A stretch of DNA of 64,000 nt from Alphaproteobacteria bacterium. GTDB taxonomy: Bacteria; Pseudomonadota; Alphaproteobacteria; UBA6615. Shown here piece after piece: positions 1-64,000 of the stretch; position 1 is the first letter of the stretch; every line of letters begins with the position of its first letter. The DNA lies in the NCBI GenBank assembly GCA_021774575.1, contig JAJFIX010000046.1:186001-250000 (forward strand), given 5' to 3'. Made by a program: the position numbers and the translations under genes. The notes beneath the pieces are model-generated. The model made no database searches. It saw only the letters and a list, made by a program, of their open reading frames with translations, and was not told the DNA's origin.

Positions 1-75
1 AGAGCAGGGCACACCGGTATAGAAATCGATGCCTTTTGCCCTTCCTTCGGCGAGAAACTTGCCAGCGGAAATCAT
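1..75 (-). CDS. aepY: Phosphonopyruvate decarboxylase, N-terminal fragment
   Basis: Only the first 25 codons lie in the window; the gene continues past the left edge. Its ATG directly follows the TAA of the PEP mutase gene, so the two are translationally coupled. The visible residues include FYTGVPCS, which matches the N-terminal FxTGVPDS-like signature of the thiamine-diphosphate-dependent phosphonopyruvate decarboxylases. These enzymes turn phosphonopyruvate into phosphonoacetaldehyde, pulling the unfavourable mutase reaction forward. The call rests on a short peptide plus context, but the two agree well. Confidence 0.8.
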   Translation of the reverse strand, partial: MISAGKFLAEGRAKGIDFYTGVPCS

Positions 76-1767
76 TTAGAAATTACGCGCATTGGCCAGG
101 TCATAGGCCGTGTTGACGTCGAGCCAGTTGCCCGAGACATAAATGACCCGAGGTTTTTCACCCTTGGCGATCAAACGGGTCATCAAATCGTCCATGGAGG
201 CGGTGGTGGCGCTGCCTTCGGCTTCCATTGTGGCAATTTCGCCGGCAATCAATTTTGCCCCGCGTGATGTACATTTGGCCAGCCCGATCCAGCGGCCGTG
301 AGCTTTCTCTAGCTCGATACCGCGGCGTAACTCCTCGAGATAGATAACCTTATCTTCCAGATAATCGCCGGTGAACGGCTCGCTACAGACCGCCAGGTCA
401 TCGCGTTCCGCCGACACGATATCGGGTCGCTGAGTCCAGAAACTATCGACGACCATGACGATATCGCCCTCAGCTTCGAGCAGTTGATCGACAATGTGGC
501 TACGCACCATAATATCGCCATAACAAATCAAACAACTGTCATTAAGCACATCGCTCGCTTTGGCGAGGGAGGCAATTTCGCCGGTCGCGGCAAATTCGTC
601 GTTATCGATGGTTTTAATTTTAGGCAGATCGACGGTCTGTTTCCGGTAGCCGCGAACCACGGAAATATCACGCACGCCGCTTTGATTTAAGTTATCCACC
701 AGCCGCTGCAACAACGGGCGGCCACGAATATCGAGCATACATTTGGGCCGATCTTGCGTCAGCTCGTCTAGGCCTGAACCCCGAGAAGCGGCCAGGACCA
801 CCGCACGCATGGCGCCGGCATCGGTGCCCAGATAGCGTTTCTCCGCATCGGCCAGTTCCTGATTGCCAGCGATTTTGAAAATATCACGGACGCTGACGAC
901 TTCGCCTTCAATTCCAGTCAGGCTCTCTTCTTCAAAAATACGGCGGCTGACATCGCGCATGGCTGTCATGGCGGCGCGTAGATTGTGATTGGCCCAGATC
1001 ACCATCGATATCCCGGCCTCGCGGAAGGCGTCAGCGGGGGTGGCGTAATACATGGTCGGCACGATGACCACTGGCGCCCGATTATTCCAGCCATCCATGA
1101 AGGCAAAGATCTCATCCGGCGTTGATTTTTTTGAGTGCATCAAAATGGCATCAGCGCCCGCTTCGACATAGGCGTTGGCTCGGCGCAAAGCTTCATCCAC
1201 CCCATGCCCGGCGATCAACGCTTCAACCCGGGCGACGATGGAAAAATCCGCGTCTTCCTGGCTGTCTTTTCCGGCTTTGATCTTGCCGCAAAATTCATCC
1301 ATGTTGGCCAAAGGCTGGAAGTCACCGATGAAGGAGTTGGTCTTGGGGAATAGCTTGTCTTCAATACAAACGGCAGCAACATTGCGCTGAGTCAGTTTTT
1401 TGACCAGGCGGCGGAAATTATTGAAATTGCCGTAACCGGTATCGCCATCGAGCATGATCGGTAATTGGGTGGCGTCGGCCATGAATTCCAAGGCTTCCAG
1501 TACCTGAGTCCAAGATGCTTCGTTGGAATCGCGCACTCCCAAGGCGGCCGACATCGATAACCCAGATGCCCAAATGCCCTTAAATCCCGCTTCTTCAACG
1601 ATCTTCGCCGACAAGCCATTATGGGCTTCCATAATGAAGGCCAGATCCGGCGAGGTCAGCATTTCGCGGAATTTGCCCTGCCTGCTGTGTGGGCGTGGTA
1701 CTTCGCCGGTATTGGCGTGAATCGGGGTTACATTTGACGTGGCCTTGTTGCCACTTAAATCGGCCAT
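76..1767 (-). CDS. Phosphoenolpyruvate mutase fused to a nucleotidyltransferase
   Basis: This 563-residue protein has two domains. Residues about 30-318 are a PEP mutase of the isocitrate lyase superfamily, the enzyme that makes the C-P bond (PEP to phosphonopyruvate). It carries the diagnostic EDKxFPKxNS signature at 136-145 and the DGDTGYG metal-site region near 107. Residues about 320-563 are a MobA/PntC-like nucleotidyltransferase, with the glycine-rich LAASRGSGL start, a PKCML segment, a YGDI acidic motif and a final GNWLDVNT stretch. PntC-type domains activate 2-aminoethylphosphonate as its CMP ester for transfer to lipid or glycan, and I infer that role here. The gene is followed without a gap by phosphonopyruvate decarboxylase; a transaminase is expected beyond the window edge. 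It is divergent from the dioxygenase gene starting at 1962. Confidence 0.93.
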
Positions 1768-1961
1768 GGGGCAATCCTTGCTCGCATTATGGGGGCTTGT
1801 TCTTAAATACGGGTCGATATATGCATGCGCGCACGCGGCGCGCCAAGGTAAATACTACCTAGGCAGACGGCACAATGTCGCATGAGTGGTGCCACCCGTT
1901 GCGCGTTGGCGCGGCTGGTCGCTATTCTAGCGGCTCCTACCAACAAGGAATATTCGATCAC

Positions 1962-2726
1962 ATGTCCGCGACCCGCCTTACGCAAGACCAACTCGACGCC
2001 TTCGCCCGTGACGGCTTTCTCATATTAAAGGGCCTGTTCAGTGCCGAGGAAGCTGAAAATATCGGCGCATGGACCGAAGAGCTAGATTCCTGGGACGAGG
2101 CGCCGGGAAAATATATGAAATATTTTGAACAGAGCCTGACCGAACCCGGTAAACGGCTCATTTGCCGGATCGAAAATTTTCATCCCTATCACGAAAAATT
2201 TCACGCGCTGATGGATGGTGAAAAATTGCGGGGCACGGCAAGCGCCTTATTCGGCGAGCCGGCTGTCCTATTCAAGGAAAAAATCAATTACAAACTGGCT
2301 GGTGGCGACGGATTTAAGCCTCACCAGGATCAACAAGCCGGCTGGGGCGATTATGCCGATTTGTTTATTTCCGTACTGGTTTGCATCGATGCCCAGACAG
2401 AGGAAAATGGCTGCCTGAAACTGGTGCCCGGTCGCAGCGATAAGGCACTGGTCGGCGATGAATGGCGCCCCCTTGATGACGGGCAGATGGAAGGCATGGA
2501 TTTTGTCCCGTTTCACGGTGAGCCCGGCGACGTCGTCCTGTTCGATAGTTTTGTCAGCCATGGCTCCGAGCCCAACCGCACCGACATGCCCCGGCGGGCT
2601 CTCTACATCACCTATAATAAGGCCTCCGCCGGTGATCATCGCGAGCAATATTATGCCGACAAGCGCGCCAGCTATCCCCCCGATTGCGAACGCGAATTGG
2701 GCAAGGATTATGTTTTTCGCGTGTAA
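1962..2726 (+). CDS. PhyH-family 2-oxoglutarate dioxygenase, PhnY*-like
   Basis: The product is 254 residues from the ATG at 1962, which has AAGGAA eleven bases upstream; an in-frame ATG at 1875 lacks a ribosome site and adds residues unlike the family. It is an Fe(II)/2-oxoglutarate oxygenase of the phytanoyl-CoA dioxygenase family. The HxD iron ligands lie in PHQDQQAGW, the distal His in SFVSHGSEPN, and the cosubstrate Arg in RRALYITYN. The EKINYKL...GFKPHQD region and the C-terminal YYADKRASYPPD segment recall PhnY*/TmpA, which hydroxylate C1 of 2-aminoethylphosphonates. Divergence from a phosphonate synthesis gene, with no PhnZ oxygenase in view, suggests a tailoring role making 1-hydroxy-2-aminoethylphosphonate. 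The family call is firm; the substrate is inferred. Confidence 0.82.
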   Translation: MSATRLTQDQLDAFARDGFLILKGLFSAEEAENIGAWTEELDSWDEAPGKYMKYFEQSLTEPGKRLICRIENFHPYHEKFHALMDGEKLRGTASALFGEPAVLFKEKINYKLAGGDGFKPHQDQQAGWGDYADLFISVLVCIDAQTEENGCLKLVPGRSDKALVGDEWRPLDDGQMEGMDFVPFHGEPGDVVLFDSFVSHGSEPNRTDMPRRALYITYNKASAGDHREQYYADKRASYPPDCERELGKDYVFRV

Positions 2727-2733
2727 TAGAGGT

Positions 2734-3678
2734 TTAGCCTAGGATCGCTTTCCGATAGGCCAGTGCCGCCAGGGCCAAATCGCCGACGGCAAGGCCTCGA
2801 AATATGAAGGCGGTGCGCTGGTTTTCATCCGTCCGGCCTGCCGTCCCACCGTTCACCAATGAAGATAGATCTCCATGGATGAGTTCGCGCGCGACCAATG
2901 GATTGGACATAACGGCCTCTTGGGCCAAATCGTCGATGACTATGCGGTCAAATGACGACATCCCGTTTTGATGCCAGGGAACAGCGAGATCGGTAATTGA
3001 GGCGAAGGCGCCTGGCTTCAGGTTTTCTACGCTGACAAATGGATCTAAGTTTTGGGCGTAAGTAACTGAACTAATAACGATATCCGCGTCACCTATGGCG
3101 TTTTTTGCATCGAGCGCGGGCGTTGCAGTTAGACCCAGTGTCTCGGCGACACCGCACAATGCCTCGCGACTGGTGGCCGTTCGGGCGAATGCGCGAACAT
3201 CTCGTAATGGAAATAATTGGTTAAATATCTGCAGGTGGTTTCGTGCCTGTACCCCGCAGCCGATGAAGGCAATCGTCGCTGAATTTGGCCTTGCCAGCCG
3301 CTTGGCCGCGACGGCGCTCAGGCCAGCGGTTCGTATGGCGGTGACCCAATTACCATCAATGATGGCCAAGGGCAGGCCGGTTTCACTGTCGAGCAGGGTC
3401 ACTATGGCGTTGATTCCAGGCTGACCGTTGCCTGAATTGCGGGGGTTGAGTAGCAATGACTTTACCGCCATGTAGGGCGGATCGTCAGCGGCTGCCAGGG
3501 TCGCCATCATATACCGGCCATCGGCAGTAACGACCGCTGACTTGGGCGGCGCCCAAACCTGGCGTTTCTCCCGGTGAACCAGCAGGTCTTCAATGCAGGC
3601 AACGACCTCTGCTGCTGTAATACCCAACCCCTCCAGCAGGTCGCCGGACAAATAGGGAAGGTTCGCAGGAAGGGTCAC
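2734..3678 (-). CDS. Ornithine cyclodeaminase / mu-crystallin family protein
   Basis: The 314-residue product is an NAD(P)-dependent member of the ornithine cyclodeaminase / mu-crystallin / alanine dehydrogenase family. It has the N-terminal substrate region, the conserved GLPLAIIDGNWVTAIRTAGLSAVAAKRLA helix region and a Rossmann motif IGCGVQARNHLQ near 140-150. Family members act on imino or amino acids: ornithine to proline, ketimine reduction, or opine-like reductive amination. The sequence alone does not tell which. It lies 22 bases downstream of ispG on the same strand and may be cotranscribed; its 3' end faces the dioxygenase gene. Confidence 0.85.
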   Translation of the reverse strand: MTLPANLPYLSGDLLEGLGITAAEVVACIEDLLVHREKRQVWAPPKSAVVTADGRYMMATLAAADDPPYMAVKSLLLNPRNSGNGQPGINAIVTLLDSETGLPLAIIDGNWVTAIRTAGLSAVAAKRLARPNSATIAFIGCGVQARNHLQIFNQLFPLRDVRAFARTATSREALCGVAETLGLTATPALDAKNAIGDADIVISSVTYAQNLDPFVSVENLKPGAFASITDLAVPWHQNGMSSFDRIVIDDLAQEAVMSNPLVARELIHGDLSSLVNGGTAGRTDENQRTAFIFRGLAVGDLALAALAYRKAILG

Positions 3679-3700
3679 GATAGTCGTTCCGGTTTAAGGT

Positions 3701-4939
3701 CTAGTCCCGTTTTTCGTAATGGCTATCGACATAGTCATCGACGATCGTTTGAAACTCGGTCGCAATATTTGGCCCGCGCAGGGTAACCGCCTTTTTTCCG
3801 TCGATGAACACCGGCGCTGCGGGTTCCTCGCCGGTGCCGGGCAGGCTGATGCCGATATCGGAATGTTTGCTTTCCCCCGGACCGTTGACGATGCAGCCCA
3901 TGACCGCGACTTTCATTGTCTCGGCGCCGATATAGTTGCGTGACCATTCGGGCATGCGGTCGCGCACATAGTCTTGAATATTGCCGGCCAATGTCTGAAA
4001 CACGGTACTTGTTGTGCGGCCGCAGCCCGGACAGGCCGTTATCAGCGGCACAAAGGCGCGTAGCCCCATTGTCTGCAATAGTTCCTGCGCGACAATGACT
4101 TCCCGCGACCGGTCGCCACCGGGTTCCGGCGTTAGGGATACTCGTACCGTGTCGCCGATACCCTGTTGCAGCAATACCCCCATCGCCGCCGATGAAGCGA
4201 CAATGCCTTTCGACCCCATGCCCGCCTCGGTCAGGCCAAGATGCAAGGCATAATCGCATTTTCGCGCCAGTTCACCATAAACGGCGATCAAGTCTTGAAC
4301 CTCCGAGACTTTACAAGAAAGCACGATCCGGTCGCGGGCAAGGCCCAATTCCTCGGCCCGCGCGGCGCTGTTAAGGGCGGAGGCGACCATCGCGTCACGA
4401 ATGACCATGCCGCCGTCTTTGGGCGTCGCGGATTTAGCGTTTTCATCCATCATCGTGGCGAGCAGGCTCTGGTCTAGGCTGCCCCAATTGACCCCAATGC
4501 GCACGGGTTTGCCGTATTCAAGGGCGGCTTCAATCATCGAAGAAAACTGCGTATCGCGTTTATCGCCGAAGCCGACATTGCCCGGATTGATCCGATACTT
4601 GGCCAGGGCACGGGCGCAGTCGGGATTATCGGTCAGCAGCTTATGGCCGATATAATGGAAATCACCGATCAGCGGTACTTGGCAGCCGGCCTTATCCAAC
4701 AGCTCGCGAATTTTTGGCACGGCACGGGCCGCATCTGGGCGGTCCACGGTAATGCGGACGAGTTCCGACCCGGCGCGAGCCAGAGCTTCAACCTGGGCCG
4801 CTGTTCCCTCTGGGTCGGCCGTATCTGTATTGGTCATTGACTGCACGACAATGGGGGCGCCGCCGCCAATGGTTACCCCGCCGACATTGACACCAACACA
4901 AGTGCGGCGTTCTGTCTGCCAATCGTTTCGATCGGACAT
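3701..4939 (-). CDS. ispG: 4-hydroxy-3-methylbut-2-enyl diphosphate synthase
   Basis: IspG (GcpE) carries out the penultimate step of the non-mevalonate isoprenoid pathway, converting MEcPP to HMBPP with a 4Fe-4S cluster. The 412 residues have the usual bacterial two-domain length. The N-terminal TIM-barrel start [16 protein letters not shown] is clear, and the cluster cysteines are visible in CPGCGRTT and CIVNGPGE, followed by the conserved glutamate. There are no unusual insertions. It is the upstream gene of a likely pair with the ornithine cyclodeaminase-like gene. Confidence 0.97.
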
Positions 4940-5029
4940 ATTTCGCTATTCCCTAATGTAAGAATTCGGCGCGATCCTACCCGTCTGGGCCGATGGGTGA
5001 AAGGCGTATTCTATCACCGTATTTGGCCG

Positions 5030-6118
5030 CTATTCTTTCCGCATGGCATCGAGACCCAAAATTGAACGGGCGTTTTCGGATTTGTCGAGTAGCGCTTGGC
5101 TGAGCTGTACGCCGGAAGCGTCGGCAATTTTGTCGGTCGCGTCAAAATTGGCAATGACGCCAGCCGCATCGACAAGACCGGCATCACCGATGGCCGCACG
5201 TAGGGTGGCGCGCGATGATGCCAAATCATTTTCACTATCGCCGAGAACAGCGGCGGCGAATGCCGACAGCAGGCCACTATGTTCGATACCGCTTTCTTCG
5301 TCCTCTCCGAGTACCGCGCGAACGTTGTTTTCCGCTTCAACTTCTGAGCCGCTCTCCCAGAGCAGCGCCGCGTGGGCCGATGTTCAGAAAAAACACCCGT
5401 TCAACGCGGAGACCCTGGTTGCCAGAAATTCCATTTGCGGTCGGGTGAGAGCGCGTCCCCCATTTTCGCGAGCGCGTGGCACGATGTCTGCGGGCAGATA
5501 GAGGCTTTCGGACATACGGTAATAATCGCGCGCGATATCGGGTACGAGACTAATTGAGCGATGAATATTGGGGACGGTGCCTTGGTTAAAAAGATCGTCT
5601 TCCGATGGGCCGGCCTTACCAGGCTCAATGACGCGAATATAGCCGCCCTCGGCTCGCAATCCGGCCGGTTCCTTGCGCGTTGGTTCGCCGTCAATTGGTG
5701 CCGGCAACGGTAATGGCTCGACTCCTAAGGCTCTGGCAAAACTATCGCTGCCGACGGTCAGGGCAAGAATAACGACGATTTCGGCGTATTGGCCTTCGGA
5801 TATGCCTTGCGCTGTGACTTTATCAAACCAACTACGGGTTAAACGACCTGCGTCGGTGCGAATGCGATGAATGATTTCGACGGCGGCCTCGGGCAGAACG
5901 GAAGACGTCGTATGGTCGCCGGTAATCGTATAGGGCGAGAGAGCATCTTTGCGTCGCTTGCATAAATCACAGTCTGTGGCGTGGCGAACTTCGTCGGCAA
6001 TGGCGAGGCGCTCGGCGCCGGCCCACCAAGTCCCAGGGCGCCCAAGCCGTGCCCAAATAACTGACTGGGTGGCGGGAATATCGGGCCGGATATCAATTTC
6101 AGAATTAATATAAATCAT
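5030..6118 (-). CDS. AhpD-like carboxymuconolactone decarboxylase-family selenoprotein candidate
   Basis: Reading stops at a TGA at 5386-5384 but continues in the same frame, without another stop, to TAG at 5032-5030. That gives 362 residues with residue 245 encoded by TGA. The surrounding peptide is ALNGCFF-[TGA]-TSAHAALLW, the second CMD/AhpD active site CxxCxxxH, with TGA replacing the second Cys (CxxU). Downstream sequence is ordinary family sequence, so this is not a decayed tail. A hairpin matching bacterial SECIS rules follows. An N-terminal CMD-like region with CDLCKRRKDALSPY precedes it. AhpD-type proteins are thiol peroxidases, and CxxU AhpD-like selenoproteins are known from marine metagenomes. 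A single-base sequencing error or nonsense mutation is the alternative. It lies in a likely csrA-hydrolase operon. No sel genes are in the window. Confidence 0.82.
5348..5366 (-). promoter_or_regulatory. Putative bacterial SECIS hairpin downstream of in-frame UGA
   Basis: On the transcript, GCUGCUC (5366-5360) pairs with GAGCGGC (5354-5348) in seven base pairs, one a U-G wobble, leaving the apical loop UGGGA. The loop starts 24 nucleotides after the UGA. Bacterial SECIS elements need a stem-loop with a G among the first two loop bases, about 16-37 nucleotides from the UGA, and both rules are met. Its role in SelB-dependent selenocysteine insertion is inferred. Confidence 0.65.
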
Positions 6119-6135
6119 AATTTAGCTCTCGCGGT

Positions 6136-6909
6136 TCACATGTTCTCGAGAGTATCGGGCCACTCGTGGTGCGCATCAAGGAATTCACGAATTGCATCCT
6201 CGACAGCGCGGGGTTGATCAATATCGACGGCATGGGCGGCATCGTCAATCATGGTAATCCTGGAATTTGCGATGCTTTCTTCCAGCATCACCGATGTTTG
6301 CTCGGGAATTATCAGGTCGTCGCTGCCGCAGATAACCAGGGTCGCCGCTTCAATGCTGGTTAGGCGCTCAACCAGAGCGGCGTCGTAGGGCGGTTGATCG
6401 GTCATGTAATGGGCGATTGCATTGAGCGTATCGCCAGGTGACGTTTTTGGCATATCGGCGGCGCTCAGCTTTTCCGGATGCGCATAGAGACGGTTTTGCA
6501 TTTCCTCAGGCGTTTTTGGCCGTCCCTGGGTATCAGGTTGAATCCCGGCCGGGCACATCAAAATGAGCCGATCGACCAGTGCGGGGTCTAGTATCGGCAA
6601 CCACGCAGCGACCCAACCGCCAAATGAATATCCCAAGACATCAAGGCGATCTTCAACTTCCACTCTGGCAAATTCAGCGATGAGCTCGGCGAGGGCCGGT
6701 ATTGACCGAATATCGGGTTCGATCCGCATATCTTCCCAACCCGGAAAGACGGGTACGACGACCCGACGATCCTGACTTAGCCCGTGTAGTGGTTTCGACA
6801 CCCGCGGCCCTCCGGCCCCATGCAAACACAGTAAAGGATCGCCGTCACCGGCCTCGTAATAGGCCAATGTTCCAATGCTCAGCTCGATGGATTTTTTTTC
6901 AAACAGCAT
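6136..6909 (-). CDS. Alpha/beta-fold hydrolase
   Basis: The 257-residue protein is a compact soluble alpha/beta hydrolase. It shows the oxyanion-hole segment LCLHGAGG near 27-34, the nucleophile elbow GYSFGG with Ser at about 95, and the catalytic His in DDAAHAVDIDQP near the C-terminus. The GSDDLIIP segment supplies the acid. Substrate cannot be read from the sequence. It lies 27 bases downstream of csrA and 17 bases upstream of the AhpD-like gene on the same strand, so the three probably form an operon. Confidence 0.85.
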   Translation of the reverse strand: MLFEKKSIELSIGTLAYYEAGDGDPLLCLHGAGGPRVSKPLHGLSQDRRVVVPVFPGWEDMRIEPDIRSIPALAELIAEFARVEVEDRLDVLGYSFGGWVAAWLPILDPALVDRLILMCPAGIQPDTQGRPKTPEEMQNRLYAHPEKLSAADMPKTSPGDTLNAIAHYMTDQPPYDAALVERLTSIEAATLVICGSDDLIIPEQTSVMLEESIANSRITMIDDAAHAVDIDQPRAVEDAIREFLDAHHEWPDTLENM

Positions 6910-6936
6910 CGATAAGGTCGCGGTCTACTTCGCCGC

Positions 6937-7170
6937 CTAGTCCGACCCCGAGCGGGCGCGCAGTTTCGGTTCGATCGAACTGACGCCTTCTGCCTCCAGT
7001 CCCTTTTTTTCTGCTTGGATACGCTCCCAAACCTCGCGACGGTATACACTGGCACTAGGCGGGAAATTCAAGCCCAGCTTGACCGATTTGCCCCGGACTT
7101 CGATGACGGTCAGTTCAATATCGTCGTTGATGATGATGGTTTCGTTGATTTTTCGCGTCAAAAAGAGCAT
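6937..7170 (-). CDS. csrA: Carbon storage regulator, RNA-binding CsrA
   Basis: From the ATG at 7170 the product is 77 residues starting MLFLTRKINETIII, the canonical CsrA start, followed by the beta-strand core with VKLGLNFP and the YRREVWERI helix. The frame stays open to 7254, but the extra N-terminal residues are not CsrA-like, so the shorter start is chosen. CsrA dimers bind GGA motifs in mRNA leaders and alter translation or decay. The C-terminal tail of about 20 residues is longer than in short homologues. It is the first gene of the likely operon with the hydrolase and AhpD-like genes, and is divergent from cckA. Confidence 0.95.
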   Translation of the reverse strand: MLFLTRKINETIIINDDIELTVIEVRGKSVKLGLNFPPSASVYRREVWERIQAEKKGLEAEGVSSIEPKLRARSGSD

Positions 7171-7385
7171 GGACGGGCGACCTTTAATCCTGGTGCGTGT
7201 GACCCCGGTTCGACTTCTCCGGGAAGCGGGTCCGCCAGCCTCCTGCCAGCGCAATACGGTTCATGTCCTTCGCAATGTTTGATAGCGTGGTGTCTGCGAG
7301 TCCGGGTAGAAGATTTTTGTCTGGACCGACAGTAAAAACTAATTTGTTGTTTTGACGCCGTTACATATGGTCTCAATCGACTATC

Positions 7386-9977
7386 ATGATCGATCTGCCA
7401 CCAGTCGAAGAATCCAAGGCCGCTCGGCGACAGGCTCTGTCGGCCGATATTTGGCGGACTGCTTATTCTTGGTTCATTCTTCTGGCTTGTCTTGCTGCGC
7501 TGATTGCGGTCGTCAGCTTGGCCTATGGCCAGCTCTTGGCGCCTGTATCCTGGGCCCGTGACGCGACAGTTATATCTCTCGGTTTGGTGATAATCGGCCT
7601 GGTTTTCGTCGGAGCAGCGATTGCGCGCCGGGCCGGTGGAGTGAGCAAGGAATTGGAGGCATGGCGTCTGATCGGTGATGCGTTGCCTTTCGCTTGCATT
7701 TGCGTGGATCGTCGGGGTCGCGGAATTTACTGGAACGGGAAATTTGACACATATTTTCCGCGAAACAGTCACGCACCATTGGCGGCGTTTAAATCCGGTT
7801 TGGGTGGAGACGAGGCAGCCGGCGCGCAAATTCAGTCGCTAATGTCGGCAGTACTTGCCGGAGATACACAATATTTGGATCTCAGCTGGCATGGAGATCG
7901 GGACGGTGTTTCAACTCATACCGGGTCTTGGCAGTGGGTGCGGCTGACCGCCCGCCAACTTGATGAGCAAGACAGCACTTATCTTTGGATCATTGAGGAT
8001 AAGACGGCCGAGCATCGGCTGACGGGACAAATTGCGCTACAAAAACAAAGATTGGATGCATTCTTAGAGCATGCGCCAGTCGGGTTTTACGAGGCGGACG
8101 CCGATGGAAAACTGGAGTATGTCAATTCGGTTTTGGCAAATTGGCTTGGAAAAACGCTCGAGGAAGTGATCAGAAGCGGCTTGAACCTGGCCGATATTTT
8201 GCCTGAACCACCATCGGCAGACGGTGGCGAGGCACGACTCCACAGAGACCGATTCGACAGAGATCGACCCGGCAGAGACCGACCTGACGGAGCAGACGCC
8301 CTAAACGTGCAGGTCGCAATAATTTCCGATACTGCAGGTGTCGACGCCGTGGCGCGCGGCGTGGTTCGGGACTTGGCCACCGAACGAAGTTTGGAAAAAG
8401 CTCTGGCCCACGCAAATGAGCGGTTTCGAAAGTTTTTTGCCGAGACCTCGTCACCGCTTGCAATAGTTGGTCAAGGTCGAGCGATCATTGAGAGCAATCA
8501 AGCGTGGCGGGTGGCCGCAAATGGGCGGGTCCCATCGGATATGGCGACGGCCCCGGCCGGAATGGTCGCTGAGATTGACCAGGAAAAATTTGGCGAATGG
8601 TTTGATGAGGTCGTTGAAAATCAAAGTACTGGCTCAACACTTTGCGTACGGCTCGCCGTGCCCAGCCACGATGCGGAAAGCGGGCAGGCAAAAGCTGAAA
8701 ACGAAGAAGATGAGGAGCCGGTACCCCATGAAGCTAGTTTTTCGGCGATGCGGATTGAAGCCGCAGACGGAAAATTAGATGAGATTGTGCTGCAGCTTCA
8801 CGACGTGCCTCAAACTGTGGGTGCGCAATCGGCGCAGGCTCTGAAAATGCAAGCCGTTGGCCAACTGGCTGGCGGCGTGGCGCACGACTTTAACAATTTG
8901 CTTACCGCCATGATCGGTTTCTGCGACCTACTGCTCGGGCACCATTCACCTGGCGATCCGTCCTTTGGCGATATTATGCAGATCAAGCAGAACGCAAATC
9001 GGGCGGCCAACCTTGTTCGCCAACTGCTCGCATTTTCCCGCCAACAAACACTGCGCCCGACAGTGCTTAAAATTACCGACATATTGGCCGATCTCAATAG
9101 CCTGTTGCGCCGTTTGATTGGCGTCGACGTGACCCTCGATATTGTTCATGGTCGCGACCTTGGTTCGGTTCGTGTGGATCAGGGACAGCTGGAGCAAGTG
9201 ATCATCAACTTGGCGGTAAACGCCCGCGATGCGATGGAGGAGGGAGGCACATTAACCATCACCACACGACCGGTACATATCGACGAGGTCGATCGGCGCG
9301 GTGATGAGGTGGTAGCGCCCGGAGAGTATGTGGCTATCGACGTACGCGATACCGGTACCGGCATGAGTCCCGAAACCGTGGAGCGAATTTTCGAACCCTT
9401 TTACACGACAAAAGATGTCGGCGCCGGCACCGGTCTCGGATTGGCCACCGTTTATGGAATTATGAAACAGACCGGGGGCCATATTTTCGTCGAGACCGCG
9501 CTTGGGCACGGAACCAGTTTCGAGATCCTGTTGCCGGCTGTCGCCAACGTGGAGGCCAAACAGGGTGACGAAAAGCAGGTTGCTGCTGATCTCACTGGGG
9601 CGGGAACGATATTGCTGGTGGAAGACGAAGATGCGGTTCGACTTTTCGGCGCCCGGGCCTTGCGTGGGAAGGGTTATACGGTGGTTGAAGCAGAACACGG
9701 TCCGGCTGCGCTGATCGAGCTGGAGGCTCTCGAGGGACCGCTCGATCTATTAATTACCGATGTGATGATGCCCGAAATGGACGGGCCGACCCTGGTTCGC
9801 AAAATTCGGGATATCATACCGGACTTGCCAGTGATTATTATTTCAGGCTATGCAGAAGATAGTTTTCGCAAGGATGTTGGCGAGGCAACGGATATAAGTT
9901 TTCTCGCCAAACCTTTCAGCCTCCAGGAGTTGGCGGCCAAGGTGAAAGACGTCATAGGCGAAGGGAGACAAAGCTAG
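7386..9977 (+). CDS. cckA: Hybrid sensor histidine kinase CckA
   Basis: The 863-residue protein has two N-terminal membrane segments (about 26-48 and 60-80), two PAS-like regions and a histidine kinase core. The H-box is LAGGVAHDFNNLLTAMIGF with His near 500; an ATPase domain with NLAVNARDAM and GTGLGLATVYG follows. A receiver domain from about 740 carries the phospho-acceptor Asp in LLITDVMMPEMDG. This H-box and receiver combination is typical of CckA, which feeds phosphate through ChpT to the master regulator CtrA in alphaproteobacteria and is controlled by DivK, also in this window. The linker between the PAS regions contains a short tandem repeat of charged residues. Confidence 0.95.
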   Translation: MIDLPPVEESKAARRQALSADIWRTAYSWFILLACLAALIAVVSLAYGQLLAPVSWARDATVISLGLVIIGLVFVGAAIARRAGGVSKELEAWRLIGDALPFACICVDRRGRGIYWNGKFDTYFPRNSHAPLAAFKSGLGGDEAAGAQIQSLMSAVLAGDTQYLDLSWHGDRDGVSTHTGSWQWVRLTARQLDEQDSTYLWIIEDKTAEHRLTGQIALQKQRLDAFLEHAPVGFYEADADGKLEYVNSVLANWLGKTLEEVIRSGLNLADILPEPPSADGGEARLHRDRFDRDRPGRDRPDGADALNVQVAIISDTAGVDAVARGVVRDLATERSLEKALAHANERFRKFFAETSSPLAIVGQGRAIIESNQAWRVAANGRVPSDMATAPAGMVAEIDQEKFGEWFDEVVENQSTGSTLCVRLAVPSHDAESGQAKAENEEDEEPVPHEASFSAMRIEAADGKLDEIVLQLHDVPQTVGAQSAQALKMQAVGQLAGGVAHDFNNLLTAMIGFCDLLLGHHSPGDPSFGDIMQIKQNANRAANLVRQLLAFSRQQTLRPTVLKITDILADLNSLLRRLIGVDVTLDIVHGRDLGSVRVDQGQLEQVIINLAVNARDAMEEGGTLTITTRPVHIDEVDRRGDEVVAPGEYVAIDVRDTGTGMSPETVERIFEPFYTTKDVGAGTGLGLATVYGIMKQTGGHIFVETALGHGTSFEILLPAVANVEAKQGDEKQVAADLTGAGTILLVEDEDAVRLFGARALRGKGYTVVEAEHGPAALIELEALEGPLDLLITDVMMPEMDGPTLVRKIRDIIPDLPVIIISGYAEDSFRKDVGEATDISFLAKPFSLQELAAKVKDVIGEGRQS
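8242..8292 (+). repeat. 15-bp tandem repeat inside the cckA linker
   Basis: Three consecutive 15-base units, ACAGAGACCGATTCG, ACAGAGATCGACCCG and GCAGAGACCGACCTG, plus a partial fourth encode an arginine/aspartate-rich pentapeptide repeat. The unit is a multiple of three, so length changes keep the frame. It falls between the PAS-like region and the rest of the kinase and is probably an unstructured linker. Confidence 0.8.
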
Positions 9978-10002
9978 GCATAGCGTAAGGATAGGCGGGC
10001 AA

Positions 10003-10968
10003 ATGGGTGGGAATGAGAATGGCTCACCGTTTATCTCCACCTCCGACATTTTCGGCCTCGCTGGCCTGCCATTTCTGATCGTCGCCGCGCTATTGCTTTC
10101 GCCTCGCATTTGGGCGCGCGTCGGGCGAACATTTGCTCCATTGGCAATGAGCAGGTCATCGAGACAAAGAAATTCTTTCGATCAGTCAGTTAGGTGTGCT
10201 CTTCATACTGCTGGCGAGGCGCAAGCCGCCGACATTGGATCACCCACACTGGAAATGACCGGCAACGAAATCGCGCGCCATTTGCTGATAATGCGGGCGC
10301 GATCGCCCTTTGACGGTGCGATTAAGACTAAGATTGTCGGGACCGGTCATCTCGACGCCGCCATTGCTGCCGGCCGAGGCGTCGTTCTCTGGGATAGTCA
10401 GTTTTATTTTGCCAATGTGGCGACCAAATTGGCCCTGGCCCGTGCCGGATACGCGCTCCATCACATGTCGAGCCCAAGCCACGGCGTTTCCGATACAAAA
10501 GTCGGCCGAGCCTTACTCAATCCGATTTGGGTTGGATCCGAGACCAAGAATTTGGCCGAACGGGTCGTTGTTTCCTATAAAAACCCCCGGCCAGCAATGA
10601 CCCGCTTGTCGACTTGTCTGGCGGCGGGAAAAATTGTCTCGGTTTCGGTACGCGAGGCCGCGCGCAAACCGGCAATGGTGCCATTTCTTGATCGCCAATT
10701 GAGTCTCGGTCCGGGTGCGGTGGCGCTTGCCTATAAAGCGGATGCGGCCTTAATTCCTGTCTTTACCGTGCAAGAGCGGACGGGTGAATTTGTCACGACC
10801 TTGGAAGCGCCAATTGAAATTTCGCCGGGCCTGGATAGGCATGCGGCGACATTTGCAGCGGCCGGGGAATATGCAAAACGACTGGAGCGTCACGTTGCGC
10901 AGGCACCGGGGCAGTGGCAAGGGTGGCGGCAGGTCGAGCATATTAAAACTCGTATTACCGATCAGTAA
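10003..10968 (+). CDS. LpxL/HtrB-like acyltransferase superfamily protein with altered active site
   Basis: The 321-residue protein starts with a hydrophobic N-terminal segment (about 18-32) and then resembles the lysophospholipid/lipid A late acyltransferases. The second half is clear: KPAMVPFLDRQLSLGPGAVALAYKADAALIPVF aligns with the family pattern GxxVPFLGRxxxxxxGPAxLAxxxxAPxxPVF. At the expected HX4(D/E) dyad, however, the protein reads VLWDSQFYFANV, giving Gln and Asn instead. It may be inactive, use another mechanism, or bind lipid without acyl transfer. It starts 25 bases after cckA, and its 3' end overlaps the convergent membrane protein gene by 14 bases. Confidence 0.75.
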   Translation: MGGNENGSPFISTSDIFGLAGLPFLIVAALLLSPRIWARVGRTFAPLAMSRSSRQRNSFDQSVRCALHTAGEAQAADIGSPTLEMTGNEIARHLLIMRARSPFDGAIKTKIVGTGHLDAAIAAGRGVVLWDSQFYFANVATKLALARAGYALHHMSSPSHGVSDTKVGRALLNPIWVGSETKNLAERVVVSYKNPRPAMTRLSTCLAAGKIVSVSVREAARKPAMVPFLDRQLSLGPGAVALAYKADAALIPVFTVQERTGEFVTTLEAPIEISPGLDRHAATFAAAGEYAKRLERHVAQAPGQWQGWRQVEHIKTRITDQ

Positions 10969-11947
10969 GCCGCTTGGCTAGATGGCGGGCCTCAATTCCC
11001 TGCCAGGCAAGTATGACCGGGATACTTGGCACAATCTCGCGAATACGTGTGGCGAGAGATAAGGCAAGCGCGAGGGGCGGCGATATGCCGATCAACGCAC
11101 CGATTGCAATATAACCGCCTTCTTGTAGGCCGAGACCACCGGGCACTGCAAATGCAGCGCCGCGAACAACGCTGACCAAAGATTTGAGGATCATGGCCTC
11201 AACCAGACCGATTGGCGTTCCCATTAACCAGGCGGCGAGCATAATTTCGCCGACGAGGGTAAATCGGCCGAATAATCTGAGCCCCACTGAAATTAAAAAC
11301 TTGCTGGGACGCGTGTAGATTTCTCTAACGGCTGCATCGAGATCCTCGGCGTTTTTAACGAGGTATGCCCATTTATTGAATTTTCCGGCTCGTCCTACCC
11401 GCCGCGCAGCCGCACCAATGCCGCCACGTATCTGGAGCACGATGAAGATGGAGACGCCGGCGCCAAGCGCAACCGCCGACGCGAGGCTGCCCCAAAAAGC
11501 AGCATGGCCGGGAGCAATTGACGCCAATAATATGAGGCCGATTAGGCCCCAGCTAAAAATCGCCACCGCTTGCACAGATTTGTCGACGATGATCGTTGCG
11601 GCCGCGTCGAGGCCCTTTGCGCCCCAAAGCGTGATGAGGCGCGCTTTAGCCAACTCTCCTCCTACAGCAGCGACCGGCAACAATGTATTGATTGCCGAAC
11701 CCATCCAGCTGGCCCAAAATATTTTCAGGGGTCCAGGCAGTTGCCTCGGTGGAAACAGAATACGCCAGCCATAAGCCGCTGCGGTCTGGTCGGGCAGAGC
11801 AAATATGCAGACCCATAATAAGGGCCAACCGGCGGCGCCTATCTCATTGAAAACCTCGACGCCCCCCAGCCAGATCAATAATCCAGCAAAGAGGCCAAGG
11901 CCCACAGCGAGTGGCAACAGTTTTGGGACAAGGGTTCTTGCGTTCAT
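10955..11947 (-). CDS. Flippase-like integral membrane protein (UPF0104 / LPG synthase TM family)
   Basis: From the ATG at 11947 the product is 330 residues; the open frame reaches 12037 and an upstream start cannot be excluded. It is strongly hydrophobic with about eight membrane segments. The pattern NTLLPVAAVGGELAKARLI and the later VVRGAAFAVPGGLGLQEGGYIAIGALIG match the lysylphosphatidylglycerol synthase transmembrane / flippase-like family (DUF2156-less, HpnL-like). Members are thought to move lipids or polyprenyl-linked sugars across the membrane; none of this is testable from sequence. It converges on the LpxL-like gene, overlapping its 3' end by 14 bases. Confidence 0.8.
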   Translation of the reverse strand: MNARTLVPKLLPLAVGLGLFAGLLIWLGGVEVFNEIGAAGWPLLWVCIFALPDQTAAAYGWRILFPPRQLPGPLKIFWASWMGSAINTLLPVAAVGGELAKARLITLWGAKGLDAAATIIVDKSVQAVAIFSWGLIGLILLASIAPGHAAFWGSLASAVALGAGVSIFIVLQIRGGIGAAARRVGRAGKFNKWAYLVKNAEDLDAAVREIYTRPSKFLISVGLRLFGRFTLVGEIMLAAWLMGTPIGLVEAMILKSLVSVVRGAAFAVPGGLGLQEGGYIAIGALIGISPPLALALSLATRIREIVPSIPVILAWQGIEARHLAKRLTDR

Positions 11948-12182
11948 ATGCTCGTTGGCTACTTTTTGGCGGGCGGATGGTAGATATGCGATGTCATTTC
12001 GAATTTCCCAGTCCAGGCGAATTAAACCCGAGGCCAAAGACCATTAGATGTTCCGCTGGCGCAAGAAAATTTTAAAGTGATTCGCGCGCACCCTGAGTCC
12101 TAGACCGACGACAGTCGCCAAACCTGGTAGTCGCGACGCGTGTTATCCACCGTATCTAGTTGAATTATATGAATTTCAAGAA

Positions 12183-12197
12183 GAACAAAAAAAGAAC
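12183..12197 (+). promoter_or_regulatory. LexA (SOS) box upstream of recA
   Basis: The sequence GAAC-AAAAAAA-GAAC is a perfect match to the direct-repeat SOS operator of Alphaproteobacteria (GTTC-N7-GTTC read on the other strand). It lies 77 bases before the recA start. It directly abuts a plausible promoter: TTGCCG at 12198-12203, 17 bases, then ATAAAT at 12221-12226. LexA bound here would block the -35 region, which is the expected arrangement for damage-inducible recA. Confidence 0.85.
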
Positions 12198-12273
12198 TTG
12201 CCGATGAGAACAAACCATGAATAAATGCGGATATTGCACGGCATTAGAGGCTATGAAATAAGGAGATCCGGCG

Positions 12274-13371
12274 ATGACCGTAGTGCAGTTACGTGAACGG
12301 GATGGTATGGAAGATAAGCAAAAAGCGCTCGACGCAGCCTTGAGTCAAATTGAACGGGCGTTTGGTAAAGGCTCGGTTATGCGGCTCGGTGGCCAAGATG
12401 TGGCACATGAGGTGCCGGTGGTCTCGTCTGGCTCACTCGGGCTCGACATTGCCTTGGGCCTAGGCGGGTTGCCTCGGGGTCGGGTTATCGAAATTTACGG
12501 CCCGGAAAGTTCGGGCAAAACAACCCTTGCCTTGCATGTCATTGCCGAGGCGCAAAAAATTGCCGGGACATGTGCCTTTGTTGACGCCGAGCATGCCCTT
12601 GATCCTGGTTATGCACGCAAATTGGGGGTCAATCTCGACGAATTGCTAATTTCGCAACCCGATACCGGCGAGCAGGCCTTGGAAATCACTGACACGCTGG
12701 TGCGGTCAGGGGCGGTTGACGTTCTGGTCGTCGATAGTGTCGCGGCCTTGGTGCCGCGGGCGGAACTCGAAGGTGATATGGGTGATAGTCTGCCGGGGTT
12801 GCAAGCTAGGCTTATGAGCCAAGCATTGCGTAAACTCACGGGCTCCATTTCGCGGTCCCACACCATGGTTATCTTCATCAATCAGATCCGCCACAAGATC
12901 GGTGTTATGTTTGGTAGCCCCGAGACGACGACCGGCGGAAACGCGCTAAAGTTTTATTCGTCGGTTCGGCTCGATATTCGCCGCATCGGCGCGATTAAGG
13001 TGCGGGATGAAGTTGTTGGAAACCAGACCCGGGTCAAGGTGGTCAAGAATAAGCTGGCGCCGCCATTCAAACTGGTCGAATTCGACATCATGTATGGACA
13101 AGGCGTTTCCAAAACCGGTGAGTTGATCGACCTTGGGGTGCAGGCAGGTGTCGTTGATAAATCCGGTTCCTGGTTCTCCTACGGCGACGTGCGTATTGGC
13201 CAAGGCCGTGAAAATGCCAAGGTGTTTTTGACCGAAAACCCGGATATGGCAAATGAAATAGAACAAAAGGTTCGGGCAAATGCCGGCCTGTTTGCCGATG
13301 CGATGATGGATGCACCCCCGAAAGACGGAGACGAGGCTGACCTCGATATTGTTGAAGGAGAGGCAGATTAA
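12274..13371 (+). CDS. recA: Recombinase RecA
   Basis: RecA forms the filament on single-stranded DNA that drives homologous recombination and LexA self-cleavage. The 365-residue protein has the Walker A motif GPESSGKTT near 75, the Walker B region [14 protein letters not shown], the mobile loop region with [15 protein letters not shown], and [22 protein letters not shown]. The C-terminus is acidic as usual. The start at 12274 follows the strong ribosome site AAGGAG with eight bases between. A LexA box lies upstream, and an intrinsic terminator lies about 160 bases downstream. Confidence 0.98.
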
Positions 13372-13826
13372 TGAGCCTGCCGGCCAGTGAGGCCGGTGGG
13401 CCCAATGGGTTGGGAAGGAATCCCATTCGTGGCGCACTCACCCCCCCCTTGAGCGCTACGAGTGGTAAACGGTCGGATTGTTTGGTCTTACACTGGCCCG
13501 TAACTAAACTTCCGATCGACGACCGAGAATGGCGTGGCACTCCATGAAGGATGCCGCGCCTTTTTCTTCTGCACGAGGGTTTGTACACATGGGGGCACTA
13601 ATTTTGGATTTAGTTGGGTGATTTTGCGGCGTCGACGATCTGTTCCTTGGTTCTCCATTCTGTGAATTACTTCAATTTGATTTGCTTGCCACGGCGATGC
13701 TCGGGTACCTGACGCCGGGTTGCCGCCACTGGGCTCGACAGGCATAGTCGCGACAGCGTAAAACCGCGCGAACCCTCTTGCGCTAAACTGGCGGAATTGG
13801 GGTGCTTCAAACAGGGTACGGGTGCC
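13372..13826. other. Intergenic region between recA and alaS
   Basis: This 455-base gap holds an inverted repeat CCGGCC-AGTGA-GGCCGG just after recA and one strong intrinsic terminator at 13531-13565. The remaining 260 bases form the leader of alaS. I looked for tRNA, tmRNA and riboswitch signatures and recognised none. An ATG overlapping the recA stop opens a frame of about 58 codons that resembles no family I know. Confidence 0.6.
13531..13565 (+). terminator. Intrinsic terminator downstream of recA
   Basis: GGCGTGGCA (13531-13539) pairs with TGCCGCGCC (13552-13560) in nine base pairs with one G-U wobble; a further TCC/GGA pairing is possible in the upper stem. The stem is followed immediately by TTTTTCTT. 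It is oriented to end transcripts coming from recA before the alaS leader. Confidence 0.85.
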
Positions 13827-16523
13827 ATGGCGTCAACCAATGAAATACGCGAGACCTTTTTGTCCTTTTTTAAGGATCAAGAGCATCAACATGTTTCGTC
13901 GGGTCCGCTAGTGCCGCAAAATGACCCGACACTGATGTTTACCAATGCCGGTATGGTACAGTTTAAAAATCTATTCACTGGTGTGGAGACTCGCGATTAT
14001 AACCGTGCCGTCACGTCGCAAAAATGTGTTCGGGCCGGGGGCAAGCATAACGACCTCGAAAATGTTGGATACACCGCCCGTCACCACACGTTTTTCGAGA
14101 TGTTGGGTAATTTTTCCTTCGGCGACTATTTCAAAGAGCAGGCGATTGAACTCGCCTGGACCCTGATGACTTCTGTCTATGGGCTGCCTGCCGATAAATT
14201 GCTGGTCACGGTTTTTGCCGAGGATGAGGAGGCCGGTATACTTTGGCGGAAAATTTCCGGTTTGCCGGAAAGCAAAATCATAAAAATCGCGACATCGGAT
14301 AACTTTTGGGCGATGGGTGCGACCGGTCCGTGCGGGCCTTGTTCGGAAATATTTTTTGATCACGGTCCTGACGTACCTGGTGGCCCTCCGGGTAGTGCCG
14401 ATGAAGACGGGGACCGGTTCATCGAGATTTGGAATCTCGTCTTCATGCAGTACGAACAAGTTTCCGCCGACGAGCGTATAGATCTTCCGCGCCCCTCAAT
14501 CGATACTGGTATGGGGTTGGAGCGCTTGGCGGCTATCTTGCAGGGCAAACACGATAATTATGACACCGACACATTCGTCAATTTGATTAAGACCTCGGCT
14601 GAATTGTCCGGAACCGATCCGAATGGTCCTGATAAAACATCCCACCGGGTGATCACGGATCATTTGCGCTCGTGTAGCTTTTTGATGGCGGACGGGGTCA
14701 TGCCATCTAATGAGGGGCGTGGTTATGTGCTGCGCCGGATTATGCGCCGCGCCATGCGCCATGCGCATAAAATTGGCTGCGACGAGCCCCTCATGCATCG
14801 CTTAGTGCCGAGCCTAACCGCCGAAATGGGGGTGGCATTTCCAGAACTCATTCGCGCCGAAGCAATGATTAAGGAAACGTTTCTCGGCGAAGAAATCCGA
14901 TTTAGAAAAACCCTCGACCGGGGTTTGAAATTACTCGAGAACGAGGTCGGCGATTTGGCGCAGGGTTCCTCATTGTCTGGGGAAACGGCGTTTAAACTTT
15001 ATGATACCTACGGTTTTCCGCTGGATCTTACCCAAGATATTTTGCGTGGCCAGGGACACGGCGTTGATCAGGTCGGATTTGATGCCGCCATGGAATCGCA
15101 GCGAGCGGCGGCCCGGGCGGCATGGTCTGGCTCGGGGGATGCAGCGACCGAAGCCATATGGTTTGACCTGCACGATGATCTCGGTGCCAGTGAATTTGTC
15201 GGCTACGAGATGGAAAAAGCCGAGGGCGAAATTTTAGCGATTGTTGCCGATGGCGCCCGAGTGGAGGCCATTGGCAGCGAGGCCGGTTCGTCTGCTGCTG
15301 ATCAGATTGCGGTGATCGTCAATCAAACGCCTTTTTACGGGGAATCCGGTGGCCAGCAGGGAGATCATGGCTTAATCGAGGGGCCGGACGGACGCTTCGA
15401 CGTTGTCGCAACCCAGAAGCGGCACGGAGACTTATTCATTCATCTCGGACGTCCAGTTAAGGGGCGATTGGCGGTTGGTGATAGCGTTGCCTTAGTGGTC
15501 GATCCCCAACGCCGAGCTCAATTGCGTGGCAATCATTCGGCCACCCACATTCTTCACAAAGCCTTGCAGGAGGTCCTCGGGGACCATGTTGCCCAGAAAG
15601 GGTCGCTGGTTGCCGCCGACAGGCTGCGTTTGGATGTCAGTCATGGGCACGCCATCACGTCCGATGAGTTGGAAATCGTCGAGAAAAAAGTAAACGACCA
15701 AATCCGCGATAATCGTGAAATACGCACCCGACTAATGGGAACCGACGAGGCGATTGCCGCCGGGGCAATGGCGTTGTTTGGTGAAAACTATGGTGACGAA
15801 GTGCGGGTGTTGTCAATTGGAACCGCCACTAGTGGCGAAAGTGGAGCCCCTGCAAATAGTGAAGGCGCTGCCTACTACTCGACCGAGCTTTGCGGCGGGA
15901 CCCATGCGCGCCGCGCCGGTGATATCGGTCTGTTTCGCATTATTTCGGAAGGCGCCGTTGCTGCCGGTATTCGCCGTGTCGAGGCGATGACCGGGGAGGC
16001 GGCGCGGGCCCATATGGCCGATCAGGTTAGGGTGCTTGTCGATGTTGCCGATACTCTAAAAGTATCTTCCGGCGATCTCCCCGCACGGATTTCGGCCTTG
16101 ACCGAAGACCGTCGTAGACTGGACCGGGAGCTGAGCGAGGCGCGACGTCAGCTCGCGACGGGCGGTGGCAGTGATGGCGGCGCAAGTGATGTCAAAGAGG
16201 TTGCCGGCATCAAGTTTGCGGCCCGCAAACTTGCCGGTGTTCCGGCAAAGGAGCTCAAAGCTGTGGCCGATGGGATCAAACAGCAGATTGGGTCTGGGGT
16301 CGTTGCTTTGGTTTGTACCGACGATGGTAAAGCCAGTCTTGTCGTCGGCGTGACCAAGGATCTCACAGAAAAATTCGATGCCAAAATTTTGGTGCAGGCC
16401 GGGGTTGAGGCGCTAGGTGGGAAGGGCGGTGGCGGCCGTCCCGACATGGCCCAGGGAGGCGGGCCAAATGCCGAGGCGGCCGACGCCGCGCTCGCGGCGG
16501 TAGAGCAGGCTCTTGCCGACTAG
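13827..16523 (+). CDS. alaS: Alanyl-tRNA synthetase
   Basis: AlaRS charges tRNA-Ala and clears mischarged Ser/Gly. The 898 residues from the ATG at 13827 begin [14 protein letters not shown], as family members do; the upstream frame to 13797 adds unrelated residues. The catalytic domain shows [18 protein letters not shown] (class II motif region). The editing domain carries the zinc/active-site motifs [12 protein letters not shown] and [13 protein letters not shown], and the C-terminal C-Ala domain ends with a glycine-rich [16 protein letters not shown] stretch. Its leader of about 260 bases has no recognised element. Confidence 0.97.
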
Positions 16524-16541
16524 GTAAGTTTGCCCCAGTCG

Positions 16542-16877
16542 TTAATTTTGGCTCTCAATACCGTTGGTTTTGAAATGTTCGGCAAGTTCGCCGCTTTCAA
16601 ACATTTCACGCAATATGTCACAACCGCCGACAAATTCGCCCTTCACATAGAGCTGGGGTATCGTCGGCCAGTTGGAGAAAGTCTTAATTCCCTCGCGTAC
16701 CTCCGGGTCGGACAAGACGTCGACGGTTTGATAACCGATACCCATCTGGTTCAGGATCTGGATCGTCGCCGCCGAAAACCCGCATTGGGGAAATTGGGGT
16801 GAGCCCTTCATGAACAGGAGGACTTCATTCTGTTCAACTGTCTCGCGAATGCGGCCGATTACCGGGTGTTCGTTCAT
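16542..16877 (-). CDS. grxD: Monothiol glutaredoxin, Grx4/GrxD family
   Basis: The 111-residue protein contains the monothiol active site CGFS ([13 protein letters not shown]) and the glutathione-binding [17 protein letters not shown] segment. Grx4-type glutaredoxins carry and deliver 2Fe-2S clusters, often as heterodimers with BolA. A bolA homologue sits 88 bases upstream on the same strand, so the pair is likely cotranscribed at the end of the purine operon. It converges on alaS with a gap of 18 bases. Confidence 0.96.
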
Positions 16878-16965
16878 TGTCTGATGCTCTCTTCTGTCTA
16901 ACAGTTAACATTGACCGGCCCAGGTTAATGTCAAGGGCCGGTGAAATTTGTTCGATCTAATTTGT

Positions 16966-17199
16966 TTATTCGGTAGCGCTTGTTTGCAGGGCTAGGGCGT
17001 GGAGGTCCGATCCCATTTTTCCTTGCAAGGCACTGTAAACCATTTGGTGCTGCTGGACCCGTGTCTTGCCGTTGAACGCGGCTGATTTAATATGGGCGCG
17101 GTAGTGATCCCCATCCCCGGCGAGATCTTCGATACTGACCTCTGCGTCGGGTAGGCTTGTTTTTATCATTTGTTCGATTTCGGCCGCGGGCATGGGCAT
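16966..17199 (-). CDS. BolA family protein
   Basis: From the ATG at 17199, preceded by AGGAG at suitable spacing, the product is 77 residues. It has the BolA core IKTSLPDAEVSIEDLAGDGDHYRAHIKSAAF and the helix-turn-helix-like region KTRVQQHQMVYSALQ, with the conserved His in the last part. The short length and lack of an extended regulator tail fit the BolA2/IbaG-like proteins that pair with monothiol glutaredoxin in iron-sulfur trafficking. The start lies just after and overlaps the end region of purL, and grxD follows. Confidence 0.92.
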   Translation of the reverse strand: MPMPAAEIEQMIKTSLPDAEVSIEDLAGDGDHYRAHIKSAAFNGKTRVQQHQMVYSALQGKMGSDLHALALQTSATE

Positions 17200-17203
17200 G
17201 GCT

Positions 17204-19483
17204 TCAGTGCTCCTGAGAGGTTTCCCCGTCCATGAGCGCCGGAAACCAAGTTTCATGGGCTCGAACGAGATCACTGAGGGATATAAGTTTCTCTTCGAAC
17301 AGTGTCAACGCGTCGCCGCCGGTTTTGCCCAGCTTCCAGGTTGAGACATTGGCCTCCTTTGCCGCAGCCTCGAATTTGGTGGCATCGCGAACCGTCACAA
17401 TATAGCGCCCCTGGTCCTCACCAAAGGCCCAGGCCCAGGGCCATTGGCGCCCGGCCTCTGGATCAATGGGTGGCGCAAGTTCCGCGCCGACCTTGCCGGC
17501 CATAGCCATTTCAGCCACTGCTACCAAGAGGCCGCCATCCGAAATATCGTGGCAGGAGGTTATGTGTTTTGCTGCTATTTCAGCGCGAACGAAGTCTCCC
17601 GTTCGTCGCTCATTAACCAGATCGAGGGGAGGGGGGGCCCCGTCTTCGCGCTCGGCAATATCGCGCAGGAACAAGGACGCGCCAAGCCAGCCTGAATTTG
17701 TGGGAGGAGGTCCGCCCAGCACAAAGAGGGAAAGCCCGGGTTGGCAAATGGCCAGCCCAAGCGGCTTGATCGACGCCTCTATCAGGCCAATTGCGCCGAT
17801 GACAGGGGTGGGTAGGATTGCCTCGGCGAGCCCCGTCTCACCGGAAACGGTTTCGTTATAAAGCGACACATTTCCCGAGACGACGGGGAAGTCCAGGGCC
17901 TTGCAGGCAGCAGAGATTCCAGTGACGGCGCCGACAAGCTGCCCCATGATTTCTGGGCGCTCTGGGTTGCCGAAATTTAGATTGTTGGTGATCGCCAGGG
18001 GGGTTGCCCCCACCGCCGTTAAATTGCGCCAGGCTTCAACAACGGCCTGGGCACCACCTGTCTCCGGGTCGGCAACGACATAGCGGGGGGTGCAGTCGGT
18101 GGTCATTGCCAGCGCCGATCCGGTCCCGTGGATCCGCACGACGGCGGCATCTCCGCCGGGGCCCGACAATGTATCGGCCATGACCATACTGTCATATTGT
18201 TCCCATACCCAGCGGCGCGAGCAGGCGTCCGGGCTGCCGATCAGTCGCAATAAGCAGGATGCAAGGTCTGGGGTTACGCCCGGTGGGTCGATATCTTCGG
18301 GCGCGATATGGGGGCGGGCAGGTGTGGCGGTCCACGGTCGATCATATTCAGGCGCTTTATCGACCAGGGGGGCGACGGGAATATCGGCTGCCAATTCGCC
18401 GCCAATACTCAGGCGCAGATGACCGCTATCGTCGGTGCGACCAATGACGGCAAAATCCAGTTCCCATTTTTCAAAAATTGCCTGGGCTTCGGCCTCTCGA
18501 CCGGGTTTTAAAACCATCAGCATGCGCTCTTGGCTTTCCGAGAGCATCAAGTCGTAGGCGGTCATGCCGGTTTCGCGACGCGGCACTAGATCGAGGTTAA
18601 TGGCGAACCCGACCCCGCCTTTGGAGGCCATTTCGACCGAAGAACTGGTCAGCCCAGCGGCCCCCATATCCTGGATGGCGATGATCGCGTCGGTCGCCAT
18701 CAGCTCTAGGCAGGCTTCGAGCAGGAGTTTTTCGGTAAACGGGTCGCCGACCTGCACTGTCGGCCGTTTGGCTTCGGCGTCATCGTCAAATTCGGCTGAG
18801 GCCATGGTGGCGCCATGGATCCCGTCGCGTCCGGTTTTCGAGCCGACATAGACGACCGGCGCGTCGACGCCCGCAGCGGACGAATAGAAAATACGGTCGG
18901 CGGGGGCGATGCCCACGGTCATCGCGTTGACGAGTGGGTTGCCATTGTAGCTCGGGTGAAAATTGACTTCGCCACCAACCGTCGGTACGCCCATGCAATT
19001 GCCGTAACCGCCAATGCCGGCAACGACACCCGAAATAATATGGCGGGTCCGGGGATGGTCAGGGGCGCCAAATCGGAGCGCATTTAAGTTTGCCACGGGC
19101 CGCGCACCCATGGTGAAGACATCGCGCATGATACCGCCGACGCCGGTCGCTGCTCCTTGGTAGGGGGCAATGAAGCTCGGGTGATTATGGCTCTCCATCT
19201 TAAAAATAGCGGCGCGCCCGTCGCCAATATCAACCACACCGGCATTCTCGCCGGGACCGCAAATGACTTGAGGCCCGTCCACCGGAAGTGTTTTTAGCCA
19301 TTTTTTCGACGATTTATAGGAGCAATGTTCCGACCACATGACCGAAAATATGCCGAGTTCGGTAAAATTGGGTGTCCGTCCAAGCGACGAGACGGCGGCG
19401 TCATATTCGCCATCGCTTAATCCCATCAAATCATCGGGGCGATCTGTGTTCTCGGCGCTGTTATTGGGTGGGGGTTGGGTCAT
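17204..19483 (-). CDS. purL: Phosphoribosylformylglycinamidine synthase subunit PurL
   Basis: This is the 759-residue small-type PurL, the ATP-dependent synthetase subunit that converts FGAR to FGAM in purine synthesis with PurQ (glutaminase) and PurS. Recognisable features are [19 protein letters not shown] near the N-terminus, the [27 protein letters not shown] phosphate/ATP segment and the later [20 protein letters not shown] repeat. Its ATG overlaps the purQ stop by four bases, so the two are translationally coupled. Confidence 0.97.
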
Positions 19484-20151
19484 TTCGCCAGCGCCCTCGC
19501 CATGCTTTCAAATAAAGGCGCACCGTCGGTGCCTTCCAGGTTAGTGTCGGCGGCCCTTTCCGGGTGGGGCATGAGACCCAACACATTCCGCGCCTCATTA
19601 TAGATGCCGGCAATGTTTTCTCGACTGCCGTTAGGGTTGATGTCGGCATAACGGAAGGCGACCCGGTCCTCACCATTGAGCCGGGCGATCGTCTCATCAT
19701 CGGCAAAATAATTGCCCTCGTTATGGGCGATCGGCAATTGGAGAATTTGGCCGTTGGTGTATATACCGGAGAAAAATGGATCCCTTGCCTCGACGCGGCA
19801 GGCAACCGTGCGGCAGATAAACTTCAAACTGGCATTGCGCATTAACGCGCCGGGGAGCAGGCCGGTTTCGGTGAGGATTTGGAAGCCGTTGCAGATGCCT
19901 AAAACCGGCAAACCGTCACGAGCCCGCGCCACAACCTCGTTCATAATTGGGCTAAATCCCGCCATCGCCCCGGCGCGAAGATAATCGCCATAGGAAAAGC
20001 CGCCGGGCACCACAACCAGGTCGGTCTGGGGCAGGGCCGTTTCGGCATGCCAAACCATAAGCGGCGGGTGACCAAATGCGCTTTCTAGGGCAATGGCGAC
20101 ATCGCGATCGCAATTTGAACCCGGAAAGACAATGACGGCAGCTTTGCTCAC
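19480..20151 (-). CDS. purQ: Phosphoribosylformylglycinamidine synthase subunit PurQ
   Basis: PurQ is the class I glutamine amidotransferase subunit that supplies ammonia to PurL. The 223 residues show the N-terminal [12 protein letters not shown] motif, [13 protein letters not shown], the nucleophile cysteine in GICNGFQIL, and the catalytic His-x-Glu in [10 protein letters not shown]. It lies nine bases after purS and overlaps purL by four bases. Confidence 0.97.
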
Positions 20152-20160
20152 GGTGCTAAC

Positions 20161-20406
20161 TTAAATTCCATCGATTTCAATTTCATAATTTTCGATCACC
20201 GTATTGGTCAGCAGAGTCTCGCACATGCGGATTAAATCCTGTTCAGCGACTGACCTGTCGGTTTCGGCCAGGGTGATGTCGATGGTCTTGCCCTGGCGTA
20301 CATCCTCTATGCCGCCAAATCCAAGACCACCCAAGGCATGTAGAACGGCCTTTCCTTGCGGATCTAAGACTTCCGGCTTGAGGGTTATGTGAATGCGTGC
20401 CTGCAT
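20161..20406 (-). CDS. purS: Phosphoribosylformylglycinamidine synthase subunit PurS
   Basis: PurS is the small bridging subunit of the three-part FGAM synthase. The 81 residues match the family: ARIHITLKPEVLDPQGKAVLHALGGLGF, then the conserved VRQGKTIDITL and the terminal TNTVIENYEIEI. It lies between purC and purQ in the same order as in other alphaproteobacteria and Gram-positives that use the split enzyme. Confidence 0.96.
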   Translation of the reverse strand: MQARIHITLKPEVLDPQGKAVLHALGGLGFGGIEDVRQGKTIDITLAETDRSVAEQDLIRMCETLLTNTVIENYEIEIDGI

Positions 20407-20441
20407 ATCGTCCCTAGTGTGCGTGGTTTGGCGCTTTGGCG

Positions 20442-21182
20442 TTAATCGCGTGGCCCGGCTTCGGGCGTTAGCCCAAGTCTGCGGGCAACCTCCTGATAGG
20501 CTTCGGAAACATCACCGAGGTCGCGGCGAAATCTATCTTTGTCGAGCTTTTTGCCGGTCTCAATATCCCATAACCGGCAGCCATCGGGGGTAATTTCATC
20601 GGCCAAGACGACCCTGACCATATCGTCTTCAAACAGGCGGCCAAATTCCAATTTGAAATCGATCAGCTTTAAGCCAGCGCCGAGAAACAAGCCGGAGAGG
20701 AAATCGTTGATGCGCAGGCTCATCGACAGCATATCGTCGAGTTCTTGGGGGGCGGCCCAGCCGAATGCCGTGATATGTTCTTCGGAAACCAGCGGGTCGT
20801 CGAGCTCATCGGATTTGTAGCAATATTCAACGATTGAGCGCGGCAGCGGTGTGCCTTCCTTGGCCTTAAATCGTTCGCAGAACGATCCGGCGGCAATATT
20901 GCGCACGATCACTTCGACCGGAATGATTTCGACCTCGCGAACCAATTGCTCACGCATGTTAAGGCGGCGCAGGAAATGATGGGGGATGCCGATTTCACCC
21001 AACTTCATCATCAGATATTCTGAGATTCTGTTGTTGAGTACCCCCTTGCCCGTAATGACGCCTTTTTTCTTGTTATTAAAGGCCGTGGCATCATCTTTGA
21101 AATACTGGACCAGGGTGCCCGGTTCGGGTCCCGCATAAAGGATCTTGGCCTTGCCTTCGTAGATTTTTCTGCGACGAGCCAT
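20442..21182 (-). CDS. purC: SAICAR synthetase
   Basis: PurC ligates aspartate to CAIR in purine synthesis. The 246-residue protein starts [16 protein letters not shown], the typical KxYEGKAK motif, and contains [13 protein letters not shown] and [11 protein letters not shown] with the catalytic/nucleotide residues. It is the promoter-proximal gene of purC-purS-purQ-purL-bolA-grxD. I see no recognised regulatory element in the 225 bases between it and the divergent ATPase zeta gene. Confidence 0.97.
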
Positions 21183-21407
21183 GAATCGAGCCGTTCTTTG
21201 TGGGGCGGTGCGGGCAGGACTATACCAAGAATCGCTACATCACAAGGGGCACTTCATCCACCGATGCGACCAAATGGCCACCCAACCGCGCAAATGCTAA
21301 ATCGCGGTAGCCAAATCCTGGTTGATCGTTATATCAAGGGTGAAGGTCGCGTAAAATGCGCGGCCCTGTACCAAGTATCCATGCGCCATATATAAAGGAG
21401 GTCGTAA

Positions 21408-21731
21408 ATGACCGGCTTCAATGATCGCGAGAAGGGATTCGAGGCGAAATTTAAACAGGATGAGGAGCTACGGTTCAAGGTCTATGCCCGGCGCAATAAG
21501 ATTTTGGGGCTTTGGGCCGCTGAATTGCTGGGACTGTCTGGTGATGACGCCAACGCATATGCGATGGATGTTGTGAAGTCAGACTTCGAAGCTCCCGGCG
21601 ACGATGACGTATTGCAGAAAGTTCTCGGTGATTTGACGGCGAAGAATGTCGATATGAATGAGCATCGGTTGCGCACTCGCATGGATGAGCTGGTTGCCGA
21701 AGCCTCTAAGCAAATCCAAGACGGCGAGTGA
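21408..21731 (+). CDS. F1-ATPase zeta-subunit inhibitor (DUF1476)
   Basis: The 107-residue alpha-helical protein matches the DUF1476 family: FNDREKGFEAKFKQDEELRFKVYARRNKILGLWAAELLG. In Paracoccus this is the zeta subunit, whose N-terminus inhibits ATP hydrolysis by the F1Fo-ATP synthase; the family is essentially restricted to Alphaproteobacteria. A strong ribosome site AAGGAGG precedes the ATG by six bases. It is a single-gene unit between purC and apt and is useful lineage evidence. Confidence 0.92.
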   Translation: MTGFNDREKGFEAKFKQDEELRFKVYARRNKILGLWAAELLGLSGDDANAYAMDVVKSDFEAPGDDDVLQKVLGDLTAKNVDMNEHRLRTRMDELVAEASKQIQDGE

Positions 21732-21783
21732 GGCCGCCAGCGGTCCAACAACAGCGGCCCGATAATTCAGTGGGGCGTCGAAT

Positions 21784-22308
21784 TTAGGCGTCAAATTGGA
21801 GTAGCGATGTTACTGGAACGTCCAATTGCGCCATCTCGTCGCGGCCGCCGAGCCCGTCCAATTCGATGATGAAAGTTGCCGAACATACTTCGGCACCGGC
21901 CTGGCGCAGCAATTTGATCGCAGCGGCGGCGGTGCCGCCTGTCGCCAACAGGTCGTCGAGCAGTATAACCCTCTGCCCCGGTGTAATTGCGTCGGCCTGA
22001 ATCTCCACCGTATCGGTGCCGTATTCTAGGTCGTAGGTGTAGGATAGGGTTTCACCCGGTAATTTGCCTTGCTTGCGGACCATCATAAAGCCGCAACCGA
22101 GTTTGAGTGCAAGCGGCGCCGCGACAAGAAAGCCTCGACTTTCTATGCCCACGAGCAGATCGGGTCGATGGGGCCGGGTGGCAACGGCCAATAAGTCAAC
22201 TGTGTGCTGCCAAGCCTGGTTATGGGCGAGCAGCGTTGAGATGTCGTAAAAGAGAATTCCCGGCTTTGGAAAATCTGGAATTCGTCTAATATGTTCTGCA
22301 ATATCCAT
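21784..22308 (-). CDS. apt: Adenine phosphoribosyltransferase
   Basis: Apt salvages adenine to AMP using PRPP. The 174 residues include the N-terminal [15 protein letters not shown], the [15 protein letters not shown] segment and the PRPP-binding motif [17 protein letters not shown]. Length and layout are normal. It converges on the ATPase zeta gene, and its upstream region of about 280 bases is shared with a divergent TAXI-type binding protein gene. Confidence 0.97.
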
Positions 22309-22588
22309 TGGCGGTACCCTCTGATTTCCCTTATATCTGCTGGTATATATTCTCCGGGCCGCATGCTAATCGCCTAGCGGCTACGGTGCAACAAGACAGG
22401 AAATGACAATATCGAGTAAGGGTGTTTGACGTGCGGAAAAACTCTAATCCGGCCCTTTATTTTAATTTGGAAAATGCTAATCTCTTGGTAAATGGGGCCC
22501 TGGTGTTTGCCCGTGGATCTGATCCCATAGGAAAGACAATGATGCTGCGACCTTTCGATAAGGTGAACGCTGTTCCTGAGCGGTGGCC

Positions 22589-24112
22589 ATGAGTCAGCGG
22601 TGGGGCCAGCGGATGAACCAGCAGATGAAATTGCATTTACAGGCGCTTTTGGCGCGGCTGAGTAAATGGCGACATGATGTCCGCGCCAAATCGGTGGCGC
22701 AGGGGACTGGTGATCAAGAAAGTTCGCGCTCCGGCATTTTCGGCGCAATTGCCGAACGGGCTCGCCGAAATCAGAAATGGGCTCAGTCGCGCGAGGCCGA
22801 TTATCGCGTCGAAGGTTTTCAAAATCATTTTCCCGATAGCCGCTTTTCCCGATTGCGCCAATATGCGATGCCGTTGACTATTCTTGGGGCGATGGCAATT
22901 AGCGCCGTATTTATCGCCAGTGTGGCCCATAATTTGCGTGGCTCTGAAGATGAGTTACGAGCTGAAGTTCAGGCAGGAAACCCAACCTTCAACATAGTTG
23001 AGCAGGGTTCAGCCATTGACGGGCCGGTTGATCCGCTGGATGAACTGCCAGCCGGTATTGTGGGACAAGAAGATGCTGGGCCAGCTAGTCAATTGCAGCA
23101 GAATAACCCAGTGCCGACCGTCTCTCTTGTACCTGTCCCGGGCGATGCGACCCCGGTTGAACCTGCGGCGGCCGAAATAGCGCGTATCCCGGTGGGCACG
23201 ACAACCGATCGGGCACGAGGGGGAGTCGTTCTGGGAACCGGCAAAGTTACTGGGGTATATTTTCCAACGGGCGGCGCAATTTGTAAACTGTTCAATCAGC
23301 AAACGGGAGGCGGCAACGCGGCGTGTACTGTTTCGAGTACCGACGGATCATTCTACAATTTGAACGCCCTTCGGAGCGGGGCGATCGATGGCGCGATCGT
23401 TCAGTCAGATTGGCAGCATCACGCGTTCGAAGGCAGTCGGGAACTTGCGGCGCCGGGCGCGTTTACCCAATTGCGTTCAATGTTTTCTGTCTATGTAGAG
23501 CCGCTTAATATAATTGCACGGGGCGAGTCCGGTATCCGTACTTTACAAGACCTGCGCGGTCGCCGAATTGCTATGGGCGCGCCCAACTCGGTACATAATA
23601 AGGCAATGCAAGTGCTGATTTCCGCCATGGGGTGGAATTCAACTGATTTTGAAGAAATCAACACCGAGCCGGTAGCCAATTATTTGGAGGCGCTTTGCCT
23701 TGGTGAGGTGGATGCCGTCGTATTGGTGGCGGGTCATCCGAATGGCGTGACAATGAGTTTGACTAATTCGCGTTGCGGCGGTGTGCTCGTCGATATTAGT
23801 TCGCCCGAAATCGATGAGCTGATCGCTGCCACACCCTATTTGGGTCGCACGGTTATTCCAGGAGAAATTTATCCGGGCAATCCCAATCCGATACGTTCAT
23901 TTGGTCATGCCGCGACGTTTGTTGTTGCGTCCGACCTTCCCGATGAAACGGCCTATGATTTGGTGCGATCTGTATTCGAACGCTTTGACGAATTTCGATC
24001 TTTGCATCCGACATTCGGACAGGCGAAAATTGAAGAAATGATTACCCGAGCTTTGAGTGCGCCCATACATCCGGGCGCTTTGCGTTATTACCAGGAACGC
24101 GGTTGGCTCTGA
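22589..24112 (+). CDS. Membrane-anchored TAXI-type TRAP transporter substrate-binding protein
   Basis: The product is about 507 residues. The first 93 are hydrophilic and basic, followed by one membrane segment (about 92-116, AMPLTILGAMAISAVFIASVA), a Pro/Gln-rich linker and a periplasmic TAXI domain from about 210. That domain reads GTGKVTGVYFPTGGAICKLFN, GAIDGAIVQSDWQHHAFEG and the terminal ALRYYQERGWL, so it is a paralogue of the protein at 25672. TAXI proteins normally have a cleaved signal peptide, so a long cytoplasmic tail plus anchor is unusual and suggests tethering or signalling. The start could be GTG at 22583, ATG at 22589 or a later ATG. It heads a cluster with an aminotransferase, a second TAXI protein and a permease. 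Confidence 0.85.
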   Translation: MSQRWGQRMNQQMKLHLQALLARLSKWRHDVRAKSVAQGTGDQESSRSGIFGAIAERARRNQKWAQSREADYRVEGFQNHFPDSRFSRLRQYAMPLTILGAMAISAVFIASVAHNLRGSEDELRAEVQAGNPTFNIVEQGSAIDGPVDPLDELPAGIVGQEDAGPASQLQQNNPVPTVSLVPVPGDATPVEPAAAEIARIPVGTTTDRARGGVVLGTGKVTGVYFPTGGAICKLFNQQTGGGNAACTVSSTDGSFYNLNALRSGAIDGAIVQSDWQHHAFEGSRELAAPGAFTQLRSMFSVYVEPLNIIARGESGIRTLQDLRGRRIAMGAPNSVHNKAMQVLISAMGWNSTDFEEINTEPVANYLEALCLGEVDAVVLVAGHPNGVTMSLTNSRCGGVLVDISSPEIDELIAATPYLGRTVIPGEIYPGNPNPIRSFGHAATFVVASDLPDETAYDLVRSVFERFDEFRSLHPTFGQAKIEEMITRALSAPIHPGALRYYQERGWL

Positions 24113-24145
24113 CCGACCGGATCTTGGCATGGAGAAAATCACAAA

Positions 24146-25486
24146 ATGAGTAATCACTCCCACGTTTTTCATCGCCATACTCTTATGGACCCGCCTATCG
24201 CCGATCACGGCGACGGCATCTATCTCATTGATACGACCGGAAAACGGTATCTCGACGCGTCCGGAGGGGCCGCAGTTTCGTGCCTCGGGCATAGTGACGC
24301 CGAGGTCATTGCGGCGGCCAAACAGCAACTTGACCAGATGGCTTTTGCCCATACCAGTTTTTTCACCAATGCGCCGATGGAAGAACTTGCCGACTTGCTC
24401 GTTGGTGCGTCTCCGCCGGCGTTGGACCGGGTTTATTTCACCTCCGGCGGCTCGGAAGCCGTCGAGGCGGCGCTCAAAATGGCCCGCCAGTACTTCGTTG
24501 AGCGCGGCGAGCCCAAGCGGCGCAATTACATCGCCCGAAGCCAGAGTTATCACGGTAATACGCTGGGTGCTTTGTCGGTTGGCGGCAATAAAATGCGCCG
24601 GGAGCCGTTTCGTGATGTGCTGCTTGATACCCACCATATTATGCCGGCATTCGCCTATCGATATGCGCAAGACGGTGAAACCGAAGACGCCTTTGCCGAA
24701 CGGGCGGCAAATGCATTGGCCGAACAGATCGAGGCCCTCGGGCCTGAAACGGTAATTGCCTTTGTGGCGGAAACTGTTGTTGGCGCGACAGCGGGGGCAG
24801 CGACAGCGCCGCGCGGGTATTTCAAACGCATCCGCGAGATATGTGATCGTTATGGGGTGCTGCTCATTCTTGACGAAGTGATGTGTGGAATGGGACGAAC
24901 GGGGTCACTTTTTGCGTTTGAGCAGGAAGATATCGTTCCAGATATGGTGACATTCGCCAAAGGGTTGGCCGCTGGTTATCAGCCCGTCGGAGCGGTGCTG
25001 GTGAATGCACATATTTTTGAGGCCTTTCAGTCGGGGAGTGGGGCCTTCATGCATGGTCATACGTTCATGGGGCATCCGGTGTCGTGTGCAGCTGCCGTTG
25101 CCGTGCAAAAGAAACTTCAAGCCCCGCACATGATGAGCGATGTTCGTCGGCTCGGTCAGGTGTTTGAGGCACGTCTTCACGAAGTTTTTACCGACCATCC
25201 ACATATCGGCGATATTCGCGGGCGTGGGCTATTTCGCGGTCTTGAACTCGTTGCTGATCGGGTGAGCAAAGAGCCGTTCGATCCACAGGCTGGTTTGGCC
25301 GGTGCAATAAAGCGCGCGGCATTTGAGCGCGGGCTTATTTGTTATCCAGGCGGTGGCACGATTGACGGCCGCCGGGGCGACCATATTTTATTGGCACCGC
25401 CCTACATTGTAAATGAAAGAAATTTGGCAGATATAGCTACGACGCTGCGTGATGCCGTTGATACGGCAATAAGTGTTATCACGTAA
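24146..25486 (+). CDS. Class III pyridoxal-phosphate aminotransferase
   Basis: The 446-residue protein belongs to the omega-amino acid / acetylornithine-type class III transaminases. It has the FTSGGSEAVEAALKMARQY phosphate-binding region, RSQSYHGNTLGALSVGG, the cofactor Asp in LLILDEVMCGMGRTG and the Schiff-base Lys in VTFAKGLAAGYQPVGAV. The substrate is unknown; members act on beta-alanine, GABA, taurine, putrescine and others. It lies 34 bases after one TAXI protein and before another with its permease. The transporter may therefore import its amine substrate or a keto acid product, which is inference from context. Confidence 0.88.
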   Translation: MSNHSHVFHRHTLMDPPIADHGDGIYLIDTTGKRYLDASGGAAVSCLGHSDAEVIAAAKQQLDQMAFAHTSFFTNAPMEELADLLVGASPPALDRVYFTSGGSEAVEAALKMARQYFVERGEPKRRNYIARSQSYHGNTLGALSVGGNKMRREPFRDVLLDTHHIMPAFAYRYAQDGETEDAFAERAANALAEQIEALGPETVIAFVAETVVGATAGAATAPRGYFKRIREICDRYGVLLILDEVMCGMGRTGSLFAFEQEDIVPDMVTFAKGLAAGYQPVGAVLVNAHIFEAFQSGSGAFMHGHTFMGHPVSCAAAVAVQKKLQAPHMMSDVRRLGQVFEARLHEVFTDHPHIGDIRGRGLFRGLELVADRVSKEPFDPQAGLAGAIKRAAFERGLICYPGGGTIDGRRGDHILLAPPYIVNERNLADIATTLRDAVDTAISVIT

Positions 25487-25547
25487 TAGTGGTTTCGTTG
25501 GTATGCCAAACTGTACGCTTTTTCGGAATACCTTTCGCCTCTTTGCC

Positions 25548-25576
25548 TTGACGACGCATTAACATTTCAACATTCT
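25548..25576 (+). promoter_or_regulatory. Candidate promoter of the second TAXI gene
   Basis: TTGACG at 25548-25553 and CATTCT at 25571-25576 are separated by 17 bases, in the otherwise AT-rich gap before the TAXI gene at 25672. The -10 match is weak. An operator-like dyad follows seven bases later. Confidence 0.4.
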
Positions 25577-25583
25577 GCCAAAA

Positions 25584-25601
25584 TCTGATCATTTGGTCAG
25601 A
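25584..25601. promoter_or_regulatory. Operator-like inverted repeat before the TAXI-permease genes
   Basis: TCTGATCATTTGGTCAGA is an 8-2-8 inverted repeat with one mismatch (half-site TCTGACCA). Its TGGTCAGA half-site resembles operators of GntR/FadR-type regulators. It sits just downstream of a candidate promoter, where a repressor could act. No regulator gene is adjacent. Confidence 0.45.
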
Positions 25602-25671
25602 AAAAAACGTCCGGAAAGAACGATACATCCTAAAGTATCCGGATAATGCAAAATATGGAGAGGAACGTATT

Positions 25672-26676
25672 ATGAGTTTACGAAAATTAGCTGGCGCCGC
25701 CGCGGTTGCTGGCATTGCCGCCTTGGCATTTCAAGGCAGCGCACTTGCTCAAGACAAGACATTCATCACCATCGGCACAGGTGGCCCGACTGGTGTCTAT
25801 TTTGTCGCCGGTAACTCGATTTGCCGGATGCTGGCCCTGGTCGAAGGTGTCGGACGGTCTGGCGACCAGTTCCGTCAACACGGTATTCGTTGTGCGGCTC
25901 CGTCGAGTGCGGGTTCGACCTATAATATCGGCCAAGTCAGCGAAGGTGAATTCCAATTCGGTGTTGTTCAGTCCGATTGGCAGTTTCACTCGGTCAACGG
26001 TTCCAAGCCCGACCGGGTAACGTCAAACCCGGATCTGCGCGCGGTTTTCTCGCTGCATCCTGAGCCCTATCAGATTGTTGTTGGCGCCGATTCCGGCATC
26101 AATAGCTGGTCCGATTTGCTCGGCAAGCGTTTCAATATCGGCAACCCAGGTTCCGGCCAGCGCGGCACGTCCGAAGAGCTGCTCGAAGCCTTTGGCAACA
26201 GCAACGCTGATTTTTCGGCCGTTACCGAGCTGACATCGTCCGAGCAAGCCGGCGCTTTGTGTGACGGCAATATCGACGCCTTCGGTTACACTGTTGGTTT
26301 CCCGAATGGTGGCGTTGCCCAGGCGACAGACGGTTGTGACGCGCGGATCATCAACCTCACCGAGGACGAAGTAGCGGCATTGGTCAATGACAATCCGTTC
26401 TACTCGTTCGCGACAATTCCGGCTGGAACCTATTCCAGCCTGACCGACGATGTGACGACATTTGGTGTGCGCGCGACGTTCATCACCAGTGCCGACGTAT
26501 CCGACGACGTTGTCTATGAGCTGACCCGCGCCGTGTTCGAAAACCTCGACACGTTCCGTGGCTTGCACCCGGCATTTTCCGTTCTGACCAAAGAAGGAAT
26601 GATTGTTGACGGGCTTTCAGCTCCGTTGCATGCAGGTGCCGAACGCTATTATCGGGAAGTTGGTCTGATTAACTAA
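25672..26676 (+). CDS. TAXI family TRAP transporter substrate-binding protein
   Basis: The 334-residue protein starts with a clear cleavable signal peptide (RKLAGAAAVAGIAALAFQGSALAQ) and continues with a TAXI domain: ITIGTGGPTGVYFVAGNSICRML, then FQFGVVQSDWQFHSVNGS and a terminal AERYYREVGLIN. Such periplasmic proteins deliver substrate to fused DctQM permeases, and one is encoded immediately downstream. GAGAGG precedes the start. An intrinsic terminator lies between it and the permease, which would favour more binding protein than permease. Confidence 0.92.
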   Translation: MSLRKLAGAAAVAGIAALAFQGSALAQDKTFITIGTGGPTGVYFVAGNSICRMLALVEGVGRSGDQFRQHGIRCAAPSSAGSTYNIGQVSEGEFQFGVVQSDWQFHSVNGSKPDRVTSNPDLRAVFSLHPEPYQIVVGADSGINSWSDLLGKRFNIGNPGSGQRGTSEELLEAFGNSNADFSAVTELTSSEQAGALCDGNIDAFGYTVGFPNGGVAQATDGCDARIINLTEDEVAALVNDNPFYSFATIPAGTYSSLTDDVTTFGVRATFITSADVSDDVVYELTRAVFENLDTFRGLHPAFSVLTKEGMIVDGLSAPLHAGAERYYREVGLIN

Positions 26677-26703
26677 TCCGATAGGATAATGTCTTGTTAA
26701 ATT

Positions 26704-26747
26704 TGCCGGCGCTTTCTCTCTTTGAAGGCGTCGGCATTTTCGTTTTT
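26704..26747 (+). terminator. Intrinsic terminator between TAXI gene and permease
   Basis: TGCCGGCGC (26704-26712) pairs with GCGTCGGCA (26728-26736) in nine base pairs, and TTTTCGTTTTT follows. It lies 27 bases after the binding-protein stop and ends about 40 bases before the permease start. Partial read-through would set the ratio of binding protein to permease. Confidence 0.8.
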
Positions 26748-26787
26748 GGCACTTTTTTTCCAGTGTGCACTTTGTAGTGGGATTGTA

Positions 26788-29229
26788 ATGACAGATCAGC
26801 AGCCGACAGCAGCCACAGGACCAGCCAAAGGTATCGAGGGCGCAAGTTCCGCCGCGCTGGAAAAAGAGCTGGAGGAAATTGATTATACCGGTCGGCATCT
26901 GAGCCCACGGCTGGCAATAGTGGTTTCCGCCATTGCCGCCATTTGGGCGGTATATCAGCTTTGGATCGCATCGGATTTACAATTTTTGGCGAACCAATAT
27001 TTTGGGATCGAGATTATTCCCGGAGTGCCGAAGCGGGCGATCCATCTCTCATTTGCCATGTTACTGCTGTTCTTAATATACCCGGCGCGCCGCAGTTGGA
27101 TGCGCCGCCCCATTGGCGCGGCCGGTATCGCCCTGGCATTTCTGGCGAGTGCGAGCGCGCTCTATATTTATCTTGCCCGGGACGGTCTGGTCGCCCGGCA
27201 AGGTGTCTTGCTAACTCTGCCAATTAATTTTGCCGGATTAGAATTTGCTTTACCGTTCGAGTTGTTGATCGGTTTGTTTGGAATTTTGGTGCTTTTGGAG
27301 GCCACGCGCCGCGCGGTGGGAATTCCGCTTGTCGGCATTTGCGTCATATTCTTGTTGTTTGCCTATTTCGGCCGCTACATGCCCGACCTGATTTCCCATG
27401 GCGGCATTTCAATGAAGCGCCTGGCAGGTGAATATTGGCTGGGTGGTGAGGCGATCTTCGGCATTCCGATTAGTGTCTCGACAAAGTTTATCTTTTTATT
27501 CGTGCTGTTCGGCGCGTTGCTGGATCGGGCAGGGGCGGGCCGCTATTTTCTCGATCTTGCTTTTGCCGCAGTTGGTCGATACCGGGGGGGGCCGGCAAAG
27601 GCATCGATTTTGGCATCAGGCATGACCGGTGCAATTTCCGGGTCGTCGATTGCCAATGTCGTCACCACCGGTACTTTCACCATTCCAGCGATGAAGCGGA
27701 TGGGCATGCCTGCGGTAAAGGCGGGTGCCATTGAAGTTGCGGCTTCAACCAACGGCCAACTTATGCCGCCGATTATGGGAGCCGCCGCCTTTATCATGGC
27801 TGAATTTATCGGCATTCCCTATGTCGAAGTGGTTATTGCAGCGACCATTCCCGCGATTATCAGCTATATCGCTCTATTCTATATCTCGCATCTAGAGGCG
27901 CTGAAGCTGGGTCTAAAAGGGCTGCCCCGCGCCGATCTGCCGCTCTTCTATTCAACTTTCGTGCGCGGCCTGCATTTCCTCATCCCGATTTTTGTTCTGC
28001 TCTATTTGCTGATGATAGAGCGATCGACGACCGAACGGTCAATCTCCTACTCCATCTATACGCTGATGGTCATCATGCTCATCCAGAGCGCCCTCCAGGC
28101 GCGGGGCGCCGGTGGGTCGATGCTTGGTGGCGTGGGACAAGGGGTGAGAGAAATTTATGTCGGCATGGTGGCTGGCGGGCGCAACATGATCGGCGTTGCC
28201 GTGGCAATCGCGGCTGCTGGTATTATTGTCGGTACGGTTAATGGGTCAGGATTGGCGGGCAATCTTATCAATGTCATTGAAGTGATTTCCGGTGGAAATC
28301 TGTTGGCTCTCCTTCTGCTGACGGCCGTCCTCGCGCTCATATTGGGCATGGGGCTGCCGACAACGGCCAATTACCTTATCGTTGCCTCGCTTTTGGCCGG
28401 GGTAGTCGTGGAACTGGGCAATGCCGCTGGCTTGGTCGTGCCGCTAATTGCCGTGCATCTTTATGTTTTCTATTTCGGGCTGATGGCTGATTCGACGCCG
28501 CCGGTCTGTCTGGCGGCCTTTGCTGCTGCGGCTATCGCCAAAACAGACGCCCTGAAAACCGGCGTTCAATCTTTCATGTACGATATTCGCACATCGTTGT
28601 TGCCGCTGATTTTCATTTTCAACACAGAGCTTTTGTTGATTGGCGTCGATACTGTTTTGCACGGTGTGACGGTATTTATTACCGCCCTCATTGCGATCCT
28701 GTGCTTTGGCGCGTTGACCCAAGGTTGGATGTTTGTCCGTCTGCGCATTCATGAACGATTGCTGCTGATTTTTGTCATTGTCGGGTTATTCCGGCCTGAT
28801 TTTGTGATGAACCAGATCTATCCAGCCTTCGAACCGATTGATTCTGAGCGGTATGTTACTGGAGAGTATGTGCCCGAAACTGGTCAAATGATCCGGTTCC
28901 ATGTGTTGCGCGAAAGCCCCTATGGGGATCGCTACAAGCTCTTTGCTCTGGAAACTCCAGCGCCCGAGCCCGGCCAGTTCATGGGCCCCTATGACATGCA
29001 ATTGGGCGCTGACGAGCAAGACCGTACCATCGTCTCGATAACTAATTTTGGTGGGGCGGCCGACGAGATTGGTATTCTGATGGGTGACATTATTACTGAA
29101 ATGGATGCGGAAATTCTCGGTCAACCTTCGAAGGCTTATGTCTATCCGTTTGCGCTGGCCTTGCTTGGTTTGATCATGCTGATGCAACGACCGCGAATGC
29201 GCCGGGAGGCTGCGGTAGCAGAAAGCTGA
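26788..29229 (+). CDS. TRAP transporter fused permease (DctQM-type)
   Basis: From the ATG at 26788 the protein is 813 residues. It is the fused 4TM plus 12TM subunit typical of TAXI-TRAP systems, which move carboxylate-type solutes with sodium or proton gradients. Typical segments are the GRYRGGPAKASILASGMTGAISGSSIANVVTTGTFTIPAM region, the second repeat GMGLPTTANYLIVASLLAG and the following DSTPPVCLAAFAAAAIA. After the last core helices a periplasmic stretch of about 110 residues is followed by a final membrane segment, which many homologues share. It is the third transporter gene of the cluster and lies behind a terminator. Confidence 0.92.
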   Translation: MTDQQPTAATGPAKGIEGASSAALEKELEEIDYTGRHLSPRLAIVVSAIAAIWAVYQLWIASDLQFLANQYFGIEIIPGVPKRAIHLSFAMLLLFLIYPARRSWMRRPIGAAGIALAFLASASALYIYLARDGLVARQGVLLTLPINFAGLEFALPFELLIGLFGILVLLEATRRAVGIPLVGICVIFLLFAYFGRYMPDLISHGGISMKRLAGEYWLGGEAIFGIPISVSTKFIFLFVLFGALLDRAGAGRYFLDLAFAAVGRYRGGPAKASILASGMTGAISGSSIANVVTTGTFTIPAMKRMGMPAVKAGAIEVAASTNGQLMPPIMGAAAFIMAEFIGIPYVEVVIAATIPAIISYIALFYISHLEALKLGLKGLPRADLPLFYSTFVRGLHFLIPIFVLLYLLMIERSTTERSISYSIYTLMVIMLIQSALQARGAGGSMLGGVGQGVREIYVGMVAGGRNMIGVAVAIAAAGIIVGTVNGSGLAGNLINVIEVISGGNLLALLLLTAVLALILGMGLPTTANYLIVASLLAGVVVELGNAAGLVVPLIAVHLYVFYFGLMADSTPPVCLAAFAAAAIAKTDALKTGVQSFMYDIRTSLLPLIFIFNTELLLIGVDTVLHGVTVFITALIAILCFGALTQGWMFVRLRIHERLLLIFVIVGLFRPDFVMNQIYPAFEPIDSERYVTGEYVPETGQMIRFHVLRESPYGDRYKLFALETPAPEPGQFMGPYDMQLGADEQDRTIVSITNFGGAADEIGILMGDIITEMDAEILGQPSKAYVYPFALALLGLIMLMQRPRMRREAAVAES

Positions 29230-29239
29230 GTTACGATGA

Positions 29240-30088
29240 TTATCCCTGGGCGCTGACCAGCCAGCTGGCTGATGGGATTGTGACGCCGTCGGCGGTTTCG
29301 TGTTCGCTCATGGCGCGCCTGATCTCAGCGGAAATTTTTTCGCCGGTCCCGGGCGTGGCCGATGAGAGGGCCTGAGCCCAGGGGGCCAGGGTCATGGCAT
29401 TCTGCACTGCCGTATCCACATTGGGCCCGACATTTACCGTGAGGTCGAGCTCGGTGATGGAGATGTCTTTAAAGCCCGACTGAGATAGGATTTTGTCAAT
29501 TCGATCCTTTTGAGCAAAGGCGAACATACCGGGTGAGCCAGCGGGCGGCGGCGGCAATTCGAGATGGCGGGCCGCAATTTTCGTTGGCCCTGACATCCAG
29601 ACGTTCTCATCGCCTCGACGCCAGCAGATAAATCCGATACGCCCACCCTGGCGTAGTCCTTCCCGCATATTTGAAAATGCCATTACCGGATCGTCATAAA
29701 ACATGACGCCGTAGCGTGAGAAGAGAGCGTCGGCTGATCCGGGTTTGAAGTCATATGACTGCACATCTGCCTGATCGAATCGCAGATTTTCGATACCGGC
29801 CTCGGTGGCGCGAAATTTGGCCTCATTGATCATCGGTTTCGAAAAATCGACGCCCAATACGGATCCGTTCGCGCCGACATGGTTAGCAATTTCGAGCGAC
29901 GTTGTGCCAAATCCGCAGCCGATATCGATCGCGTGAATGCCGGGAGCAATGCCCGCGGCTTCCATCGCCGGGCCACCATGGCTCGCGAGTTGACGGTCAA
30001 ATACGTCGCGGTTTGCAACCCATTTTTCGCCGTGCGGGCCGTTCCAGTTTTCGAATTGAGGTGTGTTTTGATCCGGCATTAATCTCAC
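29240..30088 (-). CDS. Class I SAM-dependent methyltransferase
   Basis: The 282-residue protein has a Rossmann-type methyltransferase fold: motif I AIDIGCGFGTTSLEIANHVG with the acidic end of strand 2 in SVLGVDFS, then FDQADVQSYDF and the post-core segment LFSRYGVMFYDDPVMAFSNMREGL. The substrate is unknown. Its ATG overlaps the stop of the upstream hydrolase gene by four bases, making it the last gene of a three-gene operon starting with the D,D-carboxypeptidase. Confidence 0.88.
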   Translation of the reverse strand: MRLMPDQNTPQFENWNGPHGEKWVANRDVFDRQLASHGGPAMEAAGIAPGIHAIDIGCGFGTTSLEIANHVGANGSVLGVDFSKPMINEAKFRATEAGIENLRFDQADVQSYDFKPGSADALFSRYGVMFYDDPVMAFSNMREGLRQGGRIGFICWRRGDENVWMSGPTKIAARHLELPPPPAGSPGMFAFAQKDRIDKILSQSGFKDISITELDLTVNVGPNVDTAVQNAMTLAPWAQALSSATPGTGEKISAEIRRAMSEHETADGVTIPSASWLVSAQG

Positions 30089-30825
30089 TCAGGAAAAAGG
30101 TCAAAAATTCGGGTCGCGGAGGGCCCGGCTATGGTGCGCAGGAAGTGCCCTTCACCGGGCAAAATTTCAAATTGTGGGCGCTCGCCCAGGGCCAATAGGG
30201 CGTCAACGGTTGCCTGACTATTTTCCAGCCATCCGGCGTCCTGGGCGCCGACGAACATATTGATTTGGATGCCCTTGAGCGCTTCGAGATTAGCAAACTC
30301 GGCTTGGCTAGGTGGAAAGCCCGGTAAAACCGTTACCGATTTAATCCGTTCAGGATGGGCCAGCGCAATTCTAAAGGCACTCAGGCCGCCATTACTGATA
30401 CCGGCAACGTGAAAGCGGGCGCCGTCAACCGGTAGGGTTTCTGCGACATGATCCAAAAATGACGGAATATGGATTTCACTACCGCGAAAAAATAATTGGC
30501 CGTTAGGAGCGACAGGGCTGACGACGATAAAGCCCCGCTGTTTTGCCATATCTTCCCAATAACTTGCCAGGCCAGCATTCACCATATCCCGGGTTTGCGG
30601 GCCGGGTGGTAATGCCAGAATCGTTGGGTAAGTTTGGTCTTGGGAAAACCCGTCCGGCAATACGACCGCATAGTCGATTACCGTTGCGTCCGCGCCGACG
30701 AATGTACGAAATTCAGCGCCAAATCCGTAGACCGGGGTGAATGCAGCGATACATATCAGCAGCGCTAGGAGAATGCGTAAGGGAGCAACGCTTTGCCGAT
30801 TCACCGGTAAGTCAGGCGTAGTCAT
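30085..30825 (-). CDS. Exported alpha/beta hydrolase, esterase/depolymerase-like
   Basis: The 246-residue product has an N-terminal hydrophobic signal segment (LRILLALLICIAAFTPVYGFGAE). An alpha/beta hydrolase follows, with the nucleophile elbow GISNGGLSA (Ser in G-x-S-x-G) and a probable His in PGEGHFLRTI. The DGFSQDQTYPTILALPPGPQ opening resembles polyhydroxyalkanoate depolymerase- and feruloyl esterase-like secreted hydrolases. The start overlaps the upstream stop (TGATG), and the downstream methyltransferase overlaps its end by four bases. Confidence 0.78.
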   Translation of the reverse strand: MTTPDLPVNRQSVAPLRILLALLICIAAFTPVYGFGAEFRTFVGADATVIDYAVVLPDGFSQDQTYPTILALPPGPQTRDMVNAGLASYWEDMAKQRGFIVVSPVAPNGQLFFRGSEIHIPSFLDHVAETLPVDGARFHVAGISNGGLSAFRIALAHPERIKSVTVLPGFPPSQAEFANLEALKGIQINMFVGAQDAGWLENSQATVDALLALGERPQFEILPGEGHFLRTIAGPSATRIFDLFPE

Positions 30826-32378
30826 CAGTTGATGGTGCTGGCGCTAACATTTGCGCCAGCAGGGGATACGAGCATGCAGCTTTTTCCTTGATCCATAAGA
30901 TGTCCGCAGCTGACTTGGGCCTCGACCTCGGATAGTCCGAAGAGGCGGGCGCGAAAGAGGTCCTGGCCATTAACCTGGACGGTTTGCACCTGCGCAGTTG
31001 GCAGCAATGATATCGGTAAATTCGTTGCTGTGTCGATGGCATAGCGTTCTGCGGTTGCCGCAGAGCCAAATGCGCCAACCTGGATGCCCCAAAGGCGCTC
31101 GTCTGTTCTGGTCGAGCTGACAGAGCGAATTTTTGCCCGGTCCGGGGACTCACTGGCCGGCGACTCACTGTACAGTGGGATTTCGCCAGATGCGTCGGCG
31201 GTAGGCGCTGTCGGCCGACGCTCGGTCTGAAATATTGCTGCGACTAATTGTTGGCGGCTCGCATCAGCCAGCGGTCCGATATTTGACGGCCTATTTCGGG
31301 CGGCACTTGGGGCCGGGGTAGCCCGTAAACTGTCTGGGCGTCGGGCAACCATCGCTGTAACGAAACTTGATGACGTCACATTTTCCGCGTTAGGGGCAAG
31401 ATCAGCCAAAATTACGGGCCCGTCCGCCCGATACAATCTGGTATTAGGCCGCCGATGGGGCCGCATCACGGAAGTCAAATTACCAGCCATATTTGTTGGA
31501 TAACTCAAGGCGAGAGCCTGGTTCTCGGTCGAACGATCGTGGGCTCGCGACGTTGCCAACGCAAATGATGCATCCAATAGCCGTTGCATTTGACGGTCGC
31601 GTATTCTCGCATTTTCTCCGCCGATTACCACGCCTATCAACCGACGCCCATTTTTTTGCGCCGAAGTCACAACGTTAAAGCCTGAGGCGCGTACATATCC
31701 GGTCTTAATTCCGTCGGCACCATCGTAATCGGACACCAGATTATTGTGGGTCGTGTAGGTGCGCCCGCCATACCGGAATTCTTCGGCGCTGAAATAGCCA
31801 TAATATTGCGGAAAATGTTCAAAAAGAGCCCGACCCAGCCGCGCCATATCGCGCGCTGTCGAGACCTGGCGGTTATCATGCAGTCCGGACGCATTGCGAA
31901 ATGTTGTGCTGGCCATGCCAAGTTGGCGTGCCTTCTCGGTCATTTGCACGGCAAACTGCGTTTCGCTACCGCCAAGTTTTTCGGCAACCACGGTTGCGAC
32001 ATCGTTGGCCGATTTGATGACCAAAGCGCCTATTGAATCGCGCACCGAGATCGTTTGCCCCGGTTGGAGACCGAGCCTGGAGGGTTCCCTATTTGCCGCG
32101 CGCCGGGAAACACTCATTTGTGTCGCGAGTTGCAGTTCGCCGCGCGACAAGGCGTCAAACAACAGATAGAGCGTCATCATTTTTGTTAGTGATGCTGGGT
32201 GAATTGTGGCGTCGGCATTGTTTGCGTGCAGCACCTCATTGGTACTTGCATCAATTACATAAGCCGCTTCTTGTCGCGCTTGGGCCGGTGTCAAAGAAAC
32301 CAGTCCGGCGACGGTGCACGCCACAAATGAAACGAGCAGGCGCCTGCCCCAAAATGCGCCATAGGGGGGGCTATTCAT
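30825..32378 (-). CDS. D-alanyl-D-alanine carboxypeptidase (PBP5/6-type) with SPOR domain
   Basis: From the ATG at 32378 the protein is 517 residues; in-frame ATGs reach 32408. A signal peptide (RRLLVSFVACTVAGLVSLTPAQA) precedes a class A low-molecular-weight PBP domain with all three motifs: SLTK in HPASLTKMMTLYLL, SAN in VIKSANDVATVV, and KTG in DGIKTGYVRASG. These enzymes trim peptidoglycan stem peptides. A long low-complexity linker leads to a C-terminal SPOR domain (WGIQVGAFGSAATAERYA), which binds denuded septal glycan and suggests action at division sites. It heads the operon with the hydrolase and methyltransferase. Confidence 0.92.
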   Translation of the reverse strand: MNSPPYGAFWGRRLLVSFVACTVAGLVSLTPAQARQEAAYVIDASTNEVLHANNADATIHPASLTKMMTLYLLFDALSRGELQLATQMSVSRRAANREPSRLGLQPGQTISVRDSIGALVIKSANDVATVVAEKLGGSETQFAVQMTEKARQLGMASTTFRNASGLHDNRQVSTARDMARLGRALFEHFPQYYGYFSAEEFRYGGRTYTTHNNLVSDYDGADGIKTGYVRASGFNVVTSAQKNGRRLIGVVIGGENARIRDRQMQRLLDASFALATSRAHDRSTENQALALSYPTNMAGNLTSVMRPHRRPNTRLYRADGPVILADLAPNAENVTSSSFVTAMVARRPDSLRATPAPSAARNRPSNIGPLADASRQQLVAAIFQTERRPTAPTADASGEIPLYSESPASESPDRAKIRSVSSTRTDERLWGIQVGAFGSAATAERYAIDTATNLPISLLPTAQVQTVQVNGQDLFRARLFGLSEVEAQVSCGHLMDQGKSCMLVSPAGANVSASTIN

Positions 32379-32408
32379 GGCGTCCGAATTCATGACCTTG
32401 AAGATCAT

Positions 32409-32816
32409 GGGTAATAAGATGAGACCAATTTTGATTAACCAGGGTAGGGTGCACGAAATTCACACTCTCATATGAGCCATCAGCACAGTTGTTTGCCGAT
32501 GTAATCTGCCGCGTCAAGACGGTCTGCCAGGACATCAAGTGGCGAGTCTATGAGAGGCCTTGGGAGCATGTCCATGATTTTATTCAACTATATTGCCATC
32601 ATCAAAAAATGACGCTATGCGGTTTTTAAGTGTTCAGCAGCTCTGGAATCCGGTGGCGTGGGGTATTATATTCTTTTTGGTGCCGGATCGCTGTCCCAGG
32701 CCAATATTGAACTGGTGTATTGAACTGGTGTAAGTGGCTCGAATTATCTGCAGAGCTAACCGTTAACTGGAAATTTAACTAGAAACGATGGGCGCAAAGT
32801 GGATTTTGATAAAGCG
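32409..32816. other. Intergenic region between the carboxypeptidase and clpS
   Basis: The gap of about 400 bases separates divergent genes and must hold both promoters. It contains a 10-base palindrome CTCATATGAG (32467-32476) and a perfect 13-base tandem duplication (32706-32731). I recognise no RNA gene and no coding sequence in it. Confidence 0.5.
32706..32731 (+). repeat. 13-bp perfect tandem duplication
   Basis: ATTGAACTGGTGT occurs twice head to tail (32706-32718 and 32719-32731) in the clpS upstream region. It looks like a recent slippage duplication. Confidence 0.85.
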
Positions 32817-33182
32817 ATGAATGTCGAATTTTTGCCGGCGGTTTGTGTTGGTAGTGGCGAGGACGGCGATGATCGAGGTGGCGATGATGGGAATGTTGGC
32901 GTCGTCACCCAAACGCGTACTAAGACAAAGAAACCGTCTCTATATCGCGTTTTGATGCTGAACGATGACTATACGCCGATGGAGTTTGTGGTGCATGTAT
33001 TGCAGCGTATTTTCAACAAAAGTCAGGACGACTCTGTCAAAGTCATGTTGCATGTTCACCAGCGTGGTGTCGGCGTATGCGGTGTCTATACATACGAAGT
33101 CGCTGAAACAAAGGTAACGCAAGTCATTGATTTTGCACGGAAGCATGAGCATCCTCTGCAATGCACACTCGAAAAAGAGTAA
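32817..33182 (+). CDS. clpS: ATP-dependent Clp protease adaptor ClpS
   Basis: ClpS delivers N-end-rule substrates to ClpAP. The core [25 protein letters not shown] carries the NDD/M residues of the N-degron pocket, and the second half [27 protein letters not shown] is canonical. The product is 121 residues from ATG 32817; a GTG at 32799 is possible. The N-terminal tail is acidic and glycine-rich ([15 protein letters not shown]) before the core. clpA follows after 43 bases. Confidence 0.96.
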
Positions 33183-33225
33183 TAATCTGTTTAATCACAA
33201 TGTATTATAAGTGGAATTTAATGTA

Positions 33226-35559
33226 ATGCTTTCGGAAAATCTGGAAAAAACACTGCACCAAGCGCTGGCGTTGGCGAACGAACGGCGGCACGAATTCTCG
33301 ACATTGGAGCATTTGCTGCTGGCGTTGATTGATGACCAGGACGCTCGAGCTGTGCTGCGGGCTTGCGGGATAATCATTGAGGAATTGCGCAGTAACCTGG
33401 CTGATTACGTCGATAACGAGCTGGTTTCTTTGTCGGGAACCAATATCGATGAGGCAAAGCCGACAACGGCCTTCCAGCGCGTTTTGCAGCGTGCCGCTAT
33501 CCACGTCCAATCGTCGGGTCGTGAAGAGGTTACCGGTGCAAATGTGCTTGTCGCCATTTTTTCCGAACGCGAAAGCCATGCCGTCTATTTCTTGCAGCAG
33601 CAGGAAATGACCCGCCTTGACGCAATAAACTATATTTCACACGGTATTGCCAAAGTTCCTGGTCATGAAGGGCCCGAAGATATATCGGAGCTCAACCTGG
33701 AAGAGCAGGGCGAGACCGATGTCAAAAAAGGCCAGGAAGCGCTGGCGGCATACTGTGTCGATCTAAATGAAAAAGCGGCTGAAGGTGGCATTGATCCGTT
33801 GATCGGACGTGATCACGAGGTCGAGCGAACCATCCAAATTTTGTGCCGACGGCAGAAAAACAATCCGCTTTATGTTGGCGATCCGGGGGTCGGAAAAACC
33901 GCCATTGCCGAGGGATTGGCCCGCAGGATCGTAGAGGGAGAGGTGCCTGATGTATTGTTGGGGGCGACTATTTTCGCCCTTGATATGGGCGCCCTACTCG
34001 CTGGAACCCGGTATCGTGGCGACTTCGAAGAGCGACTGAAAGCGGTCATTCAAGAAATCGAATCTCTCGATCAATCGGTTTTGTTTATTGATGAAATCCA
34101 TACGGTAATTGGCGCCGGAGCGACCTCCGGTGGGTCAATGGATGCATCGAACTTACTCAAACCAGCACTGGCTTCTGGGGCGATTAGGTGCATTGGTTCA
34201 ACGACTTATAAGGAATACAGGAACCATTTTGAGAAGGACCGGGCGTTGGTCCGCCGGTTCCAAAAAATTGATGTCAATGAACCGTCGATAGAAGACACTG
34301 TGAAAATTCTGCGCGGCCTAAAACCTTATTATGAAGAGCATCACGCGGTCCGTTATACCGAAGACGCGATCCGGGCGGCCGTTGAATTGTCGTCGCGCTA
34401 TATCGGCGATCGCAATCAGCCCGACAAATCTATCGACGTCATCGATGAGGTTGGTGCGGCCCAGATGTTGTTGCCCAAATCAAAGCGCAAAAAGACAATT
34501 TCGGTGAAAGATGTCGAAGACATTGTGGCGAAAATTGCGCGAATTCCACCTAAAACCGTCAATAAGGACGATAAAAATGCGCTGAAAAACTTAGAGCGCG
34601 ACTTGCGAACCATGGTGTTTGGCCAAGATTCGGCGATTGTCGCTCTTTCCGGGGCGATCAAACTTGCACGTGCCGGCCTACGCGAACCGGAAAAACCGAT
34701 CGGCAGCTATCTTTTTTCCGGCCCGACTGGGGTTGGGAAAACCGAAGTTGCGCGCCAGCTTGCACTGTCTCTGGGCATTGAGCTGACTCGTTTCGACATG
34801 TCTGAATATATGGAGCGGCATACGGTCTCGCGATTGATCGGTGCACCTCCGGGCTATGTTGGCTTCGATCAAGGCGGACTTCTGACCGATGCCGTCGACC
34901 AGCATCCCCATTGCGTTTTGCTGCTCGATGAGGTGGAAAAAGCGCATCCCGATATGTTCAATATTTTGTTGCAGGTCATGGATTATGGCAAGCTGACCGA
35001 CAATAACGGTAAAGCCGTCGATTTTCGTAACGTGATTTTGATCATGACGACCAATGCCGGTGCTTCCGACATGGCAAAAGAGGCCATTGGTTTTGGCCGC
35101 GGTAAACGCGAAGGTGAGGATGAGGAGGCGATAAACCGACTGTTTAACCCTGAATTCCGGAATAGGTTGGACGCGGTCATTCCCTTCAATAGCCTGCCCA
35201 ATGAAGTAATCTCCAAGGTCGTGGTCAAGTTTGTCATGCAGTTGGAGGCACAACTTGCCGACCGCAATGTGACAATTGAACTCGACAAGGCGGCGCAAGA
35301 CTGGCTGGCAAAGAAGGGTTATTCGGAAAATTACGGCGCGCGGCCGTTGGCGCGGGTAATTCAAGATCACGTCAAGAAGCCTCTCGCCGAAGAGCTGCTG
35401 TTTGGCAAATTGACCAAGGGCGGCGCGGTAAAGGTTGCGCTCAAAGACGATGAATTGTCCTTCGAGATCACCGAGGATAAGTCGCCGAAGAAAAAGCGGG
35501 CAAAATCCGAAGACGGCGAAGAAGAGCCGGACAAGCCCAAAACGGTGCTGGCGACTTAA
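33226..35559 (+). CDS. clpA: ATP-dependent Clp protease ATP-binding subunit ClpA
   Basis: The 777-residue unfoldase starts [34 protein letters not shown], the Clp N-domain that docks ClpS. It has two AAA+ modules with Walker A motifs [15 protein letters not shown] (near 228) and [15 protein letters not shown] (near 505), and Walker B segments VLFIDEIHT and [13 protein letters not shown]. The C-terminus is a charged, lysine-rich tail. The start at 33226 is chosen over a GTG at 33211 because it begins at the conserved N-domain. It partners with ClpP, which is not in the window. Confidence 0.97.
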
Positions 35560-35570
35560 CTGAGGCCGAC

Positions 35571-36755
35571 TTATTCGTTTTCAGGACGGCGATAGGGCGA
35601 ATAATCGGCAAAGGCAGCCATTTCGGCGGTAGTCATTTCCTGTTCGCGGTTACAAAAATCGGCGACGGCGTCGCGGAAACCTTCGTGGCGGATAAGATGC
35701 GCCGAATAGGTCGGGGTGGGTAGATAGCCGCGTTGGATCTTGTGGGTGCCTTTGGTGCCTGCCTCGACATGCTGCAGGCCGTTTTCTATCGCAAAGTCGA
35801 TCGCCTGATAGTAGCAGGCCTCGAAATGGAGAAACTTAAAGTCCTCGTCACATCCCCAATTTCGCCCATAAAGCGCATTGCCGCCGATCAGGTTTATTGC
35901 TCCGGCCACCGCAGTGCCATCTGCGTGGGCCAGTACCAGGGCTACCTTGTCGCGCATCGTCTCGTGCAGGATGGAAAAGAATTCCCGCGTTAGATAAGGC
36001 GCGCCCCATTTTCGATCATAGGTCGATGCATAAAACCGGTAAAAAACATCCCAATGTTCGGGCCGTATATCGTCGCCGGAATAGGTCGCGACGGTGATAC
36101 CTTGGGCGGCGACCTCGCGCCGTTCCTTGCGGATTGATTTGCGCTTTCGGCTAACCAGCGAGCCAAGAAAATCATCGAAATTTTGATAGTCTCTATTATG
36201 CCAATGAAACTGGTGGCCAAGTCGTCTGATCCAGCCTGCCTCTTTAAATAGGTTCCATTCTTCGGCGGTCGAAAATGTCACGTGAACCGAGGATAAATCA
36301 AGTCGTTCAGTCACTTCCGCCAGCCCTGAGATAAGGGTTCGTCTTAATTTATCCTGATCACCACCGTCCGACGGTCGAACGAGAAGGCGCGGGCCGGTCA
36401 CCGGGCTGAAGGGAACGGCAACCTGGAGTTTCGGATAATAATTTCCTCCAGCCTGTTCAAATGCGTCGGCCCAACCCCAGTCGAAAACATATTCTCCCTG
36501 GGAATGGCCCTTCACATACATCGGTGCTGCGGCAACGAGCTCGCCTTGATCGTTTTCGACGATCAAGTGGCGTGGCAGCCATCCGGCCTCACCAGTCGCC
36601 GATCCACTGGCTTCCAGCGCATGGAGAAAGTCATGGGAAATAAAGGGATTGGCTGTTGTCGGGTCCGGTAGAGCACAAGCGTTCCAGCGATCAGCGGAAA
36701 CATCACCAATAGCTTCTATCAGCCGGATAGAAAATCCATCGGTCTTTGGGTTCAC
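35571..36755 (-). CDS. GNAT-like acyltransferase of the DUF482 (peptidogalycan) family
   Basis: The 394-residue protein matches a widespread proteobacterial family with a FemAB/GNAT-like fold: NPFISHDFLHALEASGSA near the start, YVFDWGWADAFEQAGGNYYPKLQVAVPFSPVTGPRLL, and a second half with RKRKSIRKERREVAAQGI, GAINLIGGNALYGRNWGC and GTKGTHKIQRGY. Its biochemical role is not established as far as I know; the family name refers to a proposed cell-wall link. Its ATG overlaps the stop of rnd by four bases. Confidence 0.82.
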   Translation of the reverse strand: MNPKTDGFSIRLIEAIGDVSADRWNACALPDPTTANPFISHDFLHALEASGSATGEAGWLPRHLIVENDQGELVAAAPMYVKGHSQGEYVFDWGWADAFEQAGGNYYPKLQVAVPFSPVTGPRLLVRPSDGGDQDKLRRTLISGLAEVTERLDLSSVHVTFSTAEEWNLFKEAGWIRRLGHQFHWHNRDYQNFDDFLGSLVSRKRKSIRKERREVAAQGITVATYSGDDIRPEHWDVFYRFYASTYDRKWGAPYLTREFFSILHETMRDKVALVLAHADGTAVAGAINLIGGNALYGRNWGCDEDFKFLHFEACYYQAIDFAIENGLQHVEAGTKGTHKIQRGYLPTPTYSAHLIRHEGFRDAVADFCNREQEMTTAEMAAFADYSPYRRPENE

Positions 36756-38074
36756 TCAACCGCCCCTTCGGGTGCCTCATACGGTATACTGCTTTGGCGG
36801 TCGGTCTGGGTATTATTTGCCCCACCGCTGCGCCGCCTGCGTCGGCGTTTTCCATTTCTTCCACTATTCTCGTTTTGCGAGGGTTGGGAATTTGACGTAG
36901 CGGAAAGGTCGGCCTGCCCATCCGCACTAACTTCAATGAGTTGTATCTGCCCGCCTTGTGCCGCAAGGGCAAGTTCGGATTGTTTTAGCCGGAGGGCGTC
37001 AGCGCCAAAAACCTCGTAGCGCCAACCATGCATGGCGGGCACATCGTCGGCATCGTCGGCGGCGATCGATTCTAAGTCGGCTGCATTCGCCACCAATTTT
37101 TGGGCGACGCTATGGCGCTCACATTTATGTTTGAGCAGAACTTTCAAGAGTTCGATGACCGGCCCCAAGCCTGCGGGGCGTTCGGGCTTAACAATCGGCT
37201 GGGGGGCATCCATTGGATCGAGGGCGAGCCCAGCAGCGACAGCTTTGAGCAATGATTGACCTTGCCGGCCTTCGGCAAATCCCTTTGAAATTCCTCGGGC
37301 ACGGCCGAGGGCCTGAATATCGGCCGGAGGATGAGCGGCGATCTGGCCCAGGGATTCGTCGCGCAGAATTCGGTTGCGCGGTACGTCGCGGGTGACCGCC
37401 TCGGTTTCGCGCCAGGCGGCGACTTCGCGCAGGATCGCCAGATACCGACGGCTGGTCGATTTTGGTTTCAGCCGTCGCCACGCGAGTTCAGGGGTGATTT
37501 CATAAAGAGCCGGATCGCTCAGATTGGCCATATCCTCTTCGAGCCATGTTTCGCGCCCGTCGGCGGAAATCCGATCACGCAGCTTCTCGAATGCCGGTCG
37601 CAAATGGACAACATCGTCAATGGCATAGGCGAGTTGCTTTTCCGTCAGTGGCCGCTGGGCCCAATCGGTAAAACGCGAGCCCTTATCCAGGCGGCCGCCG
37701 GTGAGTTTGGAAATGAGCGTTTCGTAGCCGACTTGCTCGCCAAACCCGCATACCATTGCCGCGATCTGCGTGTCATAAAGCGGGGTAGGCACATGTCCGG
37801 TTAAATGATGAAAAATCTCAACATCTTGGCGGCTTCCATGCATTACCTTTAAGACGTCCGGGTCGGCCATCAGCTCGAACAGGGGCGCCAGATCAATGCC
37901 GTCGGCCAACGGATCGACGGCTGCCGCTTCATCGGGTCCGGCGAGCTGAACGAGACAGAGAATGGGCCAAAAGGTCCTTTCCCGCATAAATTCAGTATCG
38001 ACGGTGACATAATCATTGCGCGCAAGTTCTGTGCAGAACCGGGCAAGCTCTTTGGTACTGGTGATAACGTTCAT
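36752..38074 (-). CDS. rnd: Ribonuclease D
   Basis: RNase D is a 3'-5' exonuclease that matures tRNA and other stable RNA ends. The 440-residue protein has the DEDDy residues in VDTEFMRERTFWP, HGSRQDVEIFHHL and YAIDDVVHLRPAF, followed by the HRDC region. Beyond the usual end there is an extension of about 60 residues with a basic KRRRRRRSGG cluster, which may help bind RNA. It is cotranscribed with the downstream DUF482 gene and divergent from aspS. Confidence 0.94.
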   Translation of the reverse strand: MNVITSTKELARFCTELARNDYVTVDTEFMRERTFWPILCLVQLAGPDEAAAVDPLADGIDLAPLFELMADPDVLKVMHGSRQDVEIFHHLTGHVPTPLYDTQIAAMVCGFGEQVGYETLISKLTGGRLDKGSRFTDWAQRPLTEKQLAYAIDDVVHLRPAFEKLRDRISADGRETWLEEDMANLSDPALYEITPELAWRRLKPKSTSRRYLAILREVAAWRETEAVTRDVPRNRILRDESLGQIAAHPPADIQALGRARGISKGFAEGRQGQSLLKAVAAGLALDPMDAPQPIVKPERPAGLGPVIELLKVLLKHKCERHSVAQKLVANAADLESIAADDADDVPAMHGWRYEVFGADALRLKQSELALAAQGGQIQLIEVSADGQADLSATSNSQPSQNENSGRNGKRRRRRRSGGANNTQTDRQSSIPYEAPEGAVE

Positions 38075-38139
38075 GGTGATGAGCTATACACGAAGTCACC
38101 GGGCTGGCAAAAGCTTCGGATGGTCGGTCAGTGTGGGGC

Positions 38140-38182
38140 TTGACATAAACGAGTTGACATGGCCTTAGACACTGTCTTTTTA
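38140..38182 (+). promoter_or_regulatory. Candidate sigma-70 promoter region of aspS
   Basis: Two TTGACAT heptamers start at 38140 and 38154. The second is followed, at 17 bases, by a T-rich TTTTTA hexamer at 38177-38182. The good -35 matches and the location about 95 bases before aspS support a promoter, but the -10 elements are weak. Confidence 0.4.
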
Positions 38183-38252
38183 ACGGGTTATATCGGCGCA
38201 AGCGGGCACCGGCGCATGCCACCCACCAACTTTTCAATATTCGAGGCTCACC

Positions 38253-40091
38253 ATGCATCCTTTTCGAACTCATAATTGTGGCGAACTGCGTTCGGAACAT
38301 GCCGGCGAGCAGGTAAGGCTGTCAGGCTGGGTTCATCGTAAACGCGACCATGGCAATCTATTGTTTGTCGATTTGCGCGATCATTACGGTATTAGCCAGT
38401 GCGTCATCGATGTGTCGTCGGAGCTTTTTCCGACTGTCGAGGGGGCGCGAACGGAATCGGTGCTCACCATCACCGGAACAGTGGTCGCGCGCAGCGACGA
38501 AACGATAAATGACCGGCTCCCAACCGGCCGAGTCGAATTGCGCATTGAGCAAATCAATGTCGAAGCCCCGGCGCAATTGCTGCCATTGCAAGTCAATTCC
38601 GACGAAGATGCCGGCGAGGAAATTCGACTACGCCATCGCTATCTCGATCTGCGTCGGGAAAAAATGCACGCCAATATAATGCTACGCAGCAACATTATCT
38701 CATCGATCCGTCGTCGCATGATCGATCAAGGTTTTAACGAATTTCAAACGCCGATTCTGACTGCATCGAGTCCCGAGGGCGCTCGGGATTACCTGGTGCC
38801 GTCGCGCACTCATCCTGGCAAATTTTATGCGCTGCCTCAGGCGCCGCAGATGTTCAAGCAGCTGCTAATGGTCGCGGGGTTTGACCGTTACTTCCAGATT
38901 GCACCTTGTTTTCGTGACGAAGATAGCCGCGCCGATCGGAGCCCCGGCGAGTTCTACCAGCTCGATTTTGAAATGAGCTATGTCACCCAAGACGATGTTT
39001 TTTCCGCCATTGAGCCGGTACTGGCCGGTGTATTTGAAGAGTTCGCCGGGTTCGGCAAGCAAAAACCCTGGACGGTGACCAAGGCGCCGTTCCCGCGCAT
39101 TCCCTATGCCGAGGCGATGCTGAAATATGGGTCGGATAAGCCGGATTTACGAAATCCAATTGAGATCCGCGATGTCGCGGAGATCTTCGCTGGGTCCGAT
39201 TTCAAAGTTTTTTCTGGCGCTGTTGCGGCGGGCAAGACCGTTCGTGGAATACCGGCCCCCGGCGCGGCGGCCCAATCGCGCTCCTGGTTCGATAAACTCA
39301 ATAGCTGGGCCCAGAGTGAAGGCGCACCGGGGCTTGGCTATGTGACTTTTGCCGATGGCGGCGCCAAGGGCCCGATCGCTAAGTTCTTGGACGAAGCACG
39401 GCTGGAAAAGTTGCGTGAATTGGCCGGTGTGGGCGATGGCGACGCGGTGTTTTTCGTCTGTGACGATGCGGCGAAGGCGGCTTCTTTGGCTGGACTGGCT
39501 CGAACCCGGATCGGTCAAAGCCTGGAACTAATCGACGAGGAGCAATTTCTATTTTGCTGGATCGTCGATTATCCAATGTATGAACGCGACGAGGCAACCG
39601 GTGCCATCGAATTTTCACACAATCCATTTTCGATGCCCCAAGGCGGGCTTGAAGCCTTGGAGACAAATGACCCGCTGGATATTTTAGCTTGGCAGTATGA
39701 CACGGTATGCAACGGGATCGAACTCAGTTCCGGTGCGATCCGGAACCATCGGGCCGATATCATGTACAAGGCGTTTGAAATCGCCGGCTATGGCCAGGAG
39801 ACGGTCAATGATGAGTTTTCGGGGATGATCGAGGCGTTCAAGTTTGGCGCACCGCCCCATGGTGGCTCGGCACCGGGCATCGACCGGATGGTCATGATGC
39901 TGGCCAATGAACCCAATATTCGCGAGGTCATCGCCTTTCCGCTTAATCAGCGCGCCGAAGATTTGATGATGCGGGCCCCAGCACCTGTTGAGGTCGAGCG
40001 GCTGCGCGATTTGTCCATTCAGCTCTCACCTTCGGCCCAGCGGGCCCTTGATGAAGAGGCGGAAAAAGGTGACGTAGAATCGAACGAATAG
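38253..40091 (+). CDS. aspS: Aspartyl-tRNA synthetase
   Basis: The 612-residue protein has an N-terminal OB-fold ([21 protein letters not shown]) and a class II core with [13 protein letters not shown], the motif 2 region [19 protein letters not shown], the bacterial GAD insertion, and motif 3 [13 protein letters not shown]. It charges tRNA-Asp. The anticodon-binding domain has His in RKRDHG, a residue linked in the literature with non-discriminating AspRS that also charge tRNA-Asn when GatCAB amidates it. That assignment is tentative. Confidence 0.97.
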
Positions 40092-40141
40092 AAAAGGAGA
40101 CTGGCACCAAAGGATGAATCGGCGCATAAACTCTCTTTTTG

Positions 40142-41119
40142 ATGACTGCATTTAAGAACGCACCGGATCAGAGCTACCTCTTTCCCCACCGCCATTTATT
40201 GAGCGTCGAAGAGCTGTCGGCCGAAACAATTACGGCGCTGCTGGATATTTCCGATGTTTATGCGGATCATAATCGGGCGCGGCCAAGCTCACTGACATCC
40301 TTGCGTGGCCGCACCTGCATCAATCTATTTTTCGAAAGTTCAACCCGAACACGGACCAGCTTTGAGCTCGCCGGAAAACGGCTCGGGGCCGATGTCATCA
40401 ATATTTCGGTCGGCGCAAGTTCGATCAAAAAGGGTGAGACCCTGATTGATACCGCGACGACCTTGAATGCCATGCACGCCGATATTCTGGTCATCCGTCA
40501 CGGCGACGCCGGGGCGGTAAAACTACTGTCGGAAAAGGTCAATTGTGCCGTCATTAACGCTGGTGACGGCAGTCATGAGCATCCGACCCAGGCGCTTTTG
40601 GATGCGCTGACTATTCGACGCCGGGTTGGCCATCTTAAAGGTCTGACAATCGCCCTCTGCGGTGATGTTTCTCATAGCCGGGTCGCTCGCTCCAATATCC
40701 GCCTTTTGACGGCGATGGGGGCCAGCTTACGGGTCATTGCTCCGCCGACACTGATGCCGAACTCGATTGGTCAATGGGGGGTGGAGGCGTTCACCGACAT
40801 GCGTCGCGGACTTGCTGGGTGCGACATTGTGATGATGCTGCGACTGCAAAAAGAACGCATGCAGGGTAATTTTGTACCATCGGTTCGCGAGTATTTTCAC
40901 TTTTATGGCTTGGACCGGGAAAAACTCAGCCATGCCAAGCCGGGCGCCTTGATCATGCATCCGGGACCGATGAACCGGGGCGTTGAGATAGATAGTGACA
41001 TTGCCGACGATATCGATTTGAGCCTTATTCAAGAACAGGTTGAGATGGGGGTTGCTGTTCGCATGGCCTGTCTCGATGTGTTGTGCCGTCCAAATGCCGT
41101 TTCCCTGGGTGAGGGCTAG
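40142..41119 (+). CDS. pyrB: Aspartate carbamoyltransferase catalytic subunit
   Basis: PyrB joins carbamoyl phosphate and aspartate in pyrimidine synthesis. The 325-residue protein has the carbamoyl-phosphate loop [19 protein letters not shown], the [11 protein letters not shown] motif and the aspartate-binding [10 protein letters not shown] segment. The first in-frame codon at 40139 is TTG; the following ATG at 40142 is taken as start. The next gene is a PyrC-like protein starting three bases after the stop, which suggests an ATCase complex with an inactive dihydroorotase partner. Confidence 0.96.
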
Positions 41120-41122
41120 GGA

Positions 41123-42436
41123 ATGGTTCTGGCCGTGACAAATATTCGACTGATCGATCCCGACCTGGGGCGCGAAACGGTTTGCGACGCAAACGGCGGG
41201 TTGGCGATCAAGGACGGAAAAATAGCTGAATTCGGGCAAAATATTTTTACCGAAGGCCTGGCAGAAAATGCTCAGATCATCGATGGGGACGGGCTATGTC
41301 TTGCCCCCGGCCTTGTCGATATGCGGGTGCATCTGCGCGAACCCGGGGCGGATCATAAGGAAGATATTTCGGGCCTTCTGGCGAACGCCGCTGCCAGCGG
41401 TATAACCAGCCTTGGGGTCCTGCCAAATACCGATCCGGTCATCGACGATATTGCCGTTTTAGAATTTATTCAGCGCCGGGCCGCTGCCGCTCCGGGGGGG
41501 CATATCTATTGTTTTGGCGCCGCGACAAAGGATGCTGCCGGTGCGGCGATGTCGGAAATCGGATTACTGGCGGAGGGGGGCGCCCTCGGTTTTACCGATG
41601 GTACCCAGCCAATTGAGGCAGCGCGTTTGATGGCGACGTTGCTCCGCTATGGTGCGATGTTCGACGCCGTCATTGCCAACCGACCGAACGAGCCCAGCCT
41701 ATCGGGTGACGGGGTGATGAATGCCGGTGAAATGGCGGCCCGGCTCGGCCTTGCTGGAATGCCGGTCCAGGCCGAGACGATCATGCTGGCCCGCGATCTG
41801 ATGTTGGTTGAGATGACCGGCGGCCGCTATCACGCGTCACTTATTTCAACCGCCGGCTCGGTGGATTTGATACGAGCGGCCAAGGCAAAGGGACTCGACG
41901 TTTCTTGCGATACGGCTCCACCTTATTTCGTCTTGAACGAAGGTGCGGTCGGTGATTATCGCACTTTTGCCAAGTTGATGCCGCCATTGCGCGATGAGAC
42001 AGACCGGCTCGCCGTCGCGGCTGCCCTTGCCGACGGCACCATCGACATGATTGTCTCCGACCATGCCGCCCAGGATGCTGAATCAAAGCGCCTGCCGTTT
42101 TCCCAAGCCGAAATCGGTGGTGTCGGCGTGGAGACCCTGTTGCCGCTGACGCTGGAATTGACATGCGATGGATCGATGAATTTGGCCCAGGCCCTAGCCA
42201 AAGTCAGCATCGCCCCGGCGGACAGGTTTGGGCTGCCCGGCGGGCGGATAACCGAAGGCGCACCGGCCGATCTGGTGTTGTTTGATGCGGATAGAAGTGT
42301 TTCAGTTTCTACAGAAAACCTGCGTTCCAAGTCAAAAAATACACCGTTCGACGGCCGAACCTACAGTGGTGAGGTTACGACCACGATTATCGGCGGCACG
42401 GTATTTGAACCGGTTGCTGGGATCCGGGCTGCGTGA
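41123..42436 (+). CDS. Inactive dihydroorotase homologue (PyrC'/PyrX-like)
   Basis: The 437-residue protein has a dihydroorotase fold, but the metal ligands are missing. The usual DxHxH is DMRVHLREPG; the HxxH of HVST is YHASLIST, with the ligand His replaced by Leu; the HH of EVTPHHL is DTAPPYFVL. The Asp of the TDHAP-like motif remains in SDHAAQDAESK. The enzyme should therefore be unable to bind zinc. In Pseudomonas the similar PyrC' has no dihydroorotase activity and is needed for assembly of the aspartate carbamoyltransferase dodecamer; pyrB directly upstream supports that role. A true dihydroorotase must lie elsewhere in the genome. Confidence 0.85.
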   Translation: MVLAVTNIRLIDPDLGRETVCDANGGLAIKDGKIAEFGQNIFTEGLAENAQIIDGDGLCLAPGLVDMRVHLREPGADHKEDISGLLANAAASGITSLGVLPNTDPVIDDIAVLEFIQRRAAAAPGGHIYCFGAATKDAAGAAMSEIGLLAEGGALGFTDGTQPIEAARLMATLLRYGAMFDAVIANRPNEPSLSGDGVMNAGEMAARLGLAGMPVQAETIMLARDLMLVEMTGGRYHASLISTAGSVDLIRAAKAKGLDVSCDTAPPYFVLNEGAVGDYRTFAKLMPPLRDETDRLAVAAALADGTIDMIVSDHAAQDAESKRLPFSQAEIGGVGVETLLPLTLELTCDGSMNLAQALAKVSIAPADRFGLPGGRITEGAPADLVLFDADRSVSVSTENLRSKSKNTPFDGRTYSGEVTTTIIGGTVFEPVAGIRAA

Positions 42437-42448
42437 ATATGGCGGCTC

Positions 42449-43105
42449 ATGGGGCATAGTCTTGCCGGTATTGCGGCGGTCCTCGGCATTCCCGATTGGA
42501 AGACGGTGATTGCCTTTTGGCCCTATTTTGCCGGTGGCACAGTTGCCGCTTATGGGCTTGGCTCAATTCCCTTTGGCTTGGTGCTGGCCCGGATCTTTGG
42601 GCATGGGGACATCCGAAAGATTGGATCGGGCAATATCGGTGCGACCAACGTGCTGCGCACCGGCTCGAAATCTGTTGCTGCGCTCACTTTGGTTCTCGAC
42701 CTTGGCAAAGGGGCCGCGGCGCTATGGCTTGCGCGTCATTTTCTCGGTGGGCCGGATGTCGCTTTCTTTGCTGGCTTTGCCGTAGTTCTGGGGCATATGT
42801 TTCCTGTTTGGCTCCTGTTTCGAGGTGGTAAAGGCGTTGCGACAACATTGGGGGTCATCCTTGGCTTATCATTGCCGGCCGGTCTGACGGCCCTAGGAGT
42901 GTGGCTCGCAGTCGCGTTGATCTCTCGCATTTCTTCGTTGGCGGCCTTGGTTGCCGTGGCTGGAGCACCGTTGGCATGTTGGTTCTTTTCCGGACGGCAG
43001 GCCGCAACTCTAGCAGCTATTTTGGCGGTACTGGTATGGCTCAAACACGGGGCAAACATCGCTCGTCTTTTGCGTGGGCAAGAGGCGAAGATCAAGCTAA
43101 AGTAG
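42449..43105 (+). CDS. plsY: Acyl-phosphate glycerol-3-phosphate acyltransferase
   Basis: PlsY starts phospholipid synthesis by acylating glycerol-3-phosphate from acyl-phosphate. The 218-residue protein has several membrane segments and the family motifs GSIPFGLVLARIFGHGDIRKIGSGNIGATNVLRTG, the LFRGGKGVATTLGV loop and a later conserved KHGANIARLL tail. It starts 12 bases after the pyrC-like gene. Confidence 0.96.
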   Translation: MGHSLAGIAAVLGIPDWKTVIAFWPYFAGGTVAAYGLGSIPFGLVLARIFGHGDIRKIGSGNIGATNVLRTGSKSVAALTLVLDLGKGAAALWLARHFLGGPDVAFFAGFAVVLGHMFPVWLLFRGGKGVATTLGVILGLSLPAGLTALGVWLAVALISRISSLAALVAVAGAPLACWFFSGRQAATLAAILAVLVWLKHGANIARLLRGQEAKIKLK

Positions 43106-43140
43106 TCATACTTTAGGAATTCCCACGCGAGTTAGAGTCC

Positions 43141-44271
43141 TTGGCACACTTTAAGCTAGTAACCGAGAAAGAGCGGCGCGACCGTGTACGTCTGATGCGC
43201 TCGGCGCGCATTGGCCCAATCATTTACCGACAGCTCATGGACCGGTTCGGTCATGCGTCGGCGGCGATAGCGGCAATTCCCGAGCTTGTTCGCCGCGGCG
43301 GTTCACGTCGGCCAATGACGCTGCTTGCCGAAGGCGCGGCGGATCAGGAGCTCGAGCATTTGGCCGCAATGGGCGCCCATTTGGTGACCTATGGTGAACC
43401 TGGCTATCCCCATGCGTTAATGGCCATCGATGACGCCCCGCCGGGGCTGAGCATCCTTGGCGATCCCAAACTCATTGCGCGGGATACGATTGCGATCGTG
43501 GGTGCGCGAAATGCGTCTGCTCCGGGCCTGATTTTGGCCAGGGAAATGGCGACCGAGCTGGGTCGTGCTGGGTTTGTCGTGGCCTCGGGCCTGGCCCGTG
43601 GTATCGATCGTGCGGTGCATGAAGGGGCGATTGAGGGAGGAACAGTTGCGGTGATGGCGGGCGGCGTCGATATCGTCTATCCGCACCAAAATAGGGATGT
43701 ATACGACAAAATTAGGGAAACTGGCGCGGTGGTGTCCGAGATGCCTCTTGGCACAAAACCGACGGCACGTCATTTTCCACCGCGCAATCGGATTGTGTCA
43801 GGCCTAAGTCTTGGTGTCGTCGTCGTCGAGGCCGCCCAGCGGTCGGGATCACTGATAACCGCAAGATTGGCTGGTGAGCAGGGACGCGAAGTCATGTGTG
43901 TTCCCGGCTCGCCCCGGGATCCTCGGTCGCAAGGACCCAACAAGCTCATCCGCGATGGCGCGCTTTTAGTGCGTAACGGAGACGATGTTGTCGAGGCTCT
44001 GAGACCAATGATCGGTGGCGCTGCCGAACAGGCGGGATACTACGTAGAAGATGAAACTGAGCAATCCGAAATCTTCGTCGATTTCGATGGCCCCGAGATC
44101 ACAGAAGCACGTGAGCGGGTTGTTCAATTTCTCTCTCCTACCGGCGTCATGGTTGACGAATTGCTCCGTGAGTGCCAAATGTCTCCGGCGATTGTTCACG
44201 CGGTTTTGTTGGAATTGGAACTTGCCGGGCGACTGGAGCGGCAGCCAGGAGGCCGGGTTGCGAGAGTTTAA
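43141..44271 (+). CDS. dprA: DNA-processing protein DprA
   Basis: DprA protects incoming single-stranded DNA and loads RecA during natural transformation. The 376-residue protein has an N-terminal SAM-like part (RSARIGPIIYRQLMDRFG) and a Rossmann-type core with IAIVGARNASAPGLILAREMA, SGLARGIDRAVHEGAIEGGTVAVMAGGVDIVYP and RSGSLITARLAGEQGREVMCVPGSPRDPRSQGPN. A C-terminal winged-helix domain follows. The likely start is TTG at 43141, since no earlier ATG is in frame and the conserved N-terminal region begins soon after. dprA genes are common outside naturally transformable species, so competence cannot be claimed. Confidence 0.95.
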   Translation: MAHFKLVTEKERRDRVRLMRSARIGPIIYRQLMDRFGHASAAIAAIPELVRRGGSRRPMTLLAEGAADQELEHLAAMGAHLVTYGEPGYPHALMAIDDAPPGLSILGDPKLIARDTIAIVGARNASAPGLILAREMATELGRAGFVVASGLARGIDRAVHEGAIEGGTVAVMAGGVDIVYPHQNRDVYDKIRETGAVVSEMPLGTKPTARHFPPRNRIVSGLSLGVVVVEAAQRSGSLITARLAGEQGREVMCVPGSPRDPRSQGPNKLIRDGALLVRNGDDVVEALRPMIGGAAEQAGYYVEDETEQSEIFVDFDGPEITEARERVVQFLSPTGVMVDELLRECQMSPAIVHAVLLELELAGRLERQPGGRVARV

Positions 44272-44397
44272 TATCAGTAAAGTTTTACGCTCTAAATTTA
44301 ATTTTCATTTGTCATTTGGTTTTGATTTTCGTAAGGATCGCCGCTGAGCATCCCTGTTTTTAAGTATCAGGCGTCGAGGAAGAGGTCCCATTTGTCC

Positions 44398-47142
44398 ATG
44401 AATGTCGTTGTCGTTGAATCCCCGGCCAAAGCCAAAACCATCAATAAGTATCTTGGCAAAGACTATACAGTTTTGGCGTCCTACGGCCATGTCCGCGACT
44501 TGCCGCCAAAAGATGGATCGGTGCGGCCGGCGGACGGATTTGCCATGGATTGGCAAATTGGTGATCGGGCGGAAAAGCCGATCAGGGCCATTACCGATGC
44601 CCTCGACGGCGCCAAGACCCTTTACCTTGCGACGGATCCGGATCGGGAAGGGGAGGCGATATCCTGGCATATCGAACAGATTTTGCTCGAGCGCGACCTG
44701 CTCGATCAAATCGAGGTCAAACGTGTCGTTTTTCATGAAATTACCGAATCGGCTATTCGGGCGGCGTTTGAGCAGCCGCGGGACCTGGATCGCGAGCAAA
44801 TCGAAGCCTATCTGGCCCGGCGCGCCCTCGACTATTTGGTCGGGTTTACTTTGTCTCCTGTCTTGTGGCGCAAATTACCCGGTTCGCGATCGGCAGGGCG
44901 GGTTCAATCGGTCGCACTACGTCTCGTTTGCGAGCGCGAATCCGCAATTGAGGTTTTTAAACCGCGCGAATTTTGGTCGATCGTCGCCGATATGGAGACC
45001 CAGCGTGGTGAGCCGTTTACGGCCCGTTTGACCCATTTGGACGGCGAGAAACTGGACCGGTTCACAATTGGCGAAGAGGCGGTCGCAATGGCGGCCAAAT
45101 CAAAAATCGATGCGCAAAATTTTAGCGTCGCGAAAATTGAGAAATCGAGAGTGCGGCGCAATCCTTATGCGCCGTTCACGACGTCAACCCTGCAGCAAGA
45201 GGCGTCACGAAAACTTGGCTTTGGGGCAAGCCAGACGATGCGCATTGCCCAGCGTCTCTATGAAGGAACCGAGATCGATGGCGAAACGGTTGGTCTGATT
45301 TCCTACATGCGAACCGATAGCGTTACGTTGAGCGCCGATGCTCTGTCATCGGCACGTGACGAAATTGATCGTCAGTTTGGCGGTGACTATTTGCCGGCCA
45401 AGGCGCGGACGTTCAAAACTCGGGCGAAAAATGCGCAAGAAGCCCATGAAGCGATCCGGCCAACCGATTTGCATCGACGCCCGGATATGGTGGTTTCTAG
45501 GCTCGACCGGGACCAATTTAAACTTTACGAACTGATTTGGAAGCGCACCATTGCCTCGCAAATGGCCGAGGCGCAGATCGATAAGGTCACTGCAGACCTG
45601 AAATCGGGCGATGGCAATGTGACTTTGCGGGCCAACGGGTCGACGATGGCCTTTGACGGTTTTTTACGCGTCTATCAGGAAGATCGTGACGACGCACCGG
45701 CAAAAAATGGCGATGGAAGGGACGATGACGATTCTGATAATCGCCTGCCACCCCTCGCCGAAGGCGAAAATGCCGAGAAAAAATTGGTCACGCCAAATCA
45801 GCATTTCACTCAGCCGCCGCCCCGTTTTACCGAAGCCAGCTTGGTCAAAAAGCTAGAGGAGCTGGGCATCGGGCGCCCGTCGACCTATGCCACCATATTG
45901 CAAGTTCTGCAGGACCGCGATTATGTCGTGCTCGACAAAAAACGCTTTGTCCCAGAGGATCGCGGTCGCATCGTGACCTCATTTCTGGAAAGTTTTTTCC
46001 ATCGCTATGTCGAGTATGATTTTACCGCCGATCTTGAAGACCAACTGGATAGTATTTCCAACGGCGACATACCCTGGCAAACCGTACTCAATAATTTTTG
46101 GGATGCTTTTTCGGCGGCGGTAGACGGAACAAAAGAATTACGAACTCGCGAGGTTCTCGATGCGCTGAACGAGGAGTTGGCGCCGCATTTCTTCCCCGGT
46201 GGCGAGGATGGGGCTCCGGCTCGCAGCTGTCCGGCCTGCGAAGGTGAACTCAGCCTAAAACTTGGCCGTCACGGGCCGTTTGTCGGATGTTCGCGCTATC
46301 CCGAATGCCGTTTCACTCGCCGCCTTGCCGCCGGTAATGGCGAAGACGAGGCGGACGCGGATCTGGCCGCCGGGCCAAAACTGTTGGGGACTGATCCCGA
46401 GACCGGGCTCGACATTACATTGCGCAAAGGTCCCTACGGAATTTACGTCCAGCTTGGCGAGGTTGAGCTTGACGAAAAAGGCAAGGCGACGTCGAAGCCG
46501 AAGCGATCCGGTGTACCAAAAGGCATTACCTCGGCCGAAGTCGATCTCGCCATGGCATTGAAACTATTAAGTCTGCCTCGCGAGGTCGGTGTTCATCCCG
46601 AGGATGGAAAAATTGTGCAAGCCGGGCTCGGCCGATTTGGTCCCTTTGTGAAGCATGGTTCGGTCTATGCGTCACTGACCGACCCCCAAGAATTATTTAC
46701 CGTCGGGCTGAATAGAGCGGTGACGCTCATTGCCGAAAAGAAGGCGAGCCCAGGACGGAATGCGGCTAAAATCCTGCACGAAATTGGTTTGCATCCCGAC
46801 GATGAGGCGCCAGTTAACATTTATGATGGGCGATATGGTCCCTATATCAAGCACGGTAAGGTGAATGCGACTGTGCCGCGGGACGTCGATCCGGAAACGG
46901 TGACGATGGAGCGGGCCCTCGATCTTCTCCGGATCAGTGCGGAAAAGAAAGAGGCCAAATCCGGTAGCAAGAAAAAAGCTGCACCAAAGAAAAAGGCCAC
47001 AGCTAAGAAAAAGGCGGCGCCGAAGAAAAAGGCCACATCAAAGAAAAAAACGGCGGCAAAAAAGAAAACCGCAACCAAGAAGCCAGCGGCAAAGTCAAAG
47101 CCGGACGATAAATCCGCCGAGACGGAAGCAGCGGCCGGATAG
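44398..47142 (+). CDS. topA: DNA topoisomerase I
   Basis: TopA relaxes negative supercoils. The 914-residue protein has the Toprim start NVVVVESPAKAKTINKYLG, acidic residues in LATDPDREGEAISWH, and the active-site Tyr in LISYMRTDSVTLS. A zinc-finger module (CPACEGELSLKLGRHGPFVGCSRYPEC) and several C-terminal repeats follow. The tail of about 50 residues is a Lys/Ala-rich histone H1-like stretch, common in alphaproteobacterial TopA. A TTG at 44392 is better spaced from the AAGAGG ribosome site than ATG 44398, so either may be the start. Confidence 0.96.
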   Translation: MNVVVVESPAKAKTINKYLGKDYTVLASYGHVRDLPPKDGSVRPADGFAMDWQIGDRAEKPIRAITDALDGAKTLYLATDPDREGEAISWHIEQILLERDLLDQIEVKRVVFHEITESAIRAAFEQPRDLDREQIEAYLARRALDYLVGFTLSPVLWRKLPGSRSAGRVQSVALRLVCERESAIEVFKPREFWSIVADMETQRGEPFTARLTHLDGEKLDRFTIGEEAVAMAAKSKIDAQNFSVAKIEKSRVRRNPYAPFTTSTLQQEASRKLGFGASQTMRIAQRLYEGTEIDGETVGLISYMRTDSVTLSADALSSARDEIDRQFGGDYLPAKARTFKTRAKNAQEAHEAIRPTDLHRRPDMVVSRLDRDQFKLYELIWKRTIASQMAEAQIDKVTADLKSGDGNVTLRANGSTMAFDGFLRVYQEDRDDAPAKNGDGRDDDDSDNRLPPLAEGENAEKKLVTPNQHFTQPPPRFTEASLVKKLEELGIGRPSTYATILQVLQDRDYVVLDKKRFVPEDRGRIVTSFLESFFHRYVEYDFTADLEDQLDSISNGDIPWQTVLNNFWDAFSAAVDGTKELRTREVLDALNEELAPHFFPGGEDGAPARSCPACEGELSLKLGRHGPFVGCSRYPECRFTRRLAAGNGEDEADADLAAGPKLLGTDPETGLDITLRKGPYGIYVQLGEVELDEKGKATSKPKRSGVPKGITSAEVDLAMALKLLSLPREVGVHPEDGKIVQAGLGRFGPFVKHGSVYASLTDPQELFTVGLNRAVTLIAEKKASPGRNAAKILHEIGLHPDDEAPVNIYDGRYGPYIKHGKVNATVPRDVDPETVTMERALDLLRISAEKKEAKSGSKKKAAPKKKATAKKKAAPKKKATSKKKTAAKKKTATKKPAAKSKPDDKSAETEAAAG

Positions 47143-47154
47143 GCCGGGTACCCA

Positions 47155-49539
47155 GTGGCTAAATCGAAAAAGGCGACTACCAAGAGCCAACCGGGGGGTA
47201 AACCCGACGGCAGCCTGCCGACCCGCGGCACGCTGTTAAACTTCCTCGAAACGCAAATTCGTCCATTGACCCGAAGTGAAATTGCCCGGGGATTTGGGCT
47301 GAAAGGGGCGGCGCGCACCCAGTTTCGAGAATTGCTGCGTGAATTTGAAGCGGCCGGAGACGTCGAGCGAACCCAAGGGCGGCGATATCAGCTGCCCGGC
47401 CGTCTGCCGCCGGTGACCGTCATTGAGATGGTTGGTCTTGACGAAGATGGTGAGCCCATCGCAATACCCACAAGTTGGAAAGGAACCGGCGCGGCCCCTC
47501 AGATTGCTATCCGGCCACGCCGGGGTATATCCGCGCCGAGTGTTGGTGATCGCCTCCTGGCGCGCATTAAGCGCTCTGACAGCGGGCACTATATTGCCGA
47601 TCCAATTCGCCGTATCGAGGCCACACGCTCGGACGACGATCGTGGCGCGCTCATCGGTGTCTTACGGGAAACCGCCGATGGCATCGTTCTGGCCCCCGCC
47701 GACCGTTCGCTCAAACGAGACTTTCCGGTGGAAAAGGCGGATCTCGGAGGGGCCGATATTGGTGATCTCGTTGTTGCAGAGGCTCTTCCCGACCGCGGTG
47801 GTAATCAGACAGTAAAAATTGCCAAACGACTGGCAGAGCAAAAAGACGATCATTTCTTGACCCGAATTGCCATTGAAGCGTCGGGTATTCCCTATCTATT
47901 TCCGCAGGCGGTGCTTGATGAAGCGGCGGCATTTACCGGAGACGCGATTTCGGAGGTGGGACGGTCAGATCTCCGGCATCTGCCGTTTGTAACTATCGAC
48001 GGTGCCGACGCTCGCGATTTCGATGACGCGGTGTTCGCACAGCCTTTGCCCAACGGCGCGGCCGGAAAAAACTTTATAAATAAGATTATAAATACTAAAA
48101 AAGCTGTTGATAATAATGTAAAAAAATACAGTAATAGTACGCGCTATTTGGCTTCGGCGGAGTGGCATGTTGCAGTCGCTATCGCCGACGTTTCGTTCTA
48201 TGTTCGGCCCGGCTCAAGCTTGGATTCGGAGGCTGAGCGGCGTGGCAATTCGGTCTATTTCCCCGACATGGTCGTACCGATGCTACCCGAGCATCTCTCG
48301 AATGATTTGTGCTCGTTGCGCCCCCAAGAAGATCGGCCAGTTCTGGTATGCCACATGCATATTGGTGCCGATGGCAAGCTCGTTGGGTCGCGTTTTGAGC
48401 GCGCACTCATCCATTCTGTGGCCAGACTGACCTACGAACAGGTCCAGATGGCCCGCGACGAAGGCAAGCCGACGGGCGACGAGGCCTGGCGGCGCGAGAT
48501 ACCGTCTCTTTATGGGGTCTTTGCGGCTCTCTCGGCGGCCCGGCGCAACCGAGGCACCCTAGATCTGGATATACCTGAATATCGCCCAGTCATAGATGAC
48601 GTCGGCAAAATTGAAAGAATTGCGGCCACAGTACGTCTCGATAGTCACCGGCTGATTGAGGAATGCATGATCGCCGCCAATGTTGCTGCGGCGCAATCCC
48701 TTGAGCGGCGTACGGCTGCGTGTATGTTTAGGGTTCATGAAAGCCCGGACCCCGAAGGTGTTGAGGACCTGGCAAGACTGGGACGCGAATTAAAATTGCG
48801 GGTTTTTGAGGATAACGGACGCGCCGACGAAAAATCGCGGAAACCGCAAAAAGGCTCGGCAAAATGGTTCAATGGACTGAAAGAGGCGGCGCCGGGCCCG
48901 GCCGAGCGTCATTTGATTTCGTTGCTGACCTTGCGGGCTCAGTCTCGGGCACGTTACGCCCCTGATAACGTTGGTCATTTTGGTTTGGGCTTGCAAAGCT
49001 ACGCTCATTTCACCTCACCGATCCGGCGGTATTCCGATCTCCTGGTTCATCGTAGTTTGGTCGCTTCCTTCGAATTGGGGGATGGCGGTTTGCCGACAGG
49101 AGGCGGTGCGACGTTTTTTGACCTTGGGGGCAAGTTGAGCGCAGCCGAGCGCCGGGCCATGTTGGCGGAACGCGATACGTTGGACCGATTTAAGGCCGAA
49201 TTTTTGAAAGACAGCCGTAATCGGCATTTCCAAGCCATTGTCAGCGGTGTCGCCCGTTTCGGATTATTTGTGACCGTCAATGATTTAGGGGCAGACGGTT
49301 TGGTGCCAATGTCGCGGCTTGGGGCCGATCGTTTTAATTTGGCTCCGGATGGGCATAGTCTCGTTGGACAGCGTGGGGGCGGTGTATACCGGATTGGTCA
49401 GCCCGTGGAGGTCGTTTTGCAAGAGGCCAATCCGGTGACCGGATCACTACTCTTTGAAATGGTGACGCGCGGTCGTAAGGGGGCGAAGGTCAGCCGGCGC
49501 GGGCGGCAAGGTAACCGCCGACGCCTGGGGAAAAGATAG
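47155..49539 (+). CDS. rnr: Ribonuclease R, with an AT-rich internal insertion
   Basis: RNase R is a processive 3'-5' exonuclease that degrades structured RNA. The 794-residue protein starts at GTG 47155, 13 bases after topA, and has the N-terminal winged helix, cold-shock regions, and the RNB catalytic core with FVTIDGADARDFDDAVFAQP, LIEECMIAANVAAAQ and YAHFTSPIRRYSDLLVHRSL. The C-terminal S1 domain and a basic tail follow. Between FDDAVFAQP and WHVAVAIADVSFYVRPGS there is an insertion of about 30 residues (KNFINKIINTKKAVDNNVKKYSN) encoded by very AT-rich DNA, which normal RNase R lacks. The frame is intact, and the core residues are preserved. Confidence 0.94.
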   Translation: MAKSKKATTKSQPGGKPDGSLPTRGTLLNFLETQIRPLTRSEIARGFGLKGAARTQFRELLREFEAAGDVERTQGRRYQLPGRLPPVTVIEMVGLDEDGEPIAIPTSWKGTGAAPQIAIRPRRGISAPSVGDRLLARIKRSDSGHYIADPIRRIEATRSDDDRGALIGVLRETADGIVLAPADRSLKRDFPVEKADLGGADIGDLVVAEALPDRGGNQTVKIAKRLAEQKDDHFLTRIAIEASGIPYLFPQAVLDEAAAFTGDAISEVGRSDLRHLPFVTIDGADARDFDDAVFAQPLPNGAAGKNFINKIINTKKAVDNNVKKYSNSTRYLASAEWHVAVAIADVSFYVRPGSSLDSEAERRGNSVYFPDMVVPMLPEHLSNDLCSLRPQEDRPVLVCHMHIGADGKLVGSRFERALIHSVARLTYEQVQMARDEGKPTGDEAWRREIPSLYGVFAALSAARRNRGTLDLDIPEYRPVIDDVGKIERIAATVRLDSHRLIEECMIAANVAAAQSLERRTAACMFRVHESPDPEGVEDLARLGRELKLRVFEDNGRADEKSRKPQKGSAKWFNGLKEAAPGPAERHLISLLTLRAQSRARYAPDNVGHFGLGLQSYAHFTSPIRRYSDLLVHRSLVASFELGDGGLPTGGGATFFDLGGKLSAAERRAMLAERDTLDRFKAEFLKDSRNRHFQAIVSGVARFGLFVTVNDLGADGLVPMSRLGADRFNLAPDGHSLVGQRGGGVYRIGQPVEVVLQEANPVTGSLLFEMVTRGRKGAKVSRRGRQGNRRRLGKR
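48066..48138 (+). other. AT-rich insertion within rnr
   Basis: By hand count 11 of 73 bases are G or C, against a GC-rich gene. The segment contains the 9-base direct repeat TTATAAATA twice and no strong palindrome. It adds a Lys/Asn/Ile-rich loop to the protein and leaves the frame open. Confidence 0.7.
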
Positions 49540-50100
49540 ATCCACCGACGATGTCGGTCGGAATTAAGGGTAATTTATCCACAAGTACGAGATGGCCTAT
49601 ACATAAATTAAAAAATTGAAAAAAATATATAAACTATTGATAAATAATACTTTAATTTCAAAGAATTTTCCTTTGCATTGGCCCTCAACCTGGCTGTGGA
49701 TTAATCGTGTGAAGATTGGGGATACTTTGTGAATAAAAACGCGGTTCATGCACAGGTTATATGCCGTTTGTTCGGATTTGCGGTTGCCTTGGGGGCCCAT
49801 CATTCTTGAAACTACAGTCAAGAAATCTGGCTGTTTGAGTGGTGGCAAATCACCTTTTGCAAATCACCTTTTGAACAAAACAATTTGCGAACGCGACACA
49901 GCTGACGAACACGACATACACAAATTTGGTGCAATTGAGCCTCTGGGGCGGTGCAACTAAGTTTGGGTAGAGGCTGTACTTTCTAAGGCTGCGGGAACCA
50001 AAAATTAACGGCGTTTGGCAGACGCAATATCGATTTGGTTAGGTTGCCGCGACTTAACGACCCTTGAGTTTATACCTGGCGGAGCAAAGGGGATATCTGC
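49540..50100. other. AT-rich intergenic region with DnaA-box-like sites
   Basis: This 561-base gap contains an almost pure A/T tract at about 49601-49670 and three DnaA-box matches. These are TTATCCACA at 49575-49583, TGTGGATTA at 49695-49703 (one mismatch, reverse) and TGTGAATAA at 49728-49736 (consensus TTATNCACA, reverse). A 14-base tandem duplication lies at 49846-49873. No gene is supported. It has the ingredients of an origin or a DnaA-controlled promoter, but the spacing is loose. Confidence 0.55.
49846..49873 (+). repeat. 14-bp perfect tandem duplication
   Basis: CAAATCACCTTTTG is present twice head to tail (49846-49859 and 49860-49873) in the intergenic region upstream of the S41 protease gene. 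Confidence 0.85.
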
Positions 50101-53100
50101 GTGTTTAAAGAATTAGAACCGGCCGATTTGAACGATCGAGCAGACAGCGACCGAAATTTTGCGTTTCGGGTGCGTTTTTATTTTGCCAAAACGAGATTTG
50201 TCAAAATGATCGCCATTTGTGGGCTCGTCGCTGCGGCAACGTTCGGTATTGGTGCGGGGCTTGTCGCTGTTTTTGACGCTGAGCCTGCACATGCTCAAAC
50301 CGGCAGCGGGCTCGATGACGGGCAAAACATTCGCCCCTATGACCCGGAGTTTGGATTTCTTGTTCTCAACGCCGGTTTCGGCTTCGTCGAACGTAAATTC
50401 GTCGAGCAAATCTCGATGCTGGATTTCACTCTGGCCGCCCTGCGTGGGCTGAGTGTGATAGATCGTAGCTTAACCGTTTTCGATGATGGCGCGGCAATCC
50501 AGCTCGTATACCAAGGTGAAGCGGTCGGGCAGTTAGTCAAACCTGGCGACAATGATCCCACGGCATGGGCGCGATTGACCGTTGAGGCTGTTGGGTTGCT
50601 GCGTGCTGACGTCCGGCGCTATAGCAATGCCAATTCCGAAGCTCTCTTCGAAGCGATTTTCGATGGTGGAACGACGGCTCTTGATAGCCCCTCGCGTTAT
50701 AACAGTGCAGCTGAATCGACAGATCTGCGGGCGAACCGGCGAGGGTTTCAGGGTGTCGGTCTAATTCTCAGATCGGGGATACGGACGGCCCAAATTATTT
50801 CAATCGTTCCTGATAGCCCGGCAGATTTGGCCGGCATTTTGGTCGGTGATCGTATTTTCAGCATTGATGGTGAGCGGGTCAGAGGGTGGACCGACCGCAG
50901 GTTACGACAGGCTTTACGTGGTGCCGCAGATAGCCCGATTGAATTGACATTGCGCCTTCGAGACGGCGTTCAAGAGACAGTGACCTTGGCTCGGGCGCCG
51001 ATTGTGCCACCATCGGTAAGATTGAGTTTCCAAAACGGTCTCGCCGATATAGCGATCGAAATTTTTAATCGCGGTACAACCAATAGCGTGAAGCAAATTC
51101 TTGAAACGTTGATTGCCAACGAAGAAGAGCCATTGCGTGGCGTGACCTTAGATCTCAGATTTAATCCGGGCGGCCTACTCGCTCAGGCGGCTGGGGTCGC
51201 TGATTTGTTTTTGGACGGTGGTGTCATTGCAACGACAGATGGACGGGCCAGCGAGGCAACGTCTGAATTCATTGCTAGCCCCGGTGATCTACTCGAAGGT
51301 TTGCCGCTGGTGGTGTTGGTCAACGCGCGATCCGCGTCGGCGTCGGAGGTGCTGGCGGTGGCGCTGCAAGACCGAGGACGCGCTGTTGTTGTTGGGTCCA
51401 ATTCATTCGGCAAGGGGTCGGTTCAAAGCGTTTATCCGTTGCCCAATTCTGGAGACCTCGTTGTGACCTGGTCATTGCTTCGGGCGCCGTCGGGCTATGT
51501 CTATAATGGCCTGGGGGTCATGCCGAATGTGTGCACCAGTGGTCAGGGCGGGGTGACTGTCGCCGGGGGATTGAGCCTGACGCCGCCGGACCCAATTTCG
51601 ATATTGGCAGCTTTCCGGGCTCAAGACCCGCAGGTTTTTCGCTCGCTACTTGTCAGCTGGCGCAGCGTTCAAGGCACTGAGGACGAAGAAGATATCTTAA
51701 ATTTGAGGCGGATTTGCTCGCCAGTGAGGGGCGACCAAAATGTTGATACCGAAATCGCCCATAATTTGATTCTCGACAACCAGCTATATGCCGATACTCT
51801 CGACCTATCGGGAACCGTACCGGTCGCTGTAGCTGACCTGGTGATCGTGGCCGAAGATGGTACCCCGGTTGAAATAGCCAACCTGCTGTCAAACGATACC
51901 GATCTCGATGGTGATACCCTGCGCGTTACCAAGGTTAACGGCGCAAATGACCTGGTGGGCCAGAGCATTTCGCTGCCGTCTGGTGCCGTCATAACCGTGC
52001 ATGCCGACGGGCGAGCCGTGCTCGACATAACCGAACTTAACGAAGAATTGTCGGCGACGGAAATATTGACCGAACGCTTGAACTATATTGTCGGGGATGG
52101 CGAAGGCGGTGAGAGCGAAGCCGAGATTACCGTTTCGATAGAGGGACGCAACGACGCGCCTATTGCGATGGCCGACACATTCAAAGTTGACGAAGACTTC
52201 GTTTTGGAAATCGCGGCTGTACATGGTCTGCTCGCCAATGATTTGGATTTAGATAGCGCCGCACTCGAAATTGTCGCGATTAATGGCGACAGGGATCTTG
52301 TCGGCGATTTGGTAGATCTAGCGTCTGGAGCGAAGTTGAGCATTCGCGCCGACGGTAGTGTCATGTACGATCCTGCCAGTGGATTTGAGGCATTGGGCGA
52401 TAATGATCGGGCCATCGATGAATTCAGCTATACAGTTTCCGATGGTGAAGGCGGGCAGGCAACCGGAACCACGGAAATAGTAATTGCCGGTGCCAATGAT
52501 GCGCCTATTGCGACCCCTGATGAGGTGACAGTTCCCGCCAATGGGAGGATTTCCTTAAGTCCTTTTGATGGCGCGCTTGCCAATGATTTTGACGTGGAGT
52601 CGGGGCAAATCAGCATAGTTGCGGTAAATGGCGCCGCTTCATCTGTGGGCACGGAAATCATTCTTGAAACAGGGCTCGCAATATTCGTCGCCGCTGACGG
52701 CTCGCTAAGCGCCGACCCATCAGGGCGTTTTGATGAAATGGCTGCTGGAGATACGCTGGTTGAGCGGTTGGAATACACGGTCAGTGACGTTGAGGGCGCT
52801 CAGTCTGTTACGTCGATCGATTTTTTTGTTGAAGGCGTAAATGACGCACCTCTTGCCCGTGGTGATCGGGCGGAAACCGATCGGGCGACAGTCCTCGATA
52901 TCAGCATGACGGGGCTCTTGAGCAACGATTTTGATATCGATGGCGATGAACTTCGGGTCGTCGCGGTTAATGGCAGCCGGTTGGAGCAAACCGGGTCGGT
53001 TGCGACGGAACTCGGCGCCGTGTTGCAAGTCACGCCAGCAGGCGACTTGATCTATAATCCGGCACTCTCCGTTCAGCTTGCGGCATTGTCACCTTTGGAT

Positions 53101-53883
53101 ATGGCCGAAGATAGCTTTACTTATACTATAGCCGACAGCAGTGGCGCGACTTCGGTCGCCACTGTTGCCATATTTGTTTCCGGTCTGGACGAGGCTATCG
53201 GTGACCAGAATGACATAGTTACCAATCAGAACGCGGCGACGATTATCGATATTCTTAGCCGTGTCTCGGATCCTGACGGAGACCGGCTGACAATCACCAA
53301 TCTGATACCGACCACCGAAGGGATCGGTTTAGAGACCGATGACCGTGGACGCGTCGTCTATGATCCAAATGGTCAATTCGATGCCCTAGCCGAGGGTGAG
53401 CGGGGCAGTGATACATTTATTTATGAGGTATCGGACGGTCGTGGTGGTATTGCCGAAGCTAATGTTTTGGTGACGGTTATCGGGCTCAATGACCAGCCAG
53501 TAGCCGTCAAGGACCGGGCGGAAGTTATGGTGGGCGACCAACTGGTTTTAACCCGTGACGCTGGTTTGTTGAGCAATGACACAGATATCGACGGGGATGC
53601 TCTTGCAATTATCTCAGTCGAAGGGGTTGAGGCTCTGGGGGGGCCGTTGCGGCTGCCATCGGGTGCTGAACTGACCCTTCAGACTGACGGAAGTTTGTCT
53701 TATATGCCGCCGAGCGCGCAAGACTTGGTGGGCCGAGCCGCCGGCGAGATCAGTCTTGATAGCTTTACCTATCTATTGAGTGACGGGCATGGCGGCACCG
53801 CACTCGGTACCGTCGAAATAATGGTGAATAATCCGAACCGGCCACCTATTGCACTTGATATCGGTCGCCCAGATGGTGGGTGA
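50101..53883 (+). CDS. S41 (CtpA/Prc-type) protease with PDZ domain and six VCBS/cadherin-like repeats
   Basis: The 1260-residue protein starts at GTG 50101 behind AAAGGGG. A membrane or signal segment lies at about 37-57. A PDZ domain (about 213-290) and an S41 peptidase domain follow; the catalytic pair is Ser 413 in SASASEV and Lys 438 in SFGKGSVQ, spaced by 25 as in E. coli Prc. From about 572 to 1255 there are six repeats of about 110 residues with the pattern LSNDxDxDGDxLxIVxVNG ... DSFTYTVSDGxGG ... NDAPIA, typical of VCBS/tandem-95 adhesion domains. Protease plus Ca-binding adhesive repeats in one chain is unusual. No type I secretion genes are adjacent. It may be an outer-surface or periplasmic protease. 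Confidence 0.9.
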   Translation: MFKELEPADLNDRADSDRNFAFRVRFYFAKTRFVKMIAICGLVAAATFGIGAGLVAVFDAEPAHAQTGSGLDDGQNIRPYDPEFGFLVLNAGFGFVERKFVEQISMLDFTLAALRGLSVIDRSLTVFDDGAAIQLVYQGEAVGQLVKPGDNDPTAWARLTVEAVGLLRADVRRYSNANSEALFEAIFDGGTTALDSPSRYNSAAESTDLRANRRGFQGVGLILRSGIRTAQIISIVPDSPADLAGILVGDRIFSIDGERVRGWTDRRLRQALRGAADSPIELTLRLRDGVQETVTLARAPIVPPSVRLSFQNGLADIAIEIFNRGTTNSVKQILETLIANEEEPLRGVTLDLRFNPGGLLAQAAGVADLFLDGGVIATTDGRASEATSEFIASPGDLLEGLPLVVLVNARSASASEVLAVALQDRGRAVVVGSNSFGKGSVQSVYPLPNSGDLVVTWSLLRAPSGYVYNGLGVMPNVCTSGQGGVTVAGGLSLTPPDPISILAAFRAQDPQVFRSLLVSWRSVQGTEDEEDILNLRRICSPVRGDQNVDTEIAHNLILDNQLYADTLDLSGTVPVAVADLVIVAEDGTPVEIANLLSNDTDLDGDTLRVTKVNGANDLVGQSISLPSGAVITVHADGRAVLDITELNEELSATEILTERLNYIVGDGEGGESEAEITVSIEGRNDAPIAMADTFKVDEDFVLEIAAVHGLLANDLDLDSAALEIVAINGDRDLVGDLVDLASGAKLSIRADGSVMYDPASGFEALGDNDRAIDEFSYTVSDGEGGQATGTTEIVIAGANDAPIATPDEVTVPANGRISLSPFDGALANDFDVESGQISIVAVNGAASSVGTEIILETGLAIFVAADGSLSADPSGRFDEMAAGDTLVERLEYTVSDVEGAQSVTSIDFFVEGVNDAPLARGDRAETDRATVLDISMTGLLSNDFDIDGDELRVVAVNGSRLEQTGSVATELGAVLQVTPAGDLIYNPALSVQLAALSPLDMAEDSFTYTIADSSGATSVATVAIFVSGLDEAIGDQNDIVTNQNAATIIDILSRVSDPDGDRLTITNLIPTTEGIGLETDDRGRVVYDPNGQFDALAEGERGSDTFIYEVSDGRGGIAEANVLVTVIGLNDQPVAVKDRAEVMVGDQLVLTRDAGLLSNDTDIDGDALAIISVEGVEALGGPLRLPSGAELTLQTDGSLSYMPPSAQDLVGRAAGEISLDSFTYLLSDGHGGTALGTVEIMVNNPNRPPIALDIGRPDGG

Positions 53884-53898
53884 GGTGATGGTCGGTTC

Positions 53899-53926
53899 TT
53901 GACATTGACTGATCTGGCGCTATGTT
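53899..53926 (+). promoter_or_regulatory. Candidate rpmG promoter
   Basis: TTGACA at 53899-53904 and TATGTT at 53921-53926 with 16 bases between form a good sigma-70-type promoter about 65 bases before the rpmG start. Confidence 0.6.
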
Positions 53927-53940
53927 CTGCGCCTTATCGC

Positions 53941-53956
53941 ATCCCGAATTCGGGAT
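53941..53956. promoter_or_regulatory. 16-bp perfect palindrome upstream of rpmG
   Basis: ATCCCGAATTCGGGAT is a perfect inverted repeat lying between the candidate promoter and the rpmG start. It could be a protein-binding site or a hairpin in the leader; no T-run follows, so it is not a terminator. Confidence 0.5.
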
Positions 53957-53990
53957 TCGACTCCAGTTTAAATAATTAGGCGTTAGAATA

Positions 53991-54158
53991 ATGGCAAAAC
54001 CGGCATCGCTGCAGATCAAAATGGTCAGCACTGCAGACACAGGATTTTTCTATGTGACGAAGAAAAACCCGCGGAATACCCCTGATAAACTGGAAATGAA
54101 GAAATACGATCCGCGCGTGCGCAAGCATGTCGTATTTAAAGAAGAGAAAATGAAATAA
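53991..54158 (+). CDS. rpmG: 50S ribosomal protein L33
   Basis: The 55-residue protein reads [20 protein letters not shown]... and ends [13 protein letters not shown], which is bacterial L33 of the cysteine-free type ([22 protein letters not shown]). The absence of zinc ligands means it is the zinc-independent form. It is monocistronic, with a promoter candidate and palindrome upstream. L33 sits near the E-site of the large subunit. Confidence 0.95.
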
Positions 54159-54199
54159 CGCCACGCGTTATTTGCGAAAAACCGCCGAGTCGACAGTAG

Positions 54200-54574
54200 T
54201 TAAGCGGCGTATTGTTGTACGGTTTCGAGGAAGTGAGTAATTGAAATCGGCTTTGCGACATAGGCTTCGCAGCCGCCTTGACGGATTTTTTCCTCGTCGC
54301 CCTTCATTGCAAACGCCGTCACAGCTATGACCGGGATTGCTTTTAGCTCGTCATCGGCCTTAAGCCATTTTGTGACCTCGAGTCCCGAAATTTTAGGCAG
54401 CTGAATATCCATCAAGATTAGGTCTGGATGGTGATGACGGGCCAACTCAAGCGCTTCCAAACCGTCTTTGGTCTGGAGCGTATTATAGCCGTTTGCTTCC
54501 AGTAGATCATTGAAAAGCTTCATGTTTAATTCGTTGTCTTCAACGATCAGAACTGTCTTGTCATTGTCGTTCAT
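54200..54574 (-). CDS. divK: Single-domain response regulator DivK
   Basis: From ATG 54574 the protein is 124 residues, a stand-alone receiver domain. [44 protein letters not shown] (phospho-Asp) and [27 protein letters not shown] match Caulobacter DivK closely. DivK controls the CckA-CtrA pathway through DivL and connects it to the DivJ/PleC kinases. A perfect CtrA-type site TTAA-N7-TTAA lies 82 bases upstream. The ATG at 54589 gives a 129-residue version with no ribosome site. Confidence 0.96.
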
Positions 54575-54655
54575 TGTGCCAAATTCCATGTTTAATCAAA
54601 TACCATAGTGACGTTCGAATTCTTATGTCGAGCCGATATACTGCCATAATAAGCC

Positions 54656-54670
54656 TTAACGGTAGCTTAA
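54656..54670. promoter_or_regulatory. CtrA-type binding site upstream of divK
   Basis: TTAA-CGGTAGC-TTAA is a perfect match to the CtrA consensus TTAA-N7-TTAA. It lies in the 143-base gap between divK and the divergent dinB, 82 bases before the divK start. divK is a known CtrA-regulated gene in Caulobacter, so the site is likely functional. Confidence 0.8.
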
Positions 54671-54717
54671 TCCCGTTTTCAATTTTTATTATTATTCAAT
54701 GGCTTATAGGGTAGTAG

Positions 54718-56151
54718 ATGAATCTCGTTCTAGAGCGAGAGTTTGAATGGTGGGAAAAGTCACCGCCTAGGTACGTTTTTTCGAAAAACATGAAGAATAT
54801 TTACCAGATGAAAGTGTCGGACCAGGCGGAAAGTGCGAAGTTTGGGGTTTGCCTCGATTGCGCGGCAGTGCTGGCATCGAAAAATGCGCCTACAGATATC
54901 ATCCGGTGTGACAAATGCCATTCGCCCCGTATCGTCTGTCATGAAGAATTGCACGATATGACAATTGGCCATGTCGATTGCGACGCTTTTTATGCCAGTA
55001 TTGAGAAGCGCGACCGGCCGGATTTGGCGGGACATCCGGTCATCGTTGGCGGACGCGAACGCGGAGTCGTTGCCGCCGCATGTTACCAGGCGCGAATCCA
55101 CGGGGTAAGGTCCGCTATGCCGGTGACCAGAGCGCTAAAACTTTGCCCCCATGCAATTGTCATCAAGCCAGATATGCAAAAATATGCAACGGTCGGCCGG
55201 GAGATTAGAGGGCTTATGCGAAGCCTGACACCGCTGGTAGAGCCCATTTCAATCGACGAGGCCTTTCTCGATATGTCGGGCACGGAACGTCTGCATGGCG
55301 TCAGTCCGGCAGTGGCGTTGGTTCAGTTGGCTATCCGAATTGAGCGTGAGATCGGCGTGACCGTATCCATTGGCCTTTCTCATAACAAATTTTTGGCGAA
55401 GCTTGCTTCAGATATGGAAAAGCCGCGCGGGTTGACGGTGATCGGGCGGGCCGAAACACGCGATCGGCTGGCGGCGATGGAGGTGGCAAAAATTTGGGGA
55501 GTTGGTGCGAGCCTGCAAAAGCGCCTGGCGCGCGATGGGGTTTCAAAAATCGGCGATCTGCGCGTTTTCTCTGAAGGCGAATTGACGCGTCGATATGGTG
55601 CCATTGGTGGCCGACTTTATCGGTTGACCCGTGGTCGCGACGATCGCCGCGTCGTACCTAATTCGCCGACAAAATCCGTTTCTGCCGAAACCACATTTTC
55701 GACTGACGTCACTGCCGCGGCTGAGATTTCTAGACGCATCTGGTTGTTGTCGGAAGATGTCTCGCGACGTCTAAAGGCCAAGGGCCTTGCCGGTCGCAGT
55801 TTGCAACTGAAATTGCGTACAGCGAAATTTCGTACATTGACCCGCAGCCGAACGCTCACCGCGCCGACTCAGCTTGCCGAACGGATTTTTCAAACTTTGG
55901 AGCCGGTCGCTCACGTTTGTTTGGATGAATTGCGTGGCCAAGGTGGGTTTCGTTTGGCCGGGGTTGGCGTTAGTGGCCTAGTAGGCGATGAATATGCCGA
56001 CCCGCCCGACATTGCCGAACCGGATCGGATGAAAATTAAAAAACTGGAGGAGGCGATAGACGCAGTCCGCGAAAATCATGGCAGTCGCGCTATCGTCAAG
56101 GGGCGGGCGCTGGATCTCGCTCGTCGCAGACCATTGGTGGGTGAGGGCTGA
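54718..56151 (+). CDS. dinB: DNA polymerase IV (Y family) with N-terminal zinc-ribbon
   Basis: DinB is an error-prone translesion polymerase. The core begins IGHVDCDAFYASIEKRDRPDL, with the palm acidic residues there and in PISIDEAFLDMS, followed by the helix-hairpin-helix thumb and little-finger domain. Ahead of it, CLDCAAVLASKNAPTDIIRCDKCHSPRI forms the CxxC...CxxC metal-binding leader typical of alphaproteobacterial DinB. The start is uncertain: ATG 54718 has an AGGG upstream, while ATG 54808 gives the usual short leader. I see no LexA box. The 3' end overlaps the convergent eipB by 56 bases. Confidence 0.93.
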   Translation: MNLVLEREFEWWEKSPPRYVFSKNMKNIYQMKVSDQAESAKFGVCLDCAAVLASKNAPTDIIRCDKCHSPRIVCHEELHDMTIGHVDCDAFYASIEKRDRPDLAGHPVIVGGRERGVVAAACYQARIHGVRSAMPVTRALKLCPHAIVIKPDMQKYATVGREIRGLMRSLTPLVEPISIDEAFLDMSGTERLHGVSPAVALVQLAIRIEREIGVTVSIGLSHNKFLAKLASDMEKPRGLTVIGRAETRDRLAAMEVAKIWGVGASLQKRLARDGVSKIGDLRVFSEGELTRRYGAIGGRLYRLTRGRDDRRVVPNSPTKSVSAETTFSTDVTAAAEISRRIWLLSEDVSRRLKAKGLAGRSLQLKLRTAKFRTLTRSRTLTAPTQLAERIFQTLEPVAHVCLDELRGQGGFRLAGVGVSGLVGDEYADPPDIAEPDRMKIKKLEEAIDAVRENHGSRAIVKGRALDLARRRPLVGEG

Positions 56152-57058
56152 CGGACCTGAGTTTTGCCATAAGTTTGATCTGCCCATAATCAAATAAAAA
56201 TTGCCGCACGATACCGTTAGCCTGGACCTCTTGAAAAATACCGTAATCGGGGCTGATGCTTTGACTGCCGTAAAAGCTAGAATCAATCCGCCACCAGGGC
56301 TCGGACAAAAGAGGGTCGGCGGCCAGTTCACTATCGACGTCGGGTTGATGCCAGTCTTGCGCCGCAAAGGGGCCGTCAATTCTTGCGTCGATTGCGTAAG
56401 GGGCGTGGACCGGCTGAACGCCCCCAAAATAGGACGCATGAAATAGGTCCTCGCCGCGTTGAGCTGCTGCGAGCGTAGCCGCTAGATGATGCAGTGGAAA
56501 GTTCACGTCCTGCGATAAGGACACATTGGTTTGGGCCGGCGCGCTAAACTCGGCTAGGCCGGGTCGGGCAGCAGTTCCTATATAATGTTCAACTTCAATA
56601 CCGTTTGATAATGTATTGATTTGAAACTCATATTCATCACCACCTTTATGCTCCAATCCAAAATATTCACCCGCTGAATAATAGGGCGTGCCGTCGGACA
56701 TGGTCATGCGGAGCGACATTGATTGGGTCATTAAAGTGCTACTGCAATTTTGACTGATATCGATCGTTAGCATACCGGAGACATGATCAATTGTGCCCCC
56801 CGAGCTCTGAGCGGCCAAATTCACCTCATAGATTGCTTTGTGAGCCGCTAAATTTTCCGGGGAAGGGTGCTCGGCCCGATTGGTCGTTTCAGCTGAAACC
56901 GGAAAATGTGTGATGAGGGTGGCGATAGCGATGCACAGGCCGACGATGCTTGTTCCCGCCGACAATTTGAAAGGTTGGTTGAGACGACGGCGCAAGACAG
57001 GGGCGGGAATATTCGGTCGTGACGAATTACATTGCATGCTACAGAGCCTACTCTTCAA
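56096..57058 (-). CDS. eipB: Periplasmic cell envelope integrity protein, EipB family (DUF1849)
   Basis: The product is up to 320 residues. An N-terminal hydrophobic segment (STSIVGLCIAIATLI region, about 36-52) acts as a signal, followed by NLAAHKAIYEVNLAAQSSGGTIDHVSGMLTIDI and GDLFHASYFGG-type segments of the DUF1849/EipB beta-spiral fold. In Brucella EipB is essential and supports envelope integrity. The C-terminal residues beyond LMAKLRSV are encoded within the overlap with dinB. A later start is possible. It is divergent from the hydroxyacid dehydrogenase, with only about 15 bases between starts. Confidence 0.85.
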   Translation of the reverse strand: MKSRLCSMQCNSSRPNIPAPVLRRRLNQPFKLSAGTSIVGLCIAIATLITHFPVSAETTNRAEHPSPENLAAHKAIYEVNLAAQSSGGTIDHVSGMLTIDISQNCSSTLMTQSMSLRMTMSDGTPYYSAGEYFGLEHKGGDEYEFQINTLSNGIEVEHYIGTAARPGLAEFSAPAQTNVSLSQDVNFPLHHLAATLAAAQRGEDLFHASYFGGVQPVHAPYAIDARIDGPFAAQDWHQPDVDSELAADPLLSEPWWRIDSSFYGSQSISPDYGIFQEVQANGIVRQFLFDYGQIKLMAKLRSVSPHPPMVCDERDPAPAP

Positions 57059-57073
57059 GCGGATGGTCGGACA

Positions 57074-58093
57074 ATGACAGAAAATACGACGAGAATCGAG
57101 GGTATGCCAGGTGGTGAGGTTCGCCGAGATGGTGCGACAAAGTCGATACTTCTCACCCGCAAATTACCGCGCAATGTCGAGCAGCGTGCTGCTCGTGACT
57201 ATCATGCGATATTGAATGAACCCGACATGCCCTTCGATAGCCAGCAGTTGGTTGATCGGGCACGTGGCATGGATGGGTTACTGATTACCGCGTCGGACCG
57301 GATTGATGCTGACGTTATGGGGCGACTGCCCGGGACCGTCAAAATTCTCGCCAGTTACGCGGTAGGCTTTGAGCACATCGATCTCGAGGCGGCCCGTATG
57401 TGTGGGATAATGGTAACAAATACTCCTGATGTGGTAACCCGCCCGACCGCCGATCTTACGTTTTTGCTGATGCTGGGTGTTGCTCGTCGCGGCTATGAAG
57501 CGCAAAGAATAATGCGGGCGGGCGGTTGGGCCCGCTGGACGGCAAATTGGATGGTCGGCCACGATGTTGCCGGAAAGAAGTTGGGAATTATCGGCATGGG
57601 GCGAATAGGGCAAGCTGTGGCCCGGCGCGCCATGGGATTTGATATGGAAATTCATTACCATAATCGCAACCGATTATCGGCGGCAGAAGAGGCGGGCGCG
57701 ATTTTTCATGCCGATCCCGATGACCTGCTCGGCCGGGTTGATTTCCTCAGCCTGCATTTTCCCGCCAATCCAGATACATTTCATTGGCTGAATGAGCCAC
57801 GTATCGCCAAATTACGTGACGGCGCCTATGTGATTAATACGTCACGGGGGTCAGTGATCGATGAAGGGGCGCTCGTCGCCGCATTAAAAAGCGGCAAACT
57901 GGCCGGTGCCGGTCTTGATGTTTTCGACGGTGAACCGCAAATCCGCTCTGATTTACTGGCGCTGGAAAATACATTTTTGCTGCCCCATTTAGGCAGTGCC
58001 AGCGCCGAAGCCCGCGATGCGATGGGGTTCAAATGTCTGGATAATTTGGATGTTTTTTTTGCTGGGGAAATTCCCCTTGATCGGATCGCTTAG
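57074..58093 (+). CDS. D-2-hydroxyacid dehydrogenase (glyoxylate/hydroxypyruvate reductase-like)
   Basis: From ATG 57074 the protein is 339 residues; the frame opens at 57032. It is an NAD(P)-dependent D-isomer-specific 2-hydroxyacid dehydrogenase: nucleotide-binding GIIGMGRIGQAVARRAMGF, catalytic Arg in INTSRGSVIDEGAL, Glu in DVFDGEPQ and His in FLLPHLGSAS. The closest relatives by motif are glyoxylate reductases. Downstream lies a cluster of DnaA boxes with no further gene on this strand. Confidence 0.92.
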   Translation: MTENTTRIEGMPGGEVRRDGATKSILLTRKLPRNVEQRAARDYHAILNEPDMPFDSQQLVDRARGMDGLLITASDRIDADVMGRLPGTVKILASYAVGFEHIDLEAARMCGIMVTNTPDVVTRPTADLTFLLMLGVARRGYEAQRIMRAGGWARWTANWMVGHDVAGKKLGIIGMGRIGQAVARRAMGFDMEIHYHNRNRLSAAEEAGAIFHADPDDLLGRVDFLSLHFPANPDTFHWLNEPRIAKLRDGAYVINTSRGSVIDEGALVAALKSGKLAGAGLDVFDGEPQIRSDLLALENTFLLPHLGSASAEARDAMGFKCLDNLDVFFAGEIPLDRIA

Positions 58094-58413
58094 GTCAGTT
58101 GGCCGAACGGGTATCTCGTCGAGATCAGGTTATTAGCGCTACGTGAACTTCAACGCAGCGTCGTGTCGGCTGAGTTATCCACAGATATGCATTAGTTATC
58201 CACAGGACTGGTCGTTTTATTCCACAATTAGGCAGTTATCCAGATTCTATCCACAGGTATTCCACAGGCTTATCCCCAAAGTTATCCCCAACGTTCTTCA
58301 CAGAAAGGATGGCGGACGGGCACAGACCAGCGGGCCAGGAATTATGCAAAACTGCATAAGAGAACCCGACCCGGCGCACGCAGGTTCAGCGAAACCGGGT
58401 AATTCGGCTAACG
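58094..58413. other. Intergenic region dominated by DnaA boxes
   Basis: The 320-base gap lies between two convergent genes, so a promoter for either is not expected there. It holds the DnaA-box cluster at 58175-58302. No open reading frame with family similarity is seen. Confidence 0.7.
58175..58302. promoter_or_regulatory. DnaA-box cluster, putative replication origin or titration site
   Basis: Two perfect TTATCCACA boxes lie at 58175-58183 and 58196-58204, spaced exactly 21 bases. Near matches follow: TATTCCACA (58218, 58258), TTATCCAGA (58236), CTATCCACA (58247), TTATCCCCA (58270, 58282) and TTCTTCACA (58294). All are in the same orientation and about one to two helical turns apart. Such a dense one-sided array is typical of origins or DnaA titration loci. 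A flanking AT-rich unwinding region is not obvious. Confidence 0.75.
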
Positions 58414-59358
58414 TTAAGCAGCTGCGGCTAGCCCAGGTCCTGGAAATGCCAGTTCGGCCAGGCTTTCTTGGAGGTTATTTGCCGCACTTGAATCAAGCCG
58501 GACAAAGGGCGGCAACATGTGCTGCCATTTTGCACCACCAGCCAAGCTCTCACGCGCCATTAAAGACTTTAGCGTCGGCACAGGCGGATATGCTTGCAAG
58601 GCCATGCGGGTATCTGTCAATTTCGATTGCAGGGCGTCGGCCCCGGATACATTCCTAGCAAGCCACTCTTGGTAAACGGCTTGGCACATTGCCGATGTAA
58701 CATTTGCTGTGGCGCTGATACAGCCAACACCGCCAGCCCGGAGGATGTCGAGTAAATAGGTTTCGGTGCCAGCAAACACATCAAAGCCCGGTTGGGAATT
58801 GCAAATTTCACTCATGTGTGCCCAATCGCCGGAGCTGTCCTTCATACCGGCAATGACGGCGCCGAATTTGTCGCGGAGTCGGCCCACCAGCTCACTGGAA
58901 AAGGAAAACCCGGTCAATTGAGGGAAATTATAAAGATAAATTCGCAAATTTGAGTCCGCGACACTGTCGATGAGGGATTGATAATACCGAAAAACACCAT
59001 CATCGCTGATTGGTTTGTAATAAAATGGCGGCAACACCAAAACATTGGTCATGCCTCGCGCAACTGCGGCGCCAGTCAGGGTTATCGCGTCTGCCGTTGC
59101 ACAGGCACCAGTTCCGATCATTAGTTTCTCAGTCGGTAGCTCATCGGCAACGAAGCCAATAATATCAAGCCTTTGATCAAGGGTGAGGGAATTTGCTTCC
59201 CCCGTGCTTCCGAGTATGGCCAAGCCGTCGCAACCATGGCCGAGAAGCCACTGGCAATGGGCGATTAATGCGTCCCGGTCGGGCTCAAGGGTGGAATTTA
59301 GAGGGGTAAGTGCGGCAGCGAAAACGCCGCCGAGGGCCGTCGTCATTTGGTCTGTCAT
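58414..59358 (-). CDS. DapA-family class I aldolase (dihydrodipicolinate synthase-like)
   Basis: The 314-residue TIM-barrel protein has the pyruvate-binding loop LGSTGEANSLT (usually GTTGE), YLYNFPQLTG with the catalytic Tyr, and the Schiff-base Lys in IAGMKDSSGDW. The family includes DapA, N-acetylneuraminate lyase and several keto-sugar-acid aldolases. The replaced GTTGE residue and absence of lysine genes nearby make a function other than DapA likely. It converges on the DnaA-box region and lies downstream of the OmpR-type regulator. Confidence 0.88.
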   Translation of the reverse strand: MTDQMTTALGGVFAAALTPLNSTLEPDRDALIAHCQWLLGHGCDGLAILGSTGEANSLTLDQRLDIIGFVADELPTEKLMIGTGACATADAITLTGAAVARGMTNVLVLPPFYYKPISDDGVFRYYQSLIDSVADSNLRIYLYNFPQLTGFSFSSELVGRLRDKFGAVIAGMKDSSGDWAHMSEICNSQPGFDVFAGTETYLLDILRAGGVGCISATANVTSAMCQAVYQEWLARNVSGADALQSKLTDTRMALQAYPPVPTLKSLMARESLAGGAKWQHMLPPFVRLDSSAANNLQESLAELAFPGPGLAAAA

Positions 59359-59378
59359 ATCAATCTAGTTCTACCCAT

Positions 59379-60122
59379 CTAGTCGCGGAAGATGTAGCCG
59401 ATCTTGCGCAGTGTGCGAATAGGGCTGGCATCTTTGCCGCCCCAAACTTTCTTTCTGAGATACCGTATATAGACGTCTACCGTATTCGTCGATATTTCCC
59501 CGTCCATTGTCTCCCCACCGGGGGTTTGCTCCCATACCTCGGCCATAATTTGGTCGCGTGTCAGCGGTTGGCCTGCGTTCCTGACCAGATAGGACAGTAA
59601 ATCGAATTCGAGTGGCGATAATTCCGTCGTCTCGCTTCCATATAGAACCGATCTGCTGTTGCGATAGAGGGTGATTGATCCGGCGACAATTTGGTCCGCA
59701 TCTTTGGTGCGCCCCCTCTTTCGTAAGGCCTGCAACCTCGCCAAAAGTTCTTCAATGGCGAAAGGCTTTGTTACATAATCATCGGCCCCATGCTCAAACG
59801 CAGATATTTTTTCAGCGACCTCGGATCGGCCGGTCAGCATCAATATCGGCGTATCAATTCCTACGGCCCTCAATTCCCGACAAACTTCCTCTCCATCCCC
59901 ATCAGGCAGATAGAAATCCATAATAATGATGTCGTAGGCGCCGTTGCGCCCTTGTGAAAGAGCCTGTTTGGCGGTTACGGCATTGTCGACTGTGTAGCCT
60001 TCCTTTTGCAGGCGCATGATCATTTGTTCAGCGGCTGCCGGGTCATCCTCGACCAACAACAAGGCGCTGGCTGATACTGTCGGGTGTTTGTCAGGGGGTG
60101 AATCGTCCTGCATCTGCTGCAT
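59379..60122 (-). CDS. OmpR-family response regulator
   Basis: The 247-residue protein has a receiver domain (LLLVEDDPAAAEQMI, phospho-Asp in DIIIMDFYLPDGDGEE, and TKPFAIEELLARL) and a C-terminal winged-helix DNA-binding domain ending TLRKIGYIFRD. A strong ribosome site AGGAGG precedes ATG 60122. No histidine kinase is adjacent, so it is an orphan. It lies 20 bases upstream of the DapA-like gene and could control it. Confidence 0.92.
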   Translation of the reverse strand: MQQMQDDSPPDKHPTVSASALLLVEDDPAAAEQMIMRLQKEGYTVDNAVTAKQALSQGRNGAYDIIIMDFYLPDGDGEEVCRELRAVGIDTPILMLTGRSEVAEKISAFEHGADDYVTKPFAIEELLARLQALRKRGRTKDADQIVAGSITLYRNSRSVLYGSETTELSPLEFDLLSYLVRNAGQPLTRDQIMAEVWEQTPGGETMDGEISTNTVDVYIRYLRKKVWGGKDASPIRTLRKIGYIFRD

Positions 60123-60345
60123 AAGTCCCTCCTACGATAATTCCTTACAGGTGCGATATCTCTTATAGTTAGAATTTTACCGTATGTGAAACTAGTTTAA
60201 TTTGTATTTTTCGGATTGAGTTTGATGTTTCTTAGCTAGGCGGATATTTTGCTACGTTGGCGAGAGCCATGGGCGGCTGTGCACGCGGCAGGGCGACGCC
60301 AAGCCGATTGGTTGAAAACTATTTTTTCTTGGGGGTAATATATAT

Positions 60346-61197
60346 ATGCGCCGGCCGAATTTTGCGCATAAATTTACCCGAATTGGCGGCGCAAAAATCG
60401 TCCTTTTCCTGTGTCTTTCCGCAGCAACGATACAAATGATTGTAATTTTCTCTGGGCAAACGGGAATTGGCACCCACGCCCAGGCCGTATTGGAGCTCAG
60501 CGGACAATGGTCCATGTGGTTGTTGGTCGCCGTATTGGCAGTCCGTCCTGCACAACAAATATACGCTCTACCGGTGTTAACCCGTTTTCGGCGTATGATT
60601 GGTCTGTTCGCGGCATGGTATGGCTTCATACACACGCTAGCATATTTGGTTGCTAACGAATTTCAATGGGGGTTCGTCTTCAATGAAGTTCTAATTCATC
60701 CATTTCTTTCAACCGGTACGCTGGCCTTGCTCCTATTAATCCCGCTCGCGTTGACGTCGACCGATGGGATGGTACGGCGGCTGGGCGGGCGCCGATGGCG
60801 GCTATTGCAGAGAACGGTTTATGCAGTGCTTCTGGTCGCCGTCATTCATTATATCCTAGAAGTGCGCCTGAGCCCTTCGGAGCCGATTCTGCAGGCTGGC
60901 CTAATTGGCTGGTTACTACATTACCGGATTATCGTTTATTGGCGGCGCCGACGTGGGCGGGCGGTTGCCCTGCAGGTAGGCACTTTGATTTGGAGTGGTG
61001 GCGCGTGGATCGTGCTGACCGCTGTCATGGAATTGTTGTTTTTCCATATAAATACCGGCGTTCGGCTAACCGCGGTCTTGGACTCTTATCTGAACCCGGC
61101 GGGTGGCCTTCGGCCAGCATCGGTTGCCGCGATCATTTTGGCGATTGTTGTCCTAACAAAAATAGCCAAAACGAAAGTCGCTACCAAGCACGATTGA
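60346..61197 (+). CDS. MsrQ-like ferric-reductase-type heme membrane protein
   Basis: The 283-residue protein has about six membrane segments. SGQWSMWLLVAVLAVRPAQQI, FRRMIGLFAAWYGFIHTLAYL and a later HYILEVRL resemble MsrQ (YedZ), the heme b subunit that feeds electrons to the periplasmic methionine sulfoxide reductase MsrP. His residues in the membrane helices are the likely heme ligands. No msrP gene is adjacent. The C-terminal half is longer than typical MsrQ, so it may be a related ferric reductase-like protein. A type III PKS gene follows 32 bases later. Confidence 0.7.
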   Translation: MRRPNFAHKFTRIGGAKIVLFLCLSAATIQMIVIFSGQTGIGTHAQAVLELSGQWSMWLLVAVLAVRPAQQIYALPVLTRFRRMIGLFAAWYGFIHTLAYLVANEFQWGFVFNEVLIHPFLSTGTLALLLLIPLALTSTDGMVRRLGGRRWRLLQRTVYAVLLVAVIHYILEVRLSPSEPILQAGLIGWLLHYRIIVYWRRRRGRAVALQVGTLIWSGGAWIVLTAVMELLFFHINTGVRLTAVLDSYLNPAGGLRPASVAAIILAIVVLTKIAKTKVATKHD

Positions 61198-61229
61198 TCG
61201 GGAAATCGAATCGTCTATAACTTGTCTTT

Positions 61230-62300
61230 ATGTCTTACATAAATCCGCGTCTCGCATTTTTACGAACCGCCATTCCACCGCATATACTTCAGCAAGACGA
61301 AGTCGCACGGGAGATGCGCGGTATTTTCTCGTCTAGAGTTCGTGATTTTGACCGATTTCAACCAATTTTCGAAAATGCGGCGATCGATAAGCGTCGATCT
61401 TGCGTGCCGTTGGATTGGTACCGGGTTCCGCATTCTTTCCCCGAACGCAATGCGATATATATCGAAAGTGCATTGTCGCTACTCGAAGATGTGGCGCGGC
61501 AAATATTAGACGCTGCCAATCTTGCGGCCGATCAGATTGACGGGCTCGTCGTAGTCTCCAGCACTGGTATCGCGACGCCGAGTTTGGATGCACATCTGGT
61601 CAATCGGTTGGGGTTGCGACCAAATGTCGTGCGCACGCCACTTTTTGGCTTAGGGTGCGCTGCCGGTGTAACTGGCTTGGCGCGGACGGCGCAATTGGCG
61701 GGCGCGCGCCCAGGTTCAAAATACCTGTTTCTGGTTGTCGAGCTCTGCGCCCTCACATTTCAAATTGAAGATGCGTCGATTGGAAATATTATTTCGTCGG
61801 CCCTTTTCGCCGACGGCGCGGCTGGCGCGCTGGTTGGTACCGAGATCGAGGGGCCGGCTATCTTGGGGTGGGGCGAGCATACTTGGCCAGATACGTTAGG
61901 TGTGATGGGTTGGGACCTGCGTGATAATGGTCTTGGTGTGATCCTATCGGCGGATATCCCGACAATTGTTCGCACCAAATTGCAGCAGGTACTCGATACC
62001 TATCTTGCCGATGAAGGTTTGGAATTATCGGACATCAAAACCTTCGTTAGTCATCCGGGCGGCGTCAAGGTGCTCGACGCATTGGAAGAAATTTGCGGTA
62101 TGGAACCGGGCGGAATGACTATTGCGCGTGATGTTTTGCGCAATTACGGAAATATGTCGTCGCCGACGGTGTTGTTCATTCTGCGCGATGCATTGGCCGC
62201 CGGACCGGCGGCTGGGAAATTGCTGCTTTCGGCCATGGGCCCTGGTTTTACCGCCACATTTTCCCACCTGGATGTGCCGGAAAATTTTGTGGCGTCATGA
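61230..62300 (+). CDS. Type III polyketide synthase (chalcone/stilbene synthase family)
   Basis: The 356-residue thiolase-fold protein has the catalytic triad Cys in LFGLGCAAGVTGLARTA (about 143), His in FVSHPGGVKVLDALE (about 275) and Asn in NYGNMSSPTVLFIL (about 307), plus the terminal GPGFTATFSH. Bacterial members make alkylpyrones or alkylresorcinols from long-chain acyl-CoA and malonyl-CoA. The 3' end overlaps a small ICMT-type methyltransferase gene by four bases, the arrangement of Bacillus bpsA-bpsB, so methylated alkylpyrones are a likely product. Substrate is inferred. Confidence 0.93.
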   Translation: MSYINPRLAFLRTAIPPHILQQDEVAREMRGIFSSRVRDFDRFQPIFENAAIDKRRSCVPLDWYRVPHSFPERNAIYIESALSLLEDVARQILDAANLAADQIDGLVVVSSTGIATPSLDAHLVNRLGLRPNVVRTPLFGLGCAAGVTGLARTAQLAGARPGSKYLFLVVELCALTFQIEDASIGNIISSALFADGAAGALVGTEIEGPAILGWGEHTWPDTLGVMGWDLRDNGLGVILSADIPTIVRTKLQQVLDTYLADEGLELSDIKTFVSHPGGVKVLDALEEICGMEPGGMTIARDVLRNYGNMSSPTVLFILRDALAAGPAAGKLLLSAMGPGFTATFSHLDVPENFVAS

Positions 62301-62797
62301 CGCCGCTCTATTGGATCCTGGGACTAATTGCTGCACAGCGCCTTGCTGAACTTGTGTTGGCCAAGCGAAATACCAAGCGTCTGTTAGCCGCAGGCGGTAG
62401 AGAAATTGGGGCTGGCCATTATCCGATCATGGTCGCCCTGCATACCAGTTGGTTAGCCGCCATGCTGATATTTATCGATGCGGGTGCTGGCGTGTTCGTC
62501 CCGGCGTTAATTGCATTCCTGGTGTTTCAAGCGGCTCGAGTGTGGGTTCTTTGGGCCTTGGGGCCATATTGGACGACGCGGGTTATCACTCTAGATAACG
62601 CACCGCTAGTCCGGCGGGGACCATATAAATTTGTGCGCCATCCAAATTATTTGATCGTTGTCGCGGAGATTGCGTTGGGCCCGATGATATTTTATTCGTG
62701 GAAACTTTCTCTTGTATTTTCAATCCTAAATGGGATTCTTCTAACTTATAGGATTAAAGTAGAATCGGCGGTTTTGGCCGCTCGATCTGATGCCTAA
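62297..62797 (+). CDS. Isoprenylcysteine carboxyl methyltransferase-like protein
   Basis: The 166-residue membrane protein has about five hydrophobic segments and the C-terminal RRGPYKFVRHPNYLIVVAEI core of ICMT-type methyltransferases, with the SAM-binding RHPNY motif. Translationally coupled to the type III PKS, it resembles BpsB, which O-methylates alkylpyrones. The partner explains the job better than protein prenylation, which bacteria generally lack. Confidence 0.88.
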   Translation: MTPLYWILGLIAAQRLAELVLAKRNTKRLLAAGGREIGAGHYPIMVALHTSWLAAMLIFIDAGAGVFVPALIAFLVFQAARVWVLWALGPYWTTRVITLDNAPLVRRGPYKFVRHPNYLIVVAEIALGPMIFYSWKLSLVFSILNGILLTYRIKVESAVLAARSDA

Positions 62798-62821
62798 TAC
62801 TCCGTAACCGGGGCGAACAAT

Positions 62822-64000
62822 ATGGATAAGAGCGCTGAACTATTTGGGGCGCTGCTAACTGTCGAGGAAATGGCCCAGGCCGACGCCTTTGCGGTCGAAG
62901 GGGGCGTATCCATCCTCGAGTTAATGGAGGCGGCTGGGGCGGCTGTCGTCGACGCTATTCTGGAGTTGGTCGATGATCGCTGGAGCGGCCAAATTAATTC
63001 TATTCCTAAAGTCACAATTTTTTGCGGTCCGGGCAATAACGGTGGCGATGGTTTCGTCGCGGCACGCCTTCTCGCCGGAGCAGGCTGGTCGGTCGGCGTT
63101 GGGTTTCTCGGTGACATTGACCGTCTTTCCGATGCTGCTCGGATCAATATGGAGCGTTGGCAGGATGAGGCAGGCGGCGAGATATTAAGCGTCGATGTGG
63201 TTTTGGGCCGTGAGTCGATGCAGGCGACAGACGTTTTTGTCGACGCTTTTTTTGGTAGTGGCCTAAATCGTGACATTTCTGGGCCGGCAACAGATGCCAT
63301 CACCGCAATGACCAGCGAACGCAAAGCCAGCGAACGCAAAGAAAGGCAAGTTGCCGTTGTTGCGATCGATATTCCCAGTGGTGTCAGCGGAAACAGTGGC
63401 AACATTGCCGGGGTCGCGGTTGATGCTGATGTCACAGTGACTTTCTTCCGGGCAAAACCGGGTCATCTAATGCTGCCTGGTCGTGAGCGGTGCGGGTGCC
63501 TCGTCGTTGCCGATCTCGGCATTCCCGCAGCGGCGCTCGATCACATTGGGCCGACGATGCATATAAATGGCCCAGACTTGTGGGAGGCTAAATTCCCCTG
63601 GCCGACAAATTCCGACCACAAATATTCTCGAGGCATGGCGGTGATCGCCGGAGGCGAGGTGATGACCGGGGCGACTCGGCTCGCCGCAAGTGGAGCGATG
63701 CGCGCCGGGGCCGGAATGGTGATGATTGCGGCGTCGCCGGATGCAGCACAAATTTATCGGTCGGGACCGGCGGGAATAGTTGTCCGAGATGTATCGGGCC
63801 CGTCAGAGTTTAGCGAAATGATTGCCGATCCGCGCGTTCGTGCTGGTCTCATTGGACCGGGCGCGGGGGTAGGCGACCAAACGAGGGCGAATGCGCTGGC
63901 GATGTTAGCCATTGTTGATGCTGGAATCGTACTCGACGCAGACGCCCTAACGTCTTTTGCTGGGGATCCGGAGGCTCTGTTTACAGCCATCGACGGCACC
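62822..64000 (+). CDS. nnr: NAD(P)HX epimerase/dehydratase, partial
   Basis: The gene runs off the right edge, with 393 complete codons visible from ATG 62822. The N-terminal epimerase domain has TIFCGPGNNGGDGFVAARLLAGAG, the NAD(P)HX-binding VDAFFGSGLNRDISGPATDAI and AIDIPSGVSGNSG. The C-terminal ADP/ATP-dependent dehydratase domain, from about 255, shows GMAVIAGGEVMTGATRLAASGAMRAGAGMV and LIGPGAGVGD. The bifunctional protein repairs hydrated NADH/NADPH. A 15-base tandem duplication adds SERKA/SERKE residues within the epimerase domain. Confidence 0.93.
   Translation, partial: MDKSAELFGALLTVEEMAQADAFAVEGGVSILELMEAAGAAVVDAILELVDDRWSGQINSIPKVTIFCGPGNNGGDGFVAARLLAGAGWSVGVGFLGDIDRLSDAARINMERWQDEAGGEILSVDVVLGRESMQATDVFVDAFFGSGLNRDISGPATDAITAMTSERKASERKERQVAVVAIDIPSGVSGNSGNIAGVAVDADVTVTFFRAKPGHLMLPGRERCGCLVVADLGIPAAALDHIGPTMHINGPDLWEAKFPWPTNSDHKYSRGMAVIAGGEVMTGATRLAASGAMRAGAGMVMIAASPDAAQIYRSGPAGIVVRDVSGPSEFSEMIADPRVRAGLIGPGAGVGDQTRANALAMLAIVDAGIVLDADALTSFAGDPEALFTAIDGT
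63312..63341 (+). repeat. 15-bp perfect tandem duplication inside nnr
   Basis: CCAGCGAACGCAAAG occurs twice head to tail (63312-63326 and 63327-63341). It is in frame and duplicates the residues SERK in a loop of the epimerase domain. Confidence 0.85.

Follow-up and report, generated by a model that had tools for sequence, protein, structure and literature searches.

An in-frame UGA at the CxxU site of an alphaproteobacterial AhpD-related gene, a probable selenoprotein gene of family NF041238

Results

An AhpD-related reading frame with a single internal TGA

The window analyzed here, a 64,000-nucleotide stretch of an alphaproteobacterial genome, carries on its minus strand an AhpD-related gene whose reading frame continues through a TGA codon. 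The gene, its putative active-site codons and the neighboring features are as follows.

5030–6118, minus strand: AhpD-related, probable selenoprotein frame; ATG at 6118–6116, TAG at 5032–5030, 362 residues with TGA codon 245 read as selenocysteine (Sec)
5348–5366, minus strand: SECIS-like hairpin; 8-bp stem GCUGCUCU/AGAGCGGC, loop GGG, 17 nt past the UGA
5372–5374, minus strand: His249, spacing-equivalent of the AhpD relay residue His137; invariant (41/41)
5384–5386, minus strand: UGA codon, probable Sec245, second position of CxxU in C242-F-F-U245-T-S-A-H249
5393–5395, minus strand: Cys242, position 1 of CxxU, predicted to be the resolving cysteine; invariant (41/41)
5429–5431, minus strand: Glu230, spacing-equivalent of the AhpD relay residue Glu118; invariant (41/41)
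5960–5971, minus strand: C50-D-L-C53, a further CxxC pair, N-terminal half; present in 35 of 41 members
6136–6909, minus strand: alpha/beta hydrolase gene on the upstream side, separated by 17 bp from the start codon of the AhpD-related gene (Abhydrolase_6, 4.7e-14)

Translation of 5030–6118 reveals a sole internal stop, the TGA at codon 245 (5386–5384), and with table 11 alone the gene ends at 244 residues. The probability that the 118 codons past the TGA stay open by chance is about 0.007 at the composition of the window, and chance openness is excluded because homology is found on both sides of the TGA. Family sequence on both sides had been claimed in the initial annotation, and the match to NCBIfam model NF041238 indeed covers residues 10–360; relatives at 30–44% identity align across the TGA codon. 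Translation likewise confirms that the TGA occupies the second cysteine of an AhpD-type CxxC motif (NGCFF-U-TSAH), as had been proposed. The whole draft genome (3.5 Mb in 46 contigs, 97% complete) contains the gene in one copy.

The protein belongs to a known family

The protein matches NF041238 (AhpD_rel_CFYUT) with an E-value of 3.6e-122 and 408 bits, compared with a curated cut-off of 175, over profile positions 1–356 of 357, thus at full length. NCBIfam names this model "alkylhydroperoxidase-related (seleno)protein". All 41 aligned relatives match NF041238 and no other family (at E 1e-20). Its scores are far under the cut-offs for AhpD proper (TIGR00777, 14.9 bits against a cut-off of 191.95) and for the peroxid_rel family (TIGR01926). 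Pfam detects just a short CMD core (residues 222–257) in the 362-residue protein; together with the two helical halves of the structural model described below, this fits the earlier description of a two-region CMD protein.

In a 2026 review, NF041238 appears under the name "AhpD-related protein (hypothetical protein 1, Sargasso Sea metagenome)" with the motif CxxU (PMC13188914). The original 2005 paper on the Sargasso Sea selenoproteome introduced hypothetical protein 1 as a new family of selenoproteins that has CxxU together with a SECIS-like stem-loop (PMC1088965). Since the family was published in 2005 (PMC1088965), equated with the model in the review (PMC13188914) and curated by NCBI, it is not new: the suggestion of a new family member holds in the sense of a further member and fails as a claim of novelty. 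The present gene shares with NF041238 and hypothetical protein 1 the full-length match, the CxxU motif, a downstream SECIS-like hairpin and co-occurrence with sel genes. It differs from other members in its CFF-U motif, which is commonly C[VF]Y-U, so that Phe replaces the relay Tyr, in its single copy, where several genomes have 2–4, and in sequence, with 30–44% identity to the members compared.

The TGA is conserved at the CxxU codon

Among 385 genomes of the class, 27 contain 48 genes that score over the NF041238 cut-off, each with exactly one inner TGA. Reading the DNA placed this TGA at the CxxU codon in all 48 genes, and a separate scan of public genomes found it at the same codon in 80/80 of the best relatives, which come from metagenome-assembled genomes (MAGs) titled Alpha-, Beta-, Gamma- and Deltaproteobacteria, Myxococcota, Acidobacteria and Binatia. 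The comparison of TGA with TGC/TGT that had been recommended as a check on the proposal thus returned TGA throughout. In the order to which the window belongs, 18 of 24 genomes have the family, with 22 matches that all carry one inner TGA (22/22).

No Cys form was seen among the 48 class genes and the best 80 relatives; Cys homologues were apparently counted for hypothetical protein 1 in the 2005 paper (PMC1088965). A phylum-wide sample of 398 genomes returned the window's own gene only and no Cys form, and a search of plasmids for the family gave no match. A single-protein query for close relatives in genome contigs also gave no match; an alignment query found relatives.

Three selB-bearing genomes each contain a weaker AhpD-like match that has a single inner TGA (G376:C2:1385822-1386412, G261:C1:1309112-1309753 and locus L053 on G027:C141), and these may represent other CxxU AhpD/YciW-type selenoprotein families, e.g., NF053654. 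One MAG with a family member (L163) is titled Bordetella parapertussis, a species label in the record title that is probably wrong.

The genome encodes the selenocysteine machinery

The four sel genes whose presence had been named as a check on the selenoprotein proposal are all found in the genome, each over its cut-off. On contig C45, selA (577 bits, cut-off 268), selB (425 bits, cut-off 242) and selC, the tRNA-Sec gene with anticodon UCA (64.5 bits, cut-off 47), form one row, and an Ndh-selD fusion (276 bits, cut-off 125) lies ~1.5 kb from selA. The fusion (L077, G000:C45 262-274 kb) encodes SelD joined to an NADH-dehydrogenase-like domain, 753 residues in a Cys form (CGGCGAK). Between the fusion and the selA-selB-selC row is a gene for a small CMD-like protein; a GST-like gene flanks the fusion on the other side.

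Across the class, selB scores over the cut-off in 54 of 385 genomes: all 27 with NF041238 and 27 of the 358 others (Fisher P = 8e-27, uncorrected for shared ancestry). In several genomes (G007, G185, G279, G357, G091, G123) the family gene lies <10 kb from selB. A non-exhaustive search of the window's own genome confirmed no other selenoprotein client: a SelW-like gene was not found, and none of its eight molybdopterin oxidoreductases has an inner stop (0/8).

A SECIS-like hairpin follows the UGA

By energy alone the hairpin downstream of the UGA is unremarkable (z = −1.1, and −0.75 in wider context). Because Rfam gave no match on the region, we tested the element on an alignment of 48 homologue sequences that is gap-free from the UGA. 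In this alignment 86% of the stem cells are paired, compared with 36–51% when the partner is slid by 1–3 columns, a score to which protein conservation may contribute, as the stem columns are also coding columns of the conserved motif. Double changes within the stem are seen, e.g., CG to AU and UG to GC, and every sequence has the loop G at +28 (48/48). Two third codon positions in the stem, +26 (C) and +32 (G), are likewise invariant (48/48), and since the amino acid of the second of these codons varies, this points to constraint at the RNA level.

Active site and fold

Glu230, Cys242, Sec245 and His249 are invariant in all 41 aligned members, and their spacing, E-x11-C-x2-U-x3-H, is that of AhpD. 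The proton relay of Mycobacterium tuberculosis AhpD consists of Glu118, Cys130, His132, Cys133 and His137, and in PA0269 a Tyr replaces His132 (PMC3141380). At this His/Tyr position the present protein has Phe244, where 39/41 members have Tyr.

An AlphaFold model built from 41 sequences is mostly helical and of high confidence (mean pLDDT 93.3, pTM 0.94). Its residues 156–349 match AhpD-type structures (6k40, Z = 14.1; 2oyo, 13.9; 2prr, 13.7; 1knc, 9.8), and sequence-profile matches pair the Sec with the second CxxC cysteine of such structures. The protein resembles AhpD and peroxidase-related CMD proteins (M. tuberculosis AhpD 1knc; Deinococcus radiodurans 6k40; Ralstonia 2prr) in the fold of its C-terminal half and in the pattern E-x11-C-x2-C/U-x3-H, but differs in that Sec takes the place of the second Cys and in having an extra N-terminal half.

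The N-terminal half, and a whole-chain likeness to sestrin

The N-terminal half contains Cys50 and Cys53 but no aligned Glu/His relay, and the Sec site is at 245. Cys50, Cys53, His69 and His84 occur together in 35/41 members, and all four are absent from the same six. These six (L049, L050, L051, L073, L074, L075), mostly from the window's own taxonomic family, keep the CxxU site but have neither the N-terminal segment with the CxxC pair nor the two histidines. When the two halves were compared profile to profile, C50/C53 aligned with C242/U245 at a probability of just 27% (E = 0.0007), a result at most suggestive of internal duplication.

The best whole-chain structural match of the model is human Sestrin2 (5t0n; Z = 16.9, 236 residues, 3.4 Å, model residues 1–338). 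Sestrin2 consists of two AhpD-like halves, the N-terminal one with the catalytic Cys, and is thought to derive from a duplicated 2prr-like monomer (PMC4674687). Both proteins have two AhpD-like halves per chain and one full active site (5t0n, 5dj4; PMC4674687). They differ in that the site is in the C-terminal half here and in the N-terminal Sesn-A half of Sestrin2, with CxxU in place of a lone Cys; identity is 11–12%, and Sestrin2 is an animal mTORC1 regulator, whereas the present protein is bacterial. The sestrin Pfam model matches none of the 41 members at E up to 1, and CMD alone is common to both. Because there is no sestrin sequence match, we describe the protein as sestrin-like in layout and not as a sestrin.

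Genomic neighborhood

Upstream of the gene are the alpha/beta hydrolase gene and csrA, and downstream is ispG. None of the three was found near the examined homologues in a search that included a positive control; the recurrent neighbor of the homologues is the sel cluster. The csrA-hydrolase operon to which the initial annotation had drawn attention is therefore not a shared context, and it is uninformative on function because these genes were not found beside the homologues examined. Elsewhere in the window, a gene at 76–1767 (minus strand) encodes a PEP mutase with a fused nucleotidyltransferase domain, a fusion typical of phosphonate biosynthesis, and is adjoined by a PhyH dioxygenase gene (1875–2726, plus strand).

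Discussion

We conclude that the gene very probably encodes a genuine selenoprotein of family NF041238, as had been proposed from its sequence; the conserved TGA (48/48, 80/80) and the presence of selA, selB, selC and selD support this reading. From the UGA position, its conservation, the sel machinery, the hairpin, the fold and the relay residues, all computed here, we infer Sec insertion in the cell and, further, peroxide as the substrate, the order of the catalytic steps and the nature of the reductant, as follows. SelB and tRNA-Sec would decode UGA 245 as selenocysteine, guided by the downstream SECIS hairpin, and the product would be an AhpD-type redox enzyme with two halves in a single chain. 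In its C-terminal half, a Glu230/His249 relay would keep Sec245 reactive; Sec245 would then attack and reduce a hydroperoxide to leave a selenenic acid, Cys242 would resolve this acid into a Se–S bridge, and a dithiol donor would reduce the bridge. Taken alone, the reduction of peroxide by Sec245 is reasonably probable by analogy with AhpD.

In favor of a pseudogene truncated by a nonsense mutation are the stop of a standard gene caller at residue 244 and the draft state of the assembly (46 contigs). However, the same TGA occurs in every homologue examined, across several phyla, the downstream frame and the active site are intact, and the sel machinery is complete; the conservation of the TGA effectively refutes this explanation, which we consider highly improbable. 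A single wrong base would suffice to turn TGC or TGT into TGA in one genome, but the TGA stands at the same codon in independent assemblies of many genera, which makes a sequencing or assembly error still more improbable. We give equally little credence to a recoded UGA read as Trp, or to leaky read-through without Sec, as the neighboring hydrolase gene ends normally at TGA, residue 245 sits at the Cys position of related structures, and the genome has SelB and tRNA-Sec.

The alternative that bears on function is a selenoprotein with another AhpD-fold redox activity, such as a Bmp8-like reductive dehalogenation or a role as a thiol-disulfide adaptor. The debrominase Bmp8 is likewise among the structural matches of the model (6ohj, Z = 12.8), AhpD has been described as an adaptor for AhpC (PMC3141380), and we found no substrate evidence for NF041238. 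Against this, the protein retains the E-C-U-H relay of peroxidatic AhpD and is most closely matched by AhpD and peroxidase-related proteins, so we regard a non-peroxidase function as possible but rather unlikely. More speculative, and in our view doubtful, is the idea that NF041238 is a bacterial, Sec-using counterpart of the sestrin architecture in which C50, C53, H69 and H84 might form a second redox or metal center that passes electrons to the Sec.

That an NF041238 selenoprotein family exists was already established. For the present gene, several independent lines of evidence back its assignment as a selenoprotein, and routine gene calling would cut the protein at 244 residues. The sestrin-like layout provides a concrete structural model for testing. 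In the genomes sampled, NF041238 depends strictly on the Sec machinery, and this strict use of UGA suggests that the Sec residue is hard to replace in the NF041238 enzyme.
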